The notes under the pieces: generated by a model
The model's input: the letters and a program-made list of their open reading frames with translations, nothing else
Database searches by the model: none
Told to the model about the DNA's origin: nothing
Position numbers and translations under genes: made by a program
Assembly (NCBI GenBank): GCA_007618135.1
Contig: PHFX01000001.1
Span: 62,001-126,000 of the forward strand
Direction of reading: 5' to 3'
Length of the DNA stretch: 64,000 bases
From: Candidatus Brocadia sp. WS118
GTDB lineage: Bacteria; Planctomycetota; Brocadiia; Brocadiales; Brocadiaceae
Shown: positions 1 through 64,000 of the stretch, piece after piece
Layout of the letters: each line of letters starts with the position of its first letter
Position numbering within the stretch: position 1 is the stretch's first letter

Positions 1-1368
1 CACAAACGCCTCACGGCACTTCTCGCACATCTTTCTCACCAATCGCTGTGCAAGAACACCAATAATACACGAAGAGATCAGATAATCCTCCATCCCCATA
101 TCCATCAGGCGGGTAAACGCCGATGCCGAATCGTTTGTATGGAGCGTCGACAAAACAAGGTGTCCGGTTAACGAGGCCTGTATGGCAATCGATGCTGTTT
201 CCCGGTCCCTGATTTCTCCAATGAGAACAACATCAGGATCATGTCGTAAAATGGACCGCAGTCCGGAGGCAAAGGTTAAATTAATCTGAGGATTTACCTG
301 TATCTGATTCACCCCCTCCATGCTGTATTCTACCGGGTCTTCCACGGTTATAATCTTGATCTCCGGAGAAACCAGCTCTTTAAGAACGGCGTACAGCGTT
401 GTCGTTTTTCCGCTTCCCGTGGGACCAGTTACCAGCAGCATTCCCTCTGGTTTATTTACCATCCGTCGGAATTTTACTAAAAACTCCTGGTTAAAACCCA
501 GTTTTTCCAAATCGAGCGTGACTGCCGTCCGGTCTAAAATCCTCATTACCACACCCTCACCACAGCTCATGGGAATGATTGAAACCCGTAAATCTACCTC
601 TTTGCCAGCTACTTTCATCTTGATCCGGCCATCCTGCGGCAGCCGTTTTTCGGCAATATTCAGCTTTGCCATGATTTTAATACGCGAAATAATCGCATGG
701 TAAAGCTCGCGGGGTGGTGGTGTTAGTTCCTGCAATACACCGTCCACGCGATACCGCAAGCGCGCGCTCCTCTCAAAAAGCTCCAGGTGGATATCGCTTG
801 CACCGATTTCAATAGCCTTTGTCAGGATACTGTTTACCAGACGTATCACGGGGGCCTCTGAGGCCATATCCCGTAAATGCTCTACGTCCTCCATGACCTC
901 GATGCTCGAGGCCGCTCCATCTTCTTCTTTAACCTCACCCTCATACATCGTTTCAAGAGAGGCTAAAATATCTTTTTCACAACCAGCGAAAATCCGTATT
1001 TCTTTATTTGTGGCGAGCGCAATCGTCTCCGCCAATAACGAATCCTGAGGGTCGGCAAGGGCAATATCCAGTACGCCATTATCCAAACACAGAGGAAGTA
1101 CACGGTTTGCCATGAGAAAGACCTTGGGGACATTTTCTATCAGTGGATACCGGTCATCCTTCTTTTTTTCCCAAATCGGTATCTGCAATAATCTGCTATA
1201 AGCAAGCCGAAGGTCTTCCTCAGAAACCGTCCCTAAATCAATGAAAATGCGTCCGAGCTTTTGTTTCGTTTGTCTTTGAACTTCCAGAGCACGATCCAAA
1301 TCAGCCCGATTCACTTTGCCAATTTCAAGCAACACCTCCCCGATAGTATTACTTGTTGTTTGGTTCAT
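1..1368 (-). CDS. gspE: Type II secretion / type IV pilus assembly ATPase GspE (C-terminus cut by window edge)
   Basis: This is the cytoplasmic hexameric ATPase that powers pseudopilus assembly in type II secretion. Translating the minus strand from the ATG at 1368 gives an N-terminal MshEN-like domain (MNQTTSNTIGEVLLEIGKVN). The secretion ATPase core follows, with a Walker A motif GPTGSGKTTTLYA, an Asp box, the Walker B-like stretch LIGEIRDRETA and a His box (LSTLHTNDSAS). The first Cys pair of the C-terminal zinc motif (CEKC) lies at the window edge, so perhaps 100 residues are missing. The start lies 47 bp after the gspG stop, and no clear Shine-Dalgarno sequence is visible. The order gspH-gspG-gspE on one strand fits a T2SS operon. 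A PilB of a type IV pilus is the alternative, but the neighbouring GspG favours T2SS. Confidence 0.9.
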   Translation of the reverse strand, partial: MNQTTSNTIGEVLLEIGKVNRADLDRALEVQRQTKQKLGRIFIDLGTVSEEDLRLAYSRLLQIPIWEKKKDDRYPLIENVPKVFLMANRVLPLCLDNGVLDIALADPQDSLLAETIALATNKEIRIFAGCEKDILASLETMYEGEVKEEDGAASSIEVMEDVEHLRDMASEAPVIRLVNSILTKAIEIGASDIHLELFERSARLRYRVDGVLQELTPPPRELYHAIISRIKIMAKLNIAEKRLPQDGRIKMKVAGKEVDLRVSIIPMSCGEGVVMRILDRTAVTLDLEKLGFNQEFLVKFRRMVNKPEGMLLVTGPTGSGKTTTLYAVLKELVSPEIKIITVEDPVEYSMEGVNQIQVNPQINLTFASGLRSILRHDPDVVLIGEIRDRETASIAIQASLTGHLVLSTLHTNDSASAFTRLMDMGMEDYLISSCIIGVLAQRLVRKMCEKCREAFV

Positions 1369-1415
1369 ATTCAAAGTCTGTGATGTCCTCAAAAAAAATT
1401 TGCAGCCCTTTACCT

Positions 1416-1859
1416 CTATTCCCAACTTGCCACGTCTTTAGCTTCATCTTCTCCCCCTGTATTGCCGTCTGCTCCGTACGAGACAATGTCAAAATCTCCA
1501 TGTTCACCAGGATATATATAAGTATAATTATTCCCCCATGGATCCTTTGGAATAAACTTCTTCTTTAAATACGGTCCTTTCCAATTAGAAACACCCTGAG
1601 GTTCTGTTACTAATGCATCCAATCCCTGCTCCTGTGTGGGATATTTTGTCGTATCAAGTTTAAACATCTCCAGGGCGCTCGAAAAACCTTCGATTTGCTG
1701 TTTGGCAACCGTTTGGCGTGACTCACCAACACGACCGATCATCTTCGGCCCTATCAATGCCGCAAGTAATCCAATAATAATCATAACAATGAGCAATTCC
1801 AGTAAGGTAAAACCACCTTTTTTTAACAATTCCAGCCTTAGCCTATTTCCCATATTCAT
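1416..1859 (-). CDS. gspG: Type II secretion major pseudopilin GspG
   Basis: This is the major pseudopilin of the type II secretion piston. The 147-aa product has a short basic leader ending in Gly, the prepilin cleavage and methylation motif GGFTLLELLIVMI, and a hydrophobic N-terminal helix. The GspG-specific C-terminal half follows, including KYPTQEQGLDALV, the KDPWGNNYTYIYPGE stretch and the calcium-site-like DIVSYGADGNTGGEDE. The length matches the family. Two ATGs lie at codons 1 and 3. The GGAG sequence upstream is better spaced for codon 3, so the true start may be 1853. It sits 32 bp after gspH and 47 bp before gspE, consistent with one operon. Processing would need a PilD-type prepilin peptidase, which is not in this window. 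Confidence 0.95.
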   Translation of the reverse strand: MNMGNRLRLELLKKGGFTLLELLIVMIIIGLLAALIGPKMIGRVGESRQTVAKQQIEGFSSALEMFKLDTTKYPTQEQGLDALVTEPQGVSNWKGPYLKKKFIPKDPWGNNYTYIYPGEHGDFDIVSYGADGNTGGEDEAKDVASWE

Positions 1860-1891
1860 TCACTCCATATTAAGGTAATAAAGGTTCCACG

Positions 1892-2599
1892 CTATTCTTC
1901 CACATCTTCATCGTCTTCTTCATCAAAAGACTCTGATTCATCAGCAAATTCATAATCATCCTCTTGTTCAAAATCTATATCATCAAGACCACGGTCTCTC
2001 TTGTCTTGTATTGTTACTGTACCAGAATCTTTCAGCATATCAATAACTTTTTCCATTTCCTCTTCACTCATCTCCGTTTCATCCCTCGTGTACCGTACGA
2101 CTTGCTCCATTGCCTCGTCCATGGTATAATAGGACAACCCACCCAACGGTTCCACATGCAACACGGCAACCGTCTTATCGCAGATAAAGCCAAGCTTTTC
2201 ATCCATCGCTGTACCATTTGGGAAAAAGGCAAATATCTTCGTGCGCTCGTCCTGTGCATCAATCGTATCGGTAAACACCTCAATGTTCCTGGGTAGTTTA
2301 AGGATCTTTTTGTCGTCGTTCCAGCAAAAACCCCTATGGAGATCCAGAGTAACGTGATATATCCCTGCAGTCCCCATAGCCTTAATACGCGCCTCCCTGA
2401 GAAATGACACCAGGTCTGACATAGTCTTCCTGAACCTGATTGTGTCCAGAGAACCTGTGAATCTTGGGACTGCAACACCAGCAATAATACCGATAATCAC
2501 CAGAACAACAACTAATTCAATGAGGGTAAAACCACGGCGCTCCTTTAGGGAAATGTCCTTCTCTATGTTAACAAATTGTTCTGGTAATTCTAGACTCAT
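1892..2599 (-). CDS. gspH: GspH-like minor pseudopilin with an acidic C-terminal tail
   Basis: The 235-aa product begins with about 20 polar residues. The prepilin signature RRGFTLIELVVVLVIIG follows, then a GspH-like segment (FRKTMSDLVSFLREARIKAM) that matches the usual region after the N-terminal helix in GspH/FimT pseudopilins. It is longer than typical GspH (about 160-190 aa) because the last 50 or so residues are extremely acidic (runs of Asp/Glu, for example SFDEEDDEDVEE). That tail is not a normal feature of the family. It could be periplasmic and bind metal, or mediate contacts with the exported substrate; both ideas are inference. It is the first gene of the visible gsp group. Other minor pseudopilins (GspI or GspJ) are possible, but the spacing of conserved residues is closest to GspH. 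Confidence 0.8.
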   Translation of the reverse strand: MSLELPEQFVNIEKDISLKERRGFTLIELVVVLVIIGIIAGVAVPRFTGSLDTIRFRKTMSDLVSFLREARIKAMGTAGIYHVTLDLHRGFCWNDDKKILKLPRNIEVFTDTIDAQDERTKIFAFFPNGTAMDEKLGFICDKTVAVLHVEPLGGLSYYTMDEAMEQVVRYTRDETEMSEEEMEKVIDMLKDSGTVTIQDKRDRGLDDIDFEQEDDYEFADESESFDEEDDEDVEE

Positions 2600-2702
2600 C
2601 TTTTTGCAATTCCTTTTTTTCCCTTGCGTTGTTTACTGTTTGTCATCTACTGTCATTAAATTATGTCTTTGGCAATTTTTTATCGCGAAATATATCAGCC
2701 TA

Positions 2703-2728
2703 TAGGGACACGGTGCACCGTGTCCCTA
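2703..2728. repeat. Perfect 26-bp intergenic palindrome
   Basis: The sequence starting TAGGGACACGGTG is its own reverse complement over all 26 bp, with no spacer. Three bases further on lies the 11-mer TTGAAATTCCT, which also flanks other palindromes in this window. It is probably a REP-type intergenic element. There is no T-tract, so it is unlikely to be an intrinsic terminator. Confidence 0.75.
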
Positions 2729-2810
2729 CTTTGAAATTCCTAAATGTTAAACGTAAACGTATATTTAATAACCGTACTAGACTCTGTGCTTTTATAACCA
2801 TCCAAACAAA

Positions 2811-2844
2811 AAGGGGTGTCATATCTCTCGACATAACACCCCTT
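2811..2844 (-). terminator. Rho-independent terminator of the S-layer-like gene
   Basis: A 9-bp perfect stem (AAGGGGTGT at 2811-2819 and ACACCCCTT at 2836-2844) with a 16-nt loop lies 61 bp past the stop codon of the 1511-aa gene. On the minus strand the stem runs into a T-tract. It is T/A-flanked on both sides, so it could act in either direction. Confidence 0.8.
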
Positions 2845-2904
2845 TTCTTTAAACTTTTACAACAACTTATTTCTATCCCTGCTTACCTCTTGAGGGATAT
2901 TTTC

Positions 2905-5900
2905 TTACTTCTTTCTTACCTTTACCGTCACATTATCCTTCAGGTTTTGATGCTTGAATTGTACCTTCGCATCTCCTGTCTTCGTAGTAGCTGTGATGGT
3001 AAATGTTGCCTGACCATTATCGTCAGTCAGGGCTTGTGCCGGTGAAACCACCACACGTTTTTTACCTTGTTTTACCTCAACAGTTACCAACCGGTTAGCA
3101 CCTGCAGAAGAACCATCTCCGCAAGTTAATGTTACCGTTTCTTCAGCACTTGCCTCCCTCAAAAGCTTCAGTGGTTCAGGCTCTGCATCAACATTTGCCA
3201 CCTCGCAAGGCTCACCAGCCGTCAAGGCAAAGTTAGCAATATTCTTGCCAGTTTGCGGATTTGGCAGGCCTTCTTCTATGGTTACCTCCTTAGAAGATGG
3301 CAGATATCCCGTTGTGCTTGCCGTCACTGTTTGCGCTCCAACCGGTACATTTTGTATAATATAAACGCCATCTTGTCCCTGGGAAGTCCCGGTTGTAGCT
3401 GTTTGACCGGAACCTTCTACCGTAACCGTTACACCGTTAATTCCAGCACTGGTTGCGGCATCAGTAACCTGACCAGCAAGGGTGCCCACTGGCGTTGGTG
3501 TTGGAGTTGGCGAGCCAGACGGTGTTGGTGTTGGTGTGCCACTACCAGCAAGGGCAAAGTTAAATACATTCTTGCCTGTTTGCGGATTTGGCTGGCCTGC
3601 CTCTACCGTTACATCTTGAGACTCAGATGTAAAATTTGTCGCATCAGCTGTTAACTTCTGCGCACCAATAGGTACATTTTGAATAGCGTAAATACCATCC
3701 TGGCCCTGAACACTTCCGGTTGTTGCCGTTTGACTAGTACCCTCTACGGTCACGGTAGCACCATTGATACCGGCGCCTGTTGCTTCGTTTGTGACCTGAC
3801 CTGCGATATTTCCAAACTGCTCACCAGTAACACCAGCAGTATCAGTAACCTGCTGTGTCGTTCCGCCAATGGTAATCGTGTCAAAATATGAAGCCAGCAA
3901 GGTGTCACCTTCGGCGGCTTGTAATTGTACAAATTCTACTGTGCCACCCGTGGAAACGAGCTTAATAGATCCCGCAAATACACCTGTATCGTTTCCTGTT
4001 TCAACCATCCTCACCTTTGTATTGCCGCCGGAGGAGCTGGTGATGAATACATCATTTAACAGAGTCTGAATATTACCGCTATTCGTATTTCTCTCGCAAT
4101 CAGACAATGTTAACGTAGCAAATGAGTTGATTCCAAAAGAATCTGCATCAAATGCCAGGCTCGCATCACAAGCACTTAAAGCAAGTAACTTATTTGTCGT
4201 AGCAGACTGAGGACTCGTGTCTGTGTATACAACGTTCAAGATACCGCCCTGGATGGTGTTTATTGCACTACCCGTTGTGGCACCAGAGGTAGTTGTAAAT
4301 GTTGCAACAAATGAACCCGTATTTACTCCCGTCTCATTAAGATTCAGGAATACGTCATCGCCTATACTATAGTTTGCCCCTGCTATCTTAATTGCTGACG
4401 TTAAAACATCGTTTGAACCTGATACGGCATTTCTATCTGCATCAACTACGGATGCAACTACGGTATCACCAGACAAATAGGCAGAGTCCTTGCTAAGACT
4501 TAATGCCCCCAGGGAAGTGACAATAGCAATTGGGTCACTAACTACATTCTCTGTATCGCAAGCCCCTCTTGGGCCGTCAATGTAACTGACAAAAACACTA
4601 TCGCCATTGGAAACCTTCAAAAGATCTGAACTATTGCTGGACGTTGTGCCGCTGGACAAGAAGAATGACCCCTTAAACGTCCCGGAATTATTAGCCGTTT
4701 CGGCAAGGGTCAAATCTATCGTATTTACGCCCATATCCAGACTTGAGTCACCAAGTGATCCCAGCTTGCTTGCATAGATAATCTTCTTGGTACCGCCATT
4801 GATAAGAGACGCATTGTCTGCAGATGCAGCCGACGGAACACCAAGACCGTCCTCATTAAAAATTTGCTTGCCGGTGGCGGCGTCATTTTCACCGGTAGAC
4901 TGTTTGCTGCCATTCGCAGTGTTAAGATCCTGATCAACAACAGTTACAACAACCGCGGTGTCAGGGCCCGTGCTTCCAGTTACATTTGTGGACAAAACAC
5001 CGTCATACGTAGTAAAACCAAAATTTGATGCTGTTACAGCAAGGGTATTGCCGCTCATGTAAACATTCCCTGCACCAAGGGCATCATTATATCTGACACG
5101 GTATGTTCCATTACAAATTCCGCCGATACGGGCAAGCTCTGTACCATCAGAGAGCGTATCTAATCTCCCCATATCATTTCCAATAACCTGAACCCACGTT
5201 TTGCTTGGGTTAAAAATCGTGGAGTTGGAAAGTTTTGTAACAGAAATTGTCGTGCCACCAGTACTACAAACCTCTCCGAATTCCTGTGAAGAACCATCAA
5301 AGATCCTTACCACGGAACCCGTTCCGATGATACTGCTGACATCCGCACTAAATGTGCCATCAAAAAATATGGTTGATGTACCAGTAAAATCAGAAATAAG
5401 CGTCGTAATTGACTTCGTAGTGCTCGTTGTTAACCGTGCGGCGGTATAATCAAAACACACGGTTCCCACAAACGTAGAAGAATTAGCGCCTGTTTCCACG
5501 ATAGGCACAGAAACCCAGCGTGTTCCATCTGGTGATATTTCTACGGTGTTATCTACGCCATCAAGCGTTGCCACAAATGAAGAAGTACTTGCTGAGCTAA
5601 GGAATGAATTTGCATCAGACGAAGAACCCTTCACCAGCGGTATAGCACTTACTGACTCTGTACCTAAACTAAAACTCGTATTTCCAAAAACCTGCGGATT
5701 TCCAAAGGTACCAGCAGAAGTTGGGACTACCCATACCAACGTGTTGTCTGTGTTTGAAATTCTGACAGACTGAGTACCAACTCCAAAGCCATCGGGATGA
5801 GCAACACCTATGGTCTTGGTGTTTTGAGTATACGATTTTACCTTTAAAATATCACCCCTGGTATTCGTAGTTGTACCATTCCAAAGGCTGCTTCCTGCCG

Positions 5901-7440
5901 AAACACTTTCTTGGGTAGAGGTACTTGAGTTTAAATTCCCATCTACAACGGTAACCGTCAGGCAATCATTAATATCCGGGGCATCAAGATCTCTGGCAAG
6001 CGTGCCAGTAGCACCGGAAATGCCATATGCAGCCGTTCCGGTTACCGTACCAGATACACCCGTATTTCTAATCTCGTCAAGGTAAGACAATTTTAAGGTA
6101 TCCCCGCTCCTGGGGCCGGTAAGCTGGAAGCTGTCTAGGGACACGACCTTGGAACCTGCGATATCACCCGCACTGCCGTTTCCTACCGTAAAGGAAGAAA
6201 TAGCCACCAAGCAATAATTGCCTCCATCAATTAACTTAATCAGGCCAGACGCACTTGTTGAGGTAGTGGTGCCAGACACGGCCGTACCAAAGAGGCTGGT
6301 ATTCGTGCCGGAGGCAACTACACTACTAATGCCTAAAGAAGCAATTGCAGGAAAAGACTTCGTTGATGGGCTAACAAAGCCGAGTACCGGCAGATTCGTA
6401 TCAGCAAGGTATAAACCAAGTTTGCCGCTTGCATTCGTTTCTATGATTTTAAATGTAACTGTGGCAGTACCACCAATGGTAACATTTGCGCCTGCATAAG
6501 CGACTGAATCAAGACTTACGTTCCCCCTTGAAGAACTGGGTGTAGATGAACCAAACACCTTACCACTTGCAACAAAGACACCCGTATTATTCCCGTTTTC
6601 AACAAGCATAATATTGCTTGAAACAACGAGCGTCCCACCAAGCGATAATGGCTGCCCTGTTGTCTGGTCAATAGCCTCAAGCTTTACCCTTGATGTACCA
6701 GTCCCTGGATTGCCAGCCAATAAAACAGAACCATCAGCTAAACCAATTACATCCCGTGATACAGGATTAAGATTTTCATCCTGATCGGTAAGACTAAGTA
6801 TCATATTCGGACTGGATAGCGTATCTGTTGATACAGAAGATACCGCACTTGGAGAGAAAACGATAGCGCCGTCATAATTGGCAACAGGAGCTGTGTCTAA
6901 CGTGCTGCCTGCGTATACCAACTCGAGGGTGTCGCCATTTGCAACCGTGAGCTCGCCACTTAACCCTGTATCAGCGTTGCCTCCGCTATTGGCCGACAAT
7001 TCTTTTAGATTCAAGCCTGTTACGCTGGAACCAAGAGCCGGGAAGTTGTGACTGCCGGAATTAAAACCTTCAACATACCCGGAAGTTGTACCTACCGGAT
7101 AAGTTACCGGTTGTATGGCAGCACTACTGGTAAACACACCCGTGCCCGTACCCGTTTCTTTTAGCACAAAGGAAGCCGCGTTAGTGCTCGTTTTAACGGT
7201 AACGGTAATTGTTTCCACAGCACTGCTTGTATTTGCTGTAGAATCGACTACAGAAATCCAAGCACGATCAAAATCGTTTGTATCGCTGAAAGATGGCGAA
7301 TAACTTCCTCTGTCTAAACTACCTGTTGCCGCCATTGAGTTTGAACTCATACTCAAGGCGAACGCAACCACCAGCAGAAATATGCTGGTTATACTAAACC
7401 ATTTTCCCTTATTACTACTCATTTTTCTTGGTCTTTTCAT
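2905..7440 (-). CDS. Large secreted surface-layer-like protein
   Basis: This is a 1511-aa protein with a signal peptide (basic MKRPRKMSSNKGKW, then a hydrophobic stretch ending near SNSMAA). The body is rich in Ser, Thr, Gly and Val and poor in Cys, with beta-rich repeats. At least six copies of a motif close to E-T-G-x-x-T-G-x-F are visible (for example ETGTGTGVF, ENGNNTGVF, ETGVNTGSF, ETGNDTGVF). Near residues 1190-1395 lie two tandem CarboxypepD_reg-like domains (GQVTNEATGAGINGATVTV and GQVTDAATSAGINGVTVTV), separated by a Pro/Thr linker (PTPTPSGSPTPTPTP). A last Ig-like/invasin-type domain follows. Size and composition fit the S-layer protein reported for Kuenenia stuttgartiensis. That identity is inferred, not tested. 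A Shine-Dalgarno sequence (AAGGAG) precedes the ATG, and a strong promoter and terminator bracket the gene. Confidence 0.8.
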   Translation of the reverse strand: MKRPRKMSSNKGKWFSITSIFLLVVAFALSMSSNSMAATGSLDRGSYSPSFSDTNDFDRAWISVVDSTANTSSAVETITVTVKTSTNAASFVLKETGTGTGVFTSSAAIQPVTYPVGTTSGYVEGFNSGSHNFPALGSSVTGLNLKELSANSGGNADTGLSGELTVANGDTLELVYAGSTLDTAPVANYDGAIVFSPSAVSSVSTDTLSSPNMILSLTDQDENLNPVSRDVIGLADGSVLLAGNPGTGTSRVKLEAIDQTTGQPLSLGGTLVVSSNIMLVENGNNTGVFVASGKVFGSSTPSSSRGNVSLDSVAYAGANVTIGGTATVTFKIIETNASGKLGLYLADTNLPVLGFVSPSTKSFPAIASLGISSVVASGTNTSLFGTAVSGTTTSTSASGLIKLIDGGNYCLVAISSFTVGNGSAGDIAGSKVVSLDSFQLTGPRSGDTLKLSYLDEIRNTGVSGTVTGTAAYGISGATGTLARDLDAPDINDCLTVTVVDGNLNSSTSTQESVSAGSSLWNGTTTNTRGDILKVKSYTQNTKTIGVAHPDGFGVGTQSVRISNTDNTLVWVVPTSAGTFGNPQVFGNTSFSLGTESVSAIPLVKGSSSDANSFLSSASTSSFVATLDGVDNTVEISPDGTRWVSVPIVETGANSSTFVGTVCFDYTAARLTTSTTKSITTLISDFTGTSTIFFDGTFSADVSSIIGTGSVVRIFDGSSQEFGEVCSTGGTTISVTKLSNSTIFNPSKTWVQVIGNDMGRLDTLSDGTELARIGGICNGTYRVRYNDALGAGNVYMSGNTLAVTASNFGFTTYDGVLSTNVTGSTGPDTAVVVTVVDQDLNTANGSKQSTGENDAATGKQIFNEDGLGVPSAASADNASLINGGTKKIIYASKLGSLGDSSLDMGVNTIDLTLAETANNSGTFKGSFFLSSGTTSSNSSDLLKVSNGDSVFVSYIDGPRGACDTENVVSDPIAIVTSLGALSLSKDSAYLSGDTVVASVVDADRNAVSGSNDVLTSAIKIAGANYSIGDDVFLNLNETGVNTGSFVATFTTTSGATTGSAINTIQGGILNVVYTDTSPQSATTNKLLALSACDASLAFDADSFGINSFATLTLSDCERNTNSGNIQTLLNDVFITSSSGGNTKVRMVETGNDTGVFAGSIKLVSTGGTVEFVQLQAAEGDTLLASYFDTITIGGTTQQVTDTAGVTGEQFGNIAGQVTNEATGAGINGATVTVEGTSQTATTGSVQGQDGIYAIQNVPIGAQKLTADATNFTSESQDVTVEAGQPNPQTGKNVFNFALAGSGTPTPTPSGSPTPTPTPVGTLAGQVTDAATSAGINGVTVTVEGSGQTATTGTSQGQDGVYIIQNVPVGAQTVTASTTGYLPSSKEVTIEEGLPNPQTGKNIANFALTAGEPCEVANVDAEPEPLKLLREASAEETVTLTCGDGSSAGANRLVTVEVKQGKKRVVVSPAQALTDDNGQATFTITATTKTGDAKVQFKHQNLKDNVTVKVRKK

Positions 7441-7718
7441 AATCTATTCAATCTCCTTTTTATAATATCTAAGACCATCGAGACCCAAACTAGATGCAAA
7501 CTCAAACCTTTATAAGAACGTTCCCTATTCTTTAAAAAATTGAACATTACTCAAATGTACTTAATCGATCTCCCAATCAACGTTTGACCCCTTATCGCCC
7601 ATGCGCTGCCTTCTTCTCTGTCAAATCATAAATCTTAGGCTTGGAAAAGCAAGGCCTGATTCTCAACAAAATATGACTGATTTTGTCGTCGAATCAATTG
7701 TTGTTTTTCCGATAATTA

Positions 7719-7727
7719 CCTCCTTTC
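7719..7727 (-). promoter_or_regulatory. Start-less Shine-Dalgarno-like element in the S-layer mRNA leader
   Basis: On the minus strand the sequence GAAAGGAGG is a full anti-SD match. No ATG, GTG or TTG follows at 5-12 nt, and it lies about 280 nt before the real start at 7440. It is identical to the core of the STAB-SD mRNA stabiliser known from Bacillus thuringiensis cry3A leaders. A stabilising role here is inferred. Confidence 0.45.
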
Positions 7728-7801
7728 TTAGTATTTTACACCATTGAGATTTAAGCTAAAATTATCATGGACACATGCCATTGGTATTATTTAGTAGGAG
7801 C

Positions 7802-7830
7802 AATATAGCACGCAAATTTAGTGCAGTCAA
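7802..7830 (-). promoter_or_regulatory. Sigma70-type promoter of the S-layer-like gene
   Basis: On the minus strand TTGACT (7830-7825) and TATATT (7807-7802) are separated by exactly 17 bp. This is close to consensus and predicts transcription starting near 7795, giving a leader of about 350 nt. Confidence 0.65.
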
Positions 7831-7925
7831 CAAAAAAATTAAAATTTTTCGTGCTGAAAAAATATATTATATTTCTTTAAGTATTTATTAACCATATCGA
7901 TATGAAAGTTATGATGCATTATTGT

Positions 7926-7954
7926 TTGACTTGCTGTCTTTTTCTTGGTATTAT
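7926..7954 (+). promoter_or_regulatory. Sigma70-type promoter upstream of dnaA
   Basis: TTGACT (7926-7931) and TATTAT (7949-7954) are 17 bp apart, on the dnaA strand and about 175 bp before its start codon. No other comparable pair was seen between here and dnaA. Confidence 0.55.
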
Positions 7955-8129
7955 TTCAGCCTATTTTTCTTTGGAAAGAGTTGGATTTTACTACAAAGTA
8001 TGTCTCAATTTCCAACGTTCTTTTTCCTTTCCTGTTATTTTATCTGGCTCTTTCAATACAAGCATTGGCTCATTCTTCAAACTCTTACTTACCAATTGAA
8101 GTTCAAAGAAATTAACATAGTACTTGGCA

Positions 8130-9494
8130 ATGGTAGGGACATCCGCGGTTTCTGATAGCGAAAGAGATTTTATACTCAAAGGCGTATTATCTACGATAAA
8201 AGAGATTGTTACTGCCCAACAGTTTGATATGTGGTTTTCATGTCTTCGGGTGTCATCTGTTACCGGCAGCAGTATTACCTTTGTTGCACCAAACTCTTTT
8301 ATTCGTGAGTGGCTTAATAGTCACTATAATGACCTTTTCTCAAGTGCGGTATATAAGGTATTGAATTCCTCAAGAGAAATTATATTTTCTACAGAGGAAG
8401 AGGTTTTTGGACAACTATCCTCGGTTTCCTTTGCTCCGGGCGAGGTCTTTCCAGGGAAGAGATCGCATGAGGAAAATTATACAGCACCACTATACAAGTA
8501 TTATAGCTTTGAAAATTTTGTTGCAGGTCCATGTAACAGACTGGCGCATGCAGCGGCAATCGCCGTTTCTGAATCTCCCGGTCTCGCTTATAATCCATTG
8601 TTCATTCATGGCGCTTCAGGTCTGGGAAAGACTCATCTTCTGCACGCGATAAATAACATATTATTGTCTAAACACAGAATGAAGACTCTTTATCTACCCT
8701 GTGAGCGCTTTATAAATCATTACATTTCTACAATACGAACCAACAGTTGGGATTCTTTTAGGAGTTTCTACAGAAATATCGATGCACTTCTCATAGACGA
8801 TATACAGGCATTTGAAAATTCACAAGGAAGCAGAGAGGAGTTTTTTCATACATTTAATACCCTTTATAACGCTAAAAGACAAATTGTTATTACCAGCGAT
8901 TGTCCTCCTGAATCTATTGCTGCCCTTGAAGACAGACTCATTTCCCGCTTCAAATGGGGACTTCTCTGCAGTATTGATAATACATCACGAGAAACGCGCA
9001 TTGCGATTGCCGAGAAAAAGGCGTCGTTATGGGGCATCAACTTATCTCACGAAGCTGCTTCATATCTTGCAAAAAATGTAACCGGCAGCATCCGTGAACT
9101 GGAAGGTGCTATAGCACGTCTGAGCCGGGAGGAAAAAATAACCAAAAATAGCATTGCCCTTGACCGCGTGAGAAAAATAGTCTGGGAGCTTTCAGGAAAT
9201 AAAAAGTACGTCAGCATAGAAAAGGTCATTAAGGCAGTCTCTGAAAGATTTAATGTACGTGTCTCCCAGCTTCAATCAAGGTGCAGAACACGAAGTCTGG
9301 CACTCCCTAGACAAATAGCAATGCATCTATCAAGAAAATTAACCAGGATGTCATTGATGGAAATTGGAGGATACTTAGGCGGAAGAGATCATTCGACGGT
9401 GATACATGCAGATGAGAAAATAACCAAGATGTCAAGAAAAGACAAAAACCTCCATATCACGCTTCAAAAACTGGAAAGCGAATTACGGAAGTAA
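8130..9494 (+). CDS. dnaA: Chromosomal replication initiator DnaA
   Basis: DnaA binds DnaA boxes at oriC, melts the origin and loads the helicase. About 80 N-terminal residues form domain I. The AAA+ ATPase then carries Walker A GASGLGKTHLLHAI, Walker B DALLIDDIQAF and the arginine-finger region DRLISRFKWGL. The C-terminal DNA-binding domain IV carries the family signature GGYLGGRDHSTVIHA. The length (about 454 aa) is normal. Two starts are possible, TTG at 8124 and ATG two codons later at 8130; neither has a clear Shine-Dalgarno sequence, so the ATG is preferred. The order dnaA-dnaN-dciA-gyrB is the classic origin neighbourhood. The gene is divergent from the S-layer-like gene and has its own promoter. 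Confidence 0.97.
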   Translation: MVGTSAVSDSERDFILKGVLSTIKEIVTAQQFDMWFSCLRVSSVTGSSITFVAPNSFIREWLNSHYNDLFSSAVYKVLNSSREIIFSTEEEVFGQLSSVSFAPGEVFPGKRSHEENYTAPLYKYYSFENFVAGPCNRLAHAAAIAVSESPGLAYNPLFIHGASGLGKTHLLHAINNILLSKHRMKTLYLPCERFINHYISTIRTNSWDSFRSFYRNIDALLIDDIQAFENSQGSREEFFHTFNTLYNAKRQIVITSDCPPESIAALEDRLISRFKWGLLCSIDNTSRETRIAIAEKKASLWGINLSHEAASYLAKNVTGSIRELEGAIARLSREEKITKNSIALDRVRKIVWELSGNKKYVSIEKVIKAVSERFNVRVSQLQSRCRTRSLALPRQIAMHLSRKLTRMSLMEIGGYLGGRDHSTVIHADEKITKMSRKDKNLHITLQKLESELRK

Positions 9495-9748
9495 GCAGTA
9501 TGTTCATAGTATGTAGAATATTTGCTGAAATTTATAACAACGATGTCAGAAATAAGATGTCATGAGTTTCTGACCCACAGCACAGGATATTGCAAAATAT
9601 AATCTTTCTACAGGTTTTCTACAGTGACCAAGTGACGCATATTTTTATTTTTTCAATAGTTACGTTTTTTTGAATGAGATATGACACAACATAATACGTT
9701 TACGATTTATAAATTCTTTTAAAATATAATAACATTTAGGAATGAGAC
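9495..9748. other. dnaA-dnaN intergenic region, candidate replication origin
   Basis: The 254 bp are strongly A/T-rich near the 3' half (for example 9640-9740) and lie between dnaA and dnaN, a common oriC position. A perfect 8-bp inverted repeat (GTCAGAAA 9545-9552, TTTCTGAC 9567-9574) is present. No exact TTATNCACA DnaA box was found; only weak relatives such as TTTTCTACA occur. Position supports an origin; motif evidence does not. Confidence 0.3.
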
Positions 9749-10849
9749 ATGAAATTAAATTTTTCCGGAAAAGACCTCTATTGTGGTTTTAATTTAGTTG
9801 CTGGTATAGTTCCATCATCTGAGCTAAAGGGTATATTAAAGGGTGTTAAAATGGTGGTAAAAAATAAATATGCGGAACTTATTGCTACGGATTTGGAGGT
9901 ATTGGTGAAATATCTCTTGCCGGCAGGAGAGGGTGAAGAGGAGGGTGGAATCATCGTTCCTGCGGTTCGTGTAAGTAATGTGTTAAGAGAGTGGGCTGGG
10001 AATGAAGTGGTGTCGGTATCGATTGAAGAGGGTAATTGTACCCTGAGGTCCGGGGGTGGATATTTTAAGATAGCAGGGGAAGACTTCAGGCAATTTCCAG
10101 AGATAGGCAGGGTAGAGACCAAAGGTCTTGTTGAAGTAGATGGGGGAGTTATCAGCGATATGATAGGAAAGGTCGTTCATGCTGCATCAACAGTTAAGGT
10201 GAGGAGTATGTTATGTGGTGTTTTTGTGAAGGTTACCGGAAACGATATTATTATGGTTGCTGCAGATGGAAACAGGATGTCTAGTGTAAAACGAAAGGTG
10301 AATAATGCTGATGCGATATCAATGGATGGGATAGTTGCAGTGAAGTGCTTACTGTTCCTGCAGCGTTTTGTATCTGAGTGTAAAGGGATTTTAAAGTTAG
10401 GAATGGGTGAGCAAAGGGTCTATTTTGCAGGTGATAAGGGTGAGGTTGTATCGCAGTTAATAGAAGGTCAGTATCCAAAATATGAAGAGCTTATTCCGAA
10501 AGAGAATGATAAGAGAGTGGAAGTTAATAGGAATGAGCTATTGTCAGGGGTGAGGATGGCATCGTTTATGACGAACGAGGAGTACCGGATAGTAAAATTT
10601 GTGTTTAAACAGGGGAAGCTGATGCTTTCGTCCAGGACTGCAGATGTGGGAGAGGCGGAGCTGGAAATCGCCGTTGGTTATGATGGGCCGGATTTCGAAA
10701 TAAGTTTTGATCCGCAGTATGTGATAGACGCCTTGAAGGTTTCTGATAGCGACACCGTTATAATAGAACTCGGCGATGGTGGCAGTGCTGCTTTGTTTAG
10801 GACAGGTTATGAACAAATCGATGTCATAATGCCAATTGAGATGAAATAG
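9749..10849 (+). CDS. dnaN: DNA polymerase III sliding clamp (beta subunit)
   Basis: DnaN forms the dimeric ring that tethers the replicative polymerase to DNA and recruits many repair proteins. The 366-aa product has the standard length and the three-domain clamp pattern. The N-terminal segment includes LIATDLEVLVKYLLPAGEG, the first domain ends at GEDFRQFPEI, and the middle domain has MVAADGNRMSSVKRK. The third domain contains VSQLIEGQYPKYEELIP and ends with the hydrophobic DVIMPIEMK tail. The gene follows dnaA after 254 bp with the A/T-rich stretch described above, and is followed 26 bp later by dciA. A weak promoter (TTGAAT/TAATAC, 16-bp spacing, near 9670-9697) may serve it. No unusual residues were noticed. 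Confidence 0.97.
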   Translation: MKLNFSGKDLYCGFNLVAGIVPSSELKGILKGVKMVVKNKYAELIATDLEVLVKYLLPAGEGEEEGGIIVPAVRVSNVLREWAGNEVVSVSIEEGNCTLRSGGGYFKIAGEDFRQFPEIGRVETKGLVEVDGGVISDMIGKVVHAASTVKVRSMLCGVFVKVTGNDIIMVAADGNRMSSVKRKVNNADAISMDGIVAVKCLLFLQRFVSECKGILKLGMGEQRVYFAGDKGEVVSQLIEGQYPKYEELIPKENDKRVEVNRNELLSGVRMASFMTNEEYRIVKFVFKQGKLMLSSRTADVGEAELEIAVGYDGPDFEISFDPQYVIDALKVSDSDTVIIELGDGGSAALFRTGYEQIDVIMPIEMK

Positions 10850-10875
10850 GGTTTTCATGTCGGAGGATAGTTATC

Positions 10876-13654
<2,779 letters not shown>

Positions 13655-13687
13655 TTTGGCTGATGTAAGAAAAGCTGGAGTCGTTTT

Positions 13688-14173
13688 ATGCACAAGAAAG
13701 AATTAAAACAGATAGAAAATCTGCTGAAAAGCAGAAAAAATATACTGTTGAAAGAATTTGAGGAGAGGGTCAAAAAATATCGGGATGGTGGCACCGAAAA
13801 AGCAACGGACATCGCTGAGATTGCATCCAGTTCTTCAAGTGAGATACTGGAAATTGCAGTTGTAGAAGAAGATGCAAAGGAACTGAAACAGATAGAAGAT
13901 GCCTTGGCCCGAATGAAAGCAGGGCAATATGGGGTTTGCGAACAATGCGGACGCGCGATAAAAAAAGCACGGTTAAAGGCAATTCCCTTTGCTACACTGT
14001 GTGTAAGGTGTAAAGAGGAAGAAGAAAAGATGTGTGATGAGAAAGACTTCCAGACACGACATGAAGCAGAAGAAAATGTTAACAGACCAGAAAACCGGGA
14101 AACTGACGAAAATGATACAAGGTATCTGAGAAAGAAAATAATTGAAATCGAGTACCATGATAAGAGAAACTAG
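13688..14173 (+). CDS. DksA/TraR-family zinc-finger protein
   Basis: The 161-aa product has a helical N-terminal half (coiled-coil-like, rich in Lys/Glu) and a typical DksA/TraR C4 zinc finger, CEQCGRAIKKARLKAIPFAT followed by CVRC. DksA-type proteins bind RNA polymerase through the secondary channel and adjust rRNA and biosynthetic promoters, often together with ppGpp. The segment DAKELKQIEDALARMKAGQY before the finger is typical of this family. Whether the acidic coiled-coil tip residues needed for DksA activity are present could not be settled, so it may instead be a YteA/TraR-like member. A Glu-rich C-terminal tail of about 45 residues is extra. It follows gyrB by 33 bp and precedes the acyl-CoA synthetase by 3 bp, so the three may be co-transcribed. 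Confidence 0.8.
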   Translation: MHKKELKQIENLLKSRKNILLKEFEERVKKYRDGGTEKATDIAEIASSSSSEILEIAVVEEDAKELKQIEDALARMKAGQYGVCEQCGRAIKKARLKAIPFATLCVRCKEEEEKMCDEKDFQTRHEAEENVNRPENRETDENDTRYLRKKIIEIEYHDKRN

Positions 14174-14176
14174 CGC

Positions 14177-15676
14177 TTGAAAGATTCCAGACGAATGACA
14201 CTCGTTAATACATTTTTACATACGTGTAAAAAATATGCACGGAAAACTGCAGTTATAGATCAAAATGGCGCCTATTGTTACGAAGACCTCCGCCAAGAAG
14301 CCTTAAGATACGCTGAAGAGGTATCTTCCGGCGGTACCGGAAATAATATAGGAATACTCCTCCTTAACGGAAAAGAATTCGTGACCGCATTTTATGGGAT
14401 TCTGATTGCCGGGAAGACGCCGGTTCCGTTGAATTTTTTGCTCTCGCCAGCGCAACTGCTGTATGTAATCAGGGATGCTGAAATAGAGACAGTATTTACC
14501 TGCAACCTTTTTGTGCCTCACCTGGGAAAGCAGATAAAACATATCTTTCTGACAGAAGAGAAACATTCAGGCACATTGTTGAATGAAGGGAGTATTACCT
14601 ACGGTGAGGAAGAAGAACAGGCCGCAATGCTGTATACATCAGGCACGAATGCTAATCCAAAAGGAGTAATATTAACGCATAACAATTTCCTGAGCAATCT
14701 TGAAGGGTGTATGCATGCCTTTCATTTCACAGAGAAAGACATATTACTTGGCATCCTGCCGCTCTTTCATACCTATGCCTTAACTACAACACTCATATTG
14801 CCAGTCTGTGTTGGTGCTACGATGATCTATCTTACGCGATTTTCAGGGGCAAAGGTATTGGAAATGATTGAAAAATATAAGGTCACGTCCTTATTCGCTA
14901 TTCCATCCATGTACCGGGTGCTCCTGCGAACCGCAGAATCCACCAGACATGACTTGCACACATTAAGATTGTGCACGTCCGGAGGAGAGCCCTTGCCGGG
15001 CGACGTTTTAGAGGCGTTTAGCAAAGTATTTCCGGTTCCCTTAACCGAGGGTTATGGCTTAACGGAAGCCACGGCGATTGTTTCAGTAAATCTTCCTGAA
15101 AAATGCAGGCCGGGAAGCATTGGCCCCCCCTTGGACAACATTGAGGTAAGGATTGTAAACGATAATGGCGAGGAACAACCAGTGGGTAGGGAGGGTGAAA
15201 TATGGGTAAAAGGGCCGAACGTGATGAAGGGATATCATAAATTGCCCAAAGAAACGGCGGAGACCATTACCCCCGACAGATGGTTGAAGACGGGAGACTA
15301 TGGCAAGCTTGACAAAGAAGGGTTTTTATGGATTACGGGAAGAAAAAAGGAACTCATTATTATTAGCGGAGAAAATGTATCGCCCACGGAGATTGAACAT
15401 GTAATCAGCAGACATGAAAAGGTCTTCGAAGTGGCTGTCGTTGGTGTGCCTGACAAGGTTCGGGGTGAAGTCCCCAAGGCATTTATCGCCTTACGTGAGC
15501 ATGCAACGTGTACCGAAGACGAAATCAGGGATTACTGTATGTCACGGTTGCCGCATTATAAGGTGCCAAAATATTTTGTATTCCACAAAGAGTTACCCCA
15601 TGGTCCTACCGGAAAGATTTTAAAAAGGGCATTGAAAGAAGAGAAATTTTCAGGTCCTGCAAACCAAAATGTTTAA
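14177..15676 (+). CDS. Acyl-CoA synthetase / AMP-dependent ligase
   Basis: This is a member of the ANL adenylating superfamily, which activates a carboxylic acid to acyl-AMP and then to a thioester. Motifs are in order: phosphate loop YTSGTNANPKGVILTH, the aromatic/Thr motif EGYGLTEATAIVS, the ribose-binding KTGDYGKLDKEGFLWITGR with its hinge, and the catalytic Lys in PTGKILKR near the C-terminus. The length (499 aa) is typical of medium- or long-chain fatty acyl-CoA ligases; the substrate cannot be told from sequence alone. The chosen start is TTG at 14177, 3 bp after the previous stop. ATG at 14195 is an alternative and would lose only six residues. Linkage to the DksA-like gene may be simple readthrough. 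Confidence 0.85.
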   Translation: MKDSRRMTLVNTFLHTCKKYARKTAVIDQNGAYCYEDLRQEALRYAEEVSSGGTGNNIGILLLNGKEFVTAFYGILIAGKTPVPLNFLLSPAQLLYVIRDAEIETVFTCNLFVPHLGKQIKHIFLTEEKHSGTLLNEGSITYGEEEEQAAMLYTSGTNANPKGVILTHNNFLSNLEGCMHAFHFTEKDILLGILPLFHTYALTTTLILPVCVGATMIYLTRFSGAKVLEMIEKYKVTSLFAIPSMYRVLLRTAESTRHDLHTLRLCTSGGEPLPGDVLEAFSKVFPVPLTEGYGLTEATAIVSVNLPEKCRPGSIGPPLDNIEVRIVNDNGEEQPVGREGEIWVKGPNVMKGYHKLPKETAETITPDRWLKTGDYGKLDKEGFLWITGRKKELIIISGENVSPTEIEHVISRHEKVFEVAVVGVPDKVRGEVPKAFIALREHATCTEDEIRDYCMSRLPHYKVPKYFVFHKELPHGPTGKILKRALKEEKFSGPANQNV

Positions 15677-15767
15677 GATACCGCACGTCAAAAACCTGCT
15701 TCTGGTTCGCCAGTAGTTTTGTGAAGGAAGAGACAGGTCTTTTATTTATACATCGAAAATAAATACC

Positions 15768-16760
15768 ATGCCATTGCCGTCCTTTTTGCCCCTGCTCATT
15801 ACGGGTGTAACCGGTGTGCCCGGTTACAGCGCCTTTCAGTATTTTCACGCAAAGTACCCAAGCCACGTTATCGCCATTCGTCCTGTTCGATACTGGCCAC
15901 TGAAAGGGGAAGGGATTATTCCTCTTGATATAGAAAACCGTGACGGGCTTGCAGCATTGATAGAGCAGAAGCAGTTTAGATCTGTTTTGAATGGGGCAGG
16001 TTCCTGTGCCTTAAGATCCTGCGAGATGAATTCCGTTCTGGCCTATCGGGTGAATGTGCAAGCGGTTCTAAATGTGCTGGAAATGATCGACCGTCGTGAT
16101 GTGCGGTTGATTCATCTTTCCACCGATCTGGTATTCCCTGGAAAAGGGGAAGGTTTATATACGGAAGAGGACGCCATGGCACCTGTCACCATGTATGGCA
16201 AGACGATGGCCATAGCCGAGGAGACTATTATGCTCCGTTATCCGTCTGCGGCAATATTCCGCATATCACTTCCTATGGGTATCAGCGTAAATGGACATGC
16301 CGGGGCAATCGATTGGATCCTGTCACGTTTTAAAAAGAATAATCCGGCGACCTTATACTTTGATGAATTGCGGTCTCCTTTTTATTGTGAGGATTTTAAT
16401 AAGGTTATGGAACTTGCCCTGGAAAACAACCTCAGGGGTATTTATCATCTTGGTTCGCACCGGCACCTTAGTCTGTATCAGATCGGACAAATTGTAAATA
16501 AAGTTGGGGGTTACGCCCCGGATCTTCTCAAAGGTTGTATGCGCAAGGAAGCAGGACCAATGCCACCGCGGGCAGGAAATGTTACCATGAACAACAAAAA
16601 ACTTATCCAGGCACTAGGAACCGATCCTTTTCGCAAGTGGCCATATCTGGATGACCACGTTCCCGACAGAAACGACTGGCATTATAGCCGCCCGGAACAT
16701 ATGGTTTTGCACCCCGAACAGATTCACAAATGTCTTTATAAAATTCCCGTGGCTTGCTAA
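15768..16760 (+). CDS. RmlD-like NAD(P)-dependent sugar-nucleotide reductase/epimerase
   Basis: This is a 330-aa extended short-chain dehydrogenase. The N-terminal Rossmann motif is GVTGVPG, a variant of GxxGxxG. A conserved strand IHLSTDLVFPGKGEGLYTEE and the catalytic YGKTMA (YxxxK type) follow, then FRISLPMG. This pattern is closest to the RmlD/dTDP-4-dehydrorhamnose reductase and MAT2B-like group. A true RmlD role in dTDP-rhamnose synthesis is possible because rfbA and rfbC lie 9 kb away, but the gene is not in their operon and the C-terminal half is divergent. It starts with ATG 91 bp after the acyl-CoA synthetase. It is the last host-type gene before the repeat-bounded island. Confidence 0.7.
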   Translation: MPLPSFLPLLITGVTGVPGYSAFQYFHAKYPSHVIAIRPVRYWPLKGEGIIPLDIENRDGLAALIEQKQFRSVLNGAGSCALRSCEMNSVLAYRVNVQAVLNVLEMIDRRDVRLIHLSTDLVFPGKGEGLYTEEDAMAPVTMYGKTMAIAEETIMLRYPSAAIFRISLPMGISVNGHAGAIDWILSRFKKNNPATLYFDELRSPFYCEDFNKVMELALENNLRGIYHLGSHRHLSLYQIGQIVNKVGGYAPDLLKGCMRKEAGPMPPRAGNVTMNNKKLIQALGTDPFRKWPYLDDHVPDRNDWHYSRPEHMVLHPEQIHKCLYKIPVAC

Positions 16761-16856
16761 AGTGTTCGTCTCTAATAAAACAATTTACTAGTTATTTACA
16801 GGCCAGTATGATATAAAACTGCTCATAAGATCAATGGACGTCTGTCAATGAAACGT

Positions 16857-16872
16857 TAAAATAGAACGTTCT
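16857..16872 (+). repeat. Left copy of 16-bp direct repeat bounding the ParB-HNH island
   Basis: TAAAATAGAACGTTCT here is identical to 19973-19988. It contains the perfect 10-bp palindrome AGAACGTTCT and ends 12 bp before the ATG of the ParB-like gene. It could therefore be an attachment or duplication site, an operator, or both. Confidence 0.75.
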
Positions 16873-16884
16873 TAGGATAAAAAC

Positions 16885-17616
16885 ATGAGTAACATAGTTG
16901 TTAATCTGGATGGCATACCAATAGAAATAAAACGACAAAAAATTTCCCTTAAACTGCTCATCCTCGACATAGAAAACCCACGCATTCAGTATTACCTCGA
17001 TACCAGACTAAACGACAACATAACTCAAGAAAAGATAAAATTCGCCCTTGCAGAAGGTAATGACCAATACGAGAAACTTAAAGAGCATATAGAACGTAAC
17101 GGTGGCATTTACGATCCGATATGGACAGTACCGAAAGACGATTATTACACTGTAATTGAAGGTAATACGAGGGCATTTGTTTATGAGGAACTTTCTGAGA
17201 AATATGTGAATGATGAAAAATGGAAAACAATTGACGCCTATGTATTGCCTTATAAAATCAATCGTGATGTAATAAATTTTATCCGATTGGAAAAACACCT
17301 TTTTGGTCCAACTCCTTGGGACGCTTATGAAAAGGCTAGAGAATTATATCGTCTCAATACTCAAGAAGATTACTCTTTAAAGCGGCTTGAACAACTTACA
17401 AAATTGAATTCCTTCGAAATAAAAAATAATATCCAGGCTTATATGGATATGGAGGAGCAATATCTTAGGAAATATAACAAACCTTCGGAAAGGCTTAAAT
17501 TCAGCTATTTTGTTGAATTTAGAAAAAATAAAGAGCTAAAAAGACTTATAAAAGAAGGGAATTTATCTCTCTTGGAGTTTTGTGATTGGGTTGGTGAAGG
17601 AAAGTTTAGAAGCTAA
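16885..17616 (+). CDS. ParB N-terminal-like (ParB/Srx fold) protein paired with an HNH nuclease
   Basis: The 243-aa product has the layout of a ParB/sulfiredoxin-fold domain. There is an early LDIENPRI motif (about residues 27-34), like the NPR box of ParB-type proteins. The segment VIEGNTRAFVYEEL (about 90-103) stands in the place of the ParB G-x-R-R nucleotide-binding box, followed by HLFGPTPWDAYEKARELY, similar to the post-box helix. No ParB centromere-binding domain or ParA partner is seen, so chromosome partition is unlikely. Standalone ParB-like domains often act as nucleases or CTPases in mobile and defence islands. The start ATG has a modest SD (AGGA). The HNH gene begins 3 bp after the stop, so the two are probably co-translated. 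Codon use is visibly A/T-rich. Function is not established. Confidence 0.65.
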   Translation: MSNIVVNLDGIPIEIKRQKISLKLLILDIENPRIQYYLDTRLNDNITQEKIKFALAEGNDQYEKLKEHIERNGGIYDPIWTVPKDDYYTVIEGNTRAFVYEELSEKYVNDEKWKTIDAYVLPYKINRDVINFIRLEKHLFGPTPWDAYEKARELYRLNTQEDYSLKRLEQLTKLNSFEIKNNIQAYMDMEEQYLRKYNKPSERLKFSYFVEFRKNKELKRLIKEGNLSLLEFCDWVGEGKFRS

Positions 17617-17619
17617 TAA

Positions 17620-18471
17620 ATGGTTAAAGAACAGTCTTACATTTATAAAAAAGAGATTGATTGGTCGGTCTTACGTGAAGGCTTCTCTATTCCAGTTTCA
17701 ATTCAAATGGTTTTCAAAGAACGGATAAAGAATTACTTGAAAAGAGGAGAAAGGAGAGACATAAATGTAATCCTTGATGATAACACATATCAGGTAAAAT
17801 TTATAAATCAGGCCTTTAACGAGCAAAAGTATCCAGGGCATGCCGACATATTACAAATCAGATACTCCCCACAAAACCCATTTGCGGTAAGACTGCGAGA
17901 AATATTTAAGACAAGTTTCAATTGCCTGCAGAAAGAAAAAGCTAATACCAATGGAATTATACGGGTCCCCGAAGAAAAAAGAGAATATATGGTCTTATAT
18001 ATGACGCCGATTGAAGATACTTTTTTCTTCGACCATATTACTTCGTCTGAGTCAGCGCAAATCAAGGAGTCCATCTCTGGGATAGATGAGGAAGATTTTG
18101 AATACCAATCTAACTATAAGGAAGTCGATGATTCTGCAAGAATCGAAACGAAAGAGCAAATAGTTAAGGTTCGTAGATTAGATAGGGCAATTGGGGAGAG
18201 CTTAAAATTGTTCTACGGCTACAGATGTCAAGTTTGTGGTGATAATTTTGCTAAGAAATATAACTGCGTAATAGCTGAGGCACACCATATCGTTTTCTTC
18301 GTGAGTTCCTTGAATAATGATGCCAGCAATATAATAGTTCTCTGTCCCAATCACCACCGGATTATACATAAAGCAAACCCTGTTTTCGAAAGAGAGAAAT
18401 ATTCTTTCATCTTTCCGAATGGCATAGAAGAAAAACTTATATTAAACAAACACTTGCTATCTACTGCTTGA
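17620..18471 (+). CDS. HNH endonuclease with uncharacterised N-terminal domain
   Basis: This 283-aa protein ends in a clear HNH nuclease with zinc ligands. The motifs are CQVCG (203-207), the catalytic pair in AEAHHI (219-224), and NIIVLCPNHHRIIH (237-250). Residues about 12-110 form a separate unrecognised domain starting EIDWSVLREGFSIP and containing HADILQIRY. Together they suggest a specificity or binding module fused to a nuclease, as in several modification-dependent restriction enzymes; that is inference. An acidic linker (ISGIDEEDFEY) joins the two parts. The gene follows the ParB-like gene by 3 bp and is A/T-rich like it. Its stop codon overlaps the surviving reading frame of a broken radical SAM gene, so an insertion junction probably lies near 18470. 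Confidence 0.75.
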   Translation: MVKEQSYIYKKEIDWSVLREGFSIPVSIQMVFKERIKNYLKRGERRDINVILDDNTYQVKFINQAFNEQKYPGHADILQIRYSPQNPFAVRLREIFKTSFNCLQKEKANTNGIIRVPEEKREYMVLYMTPIEDTFFFDHITSSESAQIKESISGIDEEDFEYQSNYKEVDDSARIETKEQIVKVRRLDRAIGESLKLFYGYRCQVCGDNFAKKYNCVIAEAHHIVFFVSSLNNDASNIIVLCPNHHRIIHKANPVFEREKYSFIFPNGIEEKLILNKHLLSTA

Positions 18472-18472
18472 A

Positions 18473-19406
18473 GTAGTGTATTTTGCATATATGACAAGAG
18501 GATGAGTAAGAAGGTGTCCCTTCTGTATGGTTTATGTAATAGAGCCAAAATACATAAAATATATTCCTTTAAGACAGCAAATAGCAGAAGTCAATGAAAA
18601 GTATGGAGAAAAAGGATTTACTCTTGCTTGACAACAACATCCTCGCATCATCCGAATTCAACAATATAATCGATGAAATTAAAGATATCGGTTTTCACAA
18701 AGGAGCCAAGCTAAATGAGAGAAAAAGATACGTTGATTTTAATCAGGGAATAGACTTAAGGCTATTAACAAAAGAAAGAATGCAAAAACTAGCAGAAATA
18801 CCAATAAAACCTTTAAGAATCGCCTTTGACAGGTATAATCTGAAAGATAGCTACGTTAAAGCAATACGATTAGCAGCGAAATGCGGTATCAAATATCTCT
18901 CGAATTATATTCTTTTTAATTACGATGATACACCCAAAGATTTTTACGAAAGGCTCAAAATAAACGTTGAACTCAATGAGGAATTTGAAAAGGCGGGATA
19001 TTCAACGAGAATTTGGTCATTTCCAATGAAATACTCTCCTGTGCTGGGAGAGCATAGTAAAGATAGAAGATTTGTGGGTGAAAAATGGAATCCTCGATAT
19101 TTAAGGAGTATTCAGTGTATTCTTAATGCGACTCACGGAGTAGTCGGGCCGAAAAGAAAATTTTTTGAAGCTGCCTTCGGAAAAAATTTAAGGGCATTCA
19201 AAAAATTACTTTTAATGCCGGATGACTATATTATTTATAGAGAAGACCATAAAGATAATGGTGCTGCTGATTGGCGGAGATTATACAATTCTCTGTCGGA
19301 AAAACAAAAAGATGATTTTTGTAACCTGGTTTTTAAAAATCAGTTTAACAATGGAATACATTCAAAGTACCCTAAAGTAAACACATTATTATCATATTAC
19401 AAATAG
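18473..19406 (+). pseudogene. Broken radical SAM protein (nonsense plus frameshift, 5' end missing)
   Basis: The open part (270 aa from ATG 18594) lacks the iron-sulfur motif. Reading the frame upstream gives VVYFAYMTRG, a TGA at 18503-18505, then VRRCPFCMVYVIEPKYIKY. This is a CxxxCxxC radical SAM motif whose first Cys codon has become TGA. That frame runs on to NEKYGEK, then loses phase at the A-run 18609-18613. Moving one base restores the downstream protein (KDLLLLDNNILAS). The N-terminal third expected in this family is absent, because the remnant starts at the end of the HNH gene. Two lesions and a truncation argue for a dead gene. A sequencing error at the A-run cannot be excluded, and a hairpin directly after the TGA (18509-18524) leaves a remote selenocysteine option. 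Confidence 0.7.
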
Positions 19407-19650
19407 TGTAAATCATATCAATTGTCTGACTCCATGTGAAAAATTTGAAGATGAGAAACTTTGCTTTCTCACCGCTCAACCTCTTGGTTTTCCTTTGGTC
19501 TTGGTGTTCTCTACGGCAAGAAGCGTTGCTCTAATTCCGCAATTTGAGTATTTGCTTCGCTGCATGTTCAGGGATGCTGGAACTGTCAACTTTATATTGA
19601 AAACATGGCTGTAGTTAGTTATAGTAAACATCATTCTTGTACTAATTACC
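19407..19650. other. Degenerate spacer inside the island
   Basis: No intact gene is visible in these 244 bp. A 6-bp stem with a 6-nt loop (GAGAAA...TTTCTC, near 19453-19470) might end transcription of the broken radical SAM gene. On the minus strand, short frame fragments such as NTQIAELEQRFLP hint at the tail of a decayed coding sequence, which was not identified. Confidence 0.35.
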
Positions 19651-19914
19651 ATGCTTTTAGATACTTTATTTAAGATTCTTAACCTATCTGTGAAATATCA
19701 AGAAATAATAACAATCGAACCTGGTAAACGTTGCGGGAAACCATGTATTCGCGGTATGCGCATTACGGTGTATGATGTATTGTCATATTTAGCGGCGGGA
19801 ATGACTACACAAGAGATACTAAAAGATTTCCCTTACCTGACGAAGGAAGACATTCAGGCTTGTTTGGGTTATGCTGCTGATCGTGAGCGTCAGTTATTGA
19901 TAACGCAGTCATGA
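19651..19914 (+). CDS. DUF433-family antitoxin-like protein
   Basis: The 87-aa product matches the DUF433 pattern. ITIEPGKRCGKPCIRGMRI is followed by TVYDVLSYLAAGMTTQEI and a segment ending in LGYAADRERQLL. The family is generally regarded as a winged-helix antitoxin paired with a DUF5615 PIN-like toxin encoded immediately downstream. Family proteins usually begin just before the YQEIITIEPG segment, so a GTG at 19690 (giving MKYQEII) is as likely as the ATG at 19651. Neither has a good SD. The expected toxin is missing: only an ATGA-overlapping start coding MNLL remains before unrelated sequence and the right island repeat. A lone DUF433 repressor is possible. Confidence 0.7.
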   Translation: MLLDTLFKILNLSVKYQEIITIEPGKRCGKPCIRGMRITVYDVLSYLAAGMTTQEILKDFPYLTKEDIQACLGYAADRERQLLITQS

Positions 19915-19997
19915 ATCTCCTTTTGAAGCCATACAACAGATGCAAAACGATCCGAGTGTTGGAATCTTTTGCTAAAATAGAACGTTCTGTAAATTAA
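19911..19997 (+). pseudogene. Probable remnant of a DUF5615 toxin start
   Basis: An ATG overlaps the DUF433 stop by ATGA, the usual arrangement for the toxin partner. The first residues (MNLLL) resemble DUF5615 starts. The next codons (KPYNRCKTIRVLE...) do not resemble the family, and the 28-codon frame reads straight through the right 16-bp repeat. It looks like a gene cut at its fifth codon. The match is short, so confidence is low. Confidence 0.3.
19973..19988 (+). repeat. Right copy of 16-bp direct repeat bounding the island
   Basis: TAAAATAGAACGTTCT is identical and in the same orientation as 16857-16872. It lies 14 bp beyond the lpxB stop codon. No plus-strand gene follows, so a promoter or operator role is unlikely at this copy, which favours an insertion-boundary explanation. 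Confidence 0.75.
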
Positions 19998-20002
19998 GCT
20001 CC

Positions 20003-21133
20003 TCATATCAGTTTTAATACCTCTTCCGCCGCGTGCTCAGATGCCCCGGGCCTTCCAACCGTATCTATTAAAGAGACTAGTTCGTTTATACAGGTTTGTC
20101 TTTTTTGATCATTCCTGAGGAATTGTATGGCCTCACGTGCCAGCCAGCGGTAATTTTTTCTTAGCATGAGGATTTCGGGCACAATAGTCTTTTCTGCAAG
20201 CGCATTCGCCAGTCCAATGTAAGGGGTTGTCAGGAACGGCCTGGCAATGAAGTAAGCGAAGGGGGATATTTTGTAAAGAACGATCATGGGCTTGAGGTAG
20301 TAGGCAATCTGCAAGGTAATCGTTCCTGCGCCGGCGATGCAGAGGCTGGACGCCTTGATGATCTCATGGACGTTTCCCTGAATAATTTTACAAGGGATGG
20401 TTGCCTGACGGGTAATATCCTGGATAAGCGGAAAATAGTGTTCATCACTACAGGAGACAAGAAATTGTGCGGTAGGGATTGCCTGATTTATGAGTTCCGC
20501 CGCCCGTAGGAACAATGGCAATAACCGGACGATTTCCTGTCTACGGCTTCCCGGAAGAAAAGCAATTATTGGCTCTCCAGTCTTCTTGAGTTCTGAGACA
20601 GTCCCTCCATCTGCGTCCTTGATATGAATTTCATCGGATAACGGATGCCCCACGTAAGTGACAGGAATTGCCGCCGCTTCATACAAGGGCTTTTCAAAGG
20701 GATAAATTACGATTACTTTGTCCACGAGTTTTTTCATCTTTTTTACACGCCACGGTCCATGAGCCCAGAGCTGCGGACAGATATAATAAACAACAGGAAT
20801 TTTCAGTTTCTTTGCTGCCCTGGCCAGGTGAAAATTAAAGCCGCAATAATCGATCAGAATAACAAGGCTTGGCCTCTCTTGTTGAAAGAAGCGGGTACAA
20901 TCTTTTTTCATTTTCAGAAAGGTGGTTAGCTCTGTCAGGACGTGGAGCCACATCAAAGATTTGTCGGACATATCATGAAGGCAATGCAAACCCGCTTGTT
21001 TCATCCGGCTTTTCCCCAGCCCATAAAATTGTATCCGGGGATTCTTGTTCATCATGCAGGACATAAGATTTGCCCCGTGAATATCGCCCGAGGAGTCGCC
21101 CGCACTGATAAATACTTTGTATATGTCAGGCAT
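20003..21133 (-). CDS. lpxB: Lipid-A-disaccharide synthase
   Basis: LpxB (GT19) joins UDP-2,3-diacylglucosamine and lipid X to form the lipid A disaccharide at the inner membrane. The 376-aa product has the family start FISAGDSSGDIHGANLM, the LIDYCGFNFHLA segment and the PQLWAHGPWRVKKM motif. The nucleotide-binding region FLPGSRRQEI follows, then SLCIAGAGTITLQIAYY near the C-terminus. The length is normal. The ATG overlaps the end of the upstream small membrane protein gene by 8 bp, indicating coupling. Together with lpxD at 53.7 kb it argues for a lipid A-containing outer membrane. The stop codon is 14 bp from the right boundary repeat of the island, so the 3' flank of lpxB may have been an insertion site. 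Confidence 0.95.
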   Translation of the reverse strand: MPDIYKVFISAGDSSGDIHGANLMSCMMNKNPRIQFYGLGKSRMKQAGLHCLHDMSDKSLMWLHVLTELTTFLKMKKDCTRFFQQERPSLVILIDYCGFNFHLARAAKKLKIPVVYYICPQLWAHGPWRVKKMKKLVDKVIVIYPFEKPLYEAAAIPVTYVGHPLSDEIHIKDADGGTVSELKKTGEPIIAFLPGSRRQEIVRLLPLFLRAAELINQAIPTAQFLVSCSDEHYFPLIQDITRQATIPCKIIQGNVHEIIKASSLCIAGAGTITLQIAYYLKPMIVLYKISPFAYFIARPFLTTPYIGLANALAEKTIVPEILMLRKNYRWLAREAIQFLRNDQKRQTCINELVSLIDTVGRPGASEHAAEEVLKLI

Positions 21134-21473
21134 AGAGAACCTTGAAAAGGTACTTGATAAAATTTATAAAGAAAAGTGCAGGTATCAATAACCAGACAAG
21201 AATGAAAACAAAGGATGTGTCCGTGCAAAAGAGTCCATACTGTACATCAAGGGCAAAGAGGATAAGACACGTGACCGGCAGGGCAATAAAGACGATTATG
21301 ATTATGCAAAGAAAGAGGGGGTGATGTGAAAATAATGAAGCAGAGAGAAGCGTGCTCCCTGTATAAAACAGGCTAAGGAATAACGTCAACAACCTCCTTT
21401 TGGCAAAGAAATAACTTCCCGCAGAGGCGACTAAAGCTACAAACGTTACGATAAGTAAGAGATAAGGCGGCAC
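21126..21473 (-). CDS. Small membrane protein of unknown function
   Basis: The 115-aa product is almost entirely hydrophobic. About four transmembrane helices are suggested (roughly residues 3-23, 28-48, 52-75 and 87-110), with few charged residues between them. No family was recognised. The 8-bp overlap with lpxB indicates translation coupling, so a role in lipid A or envelope biology is plausible, for example a lipid flippase-like or membrane-anchoring helper; this is inference from context only. The start is not well fixed, since no SD stands out before 21473. Confidence 0.55.
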   Translation of the reverse strand: MPPYLLLIVTFVALVASAGSYFFAKRRLLTLFLSLFYTGSTLLSASLFSHHPLFLCIIIIVFIALPVTCLILFALDVQYGLFCTDTSFVFILVWLLIPALFFINFIKYLFKVLYA

Positions 21474-21576
21474 CTTACCACCTAGCCGTATTCGAAGTGA
21501 TGACCATCTATTCCTTTATCATGAAAAATTCCCAGTATTTGAAAAAGTAGCGTATTCTCTACCAGGATTTTTTGAA

Positions 21577-21655
21577 TTAGGCCTTCGGCAACCTTCCCCC
21601 CTGTTTCCCCCCGTTTACTGGGGGATTATGGGGGTAATTGAAATTCCTGTACATC
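21577..21655. repeat. REP-type element, copy 1 of a dispersed roughly 75-bp repeat
   Basis: The reverse complement of this stretch matches 33664-33744 closely: AGGAATTTCAATTACCCCC, then ATAATCCCCC, the C/G hairpin around GTTTAC or GTAAAC, GGGGGGAAACAGGGGGGAA, and GCCGAAG. The C-run and G-run segments can fold into hairpins. It lies between the small membrane protein gene and the FNT genes. Confidence 0.8.
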
Positions 21656-21663
21656 GAGTTAAA

Positions 21664-21687
21664 CACGGACAAACTTGTTTGTCCGTG
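21664..21687. repeat. Short intergenic palindrome
   Basis: Arms CACGGACAAAC (21664-21674) and GTTTGTCCGTG (21677-21687) pair perfectly around a TT centre. It lies 70 bp past the stop of the distal FNT gene and could end or protect that transcript. No T-tract follows on either strand, so an intrinsic terminator is uncertain. Confidence 0.6.
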
Positions 21688-21757
21688 CCACCCCACAACC
21701 CGCTTAACTAAAATGAAAATTTCAATACGACTTAATCATTTCTCTGGCAACAAAACT

Positions 21758-22678
21758 TTATTTTTTTTCACCGAAGAAATCCTGTTTTACTTTAAAAGAC
21801 AAACTGATATCGGGTCGCAAGTAAACAAACCAAAACATGACGCCGACCAGAATAACACCACCAACAATATTGCCGAGCGTGACAGCAATAAGATTATTTA
21901 AGAAAAAACCCTTCCAGGTAAGCTGTGAGAGATCCAGCGTTTTCCCTGCCATTTTTTCAGCGGCAGCAACAACAGCCTGATTCCCTTTTAAGAATATACC
22001 CATCGGAATAAAGTACATGTTTGCAACACAGTGCTCAAAGCCGCTTGCAACGAAGCCCCCGATAGGAAAAACGATAGCAATAACCTTGTCTGCGACACTC
22101 CTGCCACTAAAACACAACCACACAGCAAGACATACCATTGAATTACAAAGAACACCTCTGGCCAGGGCAACTTTAAAATCCAAATTAACCTTCGTATTAG
22201 CTATCAGGAGTGCCTTTGCGCCAACCATATGATGAAAGAATTCAAATTGATGTGTGTTATATACCCAGAAGACCATGGTAAGACTACCTACAAGATTGCT
22301 GACATACGAAACAATCCAGTTATTAAGCATGTCACGTGTTCTAATCCTCTTGCTTACGTATCCCATAATAATCAAATTATTTCCTGTAAAAAGCTCTGCA
22401 CCGGCAATAACAACCAACATAAGTCCAAGGGAGAAGGTAATTCCTGCGATCATAGAGGTAAGCCCAAAGTGCAGGGTAGAATCACTTGTTACAAACGTGG
22501 CAAACTGTGCACCAATACCAATATAGGCTCCGGCTAATATACCTAACAAAAATGTCTTAGCAAAGGTTAATTGTGCTTTTACGGTAGCTACTTTATCAAT
22601 TCTTGCAGCAATTTGTGGAGGCGCGTAGGCATCAATATCAATAAGTTGAATCGTTTTGGGAGCGTTATTTTCTGCCAT
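21758..22678 (-). CDS. Formate/nitrite transporter (FocA/NirC) family channel, distal copy
   Basis: FNT proteins are pentameric channels for formate, nitrite or related monovalent anions in the cytoplasmic membrane. The product (306 aa from the ATG at 22678) has six hydrophobic segments and the family signature around the central His (SGFEHCVANMYFIPMG). The AELFTGNNLIIMGY loop and the second-half GVLCNSMVCLAVWLC are also present. A longer in-frame start at 22747 exists, but 22678 has a good SD (AAGGAG, 9 nt away) and gives the usual N-terminus. It follows the other FNT gene by 16 bp, so both share a transcript. In an anammox organism nitrite uptake is the natural proposal; selectivity cannot be read from the sequence. 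Confidence 0.92.
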   Translation of the reverse strand: MAENNAPKTIQLIDIDAYAPPQIAARIDKVATVKAQLTFAKTFLLGILAGAYIGIGAQFATFVTSDSTLHFGLTSMIAGITFSLGLMLVVIAGAELFTGNNLIIMGYVSKRIRTRDMLNNWIVSYVSNLVGSLTMVFWVYNTHQFEFFHHMVGAKALLIANTKVNLDFKVALARGVLCNSMVCLAVWLCFSGRSVADKVIAIVFPIGGFVASGFEHCVANMYFIPMGIFLKGNQAVVAAAEKMAGKTLDLSQLTWKGFFLNNLIAVTLGNIVGGVILVGVMFWFVYLRPDISLSFKVKQDFFGEKK

Positions 22679-22694
22679 AGTCTCTTTCTCCTTC

Positions 22695-23597
22695 TTATAA
22701 TGCCTTCTTTGATGGCCGTAAATAAATATACCAGTAAACACCAGCAATCAACACAACACCACCAAAAAGGTTTCCAAGGACTACCGGTATCATGTTATCA
22801 ATTAAAAACCCTTTAAAAAAGGTTAGATTCGAGATGTCCAATTTTCCCCCGGTTACCTTTTCTGCGGCTGCAATTACTGAACTATTACCTTTCAGCACAA
22901 GCGCCATGGGAATAAGCCACATATTGACCACACAATGCTCAAATCCACAGGCAATAAGACAGGATATAGGCCAGAGTAATGCCAACATCTTATCAAGATT
23001 GCTTCTGCCGCTGTAGCACAACCAAATACCCAGGCATACCAGGGTGTTGCAAAGCACTCCTCTTGTAAAAGCAGCGCCAAAGGGAATATTCACTTTATCA
23101 TTAGCAGTGAGAACTATTTTTGCTCCCAGGAGATAATTACTTGCCATCCATTGTCCAGAGTTGTATATCCACAACACAAGGGTAAGTGCACCGATGAAAT
23201 TGCCGATAAAAGCAATGATCAGATTCCTGGCAAGGTCTCTGCCGGTAATTTTTCTGGCCATGAAAGACATTGCAATAAGGCAATTTCCCGTAAAAAGCTC
23301 TGCACCAGCAATTACAATCAGAACCAAAGCCAGGGTAAATGCGACACCACCTACTAACTGGTTTAAGCCATAGTTAGAAGTAGCTGTATGAACTACAAGC
23401 ATCCAAAGTTGAGCACCTAATGCAATAAAAACACCGGCAAGAATACTAAGGGCTAGCAGGGTTAGAGTACTTAACTTTGATTTAGATACTCCAACCATCC
23501 CTACCCTATCCGCCATTTTTGCTGGTGCATAGGCATCGACCTCCAAAACGGGCACAGCATACTCTGGAGTCGTGCTGTTATCCTGCGTACCAGGCAT
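22695..23597 (-). CDS. Formate/nitrite transporter (FocA/NirC) family channel, proximal copy
   Basis: This 300-aa FNT channel is the first gene of the tandem pair. It has the same layout as its neighbour: a cytoplasmic VDAYAPAKMADRVG segment, the AELFTGNCLIAMSF loop and the pore His in ACGFEHCVVNMWLIPMA. GVLCNTLVCLGIWLC sits in the second half, with a short cytoplasmic tail. The two copies differ at many positions, so this is an old duplication rather than a recent one, and the two channels may differ in affinity or substrate. The start has a strong G-rich SD (AAGGGGGGATAT before ATG). Upstream lies a 357-bp A/T-rich region shared with a divergent ScdA-N-like gene. Nitrite is the most likely substrate by context. 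Confidence 0.92.
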   Translation of the reverse strand: MPGTQDNSTTPEYAVPVLEVDAYAPAKMADRVGMVGVSKSKLSTLTLLALSILAGVFIALGAQLWMLVVHTATSNYGLNQLVGGVAFTLALVLIVIAGAELFTGNCLIAMSFMARKITGRDLARNLIIAFIGNFIGALTLVLWIYNSGQWMASNYLLGAKIVLTANDKVNIPFGAAFTRGVLCNTLVCLGIWLCYSGRSNLDKMLALLWPISCLIACGFEHCVVNMWLIPMALVLKGNSSVIAAAEKVTGGKLDISNLTFFKGFLIDNMIPVVLGNLFGGVVLIAGVYWYIYLRPSKKAL

Positions 23598-23954
23598 ATA
23601 TCCCCCCCTTCATGCATAAAATTGTGGTAGATTCATTATCCAAAAGTAAAATATCCTATCACAAGGACAGGTTAATTACTATAAGATAATTTATTTATAC
23701 TGAATATTTTAATTCTTTATTACTTCAAAGAATTATCTTTAAAAAAAGATCGTGTTTGCTTTTTTCGTTTGTTGGATGGAAAACCATCTTGGAAATAAGA
23801 TAAGTTTTTTTCGGGAAAAATTCAAGAAAAATAGATTGCTTTTTGATGAGCTTTTGCTTTATTATGAACGAGTTTTATCTGATAATTGATGCATGTTTAG
23901 GCTTGGAGGCTTGAAAAAGAAAAATATTTTTGGGCAATTCGGGAGGAAAAGAAA
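23598..23954. other. Divergent intergenic region between the FNT pair and the ScdA-N gene
   Basis: These 357 bp are strongly A/T-rich and contain no ORF worth calling. On the minus strand TTGTGA and GATAAT are 18 bp apart near 23630-23660, a possible promoter for the FNT operon. No symmetrical FNR-type site (TTGAT-N4-ATCAA) was found. Confidence 0.4.
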
Positions 23955-24146
23955 ATGATTACCAAAGACATGGTTATTAATGACGTTATAAAGAAGTATC
24001 CGAAGACCATTACGGTGTTCAGTAATTTTAAAGTGGATGCATGTTGCGGCGGCGGTTTCAGTATTGAAAAGACCGTGAGTGCAAGCGGGGGAGACCTGAA
24101 TGCCTTGCTTGCGGCATTAAATAAAGTTGCGCTGGCAAACACGTAG
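23955..24146 (+). CDS. ScdA N-terminal domain (DUF542) protein
   Basis: The 63-aa product is a stand-alone version of the domain that forms the N-terminus of RIC/YtfE/ScdA di-iron proteins. It has the pattern IKKYPKTITVFSNFKVDACCGGG followed by helices with LNALLAALNK (given here in parts: conserved D-x-C-C-G-G-G at about residues 28-34). In full-length RIC proteins the domain precedes a hemerythrin-like iron-sulfur repair domain, which is absent here. A good SD (GGGAGG, 9 nt from ATG) supports expression. It is divergent from the two FNT channel genes. That suggests, without proving, a link to nitrosative stress or metal-cluster protection where nitrite and NO are handled. Confidence 0.75.
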   Translation: MITKDMVINDVIKKYPKTITVFSNFKVDACCGGGFSIEKTVSASGGDLNALLAALNKVALANT

Positions 24147-24252
24147 AATACGTGTTTTTCTGTCGTTGCGTTTTTCCTGGAAAAGGAAAAATAGTGTTCT
24201 TTCTACAAAAGGATGAAATTTCATGCTGTTATGGTCTTTGGTATCATAATTC

Positions 24253-25788
24253 ATGCTGGCAAAAGTCAAAAGCGTAGCAGTTTTTGGTATTGATGCATAT
24301 TTGTTGGATATTGAGGTTTATATTGCCACGGGTGATATGCCGTATATTGCCATCGTCGGGTTGCCGGACGCGGCGGTTAAAGAGAGCCGTGATCGGGTAA
24401 AGGCGGCGATCAATAATAGCGGTTACCGTTTTCCCTATGGACCCATGACCATAAATCTTGCCCCCGCAGACCGCAAGAAGGAAGGGCCGGTCTTTGAATT
24501 ACCGATAGCAATCGGGATACTTGTCGCAACGAAACAAATTGAAGTGCCCGATATCCATGAATATGCTATTGTCGGTGAGTTATCTTTAGATGGCAAGCTC
24601 CGCCCGGTCAAGGGTTGTTTATCAATGGCATTTAAGTGTAAAGAGCTGGGAATAAGAAAATTTCTCGTGCCCTCTGAAAATGCATCCGAGGCGGCTATTA
24701 TTGAGGGAATTGACGCGATTCCTGTCAAAACCCTTGCAGATACCGTGGGAATTTTGACTACATCGATTCCTTCTGTGCCCTGTAAAGTTGAACTGAGCGA
24801 GGTATTCAGGGAATCTGCTGGTTATGATACAGATTATGCAGACGTGAAAGGCCAGGAGCATGCCAAAAGGGCGCTGACGGTTGCCGTTGCAGGAAATCAT
24901 AACGTAATCATGGTAGGGCCACCGGGTGCCGGCAAGACCATGCTTGCGCAGCGGATTCCTACCATCATGCCGTCTCTTACCTTAGAGGAGGCATTGGAAA
25001 CAACGAAGATTTATAGCGTTGTGGGGCTTCTCAATCCTGGACAGTCGTTGATTGTAACGCGTCCCTTCCGTGCACCACACCATACGATTAGCACTGCCGG
25101 ATTAATTGGCGGCGGTTCTTTCCCAAGACCCGGGGAGATTAGCCTTTCACATAATGGGGTATTGTTTTTAGATGAACTTCCGGAATTTGACCGAAAGACG
25201 ATTGAAGTGCTCCGGCAACCGCTTGAAACAGGCTCTGTGACAATTTCGCGCGCCATAAATTCTGTCACCTATCCGGCTAAATTTTTTGTTTGTTTGGCGC
25301 TCAATCCGTGTCCGTGTGGCTTTTTCACCGATAACCAGAAGGTGTGCCGCTGCACGCCTCATCAAATCCAGAATTATATGTCAAAGGTTTCGGGGCCATT
25401 ATTGGATAGGATTGACATTCAAATAGAAGTGCCGTCTGTCCGGTATAGTGAGCTTATTTCGGAGAAGGATGCACAATCATCTGCTGATATACGGGAAAAA
25501 GTTGCGGTAGCCCGCGCGATGCAAAAAGAACGGTTTCGGGATCAGGCAATCATGGTGAATGCACACATGTCTTCAAAGCAAATCAAAAAGTACTGTGTGG
25601 TGGAAAAAGCTGCAGAAACGTTGCTCCATCAGGCAATGACGGAATTGGGGCTTTCCGCGCGTGGTTACAGTAAGATTCTCAAAGTTGCGCGCACCATTGC
25701 CGACTTGGATGAAAGCGAACGTATAAAACTCGAGCATGTATCAGAAGCTATACAGTACAGAAATCTGGACAGGGGTTTGTGGAAATGA
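24253..25788 (+). CDS. YifB/ComM-family Mg-chelatase-like AAA+ ATPase
   Basis: The 511-aa product has the three-part YifB/ComM layout. First is an N-terminal Lon-substrate-like domain (VAVFGIDAYLLDIEV, IVGLPDAAVKESRDRV). The AAA+ module follows, with Walker A GPPGAGKTMLAQRIP and Walker B-type GVLFLDELPEF. Last is the C-terminal region with the Cys-rich segment LNPCPCGFF, CRCTPHQI and the sensor LDRIDIQIEVP. ComM acts as a branch-migration helicase during natural transformation in gamma-proteobacteria; function in planctomycetes is not established. The length is standard. The gene is separated from the ScdA-N gene by about 106 bp and is convergent with rfbC, with only 14 bp between the two stops and no terminator in that gap. 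Confidence 0.9.
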   Translation: MLAKVKSVAVFGIDAYLLDIEVYIATGDMPYIAIVGLPDAAVKESRDRVKAAINNSGYRFPYGPMTINLAPADRKKEGPVFELPIAIGILVATKQIEVPDIHEYAIVGELSLDGKLRPVKGCLSMAFKCKELGIRKFLVPSENASEAAIIEGIDAIPVKTLADTVGILTTSIPSVPCKVELSEVFRESAGYDTDYADVKGQEHAKRALTVAVAGNHNVIMVGPPGAGKTMLAQRIPTIMPSLTLEEALETTKIYSVVGLLNPGQSLIVTRPFRAPHHTISTAGLIGGGSFPRPGEISLSHNGVLFLDELPEFDRKTIEVLRQPLETGSVTISRAINSVTYPAKFFVCLALNPCPCGFFTDNQKVCRCTPHQIQNYMSKVSGPLLDRIDIQIEVPSVRYSELISEKDAQSSADIREKVAVARAMQKERFRDQAIMVNAHMSSKQIKKYCVVEKAAETLLHQAMTELGLSARGYSKILKVARTIADLDESERIKLEHVSEAIQYRNLDRGLWK

Positions 25789-25802
25789 ATACCCTGGCGC
25801 CA

Positions 25803-26363
25803 CTAATTGCCGTAAACAAAATTGTTCTCCGCATTTTTTAAGAGAGGGAATCGGGCATCTTTCTCAGATAACAGCGGATTCTTCAATGGCCAGGGTATCG
25901 CTACCTCCGGATCATTCCAAAGAATACCCCGCTCATGCTCCGGAGAATAGGTGTTTGTGCATTGATAGGTAATTTCCGCTTTTTCAGAGAGTACGCAGAA
26001 ACCATGTGCAAAACCTTCCGGTATATACAGCATTTTCATGTTTTCCGATGATAAGGTTTCGCCAACCCATTTTCGGTAATAGGGCGACCCTTGCCGGATA
26101 TCTACAGCGACATCAAAGATCTCGCCCGATAGTACGCTCATGATCTTGCCCTGTGCCATGGGATTTTTCTGATAATGAAGTCCTCTCAGGACATTCTTTT
26201 CAGATTTTGAGTAGTTGATCTGCACGATATGTTTTGTTACGCCACCATGAAAAAAATCCGGGTATTTATAAAGTTCTGCAAAAACCCCCCTGGCATCAGG
26301 AAATACCTTGGGTTCAATGAGAAGCACCTCTGGTATGGCTAGGTTTTTAAATGAGAAGGGCAC
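25803..26363 (-). CDS. rfbC: dTDP-4-dehydrorhamnose 3,5-epimerase
   Basis: RfbC (RmlC) epimerises dTDP-4-keto-6-deoxyglucose at C3 and C5 in dTDP-L-rhamnose synthesis. The 186-aa cupin has the family features EPKVFPDARGVFAELYK, the catalytic His region NVLRGLHYQKNPMAQGK, and VAVDIRQGSPYYRKWVGE. PEGFAHGFCVLSEKAEITY follows, and an acidic ILWNDPEVAIPWP near the C-terminus. It starts 4 bp after rfbA, so the two form an operon. rfbB and a clear rfbD are not adjacent. The RmlD-like gene at 15.8 kb might fill the last step. Products would be used for surface glycans, possibly including S-layer glycosylation; that use is inferred. Confidence 0.93.
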   Translation of the reverse strand: MPFSFKNLAIPEVLLIEPKVFPDARGVFAELYKYPDFFHGGVTKHIVQINYSKSEKNVLRGLHYQKNPMAQGKIMSVLSGEIFDVAVDIRQGSPYYRKWVGETLSSENMKMLYIPEGFAHGFCVLSEKAEITYQCTNTYSPEHERGILWNDPEVAIPWPLKNPLLSEKDARFPLLKNAENNFVYGN

Positions 26364-26367
26364 GTTA

Positions 26368-27234
26368 TTATTCTTCGAGTAAGATCTTTGTTAAATATTC
26401 TCCATAACTGGTATTGATCTGGCTTGCCAATTTTTTCACCTGCCTGGCGGTAATAAAACCCATCCGGTAAGCGATCTCTTCAATACAGCCAATCTTCAGC
26501 CCCTGTCTCTCCTCAATGGTTTTGATAAAGAGTGACGCGTCGATTAACGAATCATACGTTCCCGTGTCAAGCCAGGCATAGCCGCGTCCCATGAGTTGAA
26601 CGTTTAATTGCCTTTTCAAAAGATACGCATTATTGATATCGGTAATCTCCAATTCGCCCCTTTTTGATGGTTTCACTTTTTTTGCAAGTCTGACCACCGC
26701 ATTATCATAAAAATAAAGCCCCGTAACCGCCCAATGTGAGCGTGGATTTTTTGGTTTTTCCTCGATGGAGATTACTCGGTTATCCTTATCGAATTCAATA
26801 ACTCCGTATCGCTGGGGGTCTTTCACGTAATACCCAAAGACGGTGGCGCCTTCTTTTTCTGATGCGGCAGTTTTTAACATATCTGAAAGACCATGTCCAA
26901 AAAAGATATTGTCGCCTAAAACGAGGCAGACCCGGTTATCGCCGATAAAATGCTCTCCGATAAGAAAGGCGTCTGCCAGTCCCCGTGGTTTGTGTTGTTC
27001 CTCATAGCATATTTTTATTCCGTAGTCGCTTCCATCGCCTAATAAATCTCTGAATCTGGGCAGCGTCTCAGGGGTGGAAATAATAAGGATGTCCCGTATC
27101 CCTGCCAACATTAAAACTGACAGAGGATAATAAATCATCGGCTTGTCGTAAACAGGGAGCAGTTGTTTGCAAATAGCCTTCGTTACCGGATACAGGCGTG
27201 TTGCCCTGCCGCCGGCCAAAACGATACCTTTCAT
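26368..27234 (-). CDS. rfbA: Glucose-1-phosphate thymidylyltransferase
   Basis: RfbA (RmlA) makes dTDP-glucose from glucose-1-phosphate and dTTP, the first step of dTDP-sugar synthesis. The 288-aa product has the nucleotide-binding start [16 protein letters not shown], then the [14 protein letters not shown] motif. [53 protein letters not shown] and [19 protein letters not shown] follow, all diagnostic of this family. The length is typical. The ATG has an SD-like GAAGGGATG upstream. It is the first gene of a two-gene operon with rfbC. The long A-x-G-x-x-T-R-L signature has Gly-Arg-Ala-Thr here, a slight variant of the more common GSGTRL form. Confidence 0.95.
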
Positions 27235-27302
27235 GGTTCATCCCTTCTCTGAGAAAAAAGCGTCGTTCTGCATGGTGAAAGTTTCATCTTTGACTCTATA
27301 CC

Positions 27303-29231
27303 CTATGAAGCATGATTTAATTCAGGAAACAAATACGACATAAGTTCTCTGGCAATAGGCCCTGCAATATCTCCGCCATGTCCCGGAGTATGTTCCACAA
27401 GAATGACAAAGCAGTACCGCGGGTTTTCATAAGGGGCGTAACCGGCAAACCAGGCATGGTTGTCTTTATGGCGTCCTGTTTCTGCCGTGCCAGTTTTCCC
27501 GGCGACCTTGTATATATCCAAGCCCGTGTCTTTGGCAGTGCCACGGGTAACTACGTCCTGCAAAGAAGTACGCAGCAGGGTGATAATATCAGGGGGCAAG
27601 GAGAGTTTCTGTTTATGCTTTGACTGAAATGTCCGAACCGTTTCTCCCTGACTATTGGTAATTTTTAATAAGACGTGGGGCTGAACTAACGTGCCGCCAT
27701 TTGCTATGGCAGCATACATCCGGACCAGCTGAAGTGGTGTGGTAAGCAATGCCCCTTGTCCGATGGCAACGTTCATGGTGGCTGCCGTGGTGGCTAATTT
27801 TGGCATATTGCCTGCTTTTTCATGAGGGAGGTCAATGCCCGTCTTCTCACCAAGGCCAAACTTTTTAGCCCATGCATATAAAGTATCTCCGGCAAGGATC
27901 TTTGCGGTCTCAAAGAAAAATACGTTGCAGGAATAAGGAATAGCGTCTTCTATGGCAACTAATCCGTGGCCATACTCCGCCCAGCATTTAAAAAGGATGT
28001 TTTTGTATTTGATATAGCCCGGACACTCAAAAACCGTTTGCGTTGTTATCCCGTTTGAACTCAGGGCTGCAGTTGCCGTGATGAGTTTAAAAATGGAGCC
28101 GGGTGGTAATGCGCCCTGTATAGCCCGGTTGAGGAAAGGCTTTGAAGGGTGCCTGATAAGCTTGCGAAAATCCTTTTCAATCGTATTGGGGTTAAAGCGT
28201 GGATTGCTGGCCATGGCCAATATTTCACCGCTCCAGGGGTTCATAACGATAACAGCGCCTGAGTTTGTGCCAAGTGATTTTTCTGCATGGGCCTGAATTT
28301 GGCTGTCGAGGGTGAGATAGAGGTTATTTCCAGGAACGGGAGGTCTTTCCAGCACCGTTTTTTCAATCTGGGTATTTTTGCAGGTAATTTCTTCAAACTT
28401 CTTCCCCCGTAGTCCATGCAATTCTTCTTCATAGTACGCTTCAACCCCTGTTCTGCCGATCGTGTCGTTTTCGGCGTAACCGTCATAGAGCAATGAAGTC
28501 GTTTCGTTGCCGGCGCTGCTGGAAGCCAGGATAAAATTATTCCAGTTATTGCTATGAACTTTCCATTCATCATCGGTGAGTTTGCCAATATACCCTAAGA
28601 TGTGCGAGGCGAGTGTTTGTTCCGGATATATTCTTTCTGGTCGGGGAGTAACACGTATGCCAGGGAATTCATCTGGTTTTGTTTCTATCTGAATAATCTT
28701 TTCCCACGCGACTTCAGAAACAATAGGATAAAAATCCGTTTCCTCTTTTATACGGATTGCCCTGCCATATTTTTGTTCCATATTCCGTTTCAGTTTCTCG
28801 ATTTTTTCGATGGCCGCATCCGTGTATTCTAATAACTTAATTTGCGGAATATTCAGCAGCTGGGATAGTTTTTTTAACCATATGTCCTGATTTTCATGGC
28901 AGTCACCGCACGATTTTTTTGCCTTTTTATGCACGTCCATTTCCGTAATTCGTGGAATGGTTTTTTTCATGCGCGTTACAGAGCAATAGAGCAGGTTCTT
29001 ATAATTCACAGAGATGTCAAAGGCATGTTGGTCGATAGCCAGGGCCTTCCCGTTTCTATCGAAAATCGAACCCCGTGTTGAATCTAAAGGATACGTGGCG
29101 ATCCGGCGGGTTTTTGAGATGCCTTTGTATTTATCGCTCTCCAGAATCTGGAGCTGAAAGAGTCTGACAACGATGCAGATAAAAAACAAAACAAAAAAAA
29201 CAAGTATCGCCTTAAAACGGAAAGGATACAT
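27303..29231 (-). CDS. mrdA: Penicillin-binding protein 2 (elongasome transpeptidase) carrying a CxxCH motif
   Basis: PBP2 crosslinks peptidoglycan during lateral growth, anchored by one N-terminal helix (residues about 8-28). The 642-aa product has the dimerisation region (DSTRGSIFDRNGKALA) and the transpeptidase motifs SxxK in PPGSIFKLI, SxN in IPYSCNVFF, and KTGT in VAGKTGTAETG. An insertion after about residue 80 holds CGDCH (residues 108-112), a haem c attachment motif not expected in PBP2. It lies in the periplasmic part. Otherwise the family pattern is complete, so the enzyme is probably active. It follows mreD by 3 bp and closes the mreB-mreC-mreD-mrdA operon. Peptidoglycan has been reported for anammox bacteria, which fits a working elongasome. 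Confidence 0.93.
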   Translation of the reverse strand: MYPFRFKAILVFFVLFFICIVVRLFQLQILESDKYKGISKTRRIATYPLDSTRGSIFDRNGKALAIDQHAFDISVNYKNLLYCSVTRMKKTIPRITEMDVHKKAKKSCGDCHENQDIWLKKLSQLLNIPQIKLLEYTDAAIEKIEKLKRNMEQKYGRAIRIKEETDFYPIVSEVAWEKIIQIETKPDEFPGIRVTPRPERIYPEQTLASHILGYIGKLTDDEWKVHSNNWNNFILASSSAGNETTSLLYDGYAENDTIGRTGVEAYYEEELHGLRGKKFEEITCKNTQIEKTVLERPPVPGNNLYLTLDSQIQAHAEKSLGTNSGAVIVMNPWSGEILAMASNPRFNPNTIEKDFRKLIRHPSKPFLNRAIQGALPPGSIFKLITATAALSSNGITTQTVFECPGYIKYKNILFKCWAEYGHGLVAIEDAIPYSCNVFFFETAKILAGDTLYAWAKKFGLGEKTGIDLPHEKAGNMPKLATTAATMNVAIGQGALLTTPLQLVRMYAAIANGGTLVQPHVLLKITNSQGETVRTFQSKHKQKLSLPPDIITLLRTSLQDVVTRGTAKDTGLDIYKVAGKTGTAETGRHKDNHAWFAGYAPYENPRYCFVILVEHTPGHGGDIAGPIARELMSYLFPELNHAS

Positions 29232-29234
29232 AAA

Positions 29235-29735
29235 CTAATGATCCTTGAACAAAAAAAGTTTCTGGGTGGGCTGAAATTTATCGAATATCCAAAACAGAAC
29301 AGGGACAAACAGCGCCGTGTAGAAAGAACAGCAAAAGATCATCCAGAGGGTTGATGAAAGATAGAGTGAATGAAAGAATATTGCCAGGTGAATAGTATAA
29401 ACAACGTTGTATATGAGCGAAAAAATAAACGTAATGAGGATTTGGGTAACCAAATGTCCTCTGAAGAGCATTTCCCGAAAGGACCAGATGAAAAAGCCTA
29501 TTGCAACAAAGAGTACGGAATTTATTCCAAAACTCCCTTCTGAAAATAAGTCTTTTGACATGCCCGTCAGCCAATTTGCAAGGGTATTTCGCTTCATATC
29601 GGTGAGAAAGGAATAAAACACCACCAAGGGAAAATACAAATCGGGTACTGCTGACCCAAGGTTAATCCAAGACATCAGGGTTGACTGAAAGAGGGAGATG
29701 CAGAACAGAATGCACAAAAAGGTAAACCACCGCAT
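29235..29735 (-). CDS. mreD: Rod shape-determining membrane protein MreD
   Basis: MreD is the small multi-pass membrane component of the elongasome. The product has about five to six hydrophobic segments with short loops, and the family-like stretch FPLVVFYSFLTDMKRNTLANW followed by GMSKDLFSEGSFGINSVLF. ATG at 29735 has a good SD (AAAGGA, 8 nt), giving 166 aa. An upstream in-frame TTG at 29771, also with an AGGA, would add 12 basic residues, so the exact start is open. Position between mreC and mrdA supports the call, since MreD sequences are poorly conserved. The gap to mreC is short and the stop lies 3 bp before the mrdA ATG. Confidence 0.85.
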   Translation of the reverse strand: MRWFTFLCILFCISLFQSTLMSWINLGSAVPDLYFPLVVFYSFLTDMKRNTLANWLTGMSKDLFSEGSFGINSVLFVAIGFFIWSFREMLFRGHLVTQILITFIFSLIYNVVYTIHLAIFFHSLYLSSTLWMIFCCSFYTALFVPVLFWIFDKFQPTQKLFLFKDH

Positions 29736-29819
29736 ACCGGTATTCCTTTGTAAAGGCCGACGTTTTCTCAATATTTTTTTCCTTCTTCTTAATTAAAATG
29801 AAAATGCCTATACAGGTGC

Positions 29820-30656
29820 TTAGTGCGAATTTGTAATAACGAGCACACTCTCGATTTTCGAAATATTCACCCGGGGCAATACCTTTACTGATTGAAAGAG
29901 TGCGCCACTTTTCAATTCATTTTCCACCACGGTAGCAATGGGTAAGGAGGGTGGATAAAGCCCGCCAATGTCAGAGGTAACAATATCGTCTCCTTTTTTC
30001 AACTGTGCCCAGCGCGGCGCATATTTTAATTTACAAAAGGCAGTTGCATTTCCCTCAACAATCACCTGCTCGCGCGTTTGAACAACCCTTCCTGGTATGC
30101 GCGCGGCGGGGTCCGTGATAAGTTGAACAACACTATTCCTTCCACTCACGGTAGTAATCTTTCCAACGAGCGCATTATTTGACACGACGACGTCGTTCGG
30201 TTTTACCCCATGTTTTGAGCCGGCGTTAATCGTTATGCTTTTCCTGAAATTTGACGCGTCGTATCCAACAATATCCGCCGGTATGGGACTTTTTTTCATG
30301 GTTGTGTTTTCTGCCTGGAATTTTGAAAGGTTACGCAATTTATTCTGTAGTTTGTAAATGGTATCCTGTTGTTCAACGAGCTTATTTTTGAACTGCAGGA
30401 CTTGCTCTTCCAGGTGTTTCTTCCCTTGTGCGTCGTGTAATGCAGAGATAATTTTATCAAAAAAAGCACTGGCTTTGTTACTGCAAAAGCAGGTCGCCCA
30501 TTGTACCGGCCGCATTGGGGCAGCACAGGTCATTTTTACACGGCTTGAGACGGCCGGTGGTAAAAATAACAGAACCAGAGATATTACGAAAAGGGTAATT
30601 ATTGTTGCAAGGGGGTGTTTAATGAGATTGCTAAAACTAGGGGTGGATGTCCTCAT
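29820..30656 (-). CDS. mreC: Rod shape-determining protein MreC
   Basis: MreC is a membrane-anchored periplasmic scaffold that activates PBP2. The start at 30656 (MRTSTPSFSNLI) leaves one transmembrane helix at residues about 20-40. A coiled coil follows (KHLEEQVLQFKNKLVEQQDT to LQNKLRN), then the beta-rich domain with DIVGYDASNFRKSITINAG, GVKPNDVVVSNNALVGKI, VVQLITDPAARIPG and VTSDIGGLYPPSLPIATV, which are family hallmarks. A longer frame begins at 30716 but would overlap mreB by 80 bp. The chosen start overlaps it by 20 bp. Two extra Cys (ATCFCS) sit just after the helix, which is unusual. The length of about 278 aa is normal. Confidence 0.92.
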   Translation of the reverse strand: MRTSTPSFSNLIKHPLATIITLFVISLVLLFLPPAVSSRVKMTCAAPMRPVQWATCFCSNKASAFFDKIISALHDAQGKKHLEEQVLQFKNKLVEQQDTIYKLQNKLRNLSKFQAENTTMKKSPIPADIVGYDASNFRKSITINAGSKHGVKPNDVVVSNNALVGKITTVSGRNSVVQLITDPAARIPGRVVQTREQVIVEGNATAFCKLKYAPRWAQLKKGDDIVTSDIGGLYPPSLPIATVVENELKSGALFQSVKVLPRVNISKIESVLVITNSH

Positions 30657-31692
30657 CCTGCAGAACAGATTTAAATAAATCAAGGTTTTCGAGGAGATAA
30701 CCCGTTCCTCTTGCAACGGCTGTTAAAGGGTCGCCGCCTATTTGTACCGGAAGACCCGTTTCTGCTCTCAGGAGTTTGTCTATGCCCCTGATCAATGCGC
30801 CTCCGCCTACCACTACCAGCCCATTGGTTATTAAATCTGACGCCAATTCCGGCGCCGTCCTTTCCAGGGCAGATTTTACCGCGCCTAATATTTTATCGAA
30901 GGGTTCTTTTAACGCCTCCCTGATTTCTTCAGAGGTGATGGTCGCCGCCCTTGGCAAACCAGCGATAGCATCGCGCCCGCGTATTTCCATCGTGAGTTCT
31001 TCTTCTAAAGGGTAGGCAGAGCCAATTTCTATCTTTATTTGTTCTGATGTGCGGTGCCCGATATCCAGGTTATAGGTTTTTCGTATGTATTGGAGGATCG
31101 ATTCGTCAAATTCATCTCCCGCAATCCTGAGGCTCTCATGCGTAAAAATATCGCCGAGGGATATAACCGCTACCTCTGTGGTTCCGCCTCCGATGTCAAC
31201 GATCATACTGGCTATCGGTTCGCCCACCGGCAGGCCAACACCAATCGCTGCCGCCTTTGGTTCGGAAACCAGATACACCTCCCGAGCGCCGGCGCGCTCG
31301 GCGGAATTTACTACCGCCCGTTTCTCCACCGCAGTAATACCGGAAGGAATTGCAATCAATACCCTGGGACGGACACCCCATTTGCGTTTATGCACCTTCG
31401 TGATAAAATATTTGAGCATGGCCTCAGTGATATCGAAGTCCGCTATAACGCCGTTTTTGAGCGGACGGATAACGGAGATGCTGCTCGGCGCCTTTTCAAG
31501 CATGGCCTTTGCAACGTTTCCTACTGCATTCCCGTTTAAAAGAACTTTATTCGTCCCCGGTTTCACGGCAACAACCGAAGGCTCTGACAATACGATCCCT
31601 TGTCCCGGTATGCAGACAAGGGTATTGGCCGTACCAAGATCAATCCCCATATCTGTGGAAACAAAGCCTAATATAAAATCTAACGGGTGCAT
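30637..31692 (-). CDS. mreB: Rod shape-determining actin homologue MreB
   Basis: MreB forms membrane-bound filaments that direct wall synthesis. The 351-aa product has the actin-fold signatures: phosphate-1 MGIDLGTANTLVCIPGQG, the connect region, phosphate-2 MIVDIGGGTTEVAVISLG, and adenosine motif GLVVVGGGALIRGIDKLL. EPKAAAIGVGLPVG and GDEFDESILQYIRK are also typical of MreB rather than other actin-like proteins. The length is standard. It heads the mreB-mreC-mreD-mrdA operon and is preceded by about 200 bp that separate it from lnt. The first ten or so residues (MHPLDFILGF) are a plausible membrane-binding amphipathic segment. No odd residues were noticed. Confidence 0.97.
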   Translation of the reverse strand: MHPLDFILGFVSTDMGIDLGTANTLVCIPGQGIVLSEPSVVAVKPGTNKVLLNGNAVGNVAKAMLEKAPSSISVIRPLKNGVIADFDITEAMLKYFITKVHKRKWGVRPRVLIAIPSGITAVEKRAVVNSAERAGAREVYLVSEPKAAAIGVGLPVGEPIASMIVDIGGGTTEVAVISLGDIFTHESLRIAGDEFDESILQYIRKTYNLDIGHRTSEQIKIEIGSAYPLEEELTMEIRGRDAIAGLPRAATITSEEIREALKEPFDKILGAVKSALERTAPELASDLITNGLVVVGGGALIRGIDKLLRAETGLPVQIGGDPLTAVARGTGYLLENLDLFKSVLQDEDIHP

Positions 31693-31894
31693 TCGGATGT
31701 TTATCTCTCTCGAGGGCGTTTTTGTTAATGTTCAGCTTTTCACAAGTGGTGTAGTTTTTTATAGTTAGTAATAGAGCACTATAAAGGCAGAATTATACGG
31801 TTAATCTTTATGAAATGTCAAGGGGAAAGTCCCTCTTGACTGAACGAATCAGAAAGAAATCAAGGTACAAGATGTCTTTTCGAAGGATGCCTCT

Positions 31895-33505
31895 TCAATG
31901 GCCTTTGCCCGGTTTCCTGTCGGCAATAGGCCGCAATTTACCTATGGCCATACTGAAGGCAATCCCTGTTGCCGCTGTGCAAAGGAGTGAAAACCAATCG
32001 CCACACAGCACATAGAAAGGCAGGTATTTTTTGACGCATTTTATACGGTTGGTAAGCGTGCCGCTAATCTCCCGGTATTTTCCTGTTGAGTCAGATAGCG
32101 TATCATAGATGGTGCCATCGGGCGCAACAAATGAAGATATGCCTGTATTGGCGGCGCGCGCCATCGAAATGCGGTTCTCGACTGAACGGAATACCATAAT
32201 GGCAAGGTGTTGGTCAAGCTCTGCGCTATCACGGAACCAGCCATCATTCGTTATATTTAACATGAAGTCCACTCCGTCTTTCCTGAATTTTCTGATGAGA
32301 GACGGTACGGTATCTTCGTAGCAGATAGACGCCCCAAACGTAAAACTCCCGTTTTGAAGGGTATCTAACGAAAATACGGTTCGTTCGTGACCATGGGTTA
32401 ACCCGATTTCGTAAGGGACGAGTTTGGCCAGGAAGGGGAAGTAGGTTTTCAGTGGGGTAAATTCTCCAAACAACACAAGGTGAATCTTGTCGTAGCGATT
32501 GAGTAATGTCCCCTTCCTGTTGTAGTAATACCCGCTGTTAAAATAGACTTGTTCATTCCCCGTAAAAGTCAGGGCAATGCCCCCCAACAGCAGATTTGTG
32601 TTTAACTCCTGTGCGAGGCTGGTGGCGGTAAGCTGCGATAAAAGATCGATCTTTCTGCCGGTAAGTTCGGGGTTGATATTGAGGATCCCCGGCATCATGG
32701 TCTCCGGCCATACCAGGAGGTCGATTGGTGTGCCTTTCATGCCCATCGACAGGTCGGTATATTTTTTCAGGATTTGTATTTCATCTTCTTCCGTAGACTC
32801 GAATTTTAAATCCTGAGGTATATTGCCCTGGATCATGCACACAACAGGCCCTTCTTCGGGGTGATAATGCCTGAGCCAGCGTAATCCGTAAAGAAGGCTG
32901 GCTGCCACAAGTACGGGCGGCAGTATGCACGTCAGTCTGAAAAAGGCTCGCCTTTGGCTTGTAAAACTACGGATGAGCAGGTCGGCAATCGCTGCATTGA
33001 CCATCATGGTAATAAAGGAAATGCCGTAAACACCGGCAATATCGGCAATCTGTATTATTGGCAGGTACCGATACTGGGTGTGTCCGGTAAAAAACCATGG
33101 GAAGCCCGACATCAGAAAGGATCGGATGAATTCACATGCCGTCCAGATACATGGCGTAACGACGACAAAGGGAAGTTTCAGGTTCGATGTGATAAACCGG
33201 GTGCAGAACGCAAAGGCGAGAAAATATGCGGCGCAATACAAACTCAGCAATACCCAAGCAATGAAGGTGACATGGCGAAGCCACGACATCTGGATAACAA
33301 AAAACATGATGCCTATACCCAGCGAATAAAGGCAGATATATTTTTCTTCCGTTATGATAAGGATGAACCACGGGATACAGGCGATCCACGCAAGATAGCC
33401 AAGGTCTGCCGGTGGAAAGGAAAGGCATAACGGAGTGATGGTCAAAAAAGAAAGGGCGATGATTTTTACAAAACTTGCTTTGCTCAAGGTTTTGAAAACT
33501 GCCAA
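31895..33505 (-). CDS. lnt: Apolipoprotein N-acyltransferase
   Basis: Lnt adds the third acyl chain to lipoproteins at the periplasmic face of the inner membrane. The 536-aa product has N-terminal transmembrane helices (roughly residues 10-210) and then a nitrilase-type domain. Its parts are VWPETMMPGILN (catalytic Glu region), FGEFTPLKTYFP with a Lys-containing stretch nearby, and the catalytic Cys in GASICYEDTVPSLIRKF. NDGWFRDSAELDQHLAIMVF and ENRISMARAANTGISSFVAP follow. A C-terminal helix closes the protein. The start at 33505 gives a normal length. It is upstream of mreB with about 200 bp between, which holds a short hairpin (31816-31838). Two lipoproteins with clear lipoboxes lie within 8 kb and would be its substrates. 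Confidence 0.94.
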   Translation of the reverse strand: MAVFKTLSKASFVKIIALSFLTITPLCLSFPPADLGYLAWIACIPWFILIITEEKYICLYSLGIGIMFFVIQMSWLRHVTFIAWVLLSLYCAAYFLAFAFCTRFITSNLKLPFVVVTPCIWTACEFIRSFLMSGFPWFFTGHTQYRYLPIIQIADIAGVYGISFITMMVNAAIADLLIRSFTSQRRAFFRLTCILPPVLVAASLLYGLRWLRHYHPEEGPVVCMIQGNIPQDLKFESTEEDEIQILKKYTDLSMGMKGTPIDLLVWPETMMPGILNINPELTGRKIDLLSQLTATSLAQELNTNLLLGGIALTFTGNEQVYFNSGYYYNRKGTLLNRYDKIHLVLFGEFTPLKTYFPFLAKLVPYEIGLTHGHERTVFSLDTLQNGSFTFGASICYEDTVPSLIRKFRKDGVDFMLNITNDGWFRDSAELDQHLAIMVFRSVENRISMARAANTGISSFVAPDGTIYDTLSDSTGKYREISGTLTNRIKCVKKYLPFYVLCGDWFSLLCTAATGIAFSMAIGKLRPIADRKPGKGH

Positions 33506-33523
33506 AGGCCTAAGTTAAGGTAA

Positions 33524-33600
33524 AGGAATTTCAATGTAAAATCGTAGCGCTGGGGTTTATCCCCAGCAATTGGCCGACCACAAGGGATCGGCGCTACGTC
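33524..33600. repeat. Three-arm palindromic intergenic element
   Basis: Outer arms GTAGCGC (33544-33550) and GCGCTAC (33591-33597) enclose two hairpins, CTGGGG/CCCCAG (33550-33566) and GCCGA/TCGGC (33573-33592). The folded form would be a cruciform or cloverleaf. The 11-mer AGGAATTTCAA (33524-33534) lies just before it. It is not a tRNA: no anticodon arm or CCA end fits. Confidence 0.7.
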
Positions 33601-33628
33601 TCAAAAGATGCATTCAAAGAAAGAAGTT

Positions 33629-33656
33629 GTTGGGTTTTAAAAGACAAAAACCCAAC
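33629..33656 (-). terminator. Hairpin, possible terminator downstream of moeA
   Basis: GTTGGGTTTT (33629-33638) and AAAACCCAAC (33647-33656) form a perfect 10-bp stem. Read on the minus strand it follows moeA and is succeeded by a T-rich stretch (AACTTCTTTCTTT), so it may end the moeA transcript before lnt. Confidence 0.5.
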
Positions 33657-33663
33657 CTAATTT

Positions 33664-33744
33664 AATGTATAGGAATTTCAATTACCCCCCATAATCCCCC
33701 CGTTTACGGGGGGAAACAGGGGGGAAAGTCGCCGAAGACATAAT
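33664..33744. repeat. REP-type element, copy 2 of a dispersed roughly 75-bp repeat
   Basis: This stretch matches the reverse complement of 21577-21655 with only scattered differences. The CCCCCCG/CGGGGGG hairpin around TTTA (about 33696-33713) is perfect here. The element abuts the moeA stop codon and contains the 11-mer AGGAATTTCAA at 33671-33681. Confidence 0.8.
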
Positions 33745-34944
33745 TTAATCAAGAGATATGACATCGACCAATTGTCCCGCCGTAAGTTTTTCTGCATCTT
33801 CACGGACGACAAGCAAACAGTTGGCCCTGGTGGTGGCCAGGAGGTCGGCCGAGCCATGCCATTCAACCGGGGAAACTATCCATGTGTTGTCCTGCATGCG
33901 AAGAAATGCGGGGCGATACTCGCGACGCTTTCTCCTGACAAGGATCTCCGTTTCCAAAGACGCCTTGAAGAGCGCCCTGTGAACATTCGTAAAACCCATC
34001 ATCTTACGGATGGCAGGATAAATGAATAATTCAAAGGTGACAAAGGATGCTACGGGATTTCCCGGCAAGGCGAAGATAAAGGTCGTATCTTTTTTGCCGA
34101 AAATGACGGGTTTCCCCGGTCGTAATGCCACCTTTTCAAAATAGATCTGGGTGTTCATGCCCTTCATCACATCGCCCACAAGGTCGTATTCCCCCATAGA
34201 AACGCCTCCCGAAAGGATCAGGATATCCTTCCGGAAACCCCTTTGCATCATGCCTGAAATTTCTTCCCTGGTGTCTTTAACAATGCCTAAGAGTTCAACC
34301 TCTGCGTGCATACGCCTTGCCTGTGCAGACAGTGAATAGCCGTTACTGTTCCTGATCTGGGCAATGGAGGGTTTAAGGCCAACCTCCACCAGTTCGTCGC
34401 CGGTGGAGATGATACCTACCGTTGGCGCAGAAAACACCTCAACGCGGGATTTTCCTGTCGTGGCAAGAATGCCAATCTCCTGAGGACGGATGGGCATGCC
34501 TTTGCAAAGAACCTTTTGCCCGGCCTGCATATCCTCGCCGCGGCTTGAGATGTTTCTTCCCCTGTCAATGGGTCTGAGGATTTTTACCCGATTGGTTGTT
34601 GAAAGGTCTTCTGTCTCCTCAAATTTAACCACAGCATCAGCCCCTTCTGGTACGGCGGCTCCTGTCATAATCTTAGACGCCTGTCCACACGAGATCTTTT
34701 TTATGGGCATATGGCCGGCAGCAATGTCTTCAATAACGGTTAATTCAATAGGGGCATTTGCGGTATCCTCAGCAATGACGGCGTACCCATCCATTGCCGA
34801 GCGGTGAAAGGGAGGCATATCAATGTCAGATTGCACGTCCTCAGCCAGACAAAATCCCAGGGCATTTTCAAAGGGGATTGTCTTGACCGGCAGGGGTTTG
34901 ATGGTCTCTTCAACAATTTTTCTGGCGGTATCGACTGAAATCAT
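33745..34944 (-). CDS. moeA: Molybdopterin molybdenumtransferase
   Basis: MoeA inserts molybdate into adenylylated molybdopterin to form molybdenum cofactor. The product (399 aa from the ATG at 34944) shows the family motifs LAEDVQSDIDMPPFHRSAMDG, ITGAAVPEGADAVV-like IMTGAAVPEGADAVVKFEE and GRNISSRGEDMQAG. The MPT-binding core VGIISTGDELVEVG, LILSGGVSMGEYDLV and FALPGNPVASFVTFELF follow. A longer frame starts at 34980, but the ATG at 34944 has an SD (AAGGA) and matches the usual N-terminus. It is a single-gene unit followed by REP-type repeats. Anammox organisms use molybdenum enzymes such as nitrite oxidoreductase, so a role in supplying their cofactor is plausible. Confidence 0.95.
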   Translation of the reverse strand: MISVDTARKIVEETIKPLPVKTIPFENALGFCLAEDVQSDIDMPPFHRSAMDGYAVIAEDTANAPIELTVIEDIAAGHMPIKKISCGQASKIMTGAAVPEGADAVVKFEETEDLSTTNRVKILRPIDRGRNISSRGEDMQAGQKVLCKGMPIRPQEIGILATTGKSRVEVFSAPTVGIISTGDELVEVGLKPSIAQIRNSNGYSLSAQARRMHAEVELLGIVKDTREEISGMMQRGFRKDILILSGGVSMGEYDLVGDVMKGMNTQIYFEKVALRPGKPVIFGKKDTTFIFALPGNPVASFVTFELFIYPAIRKMMGFTNVHRALFKASLETEILVRRKRREYRPAFLRMQDNTWIVSPVEWHGSADLLATTRANCLLVVREDAEKLTAGQLVDVISLD

Positions 34945-35319
34945 ATTTTTAAGAGTTCCTTTTCGGGCGCGGATAAACACAGATTGTCAGGATTTTTAAA
35001 ATTCTCCGGGGCGCGTTGCAACCCGCCCATTCAATTGGCATCTGCGAAAATCTGTGTCCTTAATTTAATTGTATACGAATTTTCATTTTATTCATGCCTG
35101 CCTGTGCGTTACCACACGCAGACAGGCGGGTTACGTGTCCATAACCAGTATGATATAAGTGCATTATGTTAAATGAAGGACAATGATAAGTCAAGTATTG
35201 TTACTCAAAAGGCGGCATTCTTTCTTTTGAAAAAAGCTTGACAGGAAGAAATCGAATGGATATAAGCCTTTATAGGATCAATCTGTAAAAACTTCTTTTT
35301 TGAAACAAAAGGGGCAACC
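34945..35319. other. Intergenic region between moeA and a lipoprotein gene
   Basis: These 375 bp hold several repeat-like elements: an inverted pair ACACAGATT/AATCTGTGT (34977-34985 and 35049-35057) and an imperfect GC-rich hairpin GCCTGCCTGTGCGT with ACGCAGACAGGCGG (35095-35130). The 14-mer CCAGTATGATATAA (35145-35158) is shared with 16803-16816. The promoter of the next gene lies at 35238-35266. No gene was seen. Confidence 0.6.
35238..35266 (+). promoter_or_regulatory. Sigma70-type promoter of the 178-aa lipoprotein gene
   Basis: A perfect -35 TTGACA (35238-35243) and TATAAG (35261-35266) are 17 bp apart. It lies 54 bp before the lipoprotein ATG, with no competing gene between. Confidence 0.7.
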
Positions 35320-35856
35320 ATGTGGTATTTTCGCAACAAAAAAGTAATCCTCTGGTTAAGTGTATCAAGTTTATTATATACCTCTGGTTGTACTACCGTG
35401 AAAATCAAAGAAGGCGTCTTTTCTCCGCGGGACAAAAACTATGTAATAAAGATACCGGGAACCGAGAAGGGGTGGGAACCAATTCAGGCAGATAAAGAAG
35501 ATATAGCCTTGTGGCATAAACAATATAAGGCTATGATTGCCATCATCTCCAGCGATATAGAAAATAAAGGATTTTCGCTGGAGATGCTCAATAGACACCT
35601 TTTTTTGGGAGTTGCCGGCAAGAAAGTCGTGTCGAAGGACTCTGTGCTTGTGGATAATCAACGTGCACTCCGTATGGTTTTAGAGGGGGAAATGGATAAT
35701 TGCCGATTGAAGATCGACTCGTATGTCATCAGGATAGGAGATAAGGTTTACGATCTGGTATGCTGGGCGCCATCCGGTTCATTTGATCATATCCAGGGTG
35801 ATTTTGAGAATATGGTAATGACTTTTCAGTTTTCACACATACAAGAATCTCTTTGA
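35320..35856 (+). CDS. Predicted lipoprotein of unknown function
   Basis: The 178-aa product starts with basic residues and a hydrophobic stretch (VILWLSVSSLLY). The lipobox TSGC then predicts Cys24 as the lipidated residue. The mature part has alternating polar and hydrophobic segments ending in CWAPSGSFDHIQGDFENMVM. That stretch resembles the end of small periplasmic domains that assess a fit of outer-membrane or stress lipoproteins, but no family was recognised. A good promoter and SD (AAGGGGCAACC before ATG) support expression. It lies upstream of the large radical SAM gene, with 130 bp between; a shared function is not indicated. Lnt encoded 2 kb away would complete its acylation. Confidence 0.7.
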   Translation: MWYFRNKKVILWLSVSSLLYTSGCTTVKIKEGVFSPRDKNYVIKIPGTEKGWEPIQADKEDIALWHKQYKAMIAIISSDIENKGFSLEMLNRHLFLGVAGKKVVSKDSVLVDNQRALRMVLEGEMDNCRLKIDSYVIRIGDKVYDLVCWAPSGSFDHIQGDFENMVMTFQFSHIQESL

Positions 35857-35986
35857 TGGGATATGATGTGAAGTGGATAGCCGGAGATAAGCCGAACTTA
35901 GATGATGAAGTGTTTTTAGAATAGCACAGCATGAAAGAAAGAGGATGCAAAAACCGCACTTCTGTACGCCGCGAAAACAGTATTGA

Positions 35987-38851
35987 ATGCACATGCTTCC
36001 CATTGAACCTTACGATTGCTTAAAATCCTCTCAGGAAATCAGGCAGTGGTATGAAAAGAATTATCACTTACTGTCGCTGGCTGGGTTATGGTTGAAAGGG
36101 GAGGAGCCCAACACCATGAGCCCGGCCTTGTTTTATCCTGCCGAACTACGATTTCTGATCTGCAGGCTGTCAACGTATCGCGATGTATCGGTTTCTATCA
36201 CTCACTCCTTGCTGGCCCAGATTGCCCAGGAGGTTGAAGGCGTCTTTACCGATTTCGCCTTCCTGCCCCCTCCCAAAGACCTTGAGGTAATGATTGCCTC
36301 CAACATCCCCCTTTGGACTGGCACCACCACAAAAGAACCCCCTTGTGCGTTTGATGTCCTCGGGGTTAGCAATTCCTTTGTCCTGGAATTACTGAACCTG
36401 CCAAAACTTCTTCATTTTTCAGGCATTCCCCTCTTTAAAGAGGAACGCATGTCGCGCTCAGATATTCCATTGGTTGTGCTTGGGGGTGCAAGTTCAGCAG
36501 TTACATCGGTATTACACGGCCCGATAAAAGAACAAGGTTTTAAAAAGAACTATGGCCTTGTAGATGCTGTGTTTCTTGGGGAAGGGGAATATTCTATAAA
36601 ACAATTTTTAACGATTGTGAAAGAGGGGAAATCCTCTGGCTTATGTAAGGCCGAGATTTTACATGCCTGCCATGGAAAGGTAGATGGATTTTATGAGCCG
36701 GATAAGTATGAGCATCGGTATAAAAAAGTTTTGGTAGGGATTGCACCAACAGAACCGTTGGTACCTTATCCGGTGAAGAGTGCAACGGTGTACGACCTTG
36801 ATCAGGTGAGAACTCTGGAATCTGGCCCCGTATGGTATGAAACCGAAGGCATCGGCATGGGAAGTCTGCAAATCAGTAACGGATGCCCGTGCTTCTGTTC
36901 TTTCTGCGCTGAAAGCTGGGAGAGAAAGCCATATCGGGAACGATCCTTGTCAAAGCTTTTAGAGGCGCTGAAAGCGGCAAAAGCGCAACAAGGGCTTGAT
37001 ACGGTCACGCTCTTCAGTTTTAATTTTAACACCCATGCCGAGCTGTATCCTATGATCTTGTCTTTTTACCGGGAAATGGCCGGTGTCAGCCTGAAAAGTC
37101 AGCGGTTTGATCTGCTGTCGACCGACCGGTTCCTTGTGGAAGTGCAACAAATAATCGGAAAAACAACGGTAAGCTGTGGGATGGAAGGAATCAGTGAACG
37201 GTTACGACGTTCCCTGCACAAGAATCTTACTGAAGAACAGATCTATAAAGCCTGCGAATTTTTGTTCGAAAGGGGCATCAGGGAGCTCAAGATTTTTCTG
37301 ATCTGTACGGGGTTAGAAGAACCGGAAGATTTTGAGGAGTTCGGAAAATTTGTAAAGCGGCTGGGAAATTTAAAAAGCATGTCGGATAGTAAGGTACGCA
37401 TTATTTTCAGCCTGACACCGCTCTATTATCCGCCTCATACCCCGCTGCAATTTCACGAGTGCTTAACAGCTCTTGAAGACCAAAAGAAGATCAGAAGGGA
37501 AATTGAACGCATATGCAAACTGAATGACATGGAATTCCGGGAAAGCGCATCCTATGAGGAGATATGGATGACACAATTACTGGCAATGGGAGACAGGCGG
37601 CTAACCCCCGCCCTTATCCGATCGTCGGTTACCGATGGGTTTGTGTACTACCATGTCATCCCCAAACAGATAATCAAAAATTGGCGCGCTTATCTTATGG
37701 AATTGGGATTGTCTGAAGAAAATTACTTTTCTGCAAAGGATAAAGACCGTGTCTTTCCTTGGGACGATATCGATTTGGGCATCTCAAAGAAATTTTTGTG
37801 GGAAGAGTATGAACGTTCAATTCATTTTAACGAGCGGGAATACTGCCTGGGGCGCCCGCACGTTGAAGCGCGATGCCTGGGATGCGGGGCGTGTCCAACA
37901 CCTGCACATATAAGGAAACTCATCCATCATACGATCTCTCAACCATTTCTCATGGAAGAAATTCTCCGGCTTGCAGACAGGAAACGGAACAGACGTATCC
38001 TGCGGGCAGTTGTTGAGATTGAACCCACCCTGCGGTTGGTTCCGAAGCGATTTATTGGTGTGGCCATTGCGCGTGCCCTCATGCTTGCCATACCAGAAGT
38101 TGTGCCATATTATCAATCCTTGTCTGCGCATTTGCGGGACTTTGGAGAAGCGGAATCTGGTGCAGATTTTACTTATGGTATCAACGTTTATCACCTGGCG
38201 TTTTTATCAGACAACACGATAAAAGACCTGTTGAATCATGAAGCAGTTTCCTTAAGGCTCGATCGTATACAGGCATATTGTCACGGATTCAGGATTAAGG
38301 AATTTGTTTTGGATCCCGGTGGGATGCCGGATGTGCACGGTATCCTGTATAAAATATGGTTTCCTAAAGAATTTACGGCCTCTTTTATCCAACAAAAACT
38401 GGGAGAATATCTGCACGCAAATTATGTCAAACATACCTTGTTTAAAAAAGATGGACAGACAATCTTTATGGTAGACACAAAACACCGGAAGAATGCTGTT
38501 GTTTTTCATGCGAGGATTCATAAAACCCAGCCAACGAAAGAACCCGATACGGAATTTTCCGTTTTCATGATGACATCAAAACGTTTTCATATGCAGGAAT
38601 TCCTGGAGACCTGTTACGGTTTTGAGAGAAGGAAGGAAATCGTCAGTACGCAGATAGAAACCCTGGGATATTATGGAAAAAATCCTGTTTTACCACATGC
38701 TGCACGATGCGTATCGTGTGGCGGTTTCATCTCTGAAACATTTCTCTTTGGCCAACCTTTTGGTGAACACCAATGCCTTACTTGCAGCCTGGATGGGGAA
38801 AAGATATCCTTCTCGCGTGGTTTTTATTTATGCAAGGAATTTCAAAATTGA
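35987..38851 (+). CDS. Large radical SAM protein of unusual architecture
   Basis: The 954-aa product has a B12-binding-like N-terminal region without an obvious DxHxxG motif; segments PLVVLGGASSAVTS and DAVFLGEGEYSIKQFL match that fold. The radical SAM core carries the CxxxCxxC cluster at C300, C304 and C307 (SNGCPCFCSFCAES). Downstream, HKNLTEEQIYKACEFLFERG and similar stretches are typical of the barrel. After about residue 600 come regions not usual for the family: a Cys cluster CLGCGACPTPAHIRKL, a long middle domain, and a final zinc-ribbon-like pair CVSCGG and CLTCSLDG. Its function is unknown. TIGR03960-type fused radical SAM proteins are a distant comparison. No SD is visible before the start, and a REP element overlaps the stop codon. 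Confidence 0.75.
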   Translation: MHMLPIEPYDCLKSSQEIRQWYEKNYHLLSLAGLWLKGEEPNTMSPALFYPAELRFLICRLSTYRDVSVSITHSLLAQIAQEVEGVFTDFAFLPPPKDLEVMIASNIPLWTGTTTKEPPCAFDVLGVSNSFVLELLNLPKLLHFSGIPLFKEERMSRSDIPLVVLGGASSAVTSVLHGPIKEQGFKKNYGLVDAVFLGEGEYSIKQFLTIVKEGKSSGLCKAEILHACHGKVDGFYEPDKYEHRYKKVLVGIAPTEPLVPYPVKSATVYDLDQVRTLESGPVWYETEGIGMGSLQISNGCPCFCSFCAESWERKPYRERSLSKLLEALKAAKAQQGLDTVTLFSFNFNTHAELYPMILSFYREMAGVSLKSQRFDLLSTDRFLVEVQQIIGKTTVSCGMEGISERLRRSLHKNLTEEQIYKACEFLFERGIRELKIFLICTGLEEPEDFEEFGKFVKRLGNLKSMSDSKVRIIFSLTPLYYPPHTPLQFHECLTALEDQKKIRREIERICKLNDMEFRESASYEEIWMTQLLAMGDRRLTPALIRSSVTDGFVYYHVIPKQIIKNWRAYLMELGLSEENYFSAKDKDRVFPWDDIDLGISKKFLWEEYERSIHFNEREYCLGRPHVEARCLGCGACPTPAHIRKLIHHTISQPFLMEEILRLADRKRNRRILRAVVEIEPTLRLVPKRFIGVAIARALMLAIPEVVPYYQSLSAHLRDFGEAESGADFTYGINVYHLAFLSDNTIKDLLNHEAVSLRLDRIQAYCHGFRIKEFVLDPGGMPDVHGILYKIWFPKEFTASFIQQKLGEYLHANYVKHTLFKKDGQTIFMVDTKHRKNAVVFHARIHKTQPTKEPDTEFSVFMMTSKRFHMQEFLETCYGFERRKEIVSTQIETLGYYGKNPVLPHAARCVSCGGFISETFLFGQPFGEHQCLTCSLDGEKISFSRGFYLCKEFQN

Positions 38852-38926
38852 GATTCTTCGGTCGTTTCACTCCCTCGGAATGACATTTTCGCATTATTCT
38901 GTCATTCTGAGGGAGTGAAGAATCTC
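38850..38926. repeat. REP-type inverted repeat at the end of the radical SAM gene
   Basis: The left arm (from GAGATTCTTC through CACTCCCTC and GAATGACA) pairs with the right arm (TGTCATTC, GAGGGAGTG, GAAGAATCTC) around a short A/T centre. The stop codon of the radical SAM gene lies at its edge. It probably folds into one long hairpin in the transcript. Confidence 0.7.
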
Positions 38927-38992
38927 CTCTTAACCAAAATTTATATCCCTTTTCCCGTTTCATAATGCTTGTGTCGCATGAAAGGGCGCTGG

Positions 38993-39457
38993 TTATTTTA
39001 AAAGCTTCTTTATGAGCCCGAGAACAGGAACGCCTTTCTTATTTGCCAGGACATTGAATTCCCCGTAGTCAGGATTGCCATAGAATACGGTAGTGTATGG
39101 CGATGCAAACTTGCCTTCGAGCGGAATAAGCAGTCTGGATATTTCTATTTCCTTGCGAAGAAAATCCGATTGAAATACCTTCGCTCTTTTATAGACCACC
39201 TCGATAGCCTCGAACTTCTTTATATCAGCTAAAAGCTCGTTTCCAACAATGAGCCGATAGGTATCGTCGGAACCCAGGAAAAGGCATTCTGCCTCTTTGA
39301 TTATCATCTCTTCATTTTTTAACACTTTTTCAACGTCACCCTTGCGATAATGAAATATCTCATATTCCGTGCTCCTTCCTGCTGGAATCTCATCGTAAGC
39401 GGTACATGAACTAAGGAAAAAGAATGAAAATGACACCATTCCTATAAAATACATCAT
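38993..39457 (-). CDS. Predicted lipoprotein of unknown function
   Basis: The 154-aa product has a short hydrophobic leader with a lipobox-like FLSSC, placing the lipidated Cys at about residue 18. The mature part is charged and without a recognised domain; segments such as YRLIVGNELLADIKKFEAI and YTTVFYGNPDYGEFNVLANK suggest a compact alpha/beta fold. It lies on the same strand as the clan CD protease-like gene, 39 bp after its stop, so the two are probably co-transcribed. A chaperone or anchor for that secreted protein is a reasonable guess from the pairing, not something seen in the sequence. Confidence 0.55.
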   Translation of the reverse strand: MMYFIGMVSFSFFFLSSCTAYDEIPAGRSTEYEIFHYRKGDVEKVLKNEEMIIKEAECLFLGSDDTYRLIVGNELLADIKKFEAIEVVYKRAKVFQSDFLRKEIEISRLLIPLEGKFASPYTTVFYGNPDYGEFNVLANKKGVPVLGLIKKLLK

Positions 39458-39496
39458 TTTAGTGGCTATCGATACCTTTATAGAATTTGTTTCCTT

Positions 39497-41935
39497 TTAT
39501 TCCACTTCAAATCGTACCTTATCAATAAGAATTGCCGTATCATAAATGCTATCCCCGACATCGCCGGCGCTGAAGATTATTTCTCCGCTCTCCCCTTCCA
39601 AAGCGGTAACATCTATCTCTTTGCTCTGCCAGCCAGTGTTATAAACATCCCCCCGGTCAAACGACACGTCCGAAGCAAACACGCTTCCGCAAAGAGAATC
39701 TACGGTGTTATTTTGCAAGATAGTACCAAGGAGGGTTACGGTAAAATAATCCTGATATTGGGAACCGCAATATTCAAGGAACTCCTCGGAAAAATAATTC
39801 CAATCATATTTTAGTTTCACGCTCGTGGAATCCTCAGACAACGATGGTATGCAAACCGGTTGTGATATAGAACCGGAGGACGTGGTGAATCCGAGACCGG
39901 TAGAAATAATACCCATGAAAGATCCCTCGGTCGGAATTGTGCTGCCAAGCTGGGTAATAACCCTCCCATCACCTGAGGTTGTCCAACCATCAAGGTTTCC
40001 GGTTTCAAAGCCGCCATTTATAAGATCCGTGTCAGCTATGGATAAATTGTTACTCCCATGCATCGTAAAGTATGCGGGAATACTGCCGTCGTTTTGTCCG
40101 GGCGTAAATGCCTCACCCGTAGTCTCCTCATTAGTCACCAGGTCAATAAAAAGTTGCTTACCAACGGTGTTGCAGAAACTGGAAAGGACATATTCAGTGA
40201 ATCCGTAGTAAGTCCTTGCGCCGGAATTCAGAAACGCATCGGACATCGAGCTGTTGTACGTACTTCTGCATGACCCGACATACACAAGGCTTTTGGGAAA
40301 ATTTGCGTTGTAATAGGTAATGAAAGAGGGCAATATTGCAAGCCTTCCATTTGCAAGAACACATAAACGGCCCAGTTTCAAATCTGATTCGTAATTTGCC
40401 TTGTTTCCATTGGTAAGGAAAGAATTGGTCAAGATAATGACCTGGCCTCCTATGAAGTTCCATCCGAATTTATCTTGCCACAGTGACAGGAGACCGTTGT
40501 AATAAGTATCACCGTGTGAGGTTATGACGATAATTCCATACTTGTGCAGACTCTTAAACACATCCACGGTGCCGTTCGGGTCTACAAATGTTTCCACCTC
40601 ATATTCCGGGCATAAGGAGTCTTCAAGTAACGCCTCAATGTCATCAGCTTCGTCAGTGTAAAAAAATGGAGAGATTATTGCAGCCTTTTTGCTGCCTACC
40701 TTTTCTGTATCATCGTCTGTCGACTTGAAACTCACACGTGGAGCGGCATACTTACCTACACCTTCTATATCAGACTTAAGATTCACTTCCGGGGCTTTTC
40801 TTGCCGATTCTCTTAAAGAGCCTCCTCTGTATTGGGTGTTATCATATACGGGTATTGCGCCCAGGATGCCATCCGCACTGACCCACCAAGCACCTTGCCC
40901 GTTTTCTTCAATACCGGCATCTGAGATATTTGGATCAGATTCCAACCCATCTACAAGGAGATCAAGGGCTTGTTGCTGATCTCCGGTTTGTGCAAGAAAG
41001 GCTTCGTAATCGCTCTTAGCTTTGTCTGCTGTGCTTATTGCGTTATCGACCTGCTCTGTGGTCAAATGGGCAATAACAGGAAGTGTCACGCCTTTGGAAC
41101 TCAGAGTAACCTTAGGGAGGTTAAGAGATTTGGCAATCACCTGATATTCCAGGGTGGTTTCCGAGGGAATTAATAAGTTTACAATACAACTATATACGCC
41201 GTCACCTTGTATATCATCACCGTGATCCAGATCGCCGTCGTCGTACATTTGTGCAACTTCAAGAGTAGTGCTCGATGTATTCGTGTCATCGGTTATTTGC
41301 ACGAGCTTTACGCTTGTTGAATCGAGATCGGCAGTTGCAGATATTCCCTGCCGGAAAACGATATTTGTCGATTCACTCACGAAAACAACATCCGGATTAC
41401 TCGTTGTTTTCCCCAGGAATTGTGGCAAACTGCTGCATCCGATTGACTGGCTTTTTTTGTTCGCCTTTAATGAGCCGTCTTTTTTTTCTTTCATCTCTAC
41501 ATAAATACAGCCTGAATCATCGGTAAGATCCATGTTAACATAGACAAGGGTATCCAGTTCCGACAGATCCACATCCGTGGCTGAAAACTCATACTGCTTC
41601 GTCTTGTAACTTAATTTCACCTTATTTATACCAGGGAGATTAGAGGCATATTTAAAAGTGTCACCGGCATTATTTCCTGTAAAGGAACCTGCCGGAATCG
41701 TTTCGGAGTAATTTCCAACGGTTATAGTTACGGGAACGCTCGTAAGGTCTACCGGCTGAAGTGTATGCTTAAACTTTCCAATAAATTTAAAGGAATCCGA
41801 GGAAGGAGAACCAGATGTCCCGAATTTGATGGTGGCATTTGATATCTTCAAGTCCATGGCGTTGGTGATGGATACTAAATAAAATAACAACACCGATACA
41901 ACCATCGAAGTAATTCCCGGTTTAAACCTAAGCAT
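39497..41935 (-). CDS. Secreted clan CD (C25/caspase-like) protease-like protein
   Basis: This is an 812-aa protein with a signal peptide (SMVVSVLLFYLVSITNA). The N-terminal half is beta-rich and carries a choice-of-anchor X-type stretch (MYDDGDLDHGDDIQGDGVYS). The central part resembles gingipain/caspase-clan proteases. It has a strand followed by the His motif VITSHGD (His474), then a strand with the Cys motif YVGSCRS (Cys556), followed by SGARTYYGFTEYV, in the right order and spacing. The C-terminal 160 residues form a jelly-roll-like carbohydrate-binding or anchor module (NGGFETGNLDGWTT). It has an SD (AAAGGAG) before the ATG. It is probably exported through the T2SS or kept on the cell surface; substrates are unknown. 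Confidence 0.65.
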   Translation of the reverse strand: MLRFKPGITSMVVSVLLFYLVSITNAMDLKISNATIKFGTSGSPSSDSFKFIGKFKHTLQPVDLTSVPVTITVGNYSETIPAGSFTGNNAGDTFKYASNLPGINKVKLSYKTKQYEFSATDVDLSELDTLVYVNMDLTDDSGCIYVEMKEKKDGSLKANKKSQSIGCSSLPQFLGKTTSNPDVVFVSESTNIVFRQGISATADLDSTSVKLVQITDDTNTSSTTLEVAQMYDDGDLDHGDDIQGDGVYSCIVNLLIPSETTLEYQVIAKSLNLPKVTLSSKGVTLPVIAHLTTEQVDNAISTADKAKSDYEAFLAQTGDQQQALDLLVDGLESDPNISDAGIEENGQGAWWVSADGILGAIPVYDNTQYRGGSLRESARKAPEVNLKSDIEGVGKYAAPRVSFKSTDDDTEKVGSKKAAIISPFFYTDEADDIEALLEDSLCPEYEVETFVDPNGTVDVFKSLHKYGIIVITSHGDTYYNGLLSLWQDKFGWNFIGGQVIILTNSFLTNGNKANYESDLKLGRLCVLANGRLAILPSFITYYNANFPKSLVYVGSCRSTYNSSMSDAFLNSGARTYYGFTEYVLSSFCNTVGKQLFIDLVTNEETTGEAFTPGQNDGSIPAYFTMHGSNNLSIADTDLINGGFETGNLDGWTTSGDGRVITQLGSTIPTEGSFMGIISTGLGFTTSSGSISQPVCIPSLSEDSTSVKLKYDWNYFSEEFLEYCGSQYQDYFTVTLLGTILQNNTVDSLCGSVFASDVSFDRGDVYNTGWQSKEIDVTALEGESGEIIFSAGDVGDSIYDTAILIDKVRFEVE

Positions 41936-42640
41936 TTTTTAACTCCTTTCAGTACATCAATCTGATATTGTTTTTGTGAGACGATCTTAACCAGCACCAT
42001 TCACGATTAAACGAAACTTACGATAGGCTTTTAATACAATAATAAAGTGATACACGTTATACAAGTTTTTTCCCAGGGCATAGAGAAAGGTATTTTTTAC
42101 ACGAATTCTGGCATGTCGACCTCCCTTTTTCTGACTTATATTAAAGATTGCTATTTCAATCTGTAAGGTTTTGTATAAGCTATTTTTATTCCATTGATAA
42201 AGCTACGATATACAGTATGATGTGAAATCTGATGGACAATATATTGATAAAGGTTTATGAGATTGTGTATAAATTCATCATGAGGGGTTATTTTTTATAC
42301 ATGGTTATTGTACTCACAAAATAGCCTGTATAATGAAAAGCTGAAGAAACAATAGTCTATCAAAAATTCACAATCCAAGATACTTGCTCCATTTCTTTAA
42401 TGTGTAACCGTTGTTTTGGAAAAACGCCTGAAAGTTGAACTCGATGATGAACTTCTAGTTTGAAAAGAAACAAATGTGTAAACACTCCTGGACAACCTCT
42501 CTCGTGATAGGACAAAAACCCCATGCCTTGCCTCAGGTCGTTCTTACTCAAAACCAATAAAACGCTTGACACTTTTATTCCGGATTCGTTATCATATTCT
42601 TTTATAAATTTCATTGGATTTTATAGTTAAGGAAGAAGGT
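41936..42640. other. Long divergent control region between protease-like gene and gltX
   Basis: These 705 bp are A/T-rich and hold no supported gene. The gltX promoter lies at 42566-42595. A perfect DnaA-box match TGTGTATAA is at 42264-42272 and a near match TTATACAAG near 42056. An 84-codon open frame on the minus strand (42360-42614) has no SD and overlaps the gltX promoter. Confidence 0.55.
42566..42595 (+). promoter_or_regulatory. Sigma70-type promoter of gltX
   Basis: A perfect TTGACA (42566-42571) and TATCAT (42590-42595) are separated by 18 bp. It lies about 45 bp before the preferred gltX start, consistent with a short leader. Confidence 0.65.
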
Positions 42641-43978
42641 TTGAGTTCCAACATTAAGGTTCGTTTTGCACCGAGTCCTACAGGTTACCTTCATATTGGA
42701 GGGGCACGGACGGCGCTGTTTAACTGGCTTTTTGCACGACACAATAAGGGTGTTTTTCTCCTGCGCATAGAAGATACCGATCAGCAGCGTTCCACCGAAG
42801 AGGCCACACAGGCCATCCTCGATAGTATGAAATGGCTGGGGTTGGACTGGGATGAAGGCCCATACTTCCAAAGCCAGCGGTTGCCTCGTTATAAGCAATA
42901 TGCAGAGAAATTGGTAGAGCAAGGGAAGGCGTTTTATGATACCGATGCCGAGGGGCGTAAGGCGATTCGCTTTCAGATGCAGGATGGGGTGACGGAAATT
43001 AATGACCTTATCCACGGTATCATTACCTTTGATACGTCGCTGATTGAGGATTTTGTCATCCTCAAGGCAGACGGCTTTCCTACCTATAATTTCGCCTGTG
43101 TCGTGGATGACGCCGAGATGGGGATTACCCATATTATCCGGGGAGATGACCATATATCGAACACCCCGAAACAGATCGCCCTTTACAAGGTATTTGGATT
43201 TACCCTGCCGGAATTTGCCCATATCCCCATGATCCTGGGGGAAGACGGATCGAGGTTGAGCAAACGCCATGGGGCAACTTCCGTAACTGAGTACCGGGAC
43301 AAGGGTTATTTGCCGTATGCCCTGGTAAATTTCCTCGCCTTGTTGGGGTGGTCGCCCGGAAATGACCAGGAGATTATATCCATTCCGGAAATGATTGAAA
43401 AGTTTACCTTAAAGCGCGCAAATAAGACGAGCGCACAATTCAACAACATAAAACTCGATTGGATGAATGGTCAATATATCAAAAATACCCCTGTTGAACA
43501 ATTAGCCCAGGAAGTAAAGAGATTTTTTGAAAAATCGGGTGTTGCTATGACAGAAATGCCCGGAGAGTGGCTGATGAACTTCGTAAAACTCTATCACGAA
43601 CGGTTCAAGACCTTTCAGGATTTGCTGAACCAGACAAGGTTCTTCTTTGCCGATACCATTGAATACGATCAGGCCGCGGTAGATAAATTCCTCAAAAAGG
43701 AAGGTGTTGGTGAGTTGTTAAAAGAGGTGCATGCGGCTATTTTTCGGGTAGATACTTTTGACAAGAAAACGTTGGAAGACTCCCTGCGGGCCTTAACCGA
43801 AAGGCTTGGCGTTGGATTTTTGAAGCTTGCGCAACCGATGCGGGTGGCCATTACGGGAAAGAGCGTGAGCGCCGGTATCTTTGAAACGATGGAGCTTCTG
43901 GGAAGGGAAAAGACCTTAAAAAGGCTCGACTACGCCGTGAAAAATCTGTGTGAAACATCAGAAGCAGTCAGGTTTTGA
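42641..43978 (+). CDS. gltX: Glutamyl-tRNA synthetase
   Basis: GltX charges tRNA-Glu (and sometimes tRNA-Gln). The product has the class I motifs: HIGG in RFAPSPTGYLHIGGARTALF, and KMSKS-like SRLSKRHGATS. The family stretches LLRIEDTDQQRSTEEAT, YNFACVVDDAEMGITHIIRG and LLGWSPGNDQEI are also present. The C-terminal anticodon region is of normal length, for a total of about 445 aa. Two TTG starts exist. The one at 42641 has an SD (AAGGA, 7 nt) and leaves a usual N-terminus, while 42614 lacks one and overlaps an antisense frame. A good promoter lies upstream. A repeat element of 70 bp (43988-44057) separates it from thpR. Confidence 0.96.
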   Translation: MSSNIKVRFAPSPTGYLHIGGARTALFNWLFARHNKGVFLLRIEDTDQQRSTEEATQAILDSMKWLGLDWDEGPYFQSQRLPRYKQYAEKLVEQGKAFYDTDAEGRKAIRFQMQDGVTEINDLIHGIITFDTSLIEDFVILKADGFPTYNFACVVDDAEMGITHIIRGDDHISNTPKQIALYKVFGFTLPEFAHIPMILGEDGSRLSKRHGATSVTEYRDKGYLPYALVNFLALLGWSPGNDQEIISIPEMIEKFTLKRANKTSAQFNNIKLDWMNGQYIKNTPVEQLAQEVKRFFEKSGVAMTEMPGEWLMNFVKLYHERFKTFQDLLNQTRFFFADTIEYDQAAVDKFLKKEGVGELLKEVHAAIFRVDTFDKKTLEDSLRALTERLGVGFLKLAQPMRVAITGKSVSAGIFETMELLGREKTLKRLDYAVKNLCETSEAVRF

Positions 43979-43987
43979 TTTTAAAGG

Positions 43988-44057
43988 CAACCACAGATTT
44001 TGCAGATTTCTCAGGTTTTTATATAACGATCTGTGTCATCTGTTCAATCTGTGGTTG
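43988..44057. repeat. Inverted repeat of the CACAGATT type
   Basis: CAACCACAGATT (43988-43999) and AATCTGTGGTTG (44046-44057) are perfect 12-bp inverted arms. The core ACAGATT also appears in the inverted pair at 34977-35057. It fills most of the gltX-thpR gap. Confidence 0.75.
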
Positions 44058-44090
44058 TGTGCTTTTTGAGTTATGAAGATTATTTACACT

Positions 44091-44654
44091 ATGAACGTAA
44101 GGCTCTTTGTCGCAGTTGAAATTACCGAGGAAATCCGAAAAAAATTAGCGGAGTTTCAAGACGAGCTGAAAAGAGTCGATGCAGACGTAGGCTGGGTAGC
44201 CCCTGAAAATCTTCATATTACGGTAAAGTTTATTGGTTCTCTCGGCGAAGAAAAGATTGAGGCAGTTGCTAACACAATAAAAGATGCTGTGACTCATATA
44301 AAGCCGTTTGATCTGGATTACAGAGGAGTGGGTGTTCTTCCGGCAGAGAAGAATCCGCGGGTTATTTTCACTGGCGTAATAGATACAGGCGGAGTCCTGG
44401 AAAAAATCCACGAACGGCTGGACAATCAACTCATGGCGTTGGGCGCGGAACATGAGGATCGTAAATTTACGGCGCATCTTACGGTAGGGCGTATCAAGAC
44501 GCGCAGGAATGTAAGAAGACTGATAGAAAATCTGAATTCGTATCATGGATTTGATTTTGGCTCAGAGCATGTGGCGCAGGTGGTTTTAATGAAGAGCGAT
44601 CTGTTGCCGGAAGGCCCTCGTTATACGAAATTACAGGGTGTTGATTTAGTTTAA
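44091..44654 (+). CDS. thpR: RNA 2',3'-cyclic phosphodiesterase (2H superfamily, LigT-like)
   Basis: ThpR hydrolyses 2',3'-cyclic phosphate ends of RNA. The family's two HxTx motifs are present in the right order: HITVKFIG and, about 80 residues later, HLTVGRI. The N-terminus MNVRLFVAVEI and the segment GVLPAEKNPRVIFTGV also fit. The product is about 187 aa from the ATG at 44091; an upstream ATG at 44073 would add six residues that most family members lack. Neither start has a clear SD. It is placed between gltX and recA, each separated by repeat elements. thpR (also called ligT) is often found beside recA or cinA in bacteria, which agrees with the recA neighbour. Confidence 0.9.
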   Translation: MNVRLFVAVEITEEIRKKLAEFQDELKRVDADVGWVAPENLHITVKFIGSLGEEKIEAVANTIKDAVTHIKPFDLDYRGVGVLPAEKNPRVIFTGVIDTGGVLEKIHERLDNQLMALGAEHEDRKFTAHLTVGRIKTRRNVRRLIENLNSYHGFDFGSEHVAQVVLMKSDLLPEGPRYTKLQGVDLV

Positions 44655-44675
44655 CGTTTATAAATTTCAAACTGG

Positions 44676-44700
44676 TAGCGCACCCGTCTCGGTTGCGCTA
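44676..44700. repeat. Short palindrome between thpR and recA
   Basis: TAGCGCA (44676-44682) and TGCGCTA (44694-44700) pair around an 11-nt loop. The outline GTAGCGC...GCGCTA and the following GCCGAAGGTCTGATTTAAT resemble parts of the 33.5-kb and 33.7-kb repeats. This suggests a degraded member of the same family. Confidence 0.55.
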
Positions 44701-44753
44701 AAAAGTAGCCGAAGGTCTGATTTAATACGTGTGACTTTTTGTATGGGTGAATT

Positions 44754-45827
44754 ATGATATCCAAACCAGAAGATGCAGATAAGGAAAAGCGTCATCAGGC
44801 GCTGGAACGGGCGATCTCGCAGATTGAAAAACAGTATGGAAAAGGGACGATCATGAAACTGGGTGGACAGACGAAAGTTGACGTCCCGACCATTTCGACC
44901 GGCGCATTGTCTCTGGATATTGCTTTAGGGGTGGGGGGTATTCCGCGGGGGAGGGTCATTGAAATATTTGGCCCCGAATCTTCGGGAAAAACTACTCTGA
45001 CGCTCCATATTATTGCGAATGCCCAGAAAGAGGGTGGTATGGCAGCCTTCATTGATGCTGAACACGCCCTCGACCCTGATTATGCCAGGAAATTAGGAGT
45101 TGACCTGAACAATCTTATGGTTAACCAGCCCGATACCGGAGAGCAGGCGCTTGAGATTGCTGAATTGCTGGTGAGAAGCAATGCCGTGGATATTATCGCT
45201 GTCGATTCTGTTGCGGCCCTGGTTCCCCGCGCTGAAATTGAAGGGGAGATGGGCGATGCGCATGTGGGTTTGCAGGCCAGGCTCATGTCGCAGGCCCTGC
45301 GCAAGTTAACCGGTTGTATTTCTAAGTCTAACACCAGCGTCATCTTTATTAACCAGATTCGCGAAAAGATCGGAGTTATGTACGGCGGAAACCCGGAAAC
45401 AACTCCCGGCGGCAGGGCATTAAAATTCTATGCCTCGGTGCGTATCGATATCCGAAGGATTGGCGGCATAAAAGACGGCGAGGTGACCATTGGGAACAGG
45501 GTGCGCGCAACGATTGCCAAAAATAAGGTTGCAGCACCATTCAAGAAGGCGGAGTTTGACATTCTTTATAATACCGGCATATCACGTGCGGGCGACATCA
45601 TTGATCTTGGCGTCGAACACCAAATCATTGAAAAGTCTGGCACCTGGTTTTCTTACGGTGAAATTCGATTAGGGCAGGGGAGGGAAAATTCCCGCCAGTT
45701 TATCGAAGGAAAGCCTGAGTTGATGAAAGAACTTGAGAAGGAGATCCTAAAAAAGATAAAACCGGACATGGTTACAGAAAAAGCCCCCGAAAAAGTGAAA
45801 GCCGAGCCCGTTTCTAAAAAAGGGTGA
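44754..45827 (+). CDS. recA: Recombinase RecA
   Basis: RecA forms the nucleoprotein filament for strand exchange and SOS induction. The 357-aa product has Walker [12 protein letters not shown], Walker [21 protein letters not shown], and the L1/L2 loop regions ([39 protein letters not shown]). The MAW segment [13 protein letters not shown] is present too. The C-terminal tail is Lys/Glu-rich and somewhat short. An SD (GGGTGA) precedes the ATG. No LexA box of either the GAACNNNNGTTC or the CTGN10CAG type was seen upstream, so SOS control could not be supported. It is followed 16 bp later by alaS, probably on the same transcript. Confidence 0.98.
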
Positions 45828-45843
45828 AAAGTAATTCATCGTT

Positions 45844-48513
45844 ATGAAGACAAACGAGATTCGTAGTAAATTCCTGAAATTCTTTGAGAGAAAATCCCAC
45901 GTAATCTGGCCCAGCGACTCATTGGTTCCCCAGAATGACCCCACGCTCCTCTTTACCGGCGCCGGGATGAATCAGTTCAAAGACATGTTTCTGGGCAAAG
46001 GGAATTTGGAATTTAAAAAGGCAACTACCTGCCAGAAGTGCCTCCGTACGGGCGATATTGATAATGTAGGGAAGACCGCCTCGCATCATACCTTTTTTGA
46101 GATGTTGGGAAATTTTTCCTTCGGTGATTATTTTAAAAAAGAGACGATTGCATGGGCGTGGGAATTTCTGGTGCAGGAATTGAAAATTCCCGAGGCGCGT
46201 CTGAGGGTAAGTGTTTATAAAGATGATCAGGAGTCATATGAAATCTGGGAAAAACAGATCGGTGTCCCCAAAGCAAAGATTTATTGCTACGGTGAAAAAG
46301 ACAACTTTTGGCCGGCGAACGCACCCCTCTTGGGTCCCAATGGACCCTGCGGCCCGTGTTCTGAGATATTCTTTGATCAGGGAGAAAAAATCGGTTGTGG
46401 AAGAAGAGCATGCGAACCTGCCTGCGATTGTGACCGGTTTGTCGAGATATGGAATCTCGTATTTACGCAATATGACCGCACAGAAGGCGGCAAACTAACA
46501 CCACTGCCCCATAAAAATGTTGATACTGGCATGGGGCTGGAAAGGATGGCGCGGGTCATACAGGGAGTGCAAACCAACTTCGACATTGATATCTTTAGTC
46601 CCATCATTAAATCTTTAGAAGAAATTGCCCAGATAAAATATAACGGGCAACGGGAGCAGTCCATACTCATGCGCCGGATTGCAGACCATGTGAAGGCGTG
46701 TGTGTTTTGTATTTCTGACGGCGTCCTGCCCGGCAACGAAGGGAGAGGCTATGTCGAAAGGCGGCTGTTGCGGCGCGCTATACGGGACGGCACGCAATTA
46801 GGCATACAAGACTGTTTTTTATACAAACTGGTGCCGGTTGTAAGCAATGTAATGCAGGAATACTACCCCGATATCAGGCAACGCAGGGAAAACATTGCGC
46901 GGATTGTAAAAAGTGAAGAAGAGAAATTCCATGAAACTTTAGAACAGGGGACTGCCCGGTTGAAAGAGCTGATGGATATTTTACAAAAAAACAGACAAAC
47001 AGTTCTTTCCGGCCAGGAAGCCTTTAAATTATATGACACCTATGGTTTCCCTTTGGATATGACGGAATTGATTCTCGGTGAAAAAGGATTTGCGGTAGAT
47101 AAGGATGGTTTTGAGCATGAACTCAAGAAGCAGCGGATACAGGCAAGGACGTCGTCACAGATGACGGGTCGGGTCTTTGACACGGGACCACTAAGCAAGA
47201 TAAAGGACATCTCGAAAGGCACAGAATTTCTTGGTTACAAGGAAGGCGCATGCGAAGCGAAGGTAATTGCCCTTATCCGGGGCGATCAACTGGTTGATGC
47301 GGCCACCGCAGGGAATGAAATTACGGTTGTTTTAGACCGAACGCCTTTTTACGGAGAATCCGGCGGGCAGATTGGTGATACCGGGGTTCTGGAAACAAAT
47401 GAAAGCCAGGTCAGAATTACTGATACGAAAAAGAACAATGATTTCATCCTGCACTCAGGAAAGGTGGTAAAAGGAGAGATCAGAAAAGGGAGCTCGGTTC
47501 ATGCCAGCATTGACATTCAACGAAGAAACTCCATCCGGCGGAACCATTCGGCAACCCATATTCTCCATTATGTCTTGCGAAAAGTGATTGGTCAGCATGC
47601 AGAGCAGTCCGGATCGCTGGTGGCTCCGGACCGGTTGCGTTTTGATTTTCACCATTTCTCCGGTCTGACAAAAGAAGAAGTTACGCGGATCGAAGATCTG
47701 GTAAATGAGATCATTCTGGAGAACGTACCGGTAGCGGTAGAGGAATTATCTATCCAGGAGGCAAGGAATGCCGGCGCGATAGCCCTGTTTGGAGAAAAAT
47801 ACGGAGAGTTGGTCAGGATGGCTTCGATCGGCGATTTCAGCAGGGAACTGTGCGGCGGCACCCATGTAAATTACTCAGGGGAAATTGGATTGTTGAGGAT
47901 TATCGGGGAATCGTCTGTCGCTGCCGGGATTAGGCGTATTGAAGCAATGACCGGCATGGCGGCATTAAACCGGGACCGGGAAAAAGAACGTCTTATCCAG
48001 GAGATGTGTGGCATTCTGAATACTCCCGAGGAAAAGCTGATTCCAAAAGCGCAGGAATTGTTAAGTGAATTAAAAAATCTTCATAAAGAGGTTCATAGAG
48101 TAAAACAAAAAGAGATAAGCGGCAAGGTTGATTCCTTTGTCGGGAATGCAAAAGAAGTTTCCGGAGTAAAAATTATTGCAAGGAAATTAGAGGATGCGAC
48201 TGCAGACGACCTGAGAAAAACGGCAGACCTGTTAATGAAATCTGCCAAAGAAATGGCAATCATATTAGGCACTGCGCAGAATGGACGGGTAACGATCGTG
48301 GCCGCCTTAAGTCCTGGGCTGGTCAAGTGCGGTTTGCATGCGGGGAATATCTCAAAGGAAATCGCAAAAGTAGTTGGTGGAGGGGGTGGGGGCAAACCAG
48401 AAATGGCACAGGCAGGAGGGCAATGGGCTGAAAAACTCGATGAGGCGCTTAATTTTGCCGCCGAGTTTTTAAGCAAAAAAATACTTGCCGGGGTAAGTTT
48501 GCCTGCTGTATAG
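45844..48513 (+). CDS. alaS: Alanyl-tRNA synthetase
   Basis: AlaS charges tRNA-Ala and edits mischarged Ser and Gly. The 889-aa product has the class II core (NQFKDMFLGKGN, KTASHHTFFEMLGNFSFGDY, LGPNGPCGPCSEIFFD). The tRNA-recognition domain and the editing domain follow, the latter with HSATHILHYVLRKVIG and CGGTHVNYSGE, which hold the editing metal ligands. Last is the C-Ala domain with GGGGGGKPEMAQAGG. The length is standard. It starts 16 bp after the recA stop, the common recA-alaS order in many bacteria. The metal-site residues in the editing domain are intact, so editing should work. A 310-bp gap with the rpmF promoter follows. Confidence 0.97.
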   Translation: MKTNEIRSKFLKFFERKSHVIWPSDSLVPQNDPTLLFTGAGMNQFKDMFLGKGNLEFKKATTCQKCLRTGDIDNVGKTASHHTFFEMLGNFSFGDYFKKETIAWAWEFLVQELKIPEARLRVSVYKDDQESYEIWEKQIGVPKAKIYCYGEKDNFWPANAPLLGPNGPCGPCSEIFFDQGEKIGCGRRACEPACDCDRFVEIWNLVFTQYDRTEGGKLTPLPHKNVDTGMGLERMARVIQGVQTNFDIDIFSPIIKSLEEIAQIKYNGQREQSILMRRIADHVKACVFCISDGVLPGNEGRGYVERRLLRRAIRDGTQLGIQDCFLYKLVPVVSNVMQEYYPDIRQRRENIARIVKSEEEKFHETLEQGTARLKELMDILQKNRQTVLSGQEAFKLYDTYGFPLDMTELILGEKGFAVDKDGFEHELKKQRIQARTSSQMTGRVFDTGPLSKIKDISKGTEFLGYKEGACEAKVIALIRGDQLVDAATAGNEITVVLDRTPFYGESGGQIGDTGVLETNESQVRITDTKKNNDFILHSGKVVKGEIRKGSSVHASIDIQRRNSIRRNHSATHILHYVLRKVIGQHAEQSGSLVAPDRLRFDFHHFSGLTKEEVTRIEDLVNEIILENVPVAVEELSIQEARNAGAIALFGEKYGELVRMASIGDFSRELCGGTHVNYSGEIGLLRIIGESSVAAGIRRIEAMTGMAALNRDREKERLIQEMCGILNTPEEKLIPKAQELLSELKNLHKEVHRVKQKEISGKVDSFVGNAKEVSGVKIIARKLEDATADDLRKTADLLMKSAKEMAIILGTAQNGRVTIVAALSPGLVKCGLHAGNISKEIAKVVGGGGGGKPEMAQAGGQWAEKLDEALNFAAEFLSKKILAGVSLPAV

Positions 48514-48603
48514 CGTGCTAACAAGAATTTTCGCTGATGATACAACACAAACAAAACATCGGCACGCAATTGAGAACACCTCATGGCGCCTCTGAGTTTT
48601 TGC

Positions 48604-48632
48604 TTGACATTGGATGTCGTTATCTATAGAAT
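48604..48632 (+). promoter_or_regulatory. Sigma70-type promoter of the rpmF-plsX-fab operon
   Basis: Perfect TTGACA (48604-48609) and TAGAAT (48627-48632) are 17 bp apart on the operon strand. It is the only strong pair seen between alaS and rpmF. Confidence 0.65.
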
Positions 48633-48650
48633 TTTCCGTTTGAATTCTTA

Positions 48651-48659
48651 TGTGGATAA
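48651..48659 (-). promoter_or_regulatory. Isolated DnaA-box match
   Basis: TGTGGATAA is the exact complement of the DnaA box TTATCCACA. It lies just downstream of the predicted rpmF transcription start, so DnaA could in principle affect this growth-linked operon. A single 9-mer may also occur by chance. Confidence 0.35.
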
Positions 48660-48824
48660 GAATTTTATCTGCTTCTGACTAAAACATGATAAGAGATTTA
48701 CGGTTAAAAGCCACAAGGACTTATGTCTGGGGTACCGGGGAAAAAGAGAATGAGATAGTGTGATGTTTTTGTAAACTGGTATCAGTTTTGTGATATTTTG
48801 TGTGAAATTTTTTAGAGGTGATAT

Positions 48825-49052
48825 ATGCCCAATCCAAAGAGAAGGTTTTCGAATTCGAGGACTCGAAAGAGACGAACTCACGACAAATTAACTCCGCCGG
48901 TTATTCCGCTTGCTGAAAACATCGAAAAAGGCGCTGGCATACGATCAAAGCGTTATATTTGCTCCCATTGCAAACAGGTAAACGAACCACACACGGTTTG
49001 TCACAACTGCGGCTATTACCGGGGTAAACAGGTCGTTTCCGTTGGAATATAA
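48825..49052 (+). CDS. rpmF: 50S ribosomal protein L32
   Basis: The 75-aa product begins with the L32 signature MPNPKRRFSNSRTRKRRTHD. It has the zinc-binding pairs CSHC and CHNC spaced as in zinc-type L32, so this is the zinc-containing form. The C-terminal tail YYRGKQVV is typical. It heads the rpmF-plsX-fabH-fabD-acpP-fabF run, an arrangement widespread in bacteria that ties ribosome and lipid synthesis to growth. The SD (AGAGGTGATAT before ATG) is good. plsX starts 3 bp after the stop codon. Confidence 0.97.
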   Translation: MPNPKRRFSNSRTRKRRTHDKLTPPVIPLAENIEKGAGIRSKRYICSHCKQVNEPHTVCHNCGYYRGKQVVSVGI

Positions 49053-49055
49053 GCT

Positions 49056-50072
49056 ATGAAAGTTGCGGTAGATGCAATGGGTGGGGATAAGGCTCCCCAC
49101 GAGGTTATTAAGGGATCTGTCCTAGCTGCACAGCAATTTCGGGATAGTGAGATTTTGTTGGTTGGTGATGAAAAAGCGATACAGCGGGAATTAGCATCTT
49201 ACAGCACTGTCCCGAAAAACATAACCACGCATCACGCATCTCAAGTGATTAGTATGGAAGATCCTGCGACGTATTCCATACGTCAGAAAACGAATTCATC
49301 AATCACACGAAGTGTCGAGCTTGTGGCGAGTGGTGAAGCTGCTGCTGTGGTGAGTGCAGGCCATACAGGAGCAACCGTTGCAGCATCAACATTGCATTTA
49401 CGAACGTTGAAAGAGGTGCGTCGTCCCGGCATCGCTGCTCCGTTTCCTACCCGGAATGGCGTCTGTCTGGTTATTGATGTGGGGGCAAATATTGCCTGTA
49501 AACCAATACACCTTTTTCAGTATGGCGTTATGTCAACGATATTCAGCAAATATATCTTTGGTGTTAAAGATCCGCGGGTAGGGCTTTTGAATATCGGTGA
49601 AGAAGATGCAAAAGGGAATGATCTGGCGAAAGAAACGTTTGCCCTTCTTTCCCATTCGCAGTTAACCTTTGTGGGAAATGTAGAAGGACGAGAAATATTT
49701 GATGGGAAGGCTGATATTGTTGTTTGTGAGGGTTTTGTGGGAAACGTGATGTTGAAATTTGCAGAAGGCCTTGCTGCAGGACTTTTATCGACGATTAAGA
49801 CTGAAGCAATGAAAAGTTTCTGGACAAAATTGGGTTTGTTCTTGTGTAAACCGGCCTTTGCTCCCTTAAAGGCTAAAATGGACTTTACTGAATATGGCGG
49901 TGTTCCTTTGCTGGGGGTCAACGGGGTGTGTATTATCTGTCATGGCAGGTCTGATTCCAAGGCTATCTATAATGCCATAAGGGTTGCATTGCAGTTATCA
50001 AAAAATAAAGTCAACGATCAGATTGTTTCCGAACTGGAAAAGGCCAATGCGCCTACGGCAAGTGTTACGTAA
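49056..50072 (+). CDS. plsX: Phosphate acyltransferase PlsX
   Basis: PlsX makes acyl-phosphate from acyl-ACP at the start of phospholipid synthesis. The 338-aa product has the family start VAVDAMGGDKAPHEVIKG, then ASQVISMEDPATYSIRQK and VSAGHTGATVAASTL. GVCLVIDVGANIACKPIHL, VGLLNIGEEDAKGNDLAKE and FVGNVEGREIFDGKADIVV follow, and VVCEGFVGNVMLKFAEG, all diagnostic. The length is normal. It begins 3 bp after rpmF and is followed by fabH after 45 bp. Association with the acyl carrier protein and the ketoacyl synthases fits a general membrane-lipid supply role rather than a ladderane-specific one. Confidence 0.96.
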   Translation: MKVAVDAMGGDKAPHEVIKGSVLAAQQFRDSEILLVGDEKAIQRELASYSTVPKNITTHHASQVISMEDPATYSIRQKTNSSITRSVELVASGEAAAVVSAGHTGATVAASTLHLRTLKEVRRPGIAAPFPTRNGVCLVIDVGANIACKPIHLFQYGVMSTIFSKYIFGVKDPRVGLLNIGEEDAKGNDLAKETFALLSHSQLTFVGNVEGREIFDGKADIVVCEGFVGNVMLKFAEGLAAGLLSTIKTEAMKSFWTKLGLFLCKPAFAPLKAKMDFTEYGGVPLLGVNGVCIICHGRSDSKAIYNAIRVALQLSKNKVNDQIVSELEKANAPTASVT

Positions 50073-50117
50073 CTGATGTGCCCCTATTAATTTCCTCTGG
50101 ATAATTTACAATTATAC

Positions 50118-51107
50118 ATGCGACAAAATCAAAGGGCGTCTATTACGGGTATAGGATCTTACCTGCCGGGTAAGGTTTTGACAAATTATGATTTAGAAAG
50201 GATGGTTGATACCAGCGACGATTGGATTATCCAGCGGACAGGTATTAAAGAACGCCGAATCGTTGAAAACGGGCAAATAACCTCTGATCTTGCCACTCAG
50301 GCATCACTCAGAGCGATGGAAGACGCCGGAGTATCCCCCCACGATATAGATATGATTATCACCTCGACAATTACCCCAGATCACATCTTTCCTTCGACTT
50401 CATGTTTTATACAACAAAAACTCGGCGCAACCAGGGCGAGTGCGTTTGATATATTGGCAGCATGCGCCGGATTTATTTATGCACTGTCGATCGGGCAAAG
50501 CTTTGTAAATTCAGGGGCAATGGAGACCGTCCTGGTGGTAGGAGCTGAGTGTTTATCGACAATTACCGACTATACTGACCGCACCACCTGTGTGTTGTTT
50601 GGAGACGGCGCCGGTGCTGTCATTATACAGAAAAGCCCCACGCATCATGAAATTCTCTCTTCTACCCTGGCGGCAGATGGTTCACAGGCAGACGTCCTTA
50701 TCATGCCAGGAGGGGGAGCAAAGAGTCCTGCGTCGTTAGAATCAATTCAACAAAGGGCGCATTATATTCAATTTAAGGGTAAAGAGGTATTCAAACTGGC
50801 GATTCAAAATATAACAAACCTGATTCTGGAAACGGTAACGAAAAACGATCTTACGATCGGCGATATCGACCTCATTATTCCCCATCAGAGCAACCTGAGA
50901 ATTATTGAAGCAACTATGGAAAAACTTGGATTACCCATGGAAAAAGCGTTTGTAAATATCGATAAATACGGAAATACTTCATCGGCATCTATTCCCATTG
51001 CAATTGATGAGGCTAGAAAGGAAGGGCGGCTCTCCCGGGGAGATCTTGTTATGCTGGTAGCATTTGGCGGCGGGTTGACCTGGGGATCGTCAGTCATTCG
51101 ATGGTAG
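50118..51107 (+). CDS. fabH: Beta-ketoacyl-ACP synthase III (FabH)
   Basis: FabH starts fatty acid elongation by condensing acetyl-CoA (or a branched starter) with malonyl-ACP. The 329-aa product has the catalytic Cys in DILAACAGFIYALSIG, the His in IPHQSNLRIIEATM, and the Asn in NIDKYGNTSSASIPIA, in the proper order. The N-terminal segment SYLPGKVLTNYDLERMVDTS and the TGIKERRI motif are typical. Length and residue spacing are normal, so it should be active. The ATG precedes the fabD start by about 1 kb, and its end overlaps fabD by 7 bp, showing coupling. It is the first elongation enzyme of the operon. Confidence 0.97.
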   Translation: MRQNQRASITGIGSYLPGKVLTNYDLERMVDTSDDWIIQRTGIKERRIVENGQITSDLATQASLRAMEDAGVSPHDIDMIITSTITPDHIFPSTSCFIQQKLGATRASAFDILAACAGFIYALSIGQSFVNSGAMETVLVVGAECLSTITDYTDRTTCVLFGDGAGAVIIQKSPTHHEILSSTLAADGSQADVLIMPGGGAKSPASLESIQQRAHYIQFKGKEVFKLAIQNITNLILETVTKNDLTIGDIDLIIPHQSNLRIIEATMEKLGLPMEKAFVNIDKYGNTSSASIPIAIDEARKEGRLSRGDLVMLVAFGGGLTWGSSVIRW

Positions 51108-52054
51108 AGCGCGTACGAAAGACAGCAGTTCTTTTCCCCGGGCAGGGATCACAATATGTGGGAATGGGTAAGGATTTTTATACCCATTTTAAAGAAGCAA
51201 GAGAGATATTTAATCAGGCGAATGAAATACTCGGGTTTGATATAGCAGCGCTTTGTTTCCAGGGAAGACAGGAGGAATTAAACAAGACGTCTGTTTGCCA
51301 GCCTGCCATACTCGTAACCAGCCTGGCAATCCTGGAAGTCTTAAAACGAAATCCGGCAGGTTCCGGAAGTGAGTGTCAGGCAGCTGCAGGGCTCAGCCTG
51401 GGAGAATATACGGCGCATGTCGCTGCAGGCTCAATAGCCTTTCAGGATGCGGTGAGGCTGGTATGTAAGCGTGGGCTGTTTATGCAGGAAGCGTGCAATG
51501 CAAATCCGGGCGGAATGGTTTCTGTTATTGGACTGGAAGACGAAAAAGCAGAGCAGATTTGCGCAGAGATGATGTCCATGGGAGTTATTTGTGCAGCAAA
51601 TTACAATAGTCCGGGACAGGTTGTTATCTCAGGCGAAAAACCGCTGTTAGAAAAGGCATCCATTCTCGCCAAGGAACGGGGAGCAAGAATGGTTGTCCCT
51701 TTGAAAGTCGACGGGGCATTTCATTCAGATTTAATGATCTCCGCACGTGATAAACTTGCAAAAGAACTTGAAGCAACGCCCGTCTTGAGGCCAAGTATTC
51801 CGGTTGTAGCGAATATTTACGCGAAATATGTGAGAGAACCTGACGAGATAAAAGCGTCTTTGTCAAAACAATTAAATAGCCCGGTGCGGTGGCATCAGTC
51901 GATCTCTCTGCTGATACAAAACGGATTCAATCAGTTTTATGAGATCGGGCCTGGCAAGACGCTGGCAGGGCTCATGAAAAGGATTGACGCTAACCAGGAA
52001 ATCAAAAGCATTGACACCATAGAGGCATTTGAAAATATAGGGAAATCGAATTAA
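51101..52054 (+). CDS. fabD: Malonyl-CoA:ACP transacylase (FabD)
   Basis: FabD loads malonyl groups onto ACP. The 317-aa product has the nucleotide-free GQGSQYVGMGKDFY start and the catalytic Ser in AGLSLGEYTAHVAAG. The Arg in DAVRLVCKRGLFMQEA and the His in KVDGAFHSDLMISA are also present, the last two at the expected distances. The C-terminal FYEIGPGKTLAGLMKRI is standard. It overlaps the fabH end by 7 bp and is followed by acpP after 22 bp. In many genomes fabG lies between fabD and acpP; here it is absent. The length is normal and no key residue is missing. Confidence 0.97.
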   Translation: MVERVRKTAVLFPGQGSQYVGMGKDFYTHFKEAREIFNQANEILGFDIAALCFQGRQEELNKTSVCQPAILVTSLAILEVLKRNPAGSGSECQAAAGLSLGEYTAHVAAGSIAFQDAVRLVCKRGLFMQEACNANPGGMVSVIGLEDEKAEQICAEMMSMGVICAANYNSPGQVVISGEKPLLEKASILAKERGARMVVPLKVDGAFHSDLMISARDKLAKELEATPVLRPSIPVVANIYAKYVREPDEIKASLSKQLNSPVRWHQSISLLIQNGFNQFYEIGPGKTLAGLMKRIDANQEIKSIDTIEAFENIGKSN

Positions 52055-52076
52055 TTTTAGCATAAGGAGGTAAACC

Positions 52077-52310
52077 GTGTCAGCAATTGAAAATAAGGTC
52101 AAAGAAATTATTGAAAAGCAAATGGGAGTAAAAACCGAACAGATTACAAAAGAAACGTCATTTATCAATGATCTGGGAGCAGATTCTTTGGATACCGTAG
52201 AGCTGATTATGGAATTTGAAGACGCCTTTGATATGAATATCCCTGATGAGGATGCGGAAAAGATACGGACGGTGGGGGACGCGATTAAATACATTGAGGA
52301 ACACAAATAG
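52077..52310 (+). CDS. acpP: Acyl carrier protein
   Basis: The 77-aa acidic ACP carries the phosphopantetheine-attachment motif [18 protein letters not shown], in which the Ser of DSL is modified. It starts with GTG at 52077, supported by a perfect SD (AAGGAGG, 6 nt). No downstream ATG keeps the usual [14 protein letters not shown] start, so the GTG is right. Its stop is directly next to the fabF ATG, which indicates translational coupling. The high acidic content and helical pattern are typical. It serves both fatty acid synthesis and, through LpxD, lipid A synthesis. Confidence 0.98.
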
Positions 52311-53555
52311 ATGCAGAAACGGCAAAGGGTTGTTATTACCGGCGTAGGTGCGATTACCTCGTTAGGGCATGAAAAAGCACACATCTGGTCAGCGCTCTGT
52401 GAAGGAAAAAGCGGGATAAAGCCCATCACGTCTTTCGATACCTCTGCTTTTGATGTACATTTTGGGGGAGAGGTTAGCGATTTTGACCCTATCCGTTGGT
52501 TCGATGCCAAAGACGCCCGGCGGTTAGACAGGTTTTCTCAGTTTGCTGTTGCTGCCGCTGTCCAGGCGGTGAAAGATGCTGGACTTAGTGTAGAAGGCTT
52601 CGACAAAGCAAGAGCAGGGGTGATCATTGGTTCCGGCATGGGTGGTCTGATAGAGCTTGAGGCGCAGCATAAAATTCTGCTGGAAAAGGGCCCTTCGAGA
52701 ATATCTCCTTTTTTGATTCCCAAATTAATGGTCAACGCCGCTCCAGCGCAAGTAGCAATACGATTCGGATTCAAGGGACCTAATTATGCACTGGTAACGG
52801 CATGCACTACCGGTGGCAATGCCATTGGAGAGGCCGTCAGGATTATCCAGAGGGGAGATGCGGATATAATGATTGCAGGAAGTTCAGAGGCGGTAGTTAC
52901 CCCTTTAGCGATGGGTGGTTTTATCTCGATGAAAGCCCTTTCTACCCGCAATGACGCACCACAAAAAGCCAGCCGTCCATTTGATAGGGATCGGGATGGT
53001 TTTGTCCTTTCAGAAGGTGCCGGGGTTGTTGTACTCGAAGAATTTGAAAGTGCAAGAAAGAGAGGCGCCCGTATTTATGCCGAAGTAATCGGCTACGGAC
53101 TCAACTCAGACGCGTATCATATTGCAGCGCCTGAGCCCAATGGTGATGGCGCCATGCGGTGCATGATAAGCGCCCTGAAAGACGCCCAGTGTAACCCGGA
53201 AGAAATAGATTACATTAATGCCCACGCTACCTCAACCCCAATCGGTGACAATATCGAAATGAAGGCTGTAAAAAAGGTATTTGGAGTTCATGCGCCAAAA
53301 GTTCCTATTAGTTCTACAAAGTCTATGCTGGGGCATCAACTCGGTGCTTCGGGAAGTGTCGAAGTCATCATCTGTGCCTTAGTAATTAAGGAGGGAGTTA
53401 TGCCACCAACCGTTAATCTTGAGACACCTGACCCCGAATGCGCCGGATTAGATTTTGTTCCCAAGGTATCCCGGGAAAAGAAGGTTAAAAAGGCCCTTTC
53501 CAATTCATTTGGCTTTGGCGGCCACAATGCATGCATCATCCTTGGACAGGTATAA
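52311..53555 (+). CDS. fabF: Beta-ketoacyl-ACP synthase II (FabF)
   Basis: FabF elongates acyl-ACP by two carbons. The 414-aa product has VVITGVGAITSLGHEKAHIW at the start, the catalytic Cys in ALVTACTTGGNAIGEA, and the two His in NAHATSTPIGDN and SMLGHQLGASG. The C-terminal FGFGGHNACIILGQ completes the set. Length and motif order are those of active KAS II enzymes. It begins directly after the acpP stop and ends the fab operon, with 135 bp before lpxD. As the only elongation synthase here it may handle ordinary membrane lipids; ladderane-related synthases of anammox bacteria are generally assigned to other clusters. Confidence 0.97.
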   Translation: MQKRQRVVITGVGAITSLGHEKAHIWSALCEGKSGIKPITSFDTSAFDVHFGGEVSDFDPIRWFDAKDARRLDRFSQFAVAAAVQAVKDAGLSVEGFDKARAGVIIGSGMGGLIELEAQHKILLEKGPSRISPFLIPKLMVNAAPAQVAIRFGFKGPNYALVTACTTGGNAIGEAVRIIQRGDADIMIAGSSEAVVTPLAMGGFISMKALSTRNDAPQKASRPFDRDRDGFVLSEGAGVVVLEEFESARKRGARIYAEVIGYGLNSDAYHIAAPEPNGDGAMRCMISALKDAQCNPEEIDYINAHATSTPIGDNIEMKAVKKVFGVHAPKVPISSTKSMLGHQLGASGSVEVIICALVIKEGVMPPTVNLETPDPECAGLDFVPKVSREKKVKKALSNSFGFGGHNACIILGQV

Positions 53556-53690
53556 TCACACAACCTGAAATATAACGCTGTCGCGTCATCAACTCCTGGA
53601 CATTGAAGATTTACAGATAGCGCTGTTTTTGATATGGTGAAGAAGTAAAATCATGGTAATTCCGGTGTTCGCAAGTCTCTCCGCAGATAC

Positions 53691-54701
53691 ATGAAATTTA
53701 CCCTTAATGAAATCCAGTCTATTATCGGGGGAAAAATCGTTGGCAATGGGAATACCTGCATTACGGGAATCGCTAGCATTGAAGCTGCAAAAGAAGGAGA
53801 CATAACCTTTGTCAGGAATGATTCCGTTGTTCCTCAGGTTTTGACCTCTCGCGCTGCAGCAGCTGTTATACACCGCGAGATACTGCACCTCAAAAAACCA
53901 CAAATTGTCTTAGAAAACCCGGCCCTTTCCTTTACAAAATTACTGGAGGTTGTAGCACAAGAGCGATATATGCGTCCTGCAGGCATTCACCCTACGGCTA
54001 TCATCAGTAAAGAAGCTACCGTGGGAGAAGGGGTTTCTGCCGGGGCACATGTTGTCGTGGATGAAAAAGTAACGATAGGTAATTATGTTACCATTTATCC
54101 AAACACATTTATTGGCAAGGGGAGCCGCATTGGAGACAACTCAGTTATCTACGCCAATGTTTCTATCCGGGAAAACACAATTATCGGGAAACGGGTTATT
54201 ATCCATTGTAACAGTGTCTTAGGCGATGATGGGTTTGGCTATCTTCAGGTGGAGAAACAACACGTCAAGATACCACAGATTGGGATCGTTGAAATAGGAG
54301 ATGATGTCGAAATTGGCGCCATGGTGACGATCTGCCGCGCTGCCCTCGACAAAACCGTCATTGGAAACGGAGTAAAGATAGACAACCACTCCCATATTGC
54401 CCATAATGTCGCCATAGGAGACAACACGATGCTCATTGCATACGCCAAAATCGCAGGAAGCACCAAAATCGGGAAGAATGTCCTGATTGCAGAAGACGTT
54501 GGTATCACCGACCATGCATTGATAGGAGACGGTTGTAAGATTGGCGGTGGTTCTAACGTTTATAAGAGTTTAGAGCCTGGGTCGATTGTGTGGGGATCGC
54601 CGGCTAAACCCATTACGGAAGAAAAACGCATTCAGGTATTAATCAAAAAACTGCCAGAAATGTATAGTGCCATCAAAAAACTCGTAAAAACTTCGTTTTA
54701 A
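53691..54701 (+). CDS. lpxD: UDP-3-O-acylglucosamine N-acyltransferase
   Basis: LpxD adds the N-linked acyl chain in the third step of lipid A synthesis. The 336-aa product has an N-terminal uridine-binding domain (GNTCITGIASIEAAKEGDIT) and then a long left-handed beta-helix with many hexapeptide repeats ([LIV]-G-x-x-x-x). The catalytic His region lies in KIDNHSHIAHNVAIGDN, followed by the C-terminal helices. The length is normal. It sits between fabF and glmS, a place where acyl-ACP donor and hexosamine precursor enzymes are together. Two consecutive His in HSHIAH match the family's active-site region. With lpxB it supports lipid A production. Confidence 0.95.
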   Translation: MKFTLNEIQSIIGGKIVGNGNTCITGIASIEAAKEGDITFVRNDSVVPQVLTSRAAAAVIHREILHLKKPQIVLENPALSFTKLLEVVAQERYMRPAGIHPTAIISKEATVGEGVSAGAHVVVDEKVTIGNYVTIYPNTFIGKGSRIGDNSVIYANVSIRENTIIGKRVIIHCNSVLGDDGFGYLQVEKQHVKIPQIGIVEIGDDVEIGAMVTICRAALDKTVIGNGVKIDNHSHIAHNVAIGDNTMLIAYAKIAGSTKIGKNVLIAEDVGITDHALIGDGCKIGGGSNVYKSLEPGSIVWGSPAKPITEEKRIQVLIKKLPEMYSAIKKLVKTSF

Positions 54702-54718
54702 TTTTGAGGGATAAATCC

Positions 54719-56545
54719 ATGTGTGGAATTGTAGGATATATTGGACAAAATAAGGCCATCAATATCTTGTTGGATGGCATTAAAAGGCTCGAATATCGGG
54801 GATACGATTCCTCAGGGATCGCCTTTGTTGAAAACGGCAGATTGAGATGCGAAAAAGCCGTGGGGAAGATAGCCGAACTTGAGAAAAAACTTGATGGGGG
54901 CAATTTCAATACGCATATAGGAATTGTCCATACACGATGGGCAACGCACGGTGCCCCGACCATGGAAAATGCCCATCCTCATATGGATTGTCACAAACAA
55001 ATTGCCGTGGTGCATAACGGAATTATCGAGAATTATGATTATTTAAAATTAAGTTTGGTGCGGGAAGGGCACGTCTTTCAGAGTGAAACCGACACCGAGA
55101 TCCTGGCACATCTGATCGAAAAATACTTTCAGAATAACCTCGAAAAAGCCGTCATGGAAGCATTGAAAGAGGTAGAAGGAACTTATGGAATTGCTGTAAT
55201 TTCTCCGAAAGACCCACAAAAGATTGTAGCAGCAAGAAAGGGTTCTCCTCTGGTAATAGGAATCGGCAATAAAGAATACTTCGTAACCTCGGATGTTTCT
55301 GCTTCTCTGGAGCATACGAGAGATGTGGTGTATCTGGATGATAATGAAGTGGCTATACTTACCCCGGATCGTTATGAAACCAAAACAATGGAAAACATTC
55401 CCACGTACAAAAAGGTGGAAGAGGTGCTATGGAATATCGATATGATCGAGAAGGGTGGATATGAGCATTTTATGCTTAAAGAGATCCATGAGCAACCCCA
55501 GGCATTACGGAATGTTATGCGCGGAAGGATAGAAAGCGATCATGGCTTGGTTAAGCTGGGTGGATTGTTAAGCTGCGAAAAGGAACTCCGCGAGGCGAAG
55601 CGCATCGTTATCGTCGCTTGTGGTACCTCCTGGCATGCGGGGCTTGTAGGTGAATACATGCTGGAAGAACTGGCGCGTATGCCGGTTGAAGTTGAATATG
55701 CTTCAGAGTTTCGATACCGAAACCCTGTAATTGAAGCAGGCACGGTCATTATTGCCATAAGCCAGTCAGGGGAGACGGCAGATACCCTGGCTGCGATGCG
55801 GGAAGCAAAGCACAAAGGAGCGAAGTTGCTTTCTATCTGCAATGTCGTAGGGAGTACGATTGCCCGGGAGGCTGATTGCGGGATTTATTTGCATATCGGT
55901 CCAGAGATCGGGGTTGCATCCACCAAGGCATTTACTGCCCAGATTACCGTTTTATATTTGTTTACCTTGTATATGATGAATCTGAAGTATCCCCATAATC
56001 CAGTATCTTCCGATGCGATTAAGGTTATCCAGTCAATACCCGATAAGGTCCAGACCATTCTCGACAGGGAAGAAAAGATCGTGGAACTTGCCCGGATATA
56101 TAAAGACAGGGAAAATGCTCTCTATTTGGGAAGGGGATATAATTACCCCGTGGCGCTTGAAGGCGCCTTAAAACTCAAAGAGATATCCTATATTCATGCC
56201 GAAGGTTACCCGGCGGCAGAGATGAAACACGGTCCCATCGCTCTTATTAACAAAGATATGCCCGTGGTCTTTATTGCTACAAAGGACAGCGTCTACGGAA
56301 AGATTTTGAGCAATATTGCGGAGGTAAAATCCAGGGGTGGAAAGTTGATAGCAATTGCGACGGAAGGCGACGATTCTATCAGAGAAAAAGTGGATCACGT
56401 ATTTTATATACCAAAGACTGCCGACTGGCTGACGCCGATCCTTTCCGTAATACCGCTTCAGTTACTGGCATATCATATGGCGGTCATGCGGGGTTGTGAT
56501 GTTGACAAACCCCGGAATCTTGCCAAGAGTGTAACTGTTGAATAA
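54719..56545 (+). CDS. glmS: Glutamine-fructose-6-phosphate aminotransferase
   Basis: GlmS makes glucosamine-6-phosphate, feeding peptidoglycan, lipid A and glycans. The start at 54719 is fixed by chemistry: Cys2 must become the N-terminal nucleophile, and this ATG is followed by TGT (MCGIVGYIG), with a GAGGG SD upstream. The product is 608 aa. Motifs: HTRWATHGAPT and HNGIIENYD in the glutaminase half; CGTSWHAGLVGEYMLE, SQSGETADTLAA and STKAFTAQI in the isomerase half; and AEMKHGPIALI plus KPRNLAKSVTVE at the C-terminus. No glmS ribozyme was recognised in the 17 bp before it. It follows lpxD closely and is followed by a large MITE-like repeat. Confidence 0.97.
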   Translation: MCGIVGYIGQNKAINILLDGIKRLEYRGYDSSGIAFVENGRLRCEKAVGKIAELEKKLDGGNFNTHIGIVHTRWATHGAPTMENAHPHMDCHKQIAVVHNGIIENYDYLKLSLVREGHVFQSETDTEILAHLIEKYFQNNLEKAVMEALKEVEGTYGIAVISPKDPQKIVAARKGSPLVIGIGNKEYFVTSDVSASLEHTRDVVYLDDNEVAILTPDRYETKTMENIPTYKKVEEVLWNIDMIEKGGYEHFMLKEIHEQPQALRNVMRGRIESDHGLVKLGGLLSCEKELREAKRIVIVACGTSWHAGLVGEYMLEELARMPVEVEYASEFRYRNPVIEAGTVIIAISQSGETADTLAAMREAKHKGAKLLSICNVVGSTIAREADCGIYLHIGPEIGVASTKAFTAQITVLYLFTLYMMNLKYPHNPVSSDAIKVIQSIPDKVQTILDREEKIVELARIYKDRENALYLGRGYNYPVALEGALKLKEISYIHAEGYPAAEMKHGPIALINKDMPVVFIATKDSVYGKILSNIAEVKSRGGKLIAIATEGDDSIREKVDHVFYIPKTADWLTPILSVIPLQLLAYHMAVMRGCDVDKPRNLAKSVTVE

Positions 56546-56573
56546 CGCTGACGTTACCTTTTCTGGAATAATC

Positions 56574-56706
56574 TAGTTTTTTGAAAAAGTAGGGGCGAAG
56601 CATTTGCTGGTTTGGGTATGAATGCATGTATGCCAAATTATAGCAAATGCTTCGCCCCTACACTACGCGTGAAACATCGCTGTTATTGGAATTTTTCAAA
56701 AAACTA
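56574..56706. repeat. MITE-like nested palindrome of 133 bp
   Basis: Outer inverted arms of 15 bp (56574-56588 and 56692-56706, starting TAGTTTTTTGAAAAA) enclose an inner 20-bp perfect inverted repeat (56589-56608 and 56642-56661, containing GGGGCGAAGCATTTGC). The right outer arm supplies the stop codon of the methyltransferase gene. No ORF is inside. Terminal repeats plus an inner hairpin resemble a miniature inverted-repeat element. Confidence 0.75.
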
Positions 56707-57717
56707 AATTATTACCCTTTTCTTACCAAGAATCAAGGTTGAATTGGAATCGAGATCAATCCTCTTGATATCTTCAAACCCGGCGTTTGCTAACCATGTC
56801 CGGTACTCTGTCTCGCTGTAAGATGCCCCCTCTTGCGTACCAATGAGCATATTGAGACTGAAAAGTGCGGCAAATTGCGGATGTGTCCTGGTTTCATCCA
56901 GGACAAATTCATGGATAACAATCTGACCGCAGTTTTTCAGCGCATCACGGCACTTCTTGAGTATTAAAGCATTGTTTGCAGGATTGTAGATATGCAAAAG
57001 ATTTGATACCAGAATTGCATCGTACCTATTTTCACCAAAGGAATCCTCCAGACAATTCCCCGCTTGTGTGGTGACGCGGTCTTCGATATTTGCCGCCTCA
57101 ATAAATTCACGGGTGAGGCGAATGGTGTGCTCCAGATCAAAGACAACGGCATGAAGCCCCGGATTGGCCTTTGCAAGGGCAATGGCATAGGTACCTGGAC
57201 CGCCAGCAATATCCAGCAACATCTTTGCCTCTTTTAAATCGATCTTGCTGCAGAGCTCATCCGCCTTTACCGACGCCATATTATGCATGGCCGTAATAAA
57301 ATCCCGCAGATCATGGGGGTCAACTTCTTCAGGCAGATCCTTCAAAGTAACCGGATTTCCTGTTTCGATCGTCTCCCTGAGCATTGTCCAGGTATCCGTC
57401 ATATTGTGAAAATGATGGATAAAATCACCGAGATAATAAGGGTTTCCCTTGATCAGATAGCAATTCGACAGCGAGGAGTTTGCGTAATAGTCCTCCTGTT
57501 TAGTAAGCAAATCAAGGGAAACAAGCGCGTTGAGCAGCATCTCGGTTGCCCGTTCATTTGTCCGGATGGCTTGAGAAATTTCTTTTGCGGTAAGCCTCCT
57601 TTTGTTCATCATCGTAAAGAGATCAAATTCCACCGCGGTAAAGAGGACGTGCGACTTCCAGTAGCCACAACTGAGCTGCAGGAGATAATCAACCTGGGAA
57701 TAGTTCGTGTTAGTCAT
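56704..57717 (-). CDS. SAM-dependent O-methyltransferase (plant-type/antibiotic OMT family)
   Basis: This is a 337-aa dimeric methyltransferase with an N-terminal winged-helix dimerisation domain (residues about 15-100, with FTMMNKRRLTAKEISQAI and ALVSLDLLT). The Rossmann domain follows. The SAM-binding motif I is LLDIAGGPGTYAIALAK, then VVFDLEHTIRLTREFI, then a motif III stretch (ALKNCGQIVIHEFV). The catalytic His of plant-type members is not certain. It belongs with acetylserotonin or caffeate O-methyltransferases, also found in antibiotic and quinone pathways. The substrate is unknown. It follows the epimerase gene by 18 bp on the same strand, and the two may act on the same metabolite. 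A repeat element overlaps its end. Confidence 0.8.
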   Translation of the reverse strand: MTNTNYSQVDYLLQLSCGYWKSHVLFTAVEFDLFTMMNKRRLTAKEISQAIRTNERATEMLLNALVSLDLLTKQEDYYANSSLSNCYLIKGNPYYLGDFIHHFHNMTDTWTMLRETIETGNPVTLKDLPEEVDPHDLRDFITAMHNMASVKADELCSKIDLKEAKMLLDIAGGPGTYAIALAKANPGLHAVVFDLEHTIRLTREFIEAANIEDRVTTQAGNCLEDSFGENRYDAILVSNLLHIYNPANNALILKKCRDALKNCGQIVIHEFVLDETRTHPQFAALFSLNMLIGTQEGASYSETEYRTWLANAGFEDIKRIDLDSNSTLILGKKRVII

Positions 57718-57735
57718 GTGCTATATCAATACCTC

Positions 57736-58629
57736 TCATGACGTAAGATATTTGGAGATACCTTGCTTAAACTCAATCGGTTTGATACCAAAGTGATCAT
57801 AAAATGGCTTTTCATCACAGGTATTGCCTTCCAGAAGCATGCTAATTTGGTCTTTCGTCACAGGGAAGGCGGGCAGCCAATCAAGCATTTCCGCTGCAAG
57901 GTTCATAATGAAGACCGGAATATGGAGTTTATGCGGGGGCACGCAGAGGACGCTGCCAATGATGTCAATAATTTGATTAAACTCAATCTTTTCCGGGCCG
58001 CCAACGGCAAAAATTTTTCTGATGGAATCTTTCTGCTCTAGGGCTTTTATAAAGCCCATCGACACATTTTCCACGGACACGGGCTGCATCTGATACCTGC
58101 CGTTGCCGACAACGGGCACAAATTGCTGTGTCTTCAGCATGCCGGCGAAGAGATTGACGAATTTATCTCCCGCTCCGTAGATAATTGACGGGCGAAAGAT
58201 CGTGTAATCAAAGCCGAGATTTCTTATACATTCTTCCGCGCGAAACTTGGTTTGCTGATATTGTGTCTTTCCGTCTTTTCGCGCCCCGAGCGCACTCATC
58301 TGAATGAACCTCCGGATGCCCTGTTCCCGCGCTGCTTTGGCAAGATGTGCCGTCCCTTCATAATGTAATTTCTCAAAGGTAATCCCCTTTCCGGGGAACT
58401 CTCTGATAATACCAACAAGGTTAATCACGGCATCGCATCCCGCCAGTTTGCCCTGTAAACTGCCTGCATCGGTAATATCTCCGTGCGCGATCTCTGCCTC
58501 TTTGTGATGCGCAATCTTTTGTTCGGAACCCTGCCGGACGATACATCTCACCTGATACTTTTTTTCGAGTAAATCATGGAGTATCTGTTTTCCTACAAAG
58601 CCTGTACTACCGGTCAAAAAAATCTTCAT
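57736..58629 (-). CDS. NAD(P)-dependent epimerase/dehydratase (atypical SDR, NDUFA9-like)
   Basis: The 297-aa product has the N-terminal Rossmann motif FLTGSTGFVGKQIL, a variant of TGxxGxxG. DAVINLVGIIREFPGKG follows, then the strand RFIQMSALGARKDGKT and YQQTKFRAEECIR, with the active-site YxxxK partly replaced. FRPSIIYGAGDKFVNLFAGML is typical of the NDUFA9/YwnB-like atypical SDR group. These proteins often act as reductases or as complex I accessory proteins, and their substrates are usually unknown. Residues near the C-terminus (DWLPAFPVTKDQISMLLEGN) match the NDUFA9-like subgroup. It is co-directional with the methyltransferase, 18 bp before it. A single two-gene operon is likely. Confidence 0.8.
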   Translation of the reverse strand: MKIFLTGSTGFVGKQILHDLLEKKYQVRCIVRQGSEQKIAHHKEAEIAHGDITDAGSLQGKLAGCDAVINLVGIIREFPGKGITFEKLHYEGTAHLAKAAREQGIRRFIQMSALGARKDGKTQYQQTKFRAEECIRNLGFDYTIFRPSIIYGAGDKFVNLFAGMLKTQQFVPVVGNGRYQMQPVSVENVSMGFIKALEQKDSIRKIFAVGGPEKIEFNQIIDIIGSVLCVPPHKLHIPVFIMNLAAEMLDWLPAFPVTKDQISMLLEGNTCDEKPFYDHFGIKPIEFKQGISKYLTS

Positions 58630-58676
58630 TACGATATACCCCCTAAAATGATATAGTATTATTGCAAATTCCCTTA

Positions 58677-61298
58677 CTATTTATGGAGAGAGTATTCCGA
58701 GGTCTTACCGGAGGGACTCTCTTTTCCCTGCCGGGGAAAGACAGTGCCGCCACTGAAAAAGAGCCTCATTTCCTGAAAGACAACGTCTCTCTTATCCTTA
58801 ATACACCTGATGTCCGGAAGTGATTGAAGAAAGACACGTCCATATCTTTTGGTAACTATCCGGCGGTCGAAAACAATCACTACGCCCTTATCCGCGCGAC
58901 TGCGTATGAGCCGTCCAAAGCCCTGCTTGAATTTAATCACAGCCATAGGTACGGAATACTGAAAAAAAGCATCACCCCCGGCCTTTTCAATAGCCTCCAC
59001 TCGTGCTTCAATAATGGGTTGTGTCGGTACTTTAAACGGCAATCGGGTGAGGATGACGCATTCCAGCGCATTTCCTCTTACATCAATCCCTTCCCAGAAA
59101 CTGTCTGTAGCAAACAAGACCGACGTCGCGTCCTTTTTAAAGGTCTCAAGGAGATTATGGCGACTGCCCGCTCCCTGCTTCAGACAAACATAACCGAGTC
59201 GTGTAATCTGTGGTTCTAGCCTCTGATAAAGGTCATTGAGGAGGCTGTATGAGGTAAACAGGACTAACGCACGGCCTTCTGAGATTTCTATGGCCTGCAA
59301 GATGCTCTCCTCCAGCGCCGAAACATACCCTGCCTGGCCGGGTTCAGCAATGTCTGTGGGAATGCCAAGCATCGATTGGCGCTGGTAATCAAAGGGAGAA
59401 TCCAGGATCAGTTCAGATAATTGTTTTTCTGGAATCAGATGCAAGCCAACACTGTCTTTGAAAAAGGTAAAGGTCTTGTTGATTGCCAGGGTAGCTGATG
59501 TCAGGAGTATCGTACGGTAATGATCGTAGAGGCAGGTCTTTAAATCTTCGGAGACTGAAAGCGGCGCAGCGCAAAACCTGATGGCCGGTTCCCCTGCGTA
59601 TCTCTTCATCTCAATCCATTTGCAAATCTTTTCATTCTCAACAATAAAGGCGTCAATCTCGTTTGCCACTAACTTCAATCGCATCTTGCACGATAGAATA
59701 TCGATCAGCACAGACGACAGAATTTCCTGTGATTTCTTTGAGAGTTCCGCCAATTCATCGAGGAGTGACGTTAAAAGGGAAATAAATCTCCGGGTATCAG
59801 CGCTTAATTTTCTGAGCTGATTCTCAATAACATCCCGCCACAGATCGGTGGCAATAAAACTGTCGGTAATGCGAAACCTGATTTCTTCATCCTTCACCGC
59901 TTCTTTTTGCAATCCGGTGTGAATGCCATAATTACTTACCGCCTGGGACATATCTTCAAAAATTTCCTGCACGGTATCATAGAGCAGTTGTCGTGCTTCC
60001 AGGATTTCCGTGTTAATTCTGTCGGTAATTTTTCCTGCAATATCCTTGTCATGCACAGAACTCACTTCTTTGAATTTGCTCTTCAGGTACTGTAACAGGC
60101 CTTTTCTCGCATCCTTGAGATTGACCAGTCTCCCCAGGAGCTTTACGATCCTTAATCTCGAAATTGTCGTGCTGAGATTTGACGTTGCCACATCTTCGAG
60201 GTGATGCGCTTCATCAATAATAATTTTCTGGAAGGGAGGTAAAATTGCCACGGCATCGTACCCCTTCGTTTCCTTGCGTACTATCAGATCAGCCATCAGG
60301 AGATAATGATTTATGACCAAAATATCCGCGCTGGCTGCTTTTCTACGGGCGATATAAAAAAAACACTCGTCATAAAACGGGCACTTCAGCCGTGTGCACT
60401 GGTCTGCCTCAGATTGTATTGCCTCCCAAACGTCCTCCTGTGGCACAAAATTAAGGTCGGCCTTGCTCCCGTCCCGCGTCTTTGCTGTCCATGCTAACAG
60501 ATCGTTCAGTTGCCGGCGATCTTTGTCCTCAATCAGCGTGCCGCCATCAGAACGCAAATTGGAAACCTTTCTCAGGCACACGTAATTATTTCTTCCTTTT
60601 ACCAGGACACTCTTGAAGTCAAGTCCGCAACAGGTTCTGAGTATCGGGATATCTTTCTCGATTAATTGTTCCTGGAGGTTTATCGTATGGGTGGAAACTA
60701 CTACCCGCTCCTGGTTTTTAATACTCCAGGATACGGCAGGAACCAGATATGCCATGGATTTCCCCGTCCCTGTCCCCGCCTCTATCACGGCAATTTTGTC
60801 TTCATTAAAGGCGTCAACGGCCGACTTCAGCATCTCGACCTGCGGCTTGCGGTATTCATAGTGAGGCAAGTGCTGTGCAAAATTTCCTCCGGGCTGAAAT
60901 TGTGCGGACAGTTCGCTGAAGGTTAGCTTTTCGCATGTCCGCTCTTTCTTTACCCTTACCACGGGGTACACGAATTCCACGGTATTATCCACGATATAGC
61001 ACCCTACGTTCTGAGACCCCATATATGATGCAATCTCAAGGTCTGCTTCGGACGGTTCCAAAATCCCATCCGGGTGGTTGTGGATAATAACATCCCTGCA
61101 TTTTGCCTCTTTTATCAGAGCGGGCGCAGCCGTTTTATTGCCCATGGCATAGACATCAACATCCGTCACCATGAGGGCGTCGTTAAGCCTTCCCACCATG
61201 AATATCTCATTTCCCCCTGCCTTTTCTATTGCGTCTTTGATGGAAGAAATGGCATCGGGCAGGATATATTCTTTGACCAACCAGGCAGTCGTTTTCAT
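58677..61298 (-). CDS. DinG/XPD-family helicase fused to an N-terminal JAB (JAMM) domain
   Basis: This is an 873-aa superfamily 2 helicase of the DinG/XPD type. Walker A is IEAGTGTGKSMAYL (about 172-185) and the DEAH box is IIIDEAHHLEDV (360-370). Four Cys for a likely 4Fe-4S cluster stand at 241, 301, 306 and 312 (QCTRLKCPFYDEC), and motif VI is KFKQGFGRLIRS. The first 120 residues form a separate JAB/MPN-like domain with the JAMM motif HNHPDGILEPSEAD (H73, H75, D86). This is the same metal-site pattern as in RadC and JAMM deubiquitinases. Known family fusions usually carry an exonuclease instead. The start at 61298 has no clear SD. It is divergent from hpf, with 329 bp between. Confidence 0.9.
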   Translation of the reverse strand: MKTTAWLVKEYILPDAISSIKDAIEKAGGNEIFMVGRLNDALMVTDVDVYAMGNKTAAPALIKEAKCRDVIIHNHPDGILEPSEADLEIASYMGSQNVGCYIVDNTVEFVYPVVRVKKERTCEKLTFSELSAQFQPGGNFAQHLPHYEYRKPQVEMLKSAVDAFNEDKIAVIEAGTGTGKSMAYLVPAVSWSIKNQERVVVSTHTINLQEQLIEKDIPILRTCCGLDFKSVLVKGRNNYVCLRKVSNLRSDGGTLIEDKDRRQLNDLLAWTAKTRDGSKADLNFVPQEDVWEAIQSEADQCTRLKCPFYDECFFYIARRKAASADILVINHYLLMADLIVRKETKGYDAVAILPPFQKIIIDEAHHLEDVATSNLSTTISRLRIVKLLGRLVNLKDARKGLLQYLKSKFKEVSSVHDKDIAGKITDRINTEILEARQLLYDTVQEIFEDMSQAVSNYGIHTGLQKEAVKDEEIRFRITDSFIATDLWRDVIENQLRKLSADTRRFISLLTSLLDELAELSKKSQEILSSVLIDILSCKMRLKLVANEIDAFIVENEKICKWIEMKRYAGEPAIRFCAAPLSVSEDLKTCLYDHYRTILLTSATLAINKTFTFFKDSVGLHLIPEKQLSELILDSPFDYQRQSMLGIPTDIAEPGQAGYVSALEESILQAIEISEGRALVLFTSYSLLNDLYQRLEPQITRLGYVCLKQGAGSRHNLLETFKKDATSVLFATDSFWEGIDVRGNALECVILTRLPFKVPTQPIIEARVEAIEKAGGDAFFQYSVPMAVIKFKQGFGRLIRSRADKGVVIVFDRRIVTKRYGRVFLQSLPDIRCIKDKRDVVFQEMRLFFSGGTVFPRQGKESPSGKTSEYSLHK

Positions 61299-61627
61299 GA
61301 TTTATCTGAACGGAGAAATTTTTGGGTATTTTCGGTCATGCGGAATCTATTTCAATAGTGTCTCGGCATGTCTCTCTGGTGTTGTGTTGCCAAGCAAAGA
61401 AACTTTTTTCAAGGCCATGAGCCTGAAATAATTTTATTATGCCACAAACTGACAAAGACACAAAGGATAAAGTTATTCTAATCTATACACTTTACATAAA
61501 CTTCCGCGGATTTAAAACAGCTTGGTGATCTTTTCCGGTTAATTTCCTTGACTGATAATTTTTTAATAAGTAAAATTAGTGGTTGCGAATTACTAAGAAA
61601 CTGGTACTTTTTAGAAAGGACGCTTTC
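61299..61627. other. Divergent region between the helicase gene and hpf
   Basis: No gene was seen in these 329 bp. The hpf promoter lies at 61548-61576. An in-frame TTG at 61583 would extend hpf by 15 residues but lacks an SD. No sigma54-type GG-N10-GC element was found, although hpf-ptsN often follows rpoN in other bacteria. Confidence 0.5.
61548..61576 (+). promoter_or_regulatory. Sigma70-type promoter of hpf-ptsN
   Basis: TTGACT (61548-61553) and TAAAAT (61571-61576) are exactly 17 bp apart, about 50 bp before the preferred hpf start. Confidence 0.6.
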
Positions 61628-61990
61628 TTGGAAAACATAACCATTGTTGCAAGACATTTAGACATAACGGAAGCCATTAAAAATTATGCCTTGCTCAAGG
61701 CAAAAAAGGTTAAAAAATTTTTTGAATGGATTCTGCAAATACAAATTACTTTAGATATTGGCGGTGACAATAGCCACATCGTTGAAATGATTGTTTCAGT
61801 TTCAAGAGGGCCTACGCTGGTTGCAGAGGTGTCGAATCCTGATATGTACCGGGCAATTGACCTTGTCGTGGATAAGATCGAGGCTCAACTGAAAAAGCAT
61901 AAAGGCAAAATTCAATCCAGAATCGTCCGCAGAAAAAAGCCTGCAACGAGGGAAATGGAAGGTTTTGAAGGTGAACCAGAAGGATTATGA
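61628..61990 (+). CDS. hpf: Ribosome hibernation-promoting factor (short HPF)
   Basis: Short HPF binds the 30S subunit in stationary phase and helps form inactive 100S ribosomes. The product (120 aa from TTG 61628) has the family start ENITIVARHLDITEAIKNYA. The basic helix ALLKAKKVKKFFEWI and the strand MIVSVSRGPTLVAEVSNPDM follow, then AIDLVVDKIEAQLKKHKGKI, ending in a basic tail. It is short-form length. The TTG is preferred because an SD (AAAGGA, 61615-61620) stands 7 nt before it; a further upstream TTG (61583) has none. ptsN starts 30 bp after the stop. The order hpf-ptsN-HPr/EI matches the rpoN-linked cluster of proteobacteria minus rpoN. Confidence 0.93.
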   Translation: MENITIVARHLDITEAIKNYALLKAKKVKKFFEWILQIQITLDIGGDNSHIVEMIVSVSRGPTLVAEVSNPDMYRAIDLVVDKIEAQLKKHKGKIQSRIVRRKKPATREMEGFEGEPEGL

Positions 61991-62020
61991 ATAACAATTC
62001 TACAGGAGGAGTTTTACCGT

Positions 62021-62491
62021 ATGAAATTGACTGATTTTGTTGTAGAGGAAGCTATTATTACAGAAATCAAAGCCACGGAAAAAGAGGCTGTTATTCGAGA
62101 AATGGTATGTTCTCTGAAAGATACGCAGAAAGTCAATAGTAAGGATGTTGAAAATATTATTAAATCTCTTATAAAACGGGAGGAGTTGGGTAGTACCGGC
62201 ATTGGAAAAGGGGTAGCGGTTCCTCATACAAAACATGATTGCATAAAAAAGATTATGGGAACGATTGCACGGTCAACACATGGCGTTGATTTCAACGCCC
62301 TCGACGGAGAACCTGTCTATCTTTTCTTTCTCCTGCTTTCCCCGAATGATTCTGCAGGAGCTCACCTTGCCGCATTAGAAAGGATTTCCACCGTTATACG
62401 CGATAACGATTTCCGCCGATTTATGCGTGAGGCAAATGGTAAAGACGGTATGGTTGAAATATTGCGTGAGGTTGACGGTATCCAGGTTTAA
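62021..62491 (+). CDS. ptsN: Nitrogen-regulatory PTS enzyme IIA (PtsN)
   Basis: PtsN (EIIA-Ntr) is a phosphorelay protein that regulates nitrogen, potassium and stress functions rather than sugar transport. The 156-aa product has the family core: the phosphorylated His in GIGKGVAVPHTKHD, then STHGVDFNALDGEPVYLFFL and SPNDSAGAHLAALERIS, all typical of EIIA-Ntr. It starts at ATG 62021 with an excellent SD (AGGAGG, 14 nt upstream of ATG with intervening TTTTACCGT). It lies between hpf and the fused HPr-EI gene, which supplies the phosphate. No sugar-specific EIIB or EIIC was seen in the window. Confidence 0.95.
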   Translation: MKLTDFVVEEAIITEIKATEKEAVIREMVCSLKDTQKVNSKDVENIIKSLIKREELGSTGIGKGVAVPHTKHDCIKKIMGTIARSTHGVDFNALDGEPVYLFFLLLSPNDSAGAHLAALERISTVIRDNDFRRFMREANGKDGMVEILREVDGIQV

Positions 62492-62566
62492 TCCAAAGGC
62501 ATTCTCTCTTTCCTCAATAACACCGGAACAAGAAGAGTAATTTATATCTCTAAACCAGACAAAACG

Positions 62567-62605
62567 AAAAATACGCAAACCGTTTCCTGTTTGTATCGTA
62601 TTTTT
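62567..62605 (+). terminator. Hairpin, likely terminator after ptsN
   Basis: AAAAATACG (62567-62575) pairs with CGTATTTTT (62597-62605), and inner CAAAC with GTTTG. A T-run closes the stem on the plus strand. It lies between ptsN and the HPr-EI gene, so the second gene probably also has its own promoter or relies on readthrough. Confidence 0.6.
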
Positions 62606-62660
62606 AAAAGCAGAGGGTTTTGTATACAGGAAAAACTCTGCACAGCACGTTTATAAAATT

Positions 62661-64000
62661 ATGGATATTTACGCAAAAAATTCTCAGTTATTAGAACGAA
62701 AAGTAAAAATCTCAAATTCCAATGGGATGCATGCCCGTCCTGCTACCAAATTTGCAGAGATTGCCAATAAATATATTTCAGAAATCCGTATAAAAACAAA
62801 AAATAAAGAGGTTGACGGAAAAAGCATTATTGAACTTTTGACACTTGGCGCAGAGAACGGCACGGAAATCGTTATTTGCACAAAAGGGACTGATGCAGCA
62901 GAGGCATTGGATGCCCTGGAAGGATTAGTAAAAAGCAAATTTGAAGAAGAATTCATGGAAATTAGAAAAGGGATTGCCGTATCTCCCGGAGTGGTCATTT
63001 GTGGGGCTTTTATGTTTGAGAGTGAAGGATACCGCATTCCTCGTCATATCATAAGAAAAGACGAGGTCGAAGCGGAGCTCCATAGACTTGAAAAGGCCAT
63101 CGAAGATTCGAAAAAGGAAATTCATGATTTAGAGCAGAAGGTCTCTGAAAACATGAGTTCTGAAATTGGGTCGATCTTTGGCACCCACCGGATGGTATTG
63201 CAGGATGCGCGGTTAAAAAATGAGATTGTTGACAAAATAAAAAAAGCCAATTTTACACCGGAATTTGCCGTCTCCCTTGCCTTGCGTGTTTACATTAGAA
63301 AATTTCAGGATATCCGCGATTCGTATCTTGCAGAGCGGGTAAGTGATATTTTTGATATCGAACGGCGACTGTTAAAAAATTTATTGGGTGAAAAGAGGGA
63401 GGAGCTGAAAAACCTTGCCGAAGAAGTAATTCTGGTTGCCCATGACCTTACCCCCTCTCAAACGGCTTCGCTCGATACCGAGAAAGTTAAGGGATTTGCT
63501 ACTGACGTAGGAGGCAGGACGTCTCATACCGCCATCGTTGCCAGGGCATTGGGGATACCCGCCGTAGTGGGTCTTGGAACAATTACCGCGGATGTCTTCG
63601 GGGGTGATATGATCATTGTGGATGGTAATAACGGCATTGTTATTGTCAGGCCGGATGATGAAACATTGGCGGCATATCAAACCAGGGTGAAAAGCATTCA
63701 TGTCTTTGAAGAAAAACTTGCCACTGAGCTAAAAGACCAGCCTTCAACAACGGGGGACGGTAAGCATATTTCTATTTTTGGCAATATAGAATTCCCGAAA
63801 GAAATTAATATAAATGTAAGATATGGTGCAGAGGGTATCGGTCTTTATAGAACAGAGTTTCTTTATTTAGGTGCACCCAAGCCGCCGACTGAAGAGGAGC
63901 ATTTAGAGGCGTATACCACCGTGGTGCGGGAGTTACAAGACAAGCCGATTATCATCAGAACCCTGGATCTCGGTGCCGACAAATTTGATTATTTGGATGA
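62661..64000 (+). CDS. ptsI: Fused HPr-enzyme I phosphotransferase (3' end beyond window)
   Basis: The gene starts with ATG 62661 and runs past the window. About 90 residues of HPr come first, with the phospho-His in NSNGMHARPATKFAEIANKY and the regulatory-Ser region EVDGKSIIELLTLGA. Enzyme I follows, beginning GIAVSPGVVICGAFMFE. Its helical part contains GSIFGTHRMVLQDARLKNE. The phospho-His domain has DVGGRTSHTAIVARALGIPA, and the PEP-binding part begins GLYRTEFLYLG, then RTLDLGADKFDY. HPr-EI fusions occur in other bacteria. The fused pair plus ptsN and no EIIC suggests a regulatory PTS. It may be called ptsP in a PTS-Ntr setting, but the GAF domain of EI-Ntr is absent. Confidence 0.93.
   Translation, partial: MDIYAKNSQLLERKVKISNSNGMHARPATKFAEIANKYISEIRIKTKNKEVDGKSIIELLTLGAENGTEIVICTKGTDAAEALDALEGLVKSKFEEEFMEIRKGIAVSPGVVICGAFMFESEGYRIPRHIIRKDEVEAELHRLEKAIEDSKKEIHDLEQKVSENMSSEIGSIFGTHRMVLQDARLKNEIVDKIKKANFTPEFAVSLALRVYIRKFQDIRDSYLAERVSDIFDIERRLLKNLLGEKREELKNLAEEVILVAHDLTPSQTASLDTEKVKGFATDVGGRTSHTAIVARALGIPAVVGLGTITADVFGGDMIIVDGNNGIVIVRPDDETLAAYQTRVKSIHVFEEKLATELKDQPSTTGDGKHISIFGNIEFPKEININVRYGAEGIGLYRTEFLYLGAPKPPTEEEHLEAYTTVVRELQDKPIIIRTLDLGADKFDYLD

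Follow-up and report, generated by a model that had tools for sequence, protein, structure and literature searches.

In other bacteria, the pedestal of PBP2, the peptidoglycan DD-transpeptidase with which the elongasome makes the side wall of the cell, touches RodA. Work on solved structures has defined the head part of this pedestal as residues 78–165 in Acinetobacter baumannii PBP2, and has placed MreC in the groove between the head and the anchor in Helicobacter pylori (PMC9974482). The A. baumannii enzyme also has a zinc site, whose ligands are D350, D365, H371 and C384 (PMC9974482). Covalent haem, on the other hand, is known from another kind of extracytoplasmic protein, the haem Cache domains, in which a cytochrome-derived CXXCH fragment has been inserted and whose signalling members have NO-sensor properties (PMC12889525). 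A bare peptide can suffice for haem attachment; CcsBA loads CXXCH peptides down to a 9-mer with haem in vitro, and both Cys residues and the His are required (PMC8112865). Anammox genomes encode this type of machinery (system II), and in the published working model it resides on the anammoxosome membrane and not on the cytoplasmic membrane (PMC4222556). Here we describe a haem attachment signature in the PBP2 of the anammox order Brocadiales and argue, from sequence comparison, that this protein probably has a single c-type haem, covalently bound, in a loop inserted into its head.

The pbp2 gene and its inserted head loop

The DNA analysed (the window) is a stretch of 64,000 nucleotides from Candidatus Brocadia sp. 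WS118 (contig PHFX01000001.1, positions 62,001 to 126,000), whose genome is G000 in our genome set. The gene of interest and its neighbours are the following.

27303..29231, minus strand: pbp2/mrdA, 642 aa, peptidoglycan DD-transpeptidase of the elongasome (TIGR03423, Pfam and Foldseek)
29142..29225, minus strand: N-terminal membrane anchor of PBP2, residues 3–30 (predicted helix)
27339..28259, minus strand: transpeptidase domain of PBP2, residues 325–631 (PF00905, 1.4e-76)
29235..29771, minus strand: putative mreD, directly upstream of pbp2 and named by its place between mreC and pbp2
29820..30716, minus strand: mreC (PF04085, 2.2e-41)
30637..31692, minus strand: putative mreB (open reading frame and sequence read by eye)

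The encoded protein scores 529.7 bits against the pbp2_mrdA equivalog model TIGR03423, above the cut-off of 455, and contains the Pfam domains PBP_dimer and Transpeptidase. Its top Foldseek matches are the PBP2 structures of Yersinia and E. coli (E 7.7e-46 and TMt 0.85 for the Yersinia protein). The catalytic motifs S379xxK382, S434xN436 and K579-T-G581 are all present, and in the PBP2 alignment S379, K382, S434, N436, K579 and G581 are invariant and T580 is nearly so. The gene lies in an mre neighbourhood, with mreC and apparent mreB and mreD genes upstream. The window's MreC (29820–30716, minus strand) has three cysteines of its own, C64, C76 and C78, arranged as C-x11-C-x-C after the membrane helix (MTCxxPxRPxQWATCFCSN) and conserved in Brocadiaceae, and a further one, C228, that is present in 22/22 aligned sequences.

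The inserted loop and the residues discussed below map as follows.

28881..28988, minus strand: inserted loop of the pedestal head, residues about 82–117 (alignments)
28974..28976, minus strand: codon 86, not Cys in the window PBP2 (Cys in Scalinduaceae at the aligned position)
28929..28931, minus strand: His101, candidate distal (sixth) haem ligand (alignment)
28896..28910, minus strand: CGDCH, residues 108–112, c-type haem attachment signature (sequence and conservation)

A first-pass annotation of the window had reported CGDCH at PBP2 residues 108–112, in a periplasmic insertion absent from ordinary PBP2, and each part of this description is borne out. The motif occupies window positions 28910..28896. 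The insertion is without counterpart in the solved PBP2s: alignment with them jumps from query residue ~81 to ~136, and the Acinetobacter PBP2 has no extra residues there. As to location, the single predicted anchor helix (residues 3–30), together with the topology of the class B PBP family, would place everything beyond residue 30 outside the cytoplasm. Since the insertion maps to the head and MreC-docking region, the loop belongs to the extracytoplasmic regulatory part of the protein and not to its catalytic domain. In planctomycete PBP2s outside Brocadiales the insertion point holds either no loop or unrelated sequence, with the exception of one class-level relative (family f8, below), and it is a length hot spot among these other proteins. 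Structure prediction of the insertion, which the annotation had suggested, was informative only for its surroundings. AlphaFold gave good PBP2 models with either a Brocadia or a Scalindua sequence first, but pLDDT was below 50 at residues 98–113 and 89–113, respectively, and the loop had no fold; it is predicted to be flexible.

PBP2 also has a known zinc site, overlooked in the first-pass annotation, which is separate from the CxxCH motif.

27927..28025, minus strand: C403, C416, H422 and C435, counterparts of the zinc ligands known in PBP2 (alignment)

These residues align with D350, D365, H371 and C384 of A. baumannii PBP2 and are invariant in our alignment A2, and they appear to constitute a Cys3His version of the A. 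baumannii-type zinc site. The idea that CxxCH might itself be the known PBP2 zinc site is ruled out, as that site maps to C403/C416/H422/C435.

Conservation and distribution of the motif

Of 62 Brocadiales genomes searched, 60 are readable at the site (G050 and G054 are not), and 59 of the 60, spread over five families, have CxxCH in PBP2. The alignment across Brocadiales that had been proposed thus finds the motif conserved, and the possibility, raised at the same time, that it is unique to this strain does not hold; it is fixed throughout the order. In 59 aligned distinct Brocadiales PBP2 sequences the first Cys is found in 59/59, the second in 59/59 and the His in 58/59. Between these residues the xx positions are occupied by 23 different dipeptides, and besides the motif no column from ~83 to 117 rises above 75% identity. 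Even the frame-broken PBP2 of G014 still has the motif, as CGECH. The sole exception is genome G033 (L060; G033:C1:3438062-3439978), in which a single base has changed the His codon to CGT, giving CRECR; this is a single-contig genome, and its CRECR may be either a true loss or a sequence error. One further CxxCH occurs in the long open reading frames of the window, the CIICH of a PlsX-like protein (PF02504; 49056–50069, plus strand). It presents a contrast, with a near-invariant xx because its entire cytoplasmic segment is conserved. The G033 sequence and the unfolded state of the loop in AlphaFold might be taken to favour a functionless motif that arose by chance and drifts neutrally, but the fixation of Cys-x-x-Cys-His in 59/60 genomes while the neighbouring columns drift rules out a chance motif, and we give this explanation almost no weight.

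The motif is accompanied by a fourth ligand-type residue, which the first-pass annotation had also overlooked and which differs between families (f1 and f4 in our set are Brocadiaceae and Scalinduaceae, respectively, as judged from named relatives). His101, at variable spacing upstream of the motif, is present in 44/44 non-Scalinduaceae sequences and in 0/15 from Scalinduaceae, and position 86 is Cys in 15/15 Scalinduaceae and in 0/44 of the others. The two are thus perfectly complementary, each invariant inside its own group in an otherwise drifting loop, and the ligand swap between them is one event on the tree. Since CxxCH goes with either His101 or Cys86, there are four conserved ligand-type residues at the site.

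A 392-genome sample of the phylum was searched with a profile that included the loop, and the PBP2s of 39 of the better matches outside the class (other planctomycetes) were read; none of these 39 has CxxCH. In another planctomycete family, the PBP2-like protein L157 (G136:C172) has a zinc-ribbon-like CQRCG...CIRCG at the same insertion point, which suggests that unrelated Cys modules can settle there. Inside the class, the PBP2s examined from families f6, f7 and f9 have no CxxCH, and those of f9 are without the whole loop. Family f8 is represented by L091 (G065:C35), whose loop can be aligned and contains two CxxCH motifs (CAQCH and CLECH) as well as an upstream His-Lys. In a quick PBP2 tree L091 groups with f9 (support 98), adjoining Brocadiales, which is most simply read as a loop older than the order that f9 has lost. 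Within the order, the hydrazine synthase alpha domain was found in families f1–f4, which makes the distribution of the PBP2 motif almost the same as that of the anammox bacteria. Genomes G064 and G065 (f7 and f8, outside the anammox order) gave 11 and 16 hydrazine synthase alpha domain matches, respectively, mostly in large proteins.

The presence of cytochrome c maturation genes, which had been assumed for this organism, could be verified, as CcsA and ResB are both encoded in the window's own genome. More generally, CcsA is present in every genome with a CxxCH PBP2 but one, which is 58% complete, and ResB is missing among these genomes only in the 58%-complete one and in one that is 86% complete. 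Family f9 is without both CcsA and ResB in 6/9 genomes; two genomes of this family have the machinery but no motif. Among class genomes without any CcsA/ResB match, none of those whose PBP2 N-terminus was read has CxxCH. The co-occurrence of motif and machinery passes a test that was able to refute haem, but ancestry confounds it.

Haem, zinc and other readings of the site

If the loop does carry haem, PBP2 would be exported with its one N-terminal anchor helix, leaving the loop outside the cytoplasm, and after export the system II synthase CcsA/ResB would link haem to C108 and C111. H112 would be the proximal ligand, and the distal side would be taken by H101 in Brocadiaceae and other families or by C86 in Scalinduaceae, which would make this a low-spin haem with His/His or Cys/His ligation. 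A residue able to act as distal ligand is thus conserved in both groups, although some haem proteins do without one. His/His ligation is known among c-type haems. Cys/His axial ligation of a c-type haem is known in Tll0287 (PMC12889525). A change in ligation or redox state might then alter the head, and hence its contact with MreC or RodA. As head and anchor form the MreC groove and the pedestal touches RodA in other bacteria, the most likely role of the haem would be to tune elongasome assembly or activity to the redox state or to NO, or else to stabilise the head. The more specific proposal that the loop is a cytochrome-like minidomain within the MreC-docking head, through which redox state or NO would gate the synthesis of peptidoglycan, is speculative, and we think it rather unlikely to be right.

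Haem is favoured because the residues that CcsBA requires, both Cys and the His, are exactly the invariant set; the predicted flexibility of the loop and the position of the known PBP2 zinc ligands elsewhere in the protein point the same way. The same residues could, however, bind a structural zinc or another metal, with H101 or C86 joining C108, C111 and H112 to fold a haem-free loop, and the His101/Cys86 pattern would also fit a four-ligand zinc site. The conserved ligand-type residues number exactly four and include a His/Cys exchange, a pattern that is a common sign of structural zinc (C2H2, CCCH; PMC7614390). The zinc-ribbon-like module of L157 at the same insertion site and a weak A2L_zn_ribbon match for one Scalinduaceae loop also speak for zinc; in the profile search no zinc family scored above its cut-off for the window PBP2 or its relatives. 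Judged as a zinc finger, though, the site has two of its four ligand-type residues, C111 and H112, next to each other, and sequence-adjacent ligands, of which SecA is an example, have been called unusual and unfavourable (PMC7614390). A zinc site would also be expected to allow His/Cys exchange at its other ligands, but only the distal residue varies in this way: over the 59 sequences C108, C111 and H112 never trade Cys for His or His for Cys, and the one departure is a single Arg at H112. Moreover, a free CxxCH that is exported would be a system II substrate in any case (PMC8112865), and a zinc role would not explain why the motif occurs only in lineages that have cytochrome c maturation. We regard a zinc site as the main, though unlikely, alternative.

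A redox-active C108–C111 disulfide, perhaps exchanging with MreC cysteines and tuned by the His, would draw on the fact that MreC is a known partner of the PBP2 head (PMC9974482) and on the extracytoplasmic C64/C76/C78 cluster that Brocadiaceae MreC has near the membrane. This thiol switch is improbable, since the MreC cluster is missing in the Scalinduaceae and f3 loci examined, which retain CxxCH, and since it leaves the H101/C86 exchange and the near-invariant H112 unexplained. The earlier suggestion of a haem-linked wall synthase accordingly stands in part: its anatomy is correct and the evidence favours haem over zinc or a disulfide, but zinc is still a rival.

Several points count against the haem reading itself, namely the lack of a profile above cut-off, the single swap event, the confounding by ancestry, the model that puts maturation on the anammoxosome membrane, the CRECR of G033 and the unfolded loop. 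The best cytochrome match of the window loop reaches 15.6 bits against a Pfam cut-off of 24.8, and no cytochrome Pfam model scores above its cut-off for this loop or its relatives; the best match of L091 is to Paired_CXXCH_1 (0.0015, 18.6 bits, cut-off 20.6). A shuffled loop in which CGDCH was kept matched Cytochrome_C7 at 0.023, as compared with 0.014 for the real loop, and because this control is so similar the Pfam cytochrome matches of the loop were dropped as evidence. Among the other wall proteins, CxxCH is missing from the two RodA/FtsW homologues, from PBP3 and from MreC, and the wall machinery therefore does not have the motif as a general trait.

Anammox bacteria convert ammonium to nitrogen gas without oxygen. 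Their cell wall was demonstrated only in 2015 (PMC4432595), and our literature search found no report of a haem-bearing PBP or of a peptidoglycan synthase with covalent haem. The PBP2 site is fixed in almost all of the anammox order; if it does hold haem, respiration and wall growth would be coupled in organisms that handle NO, and if the haem also gated synthesis, the growth of the wall would be tied to a metabolism that draws its energy from NO and hydrazine. Haem Cache domains would then no longer be the only case of a bare CXXCH fragment taken up by an unrelated protein, PBP2 being the second.

Comparison with known systems

The Brocadia protein shares its fold, transpeptidase motifs, anchor and mre neighbourhood with PBP2/MrdA as known from TIGR03423 and from the E. 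coli (6g9p), A. baumannii (7zg8) and H. pylori (5lp5) structures. It differs from these solved PBP2s, and from the 39 other planctomycete PBP2s, in its ~35 extra head residues, its CxxCH and its fourth ligand-type residue. The zinc site of A. baumannii PBP2 is close to the active site, within the transpeptidase domain, whereas the Brocadia CxxCH lies in the head and is thus a second site. Should its metal be zinc, the C-terminal zinc domain of SecA, a different protein with adjacent Cys-His ligands, would be a possible analogue (PMC7614390), with no homology implied.

With the class III and multihaem cytochromes (Cytochrome_C7, Cytochrom_CIII, Paired_CXXCH_1) there is a shared His-Lys upstream of CxxCH, and the best matches of L091 are in this group; the Brocadiales PBP2s differ in having a single motif, and no model of the group scores above cut-off. 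The closest precedent in manner of working is sCache_heme (DUF3365, Tll0287), where a short CXXCH insert likewise sits in an existing extracytoplasmic domain (PMC12889525). We claim no homology between the two, as sCache_heme is a Cache fold found in sensors, whereas Foldseek assigns the present protein to the class B PBP fold and not to Cache.

Follow-up and report, generated by a model that had tools for sequence, protein, structure and literature searches.

A predicted RadC-like DinG of Candidatus Brocadia sp. WS118 with a JAMM-site domain ahead of an iron-sulfur helicase

Helicases of the DinG and XPD families load on single-stranded DNA and move in the 5'-3' direction. DinG proteins have been divided into exonuclease, endonuclease, HNH and RadC-like subgroups, the last under the name 'RadC-like DinG' (Cheng 2025, PMC11981726); the remark on known DinG fusions in the original prediction for the locus described here, that they have exonucleases attached, is outdated by this scheme. 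In the sections of that paper drawn on here, RadC-like DinG is stated to be without any prior research, the member from Desulfuromonas soudanensis is modelled, and the DALI matches of its RadC-like domain are to metalloproteases and none to nucleases. The stem 'Planctomycet' has no match in the main text of PMC11981726, and Table S1 of the paper may list anammox members. An earlier study (PMC5512222, 2017), in the part drawn on here, states with reference to Iyer 2011 that RadC-DinG/RAD3 helicase fusions have served as the basis for proposing a nuclease role; it argues that RadC-type JAB domains are without the groove for the ubiquitin tail and itself proposes a nuclease. The RadC-DinG architecture is already known and named and is not new. 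Our literature search found no experiments on a RadC-DinG fusion in titles and abstract openings, and no reported activity for any RadC.

We examined a window of 64,000 nucleotides (contig PHFX01000001.1, assembly GCA_007618135.1), on the reverse strand of which one reading frame stays open for 873 codons from an ATG at 61298 and encodes one 873-aa protein (Table 1). The isolated N-terminal 120 aa match Pfam RadC (PF04002) at 26.0 bits (E 9.5e-6, cut-off 22.1); on the whole protein the same model gives 20.8 bits, slightly below the cut-off. The JAMM residues H73, H75 and D86 lie where they had been predicted, the fourth canonical residue E31 and also S83 are there as well, and this complete set (E31, H73, H75, S83, D86) is invariant across a 14-row alignment of relatives. 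The helicase part is matched by Pfam Helicase_C_2 (164.7 bits) and DEAD_2 (25.6 bits) and by DinG PRK08074 (531, cut-off 789). These Pfam and NCBIfam matches, with four FeS cysteines, bear out the prediction that the JAB domain is joined to an iron-sulfur helicase in one ORF. YoaA is the best NCBIfam model for the helicase, yet its equivalog cut-off is not reached and YoaA is without a JAB domain. The JAB part has its nearest named match in Candidatus Brocadia pituitae (84%). Pfam gave no match to UPF0758_N or to RNase_T (DnaQ exonuclease) in the fusion protein. Free RadC, by contrast, has a UPF0758/HhH N-terminal part and no helicase, and it shares with the fusion the motif HNHP..G...PS..D.

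Table 1. Features of the predicted RadC-like DinG gene, in window coordinates
Feature	Position	Strand	Evidence
Predicted RadC-like DinG, JAB (JAMM) domain plus FeS helicase, 873 aa	58677..61298	-	ORF, Pfam/NCBIfam, relatives
Predicted JAB/RadC-like domain, about aa 8-118	60945..61277	-	Pfam RadC on isolated domain; AlphaFold model, pLDDT 89.6; fold matches RadC 2qlc and Rpn11
JAMM Glu31	61206..61208	-	Invariant in 14-row alignment; residue counts
JAMM core H73-N-H75-P...P82-S83-x-x-D86	61041..61082	-	14-row alignment; residue counts
Linker, about aa 119-139	60882..60944	-	Near-constant distance from JAMM to Walker A in different phyla
DinG/YoaA-type superfamily 2 helicase, aa 140-845	58764..60881	-	NCBIfam YoaA 593 bits (below cut-off 680); PDB 6fwr DinG, E 2e-52
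Walker A EAGTGTGKS, aa 173-181	60756..60782	-	Sequence, alignment
FeS cysteines C241, C301, C306, C312	60363..60578	-	Sequence, alignment, residue counts
DEAH box, aa 362-365	60204..60215	-	Sequence, alignment
Motif VI QGFGRLIR, aa 792-799	58902..58925	-	Sequence, alignment

An AlphaFold model of the JAB part, built from 48 diverse relatives, reached the pLDDT given in Table 1; a full-length model from 14 rows was middling (66.2). Searched with Foldseek, the JAB model found RadC 2qlc as the top match (E 1.7e-5), and the other matches listed at E < 0.001 were the JAMM/MPN proteins CSN5, Rpn11, BubCD and BRISC. VIA-align placed Rpn11 4owp_B (Z 9.9, 2.7 A over 103) and RadC 2qlc_D (Z 8.9, 3.2 A over 102) together, rows within 1 of Z being treated as tied. 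The sequence profile of the JAB family found 2qlc at E 8.5e-7 and AfJAMM at just 0.06-0.07. Because of these Foldseek, VIA-align and profile matches we concluded that the JAB domain is, as modelled, a RadC-like member of the JAMM/MPN fold, in agreement with the likeness to RadC and deubiquitinases that had been proposed; the absence of a metal-binding fold, which would have refuted that proposal, was not borne out by the predicted structure. A fold shared with JAMM peptidases does not establish function.

The architecture is real, widespread and well conserved. A full-protein match was present in 28 of 39 relatives, which, with the invariant JAMM residues of the alignment, rules against chance; nearly all genomes of the source organism's own family have the fusion, and in another family of the same order (G026, G029, G032, G037) the helicase matches begin at the motor domain. 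In one genome of the same genus (G004, locus L030) the fusion is present solely as a frame-broken, stop-riddled copy, which may be a pseudogene or reflect an indel-rich assembly. Among the matches listed for Planctomycetota, 36 of 246 genomes had a match beginning in the JAB part. All 58 Desulfuromonadia genomes had a helicase match and 57 of them the JAB part (counting the fusions of G320 and G327, which lie on broken contigs), the exception being G342. From 384 confirmed relatives, 80 loci were kept for a named scan; they include Brocadiales, Desulfuromonadia, KSB1, Hydrogenedentota, Sumerlaeota, Auribacterota, Acidobacteriota, Spirochaetota, Nitrospinota, a Dependentiae MAG and a Clostridia MAG. 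The fused ORF was present in 79 of these 80, several of them cut by contig ends, and the last leaves its contig before the helicase. In the 24 named genomes, which were chosen for carrying the fusion, the fused copy is exactly one per genome (24/24), and 23 of them have a separate, shorter RadC-like ORF as well. An assembly or annotation artefact, for which we found no evidence, has a negligible chance of explaining the fusion and is refuted by its distribution over many groups. The search for the same domain order, proposed as a check, thus returned the same single ORF in many groups, in some cases within one contig.

In a quick helicase tree of 63 rows, the Brocadiales sequences form a branch with Auribacterota and Desulfuromonadia (SH-aLRT 97), apart from other Planctomycetota; this grouping suggests that the Brocadiales copies may have been acquired by transfer. 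To explain the JAB kind on these 63 rows takes 3 changes, and two of the rows (L058 and L103) are long and weakly placed. Grouping with Desulfuromonadia is one of several features that the protein has in common with RadC-like DinG of PMC11981726, as far as that paper was drawn on: the same domain order with an N-terminal RadC-like domain, the same four catalytic residues (here E31, H73, H75 and D86) and a YoaA-like helicase, here with a four-Cys FeS set. The modelled member of that subgroup is from D. soudanensis, unlike the Brocadia-type protein described here. We consider membership of the RadC-like DinG subgroup to be almost certain.

The helicase of G342 (locus L177) sits inside the Geobacterales JAB group of the quick tree (support 99), and because of this nested position its want of a JAB part is read as a loss; by sequence, L177 appears to have lost the domain. 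An intact radC (L177:933-1622, PF04002 156 bits), with the N-terminal UPF0758/HhH part of free RadC, lies directly upstream on the same strand, with a gap of about 55 bases between its end and the helicase start (from about 1679). We counted such linkage in the 58 Desulfuromonadia genomes (the class sample of G274), which are related, so that the counts are not independent: 6/58 have a radC at most 5 kb from the fusion gene (random expectation 0.17), 10/58 have one within 20 kb (0.67 expected; same strand in 10/10) and 25/58 within 125 kb (4.2 expected). Six close cases were read (five of the 58 plus Desulfuromusa); they have one to three genes in between, with an SGNH/GDSL-like lipoprotein gene, assigned by eye, in four of the six. 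We concluded that radC is linked to the fusion gene across Desulfuromonadia. In the source genome, the likely RadC match is on a different contig from the fusion.

The downstream neighbour in the window, on the same strand, is a gene for an NAD-dependent epimerase-like protein, and the upstream neighbour, divergent, is a ribosome hibernation factor gene. Among 70 of the 80 named loci no neighbour family was common beyond related genomes, which gives no candidate operon partner. The upstream regions of 8 genus members, in which a promoter or LexA site was sought, align poorly. Elsewhere in the window (39497-41935, reverse strand) lies an 812-aa ORF without a Pfam match at E 1e-5. A mobile or phage origin was considered and rejected: in viral_contigs no relative of the N-terminal 140 aa was confirmed (close relatives only), and tblastn of aa 1-150 against phages and plasmids gave no match. 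A defence system was rejected likewise; the leading PADLOC matches were type IV DinG/Csf4 helicases, the rest were weak and fell on the helicase part, and none was to the JAB part alone.

To follow the active site, we used two samples that had been collected by a full-length profile and are independent of the JAMM motif: all 58 Desulfuromonadia and 34 of the 36 fused Planctomycetota (G166 and G181 left out). The complete E-H-H-S-D set is present in 56/58 and 33/34, respectively. The three exceptions are L177, which has no JAB part, L140, a fused ORF with T in place of S83, and L228 (genome G341, Desulfuromonadia), a diverged copy that reads A-H-H-T-E and whose JAB site is likely altered or dead. 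The JAMM residues were also found in 99/99 of the named-loci set, a count that is biased because these loci were picked by patterns, one of them with HNHP, and by motif-seeking extraction. In the same 34 Planctomycetota, two FeS ligands vary (Cys241 to Ser in 8/34, Cys301 to Ser in 13/34) while the JAMM set is kept in 33; in Desulfuromonadia the FeS cysteines are kept in every row that covers them. The distance from JAMM His73 to Walker A is 100 residues in 169/191 rows and 99-107 in 189/191, a count in which two rows were unmeasurable and some proteins were entered twice. Against five relatives, dN/dS was 0.12-0.33 for the JAB part and 0.08-0.19 for the helicase part, values that indicate purifying selection on the fusion protein. 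Retention of the JAMM set, near-fixed spacing and low dN/dS together speak for a working enzyme that would be held in a fixed pose.

A domain of this fold might instead serve as a non-catalytic docking module that ties the helicase to DNA or to a partner; MPN domains without catalytic activity are a common component of eukaryotic complexes. The degenerate L228 and the JAB loss in L177, in a class that otherwise keeps the helicase, fit such a role; these two cases (2/58 Desulfuromonadia) indicate that some lineages can do without catalysis in cis. We consider docking unlikely, as all five JAMM residues are nearly always kept, and in Planctomycetota are kept above two of the FeS ligands. Judged from sequence and predicted structure, a RadC/MPN fold bearing the whole JAMM site stands at a near-fixed distance from a complete FeS helicase, and the JAB domain is probably catalytic in some way.

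What it would cut is approached through ExoDinG (DnaQ-DinG), which likewise has an N-terminal hydrolase ahead of the same helicase but differs from the fusion in its exonuclease fold without a JAMM site and in its separate branch of the helicase tree. Among the matches listed for the 246 Planctomycetota genomes, 17 proteins have a match that begins at aa 116-127 of the profile. We took 16 of these 17 (G256 left out; the 16th is cut by a contig start), and in 15/16 a DnaQ-like motif was recognized by eye ahead of the helicase, in the position that JAB takes in the fusion; a Pfam RNase_T match was present in 5/5 of those scanned. The exonuclease kind forms a single group in the quick helicase tree (support 100). 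The JAB kind (36) and the exonuclease kind (17) co-occur in none of the 246 genomes listed, with ~2.5 expected by chance, which is a weak sign that the two exclude each other within a genome. The JAB domain could accordingly stand in for the DnaQ exonuclease, trimming the strand opened by the helicase as a nuclease or as an enzyme that processes nucleotides, a possibility that also has the published RadC hypothesis based on fusions behind it. The fold matches of the domain are JAMM peptidases, and we know of no JAMM-site nuclease. The N-terminal position is weak evidence for a nuclease, since ArdC-N, a further partner of RadC, is in about 70% of cases linked to a zincin metallopeptidase according to the portion of PMC5512222 drawn on here. 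We regard a nuclease as possible, if somewhat improbable, and the JAB domain as slightly more likely a peptidase.

The reading that we prefer, with a probability of roughly 40%, is that the protein is a RadC-like DinG in which a JAB zinc hydrolase is coupled to the helicase and acts on a protein substrate. The helicase part would load on single-stranded DNA and travel 5'-3' as in the DinG/XPD family, and the JAB domain would act as a zinc hydrolase on whatever the helicase meets or exposes. By analogy it may clip a protein bound or crosslinked to DNA once the helicase has stripped or unfolded it. A protein cut is favoured because of the peptidase-type fold and the fixed coupling to the helicase; as an assignment of the substrate, it is tentative. 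Against a peptidase stand the absence of a reported activity for any RadC, the groove argument of PMC5512222 as far as drawn on here, and the exonuclease at the place of JAB in other Planctomycetota DinGs. Removal of an adduct, or R-loop processing, as first put forward for this locus, is plausible for the JAB-helicase fusion.

The analogy is with FANCJ and SPRTN, an XPD-family helicase and a metalloprotease that is not known as a JAMM enzyme. In the part of the account drawn on here (PMC12279946), FANCJ meets a crosslinked protein and unfolds it, after which SPRTN cuts; these are two proteins, versus one polypeptide in the present case, and the parallel is an inference. Extended further, the fusion might be a repair machine in a single polypeptide that deals with DNA-protein crosslinks or stalled DNA-bound proteins, the bacterial equivalent of FANCJ together with SPRTN. 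The FeS helicase would run along single-stranded DNA into the adduct and unfold it, leaving the cut to the rigidly docked JAMM domain. Free RadC, having no motor itself, would carry out the same cut, and this would account for the linkage of radC and the position of radC right before the JAB-less helicase in one lineage. We hold this extended version to be rather unlikely.

The interest of the fusion lies in what reaction a RadC-type JAB domain performs. Such domains are widespread in bacteria, and we found no assigned reaction for them in the literature; the single-copy fusion to a helicase narrows where a RadC-type JAB domain works. To the named architecture the present analysis adds motif-independent JAMM counts, the FeS variation, the near-fixed spacing, DnaQ at the place of JAB, the loss of JAB in one lineage with radC directly upstream, and the linkage of radC to the fusion gene across Desulfuromonadia. 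The fusion offers a clean genetic test: a single point mutation in a single gene of a culturable Geobacter. Were the JAB domain a peptidase, bacteria would own a helicase-protease dedicated to protein adducts; were it a nuclease, it would represent a new kind of JAMM enzyme.
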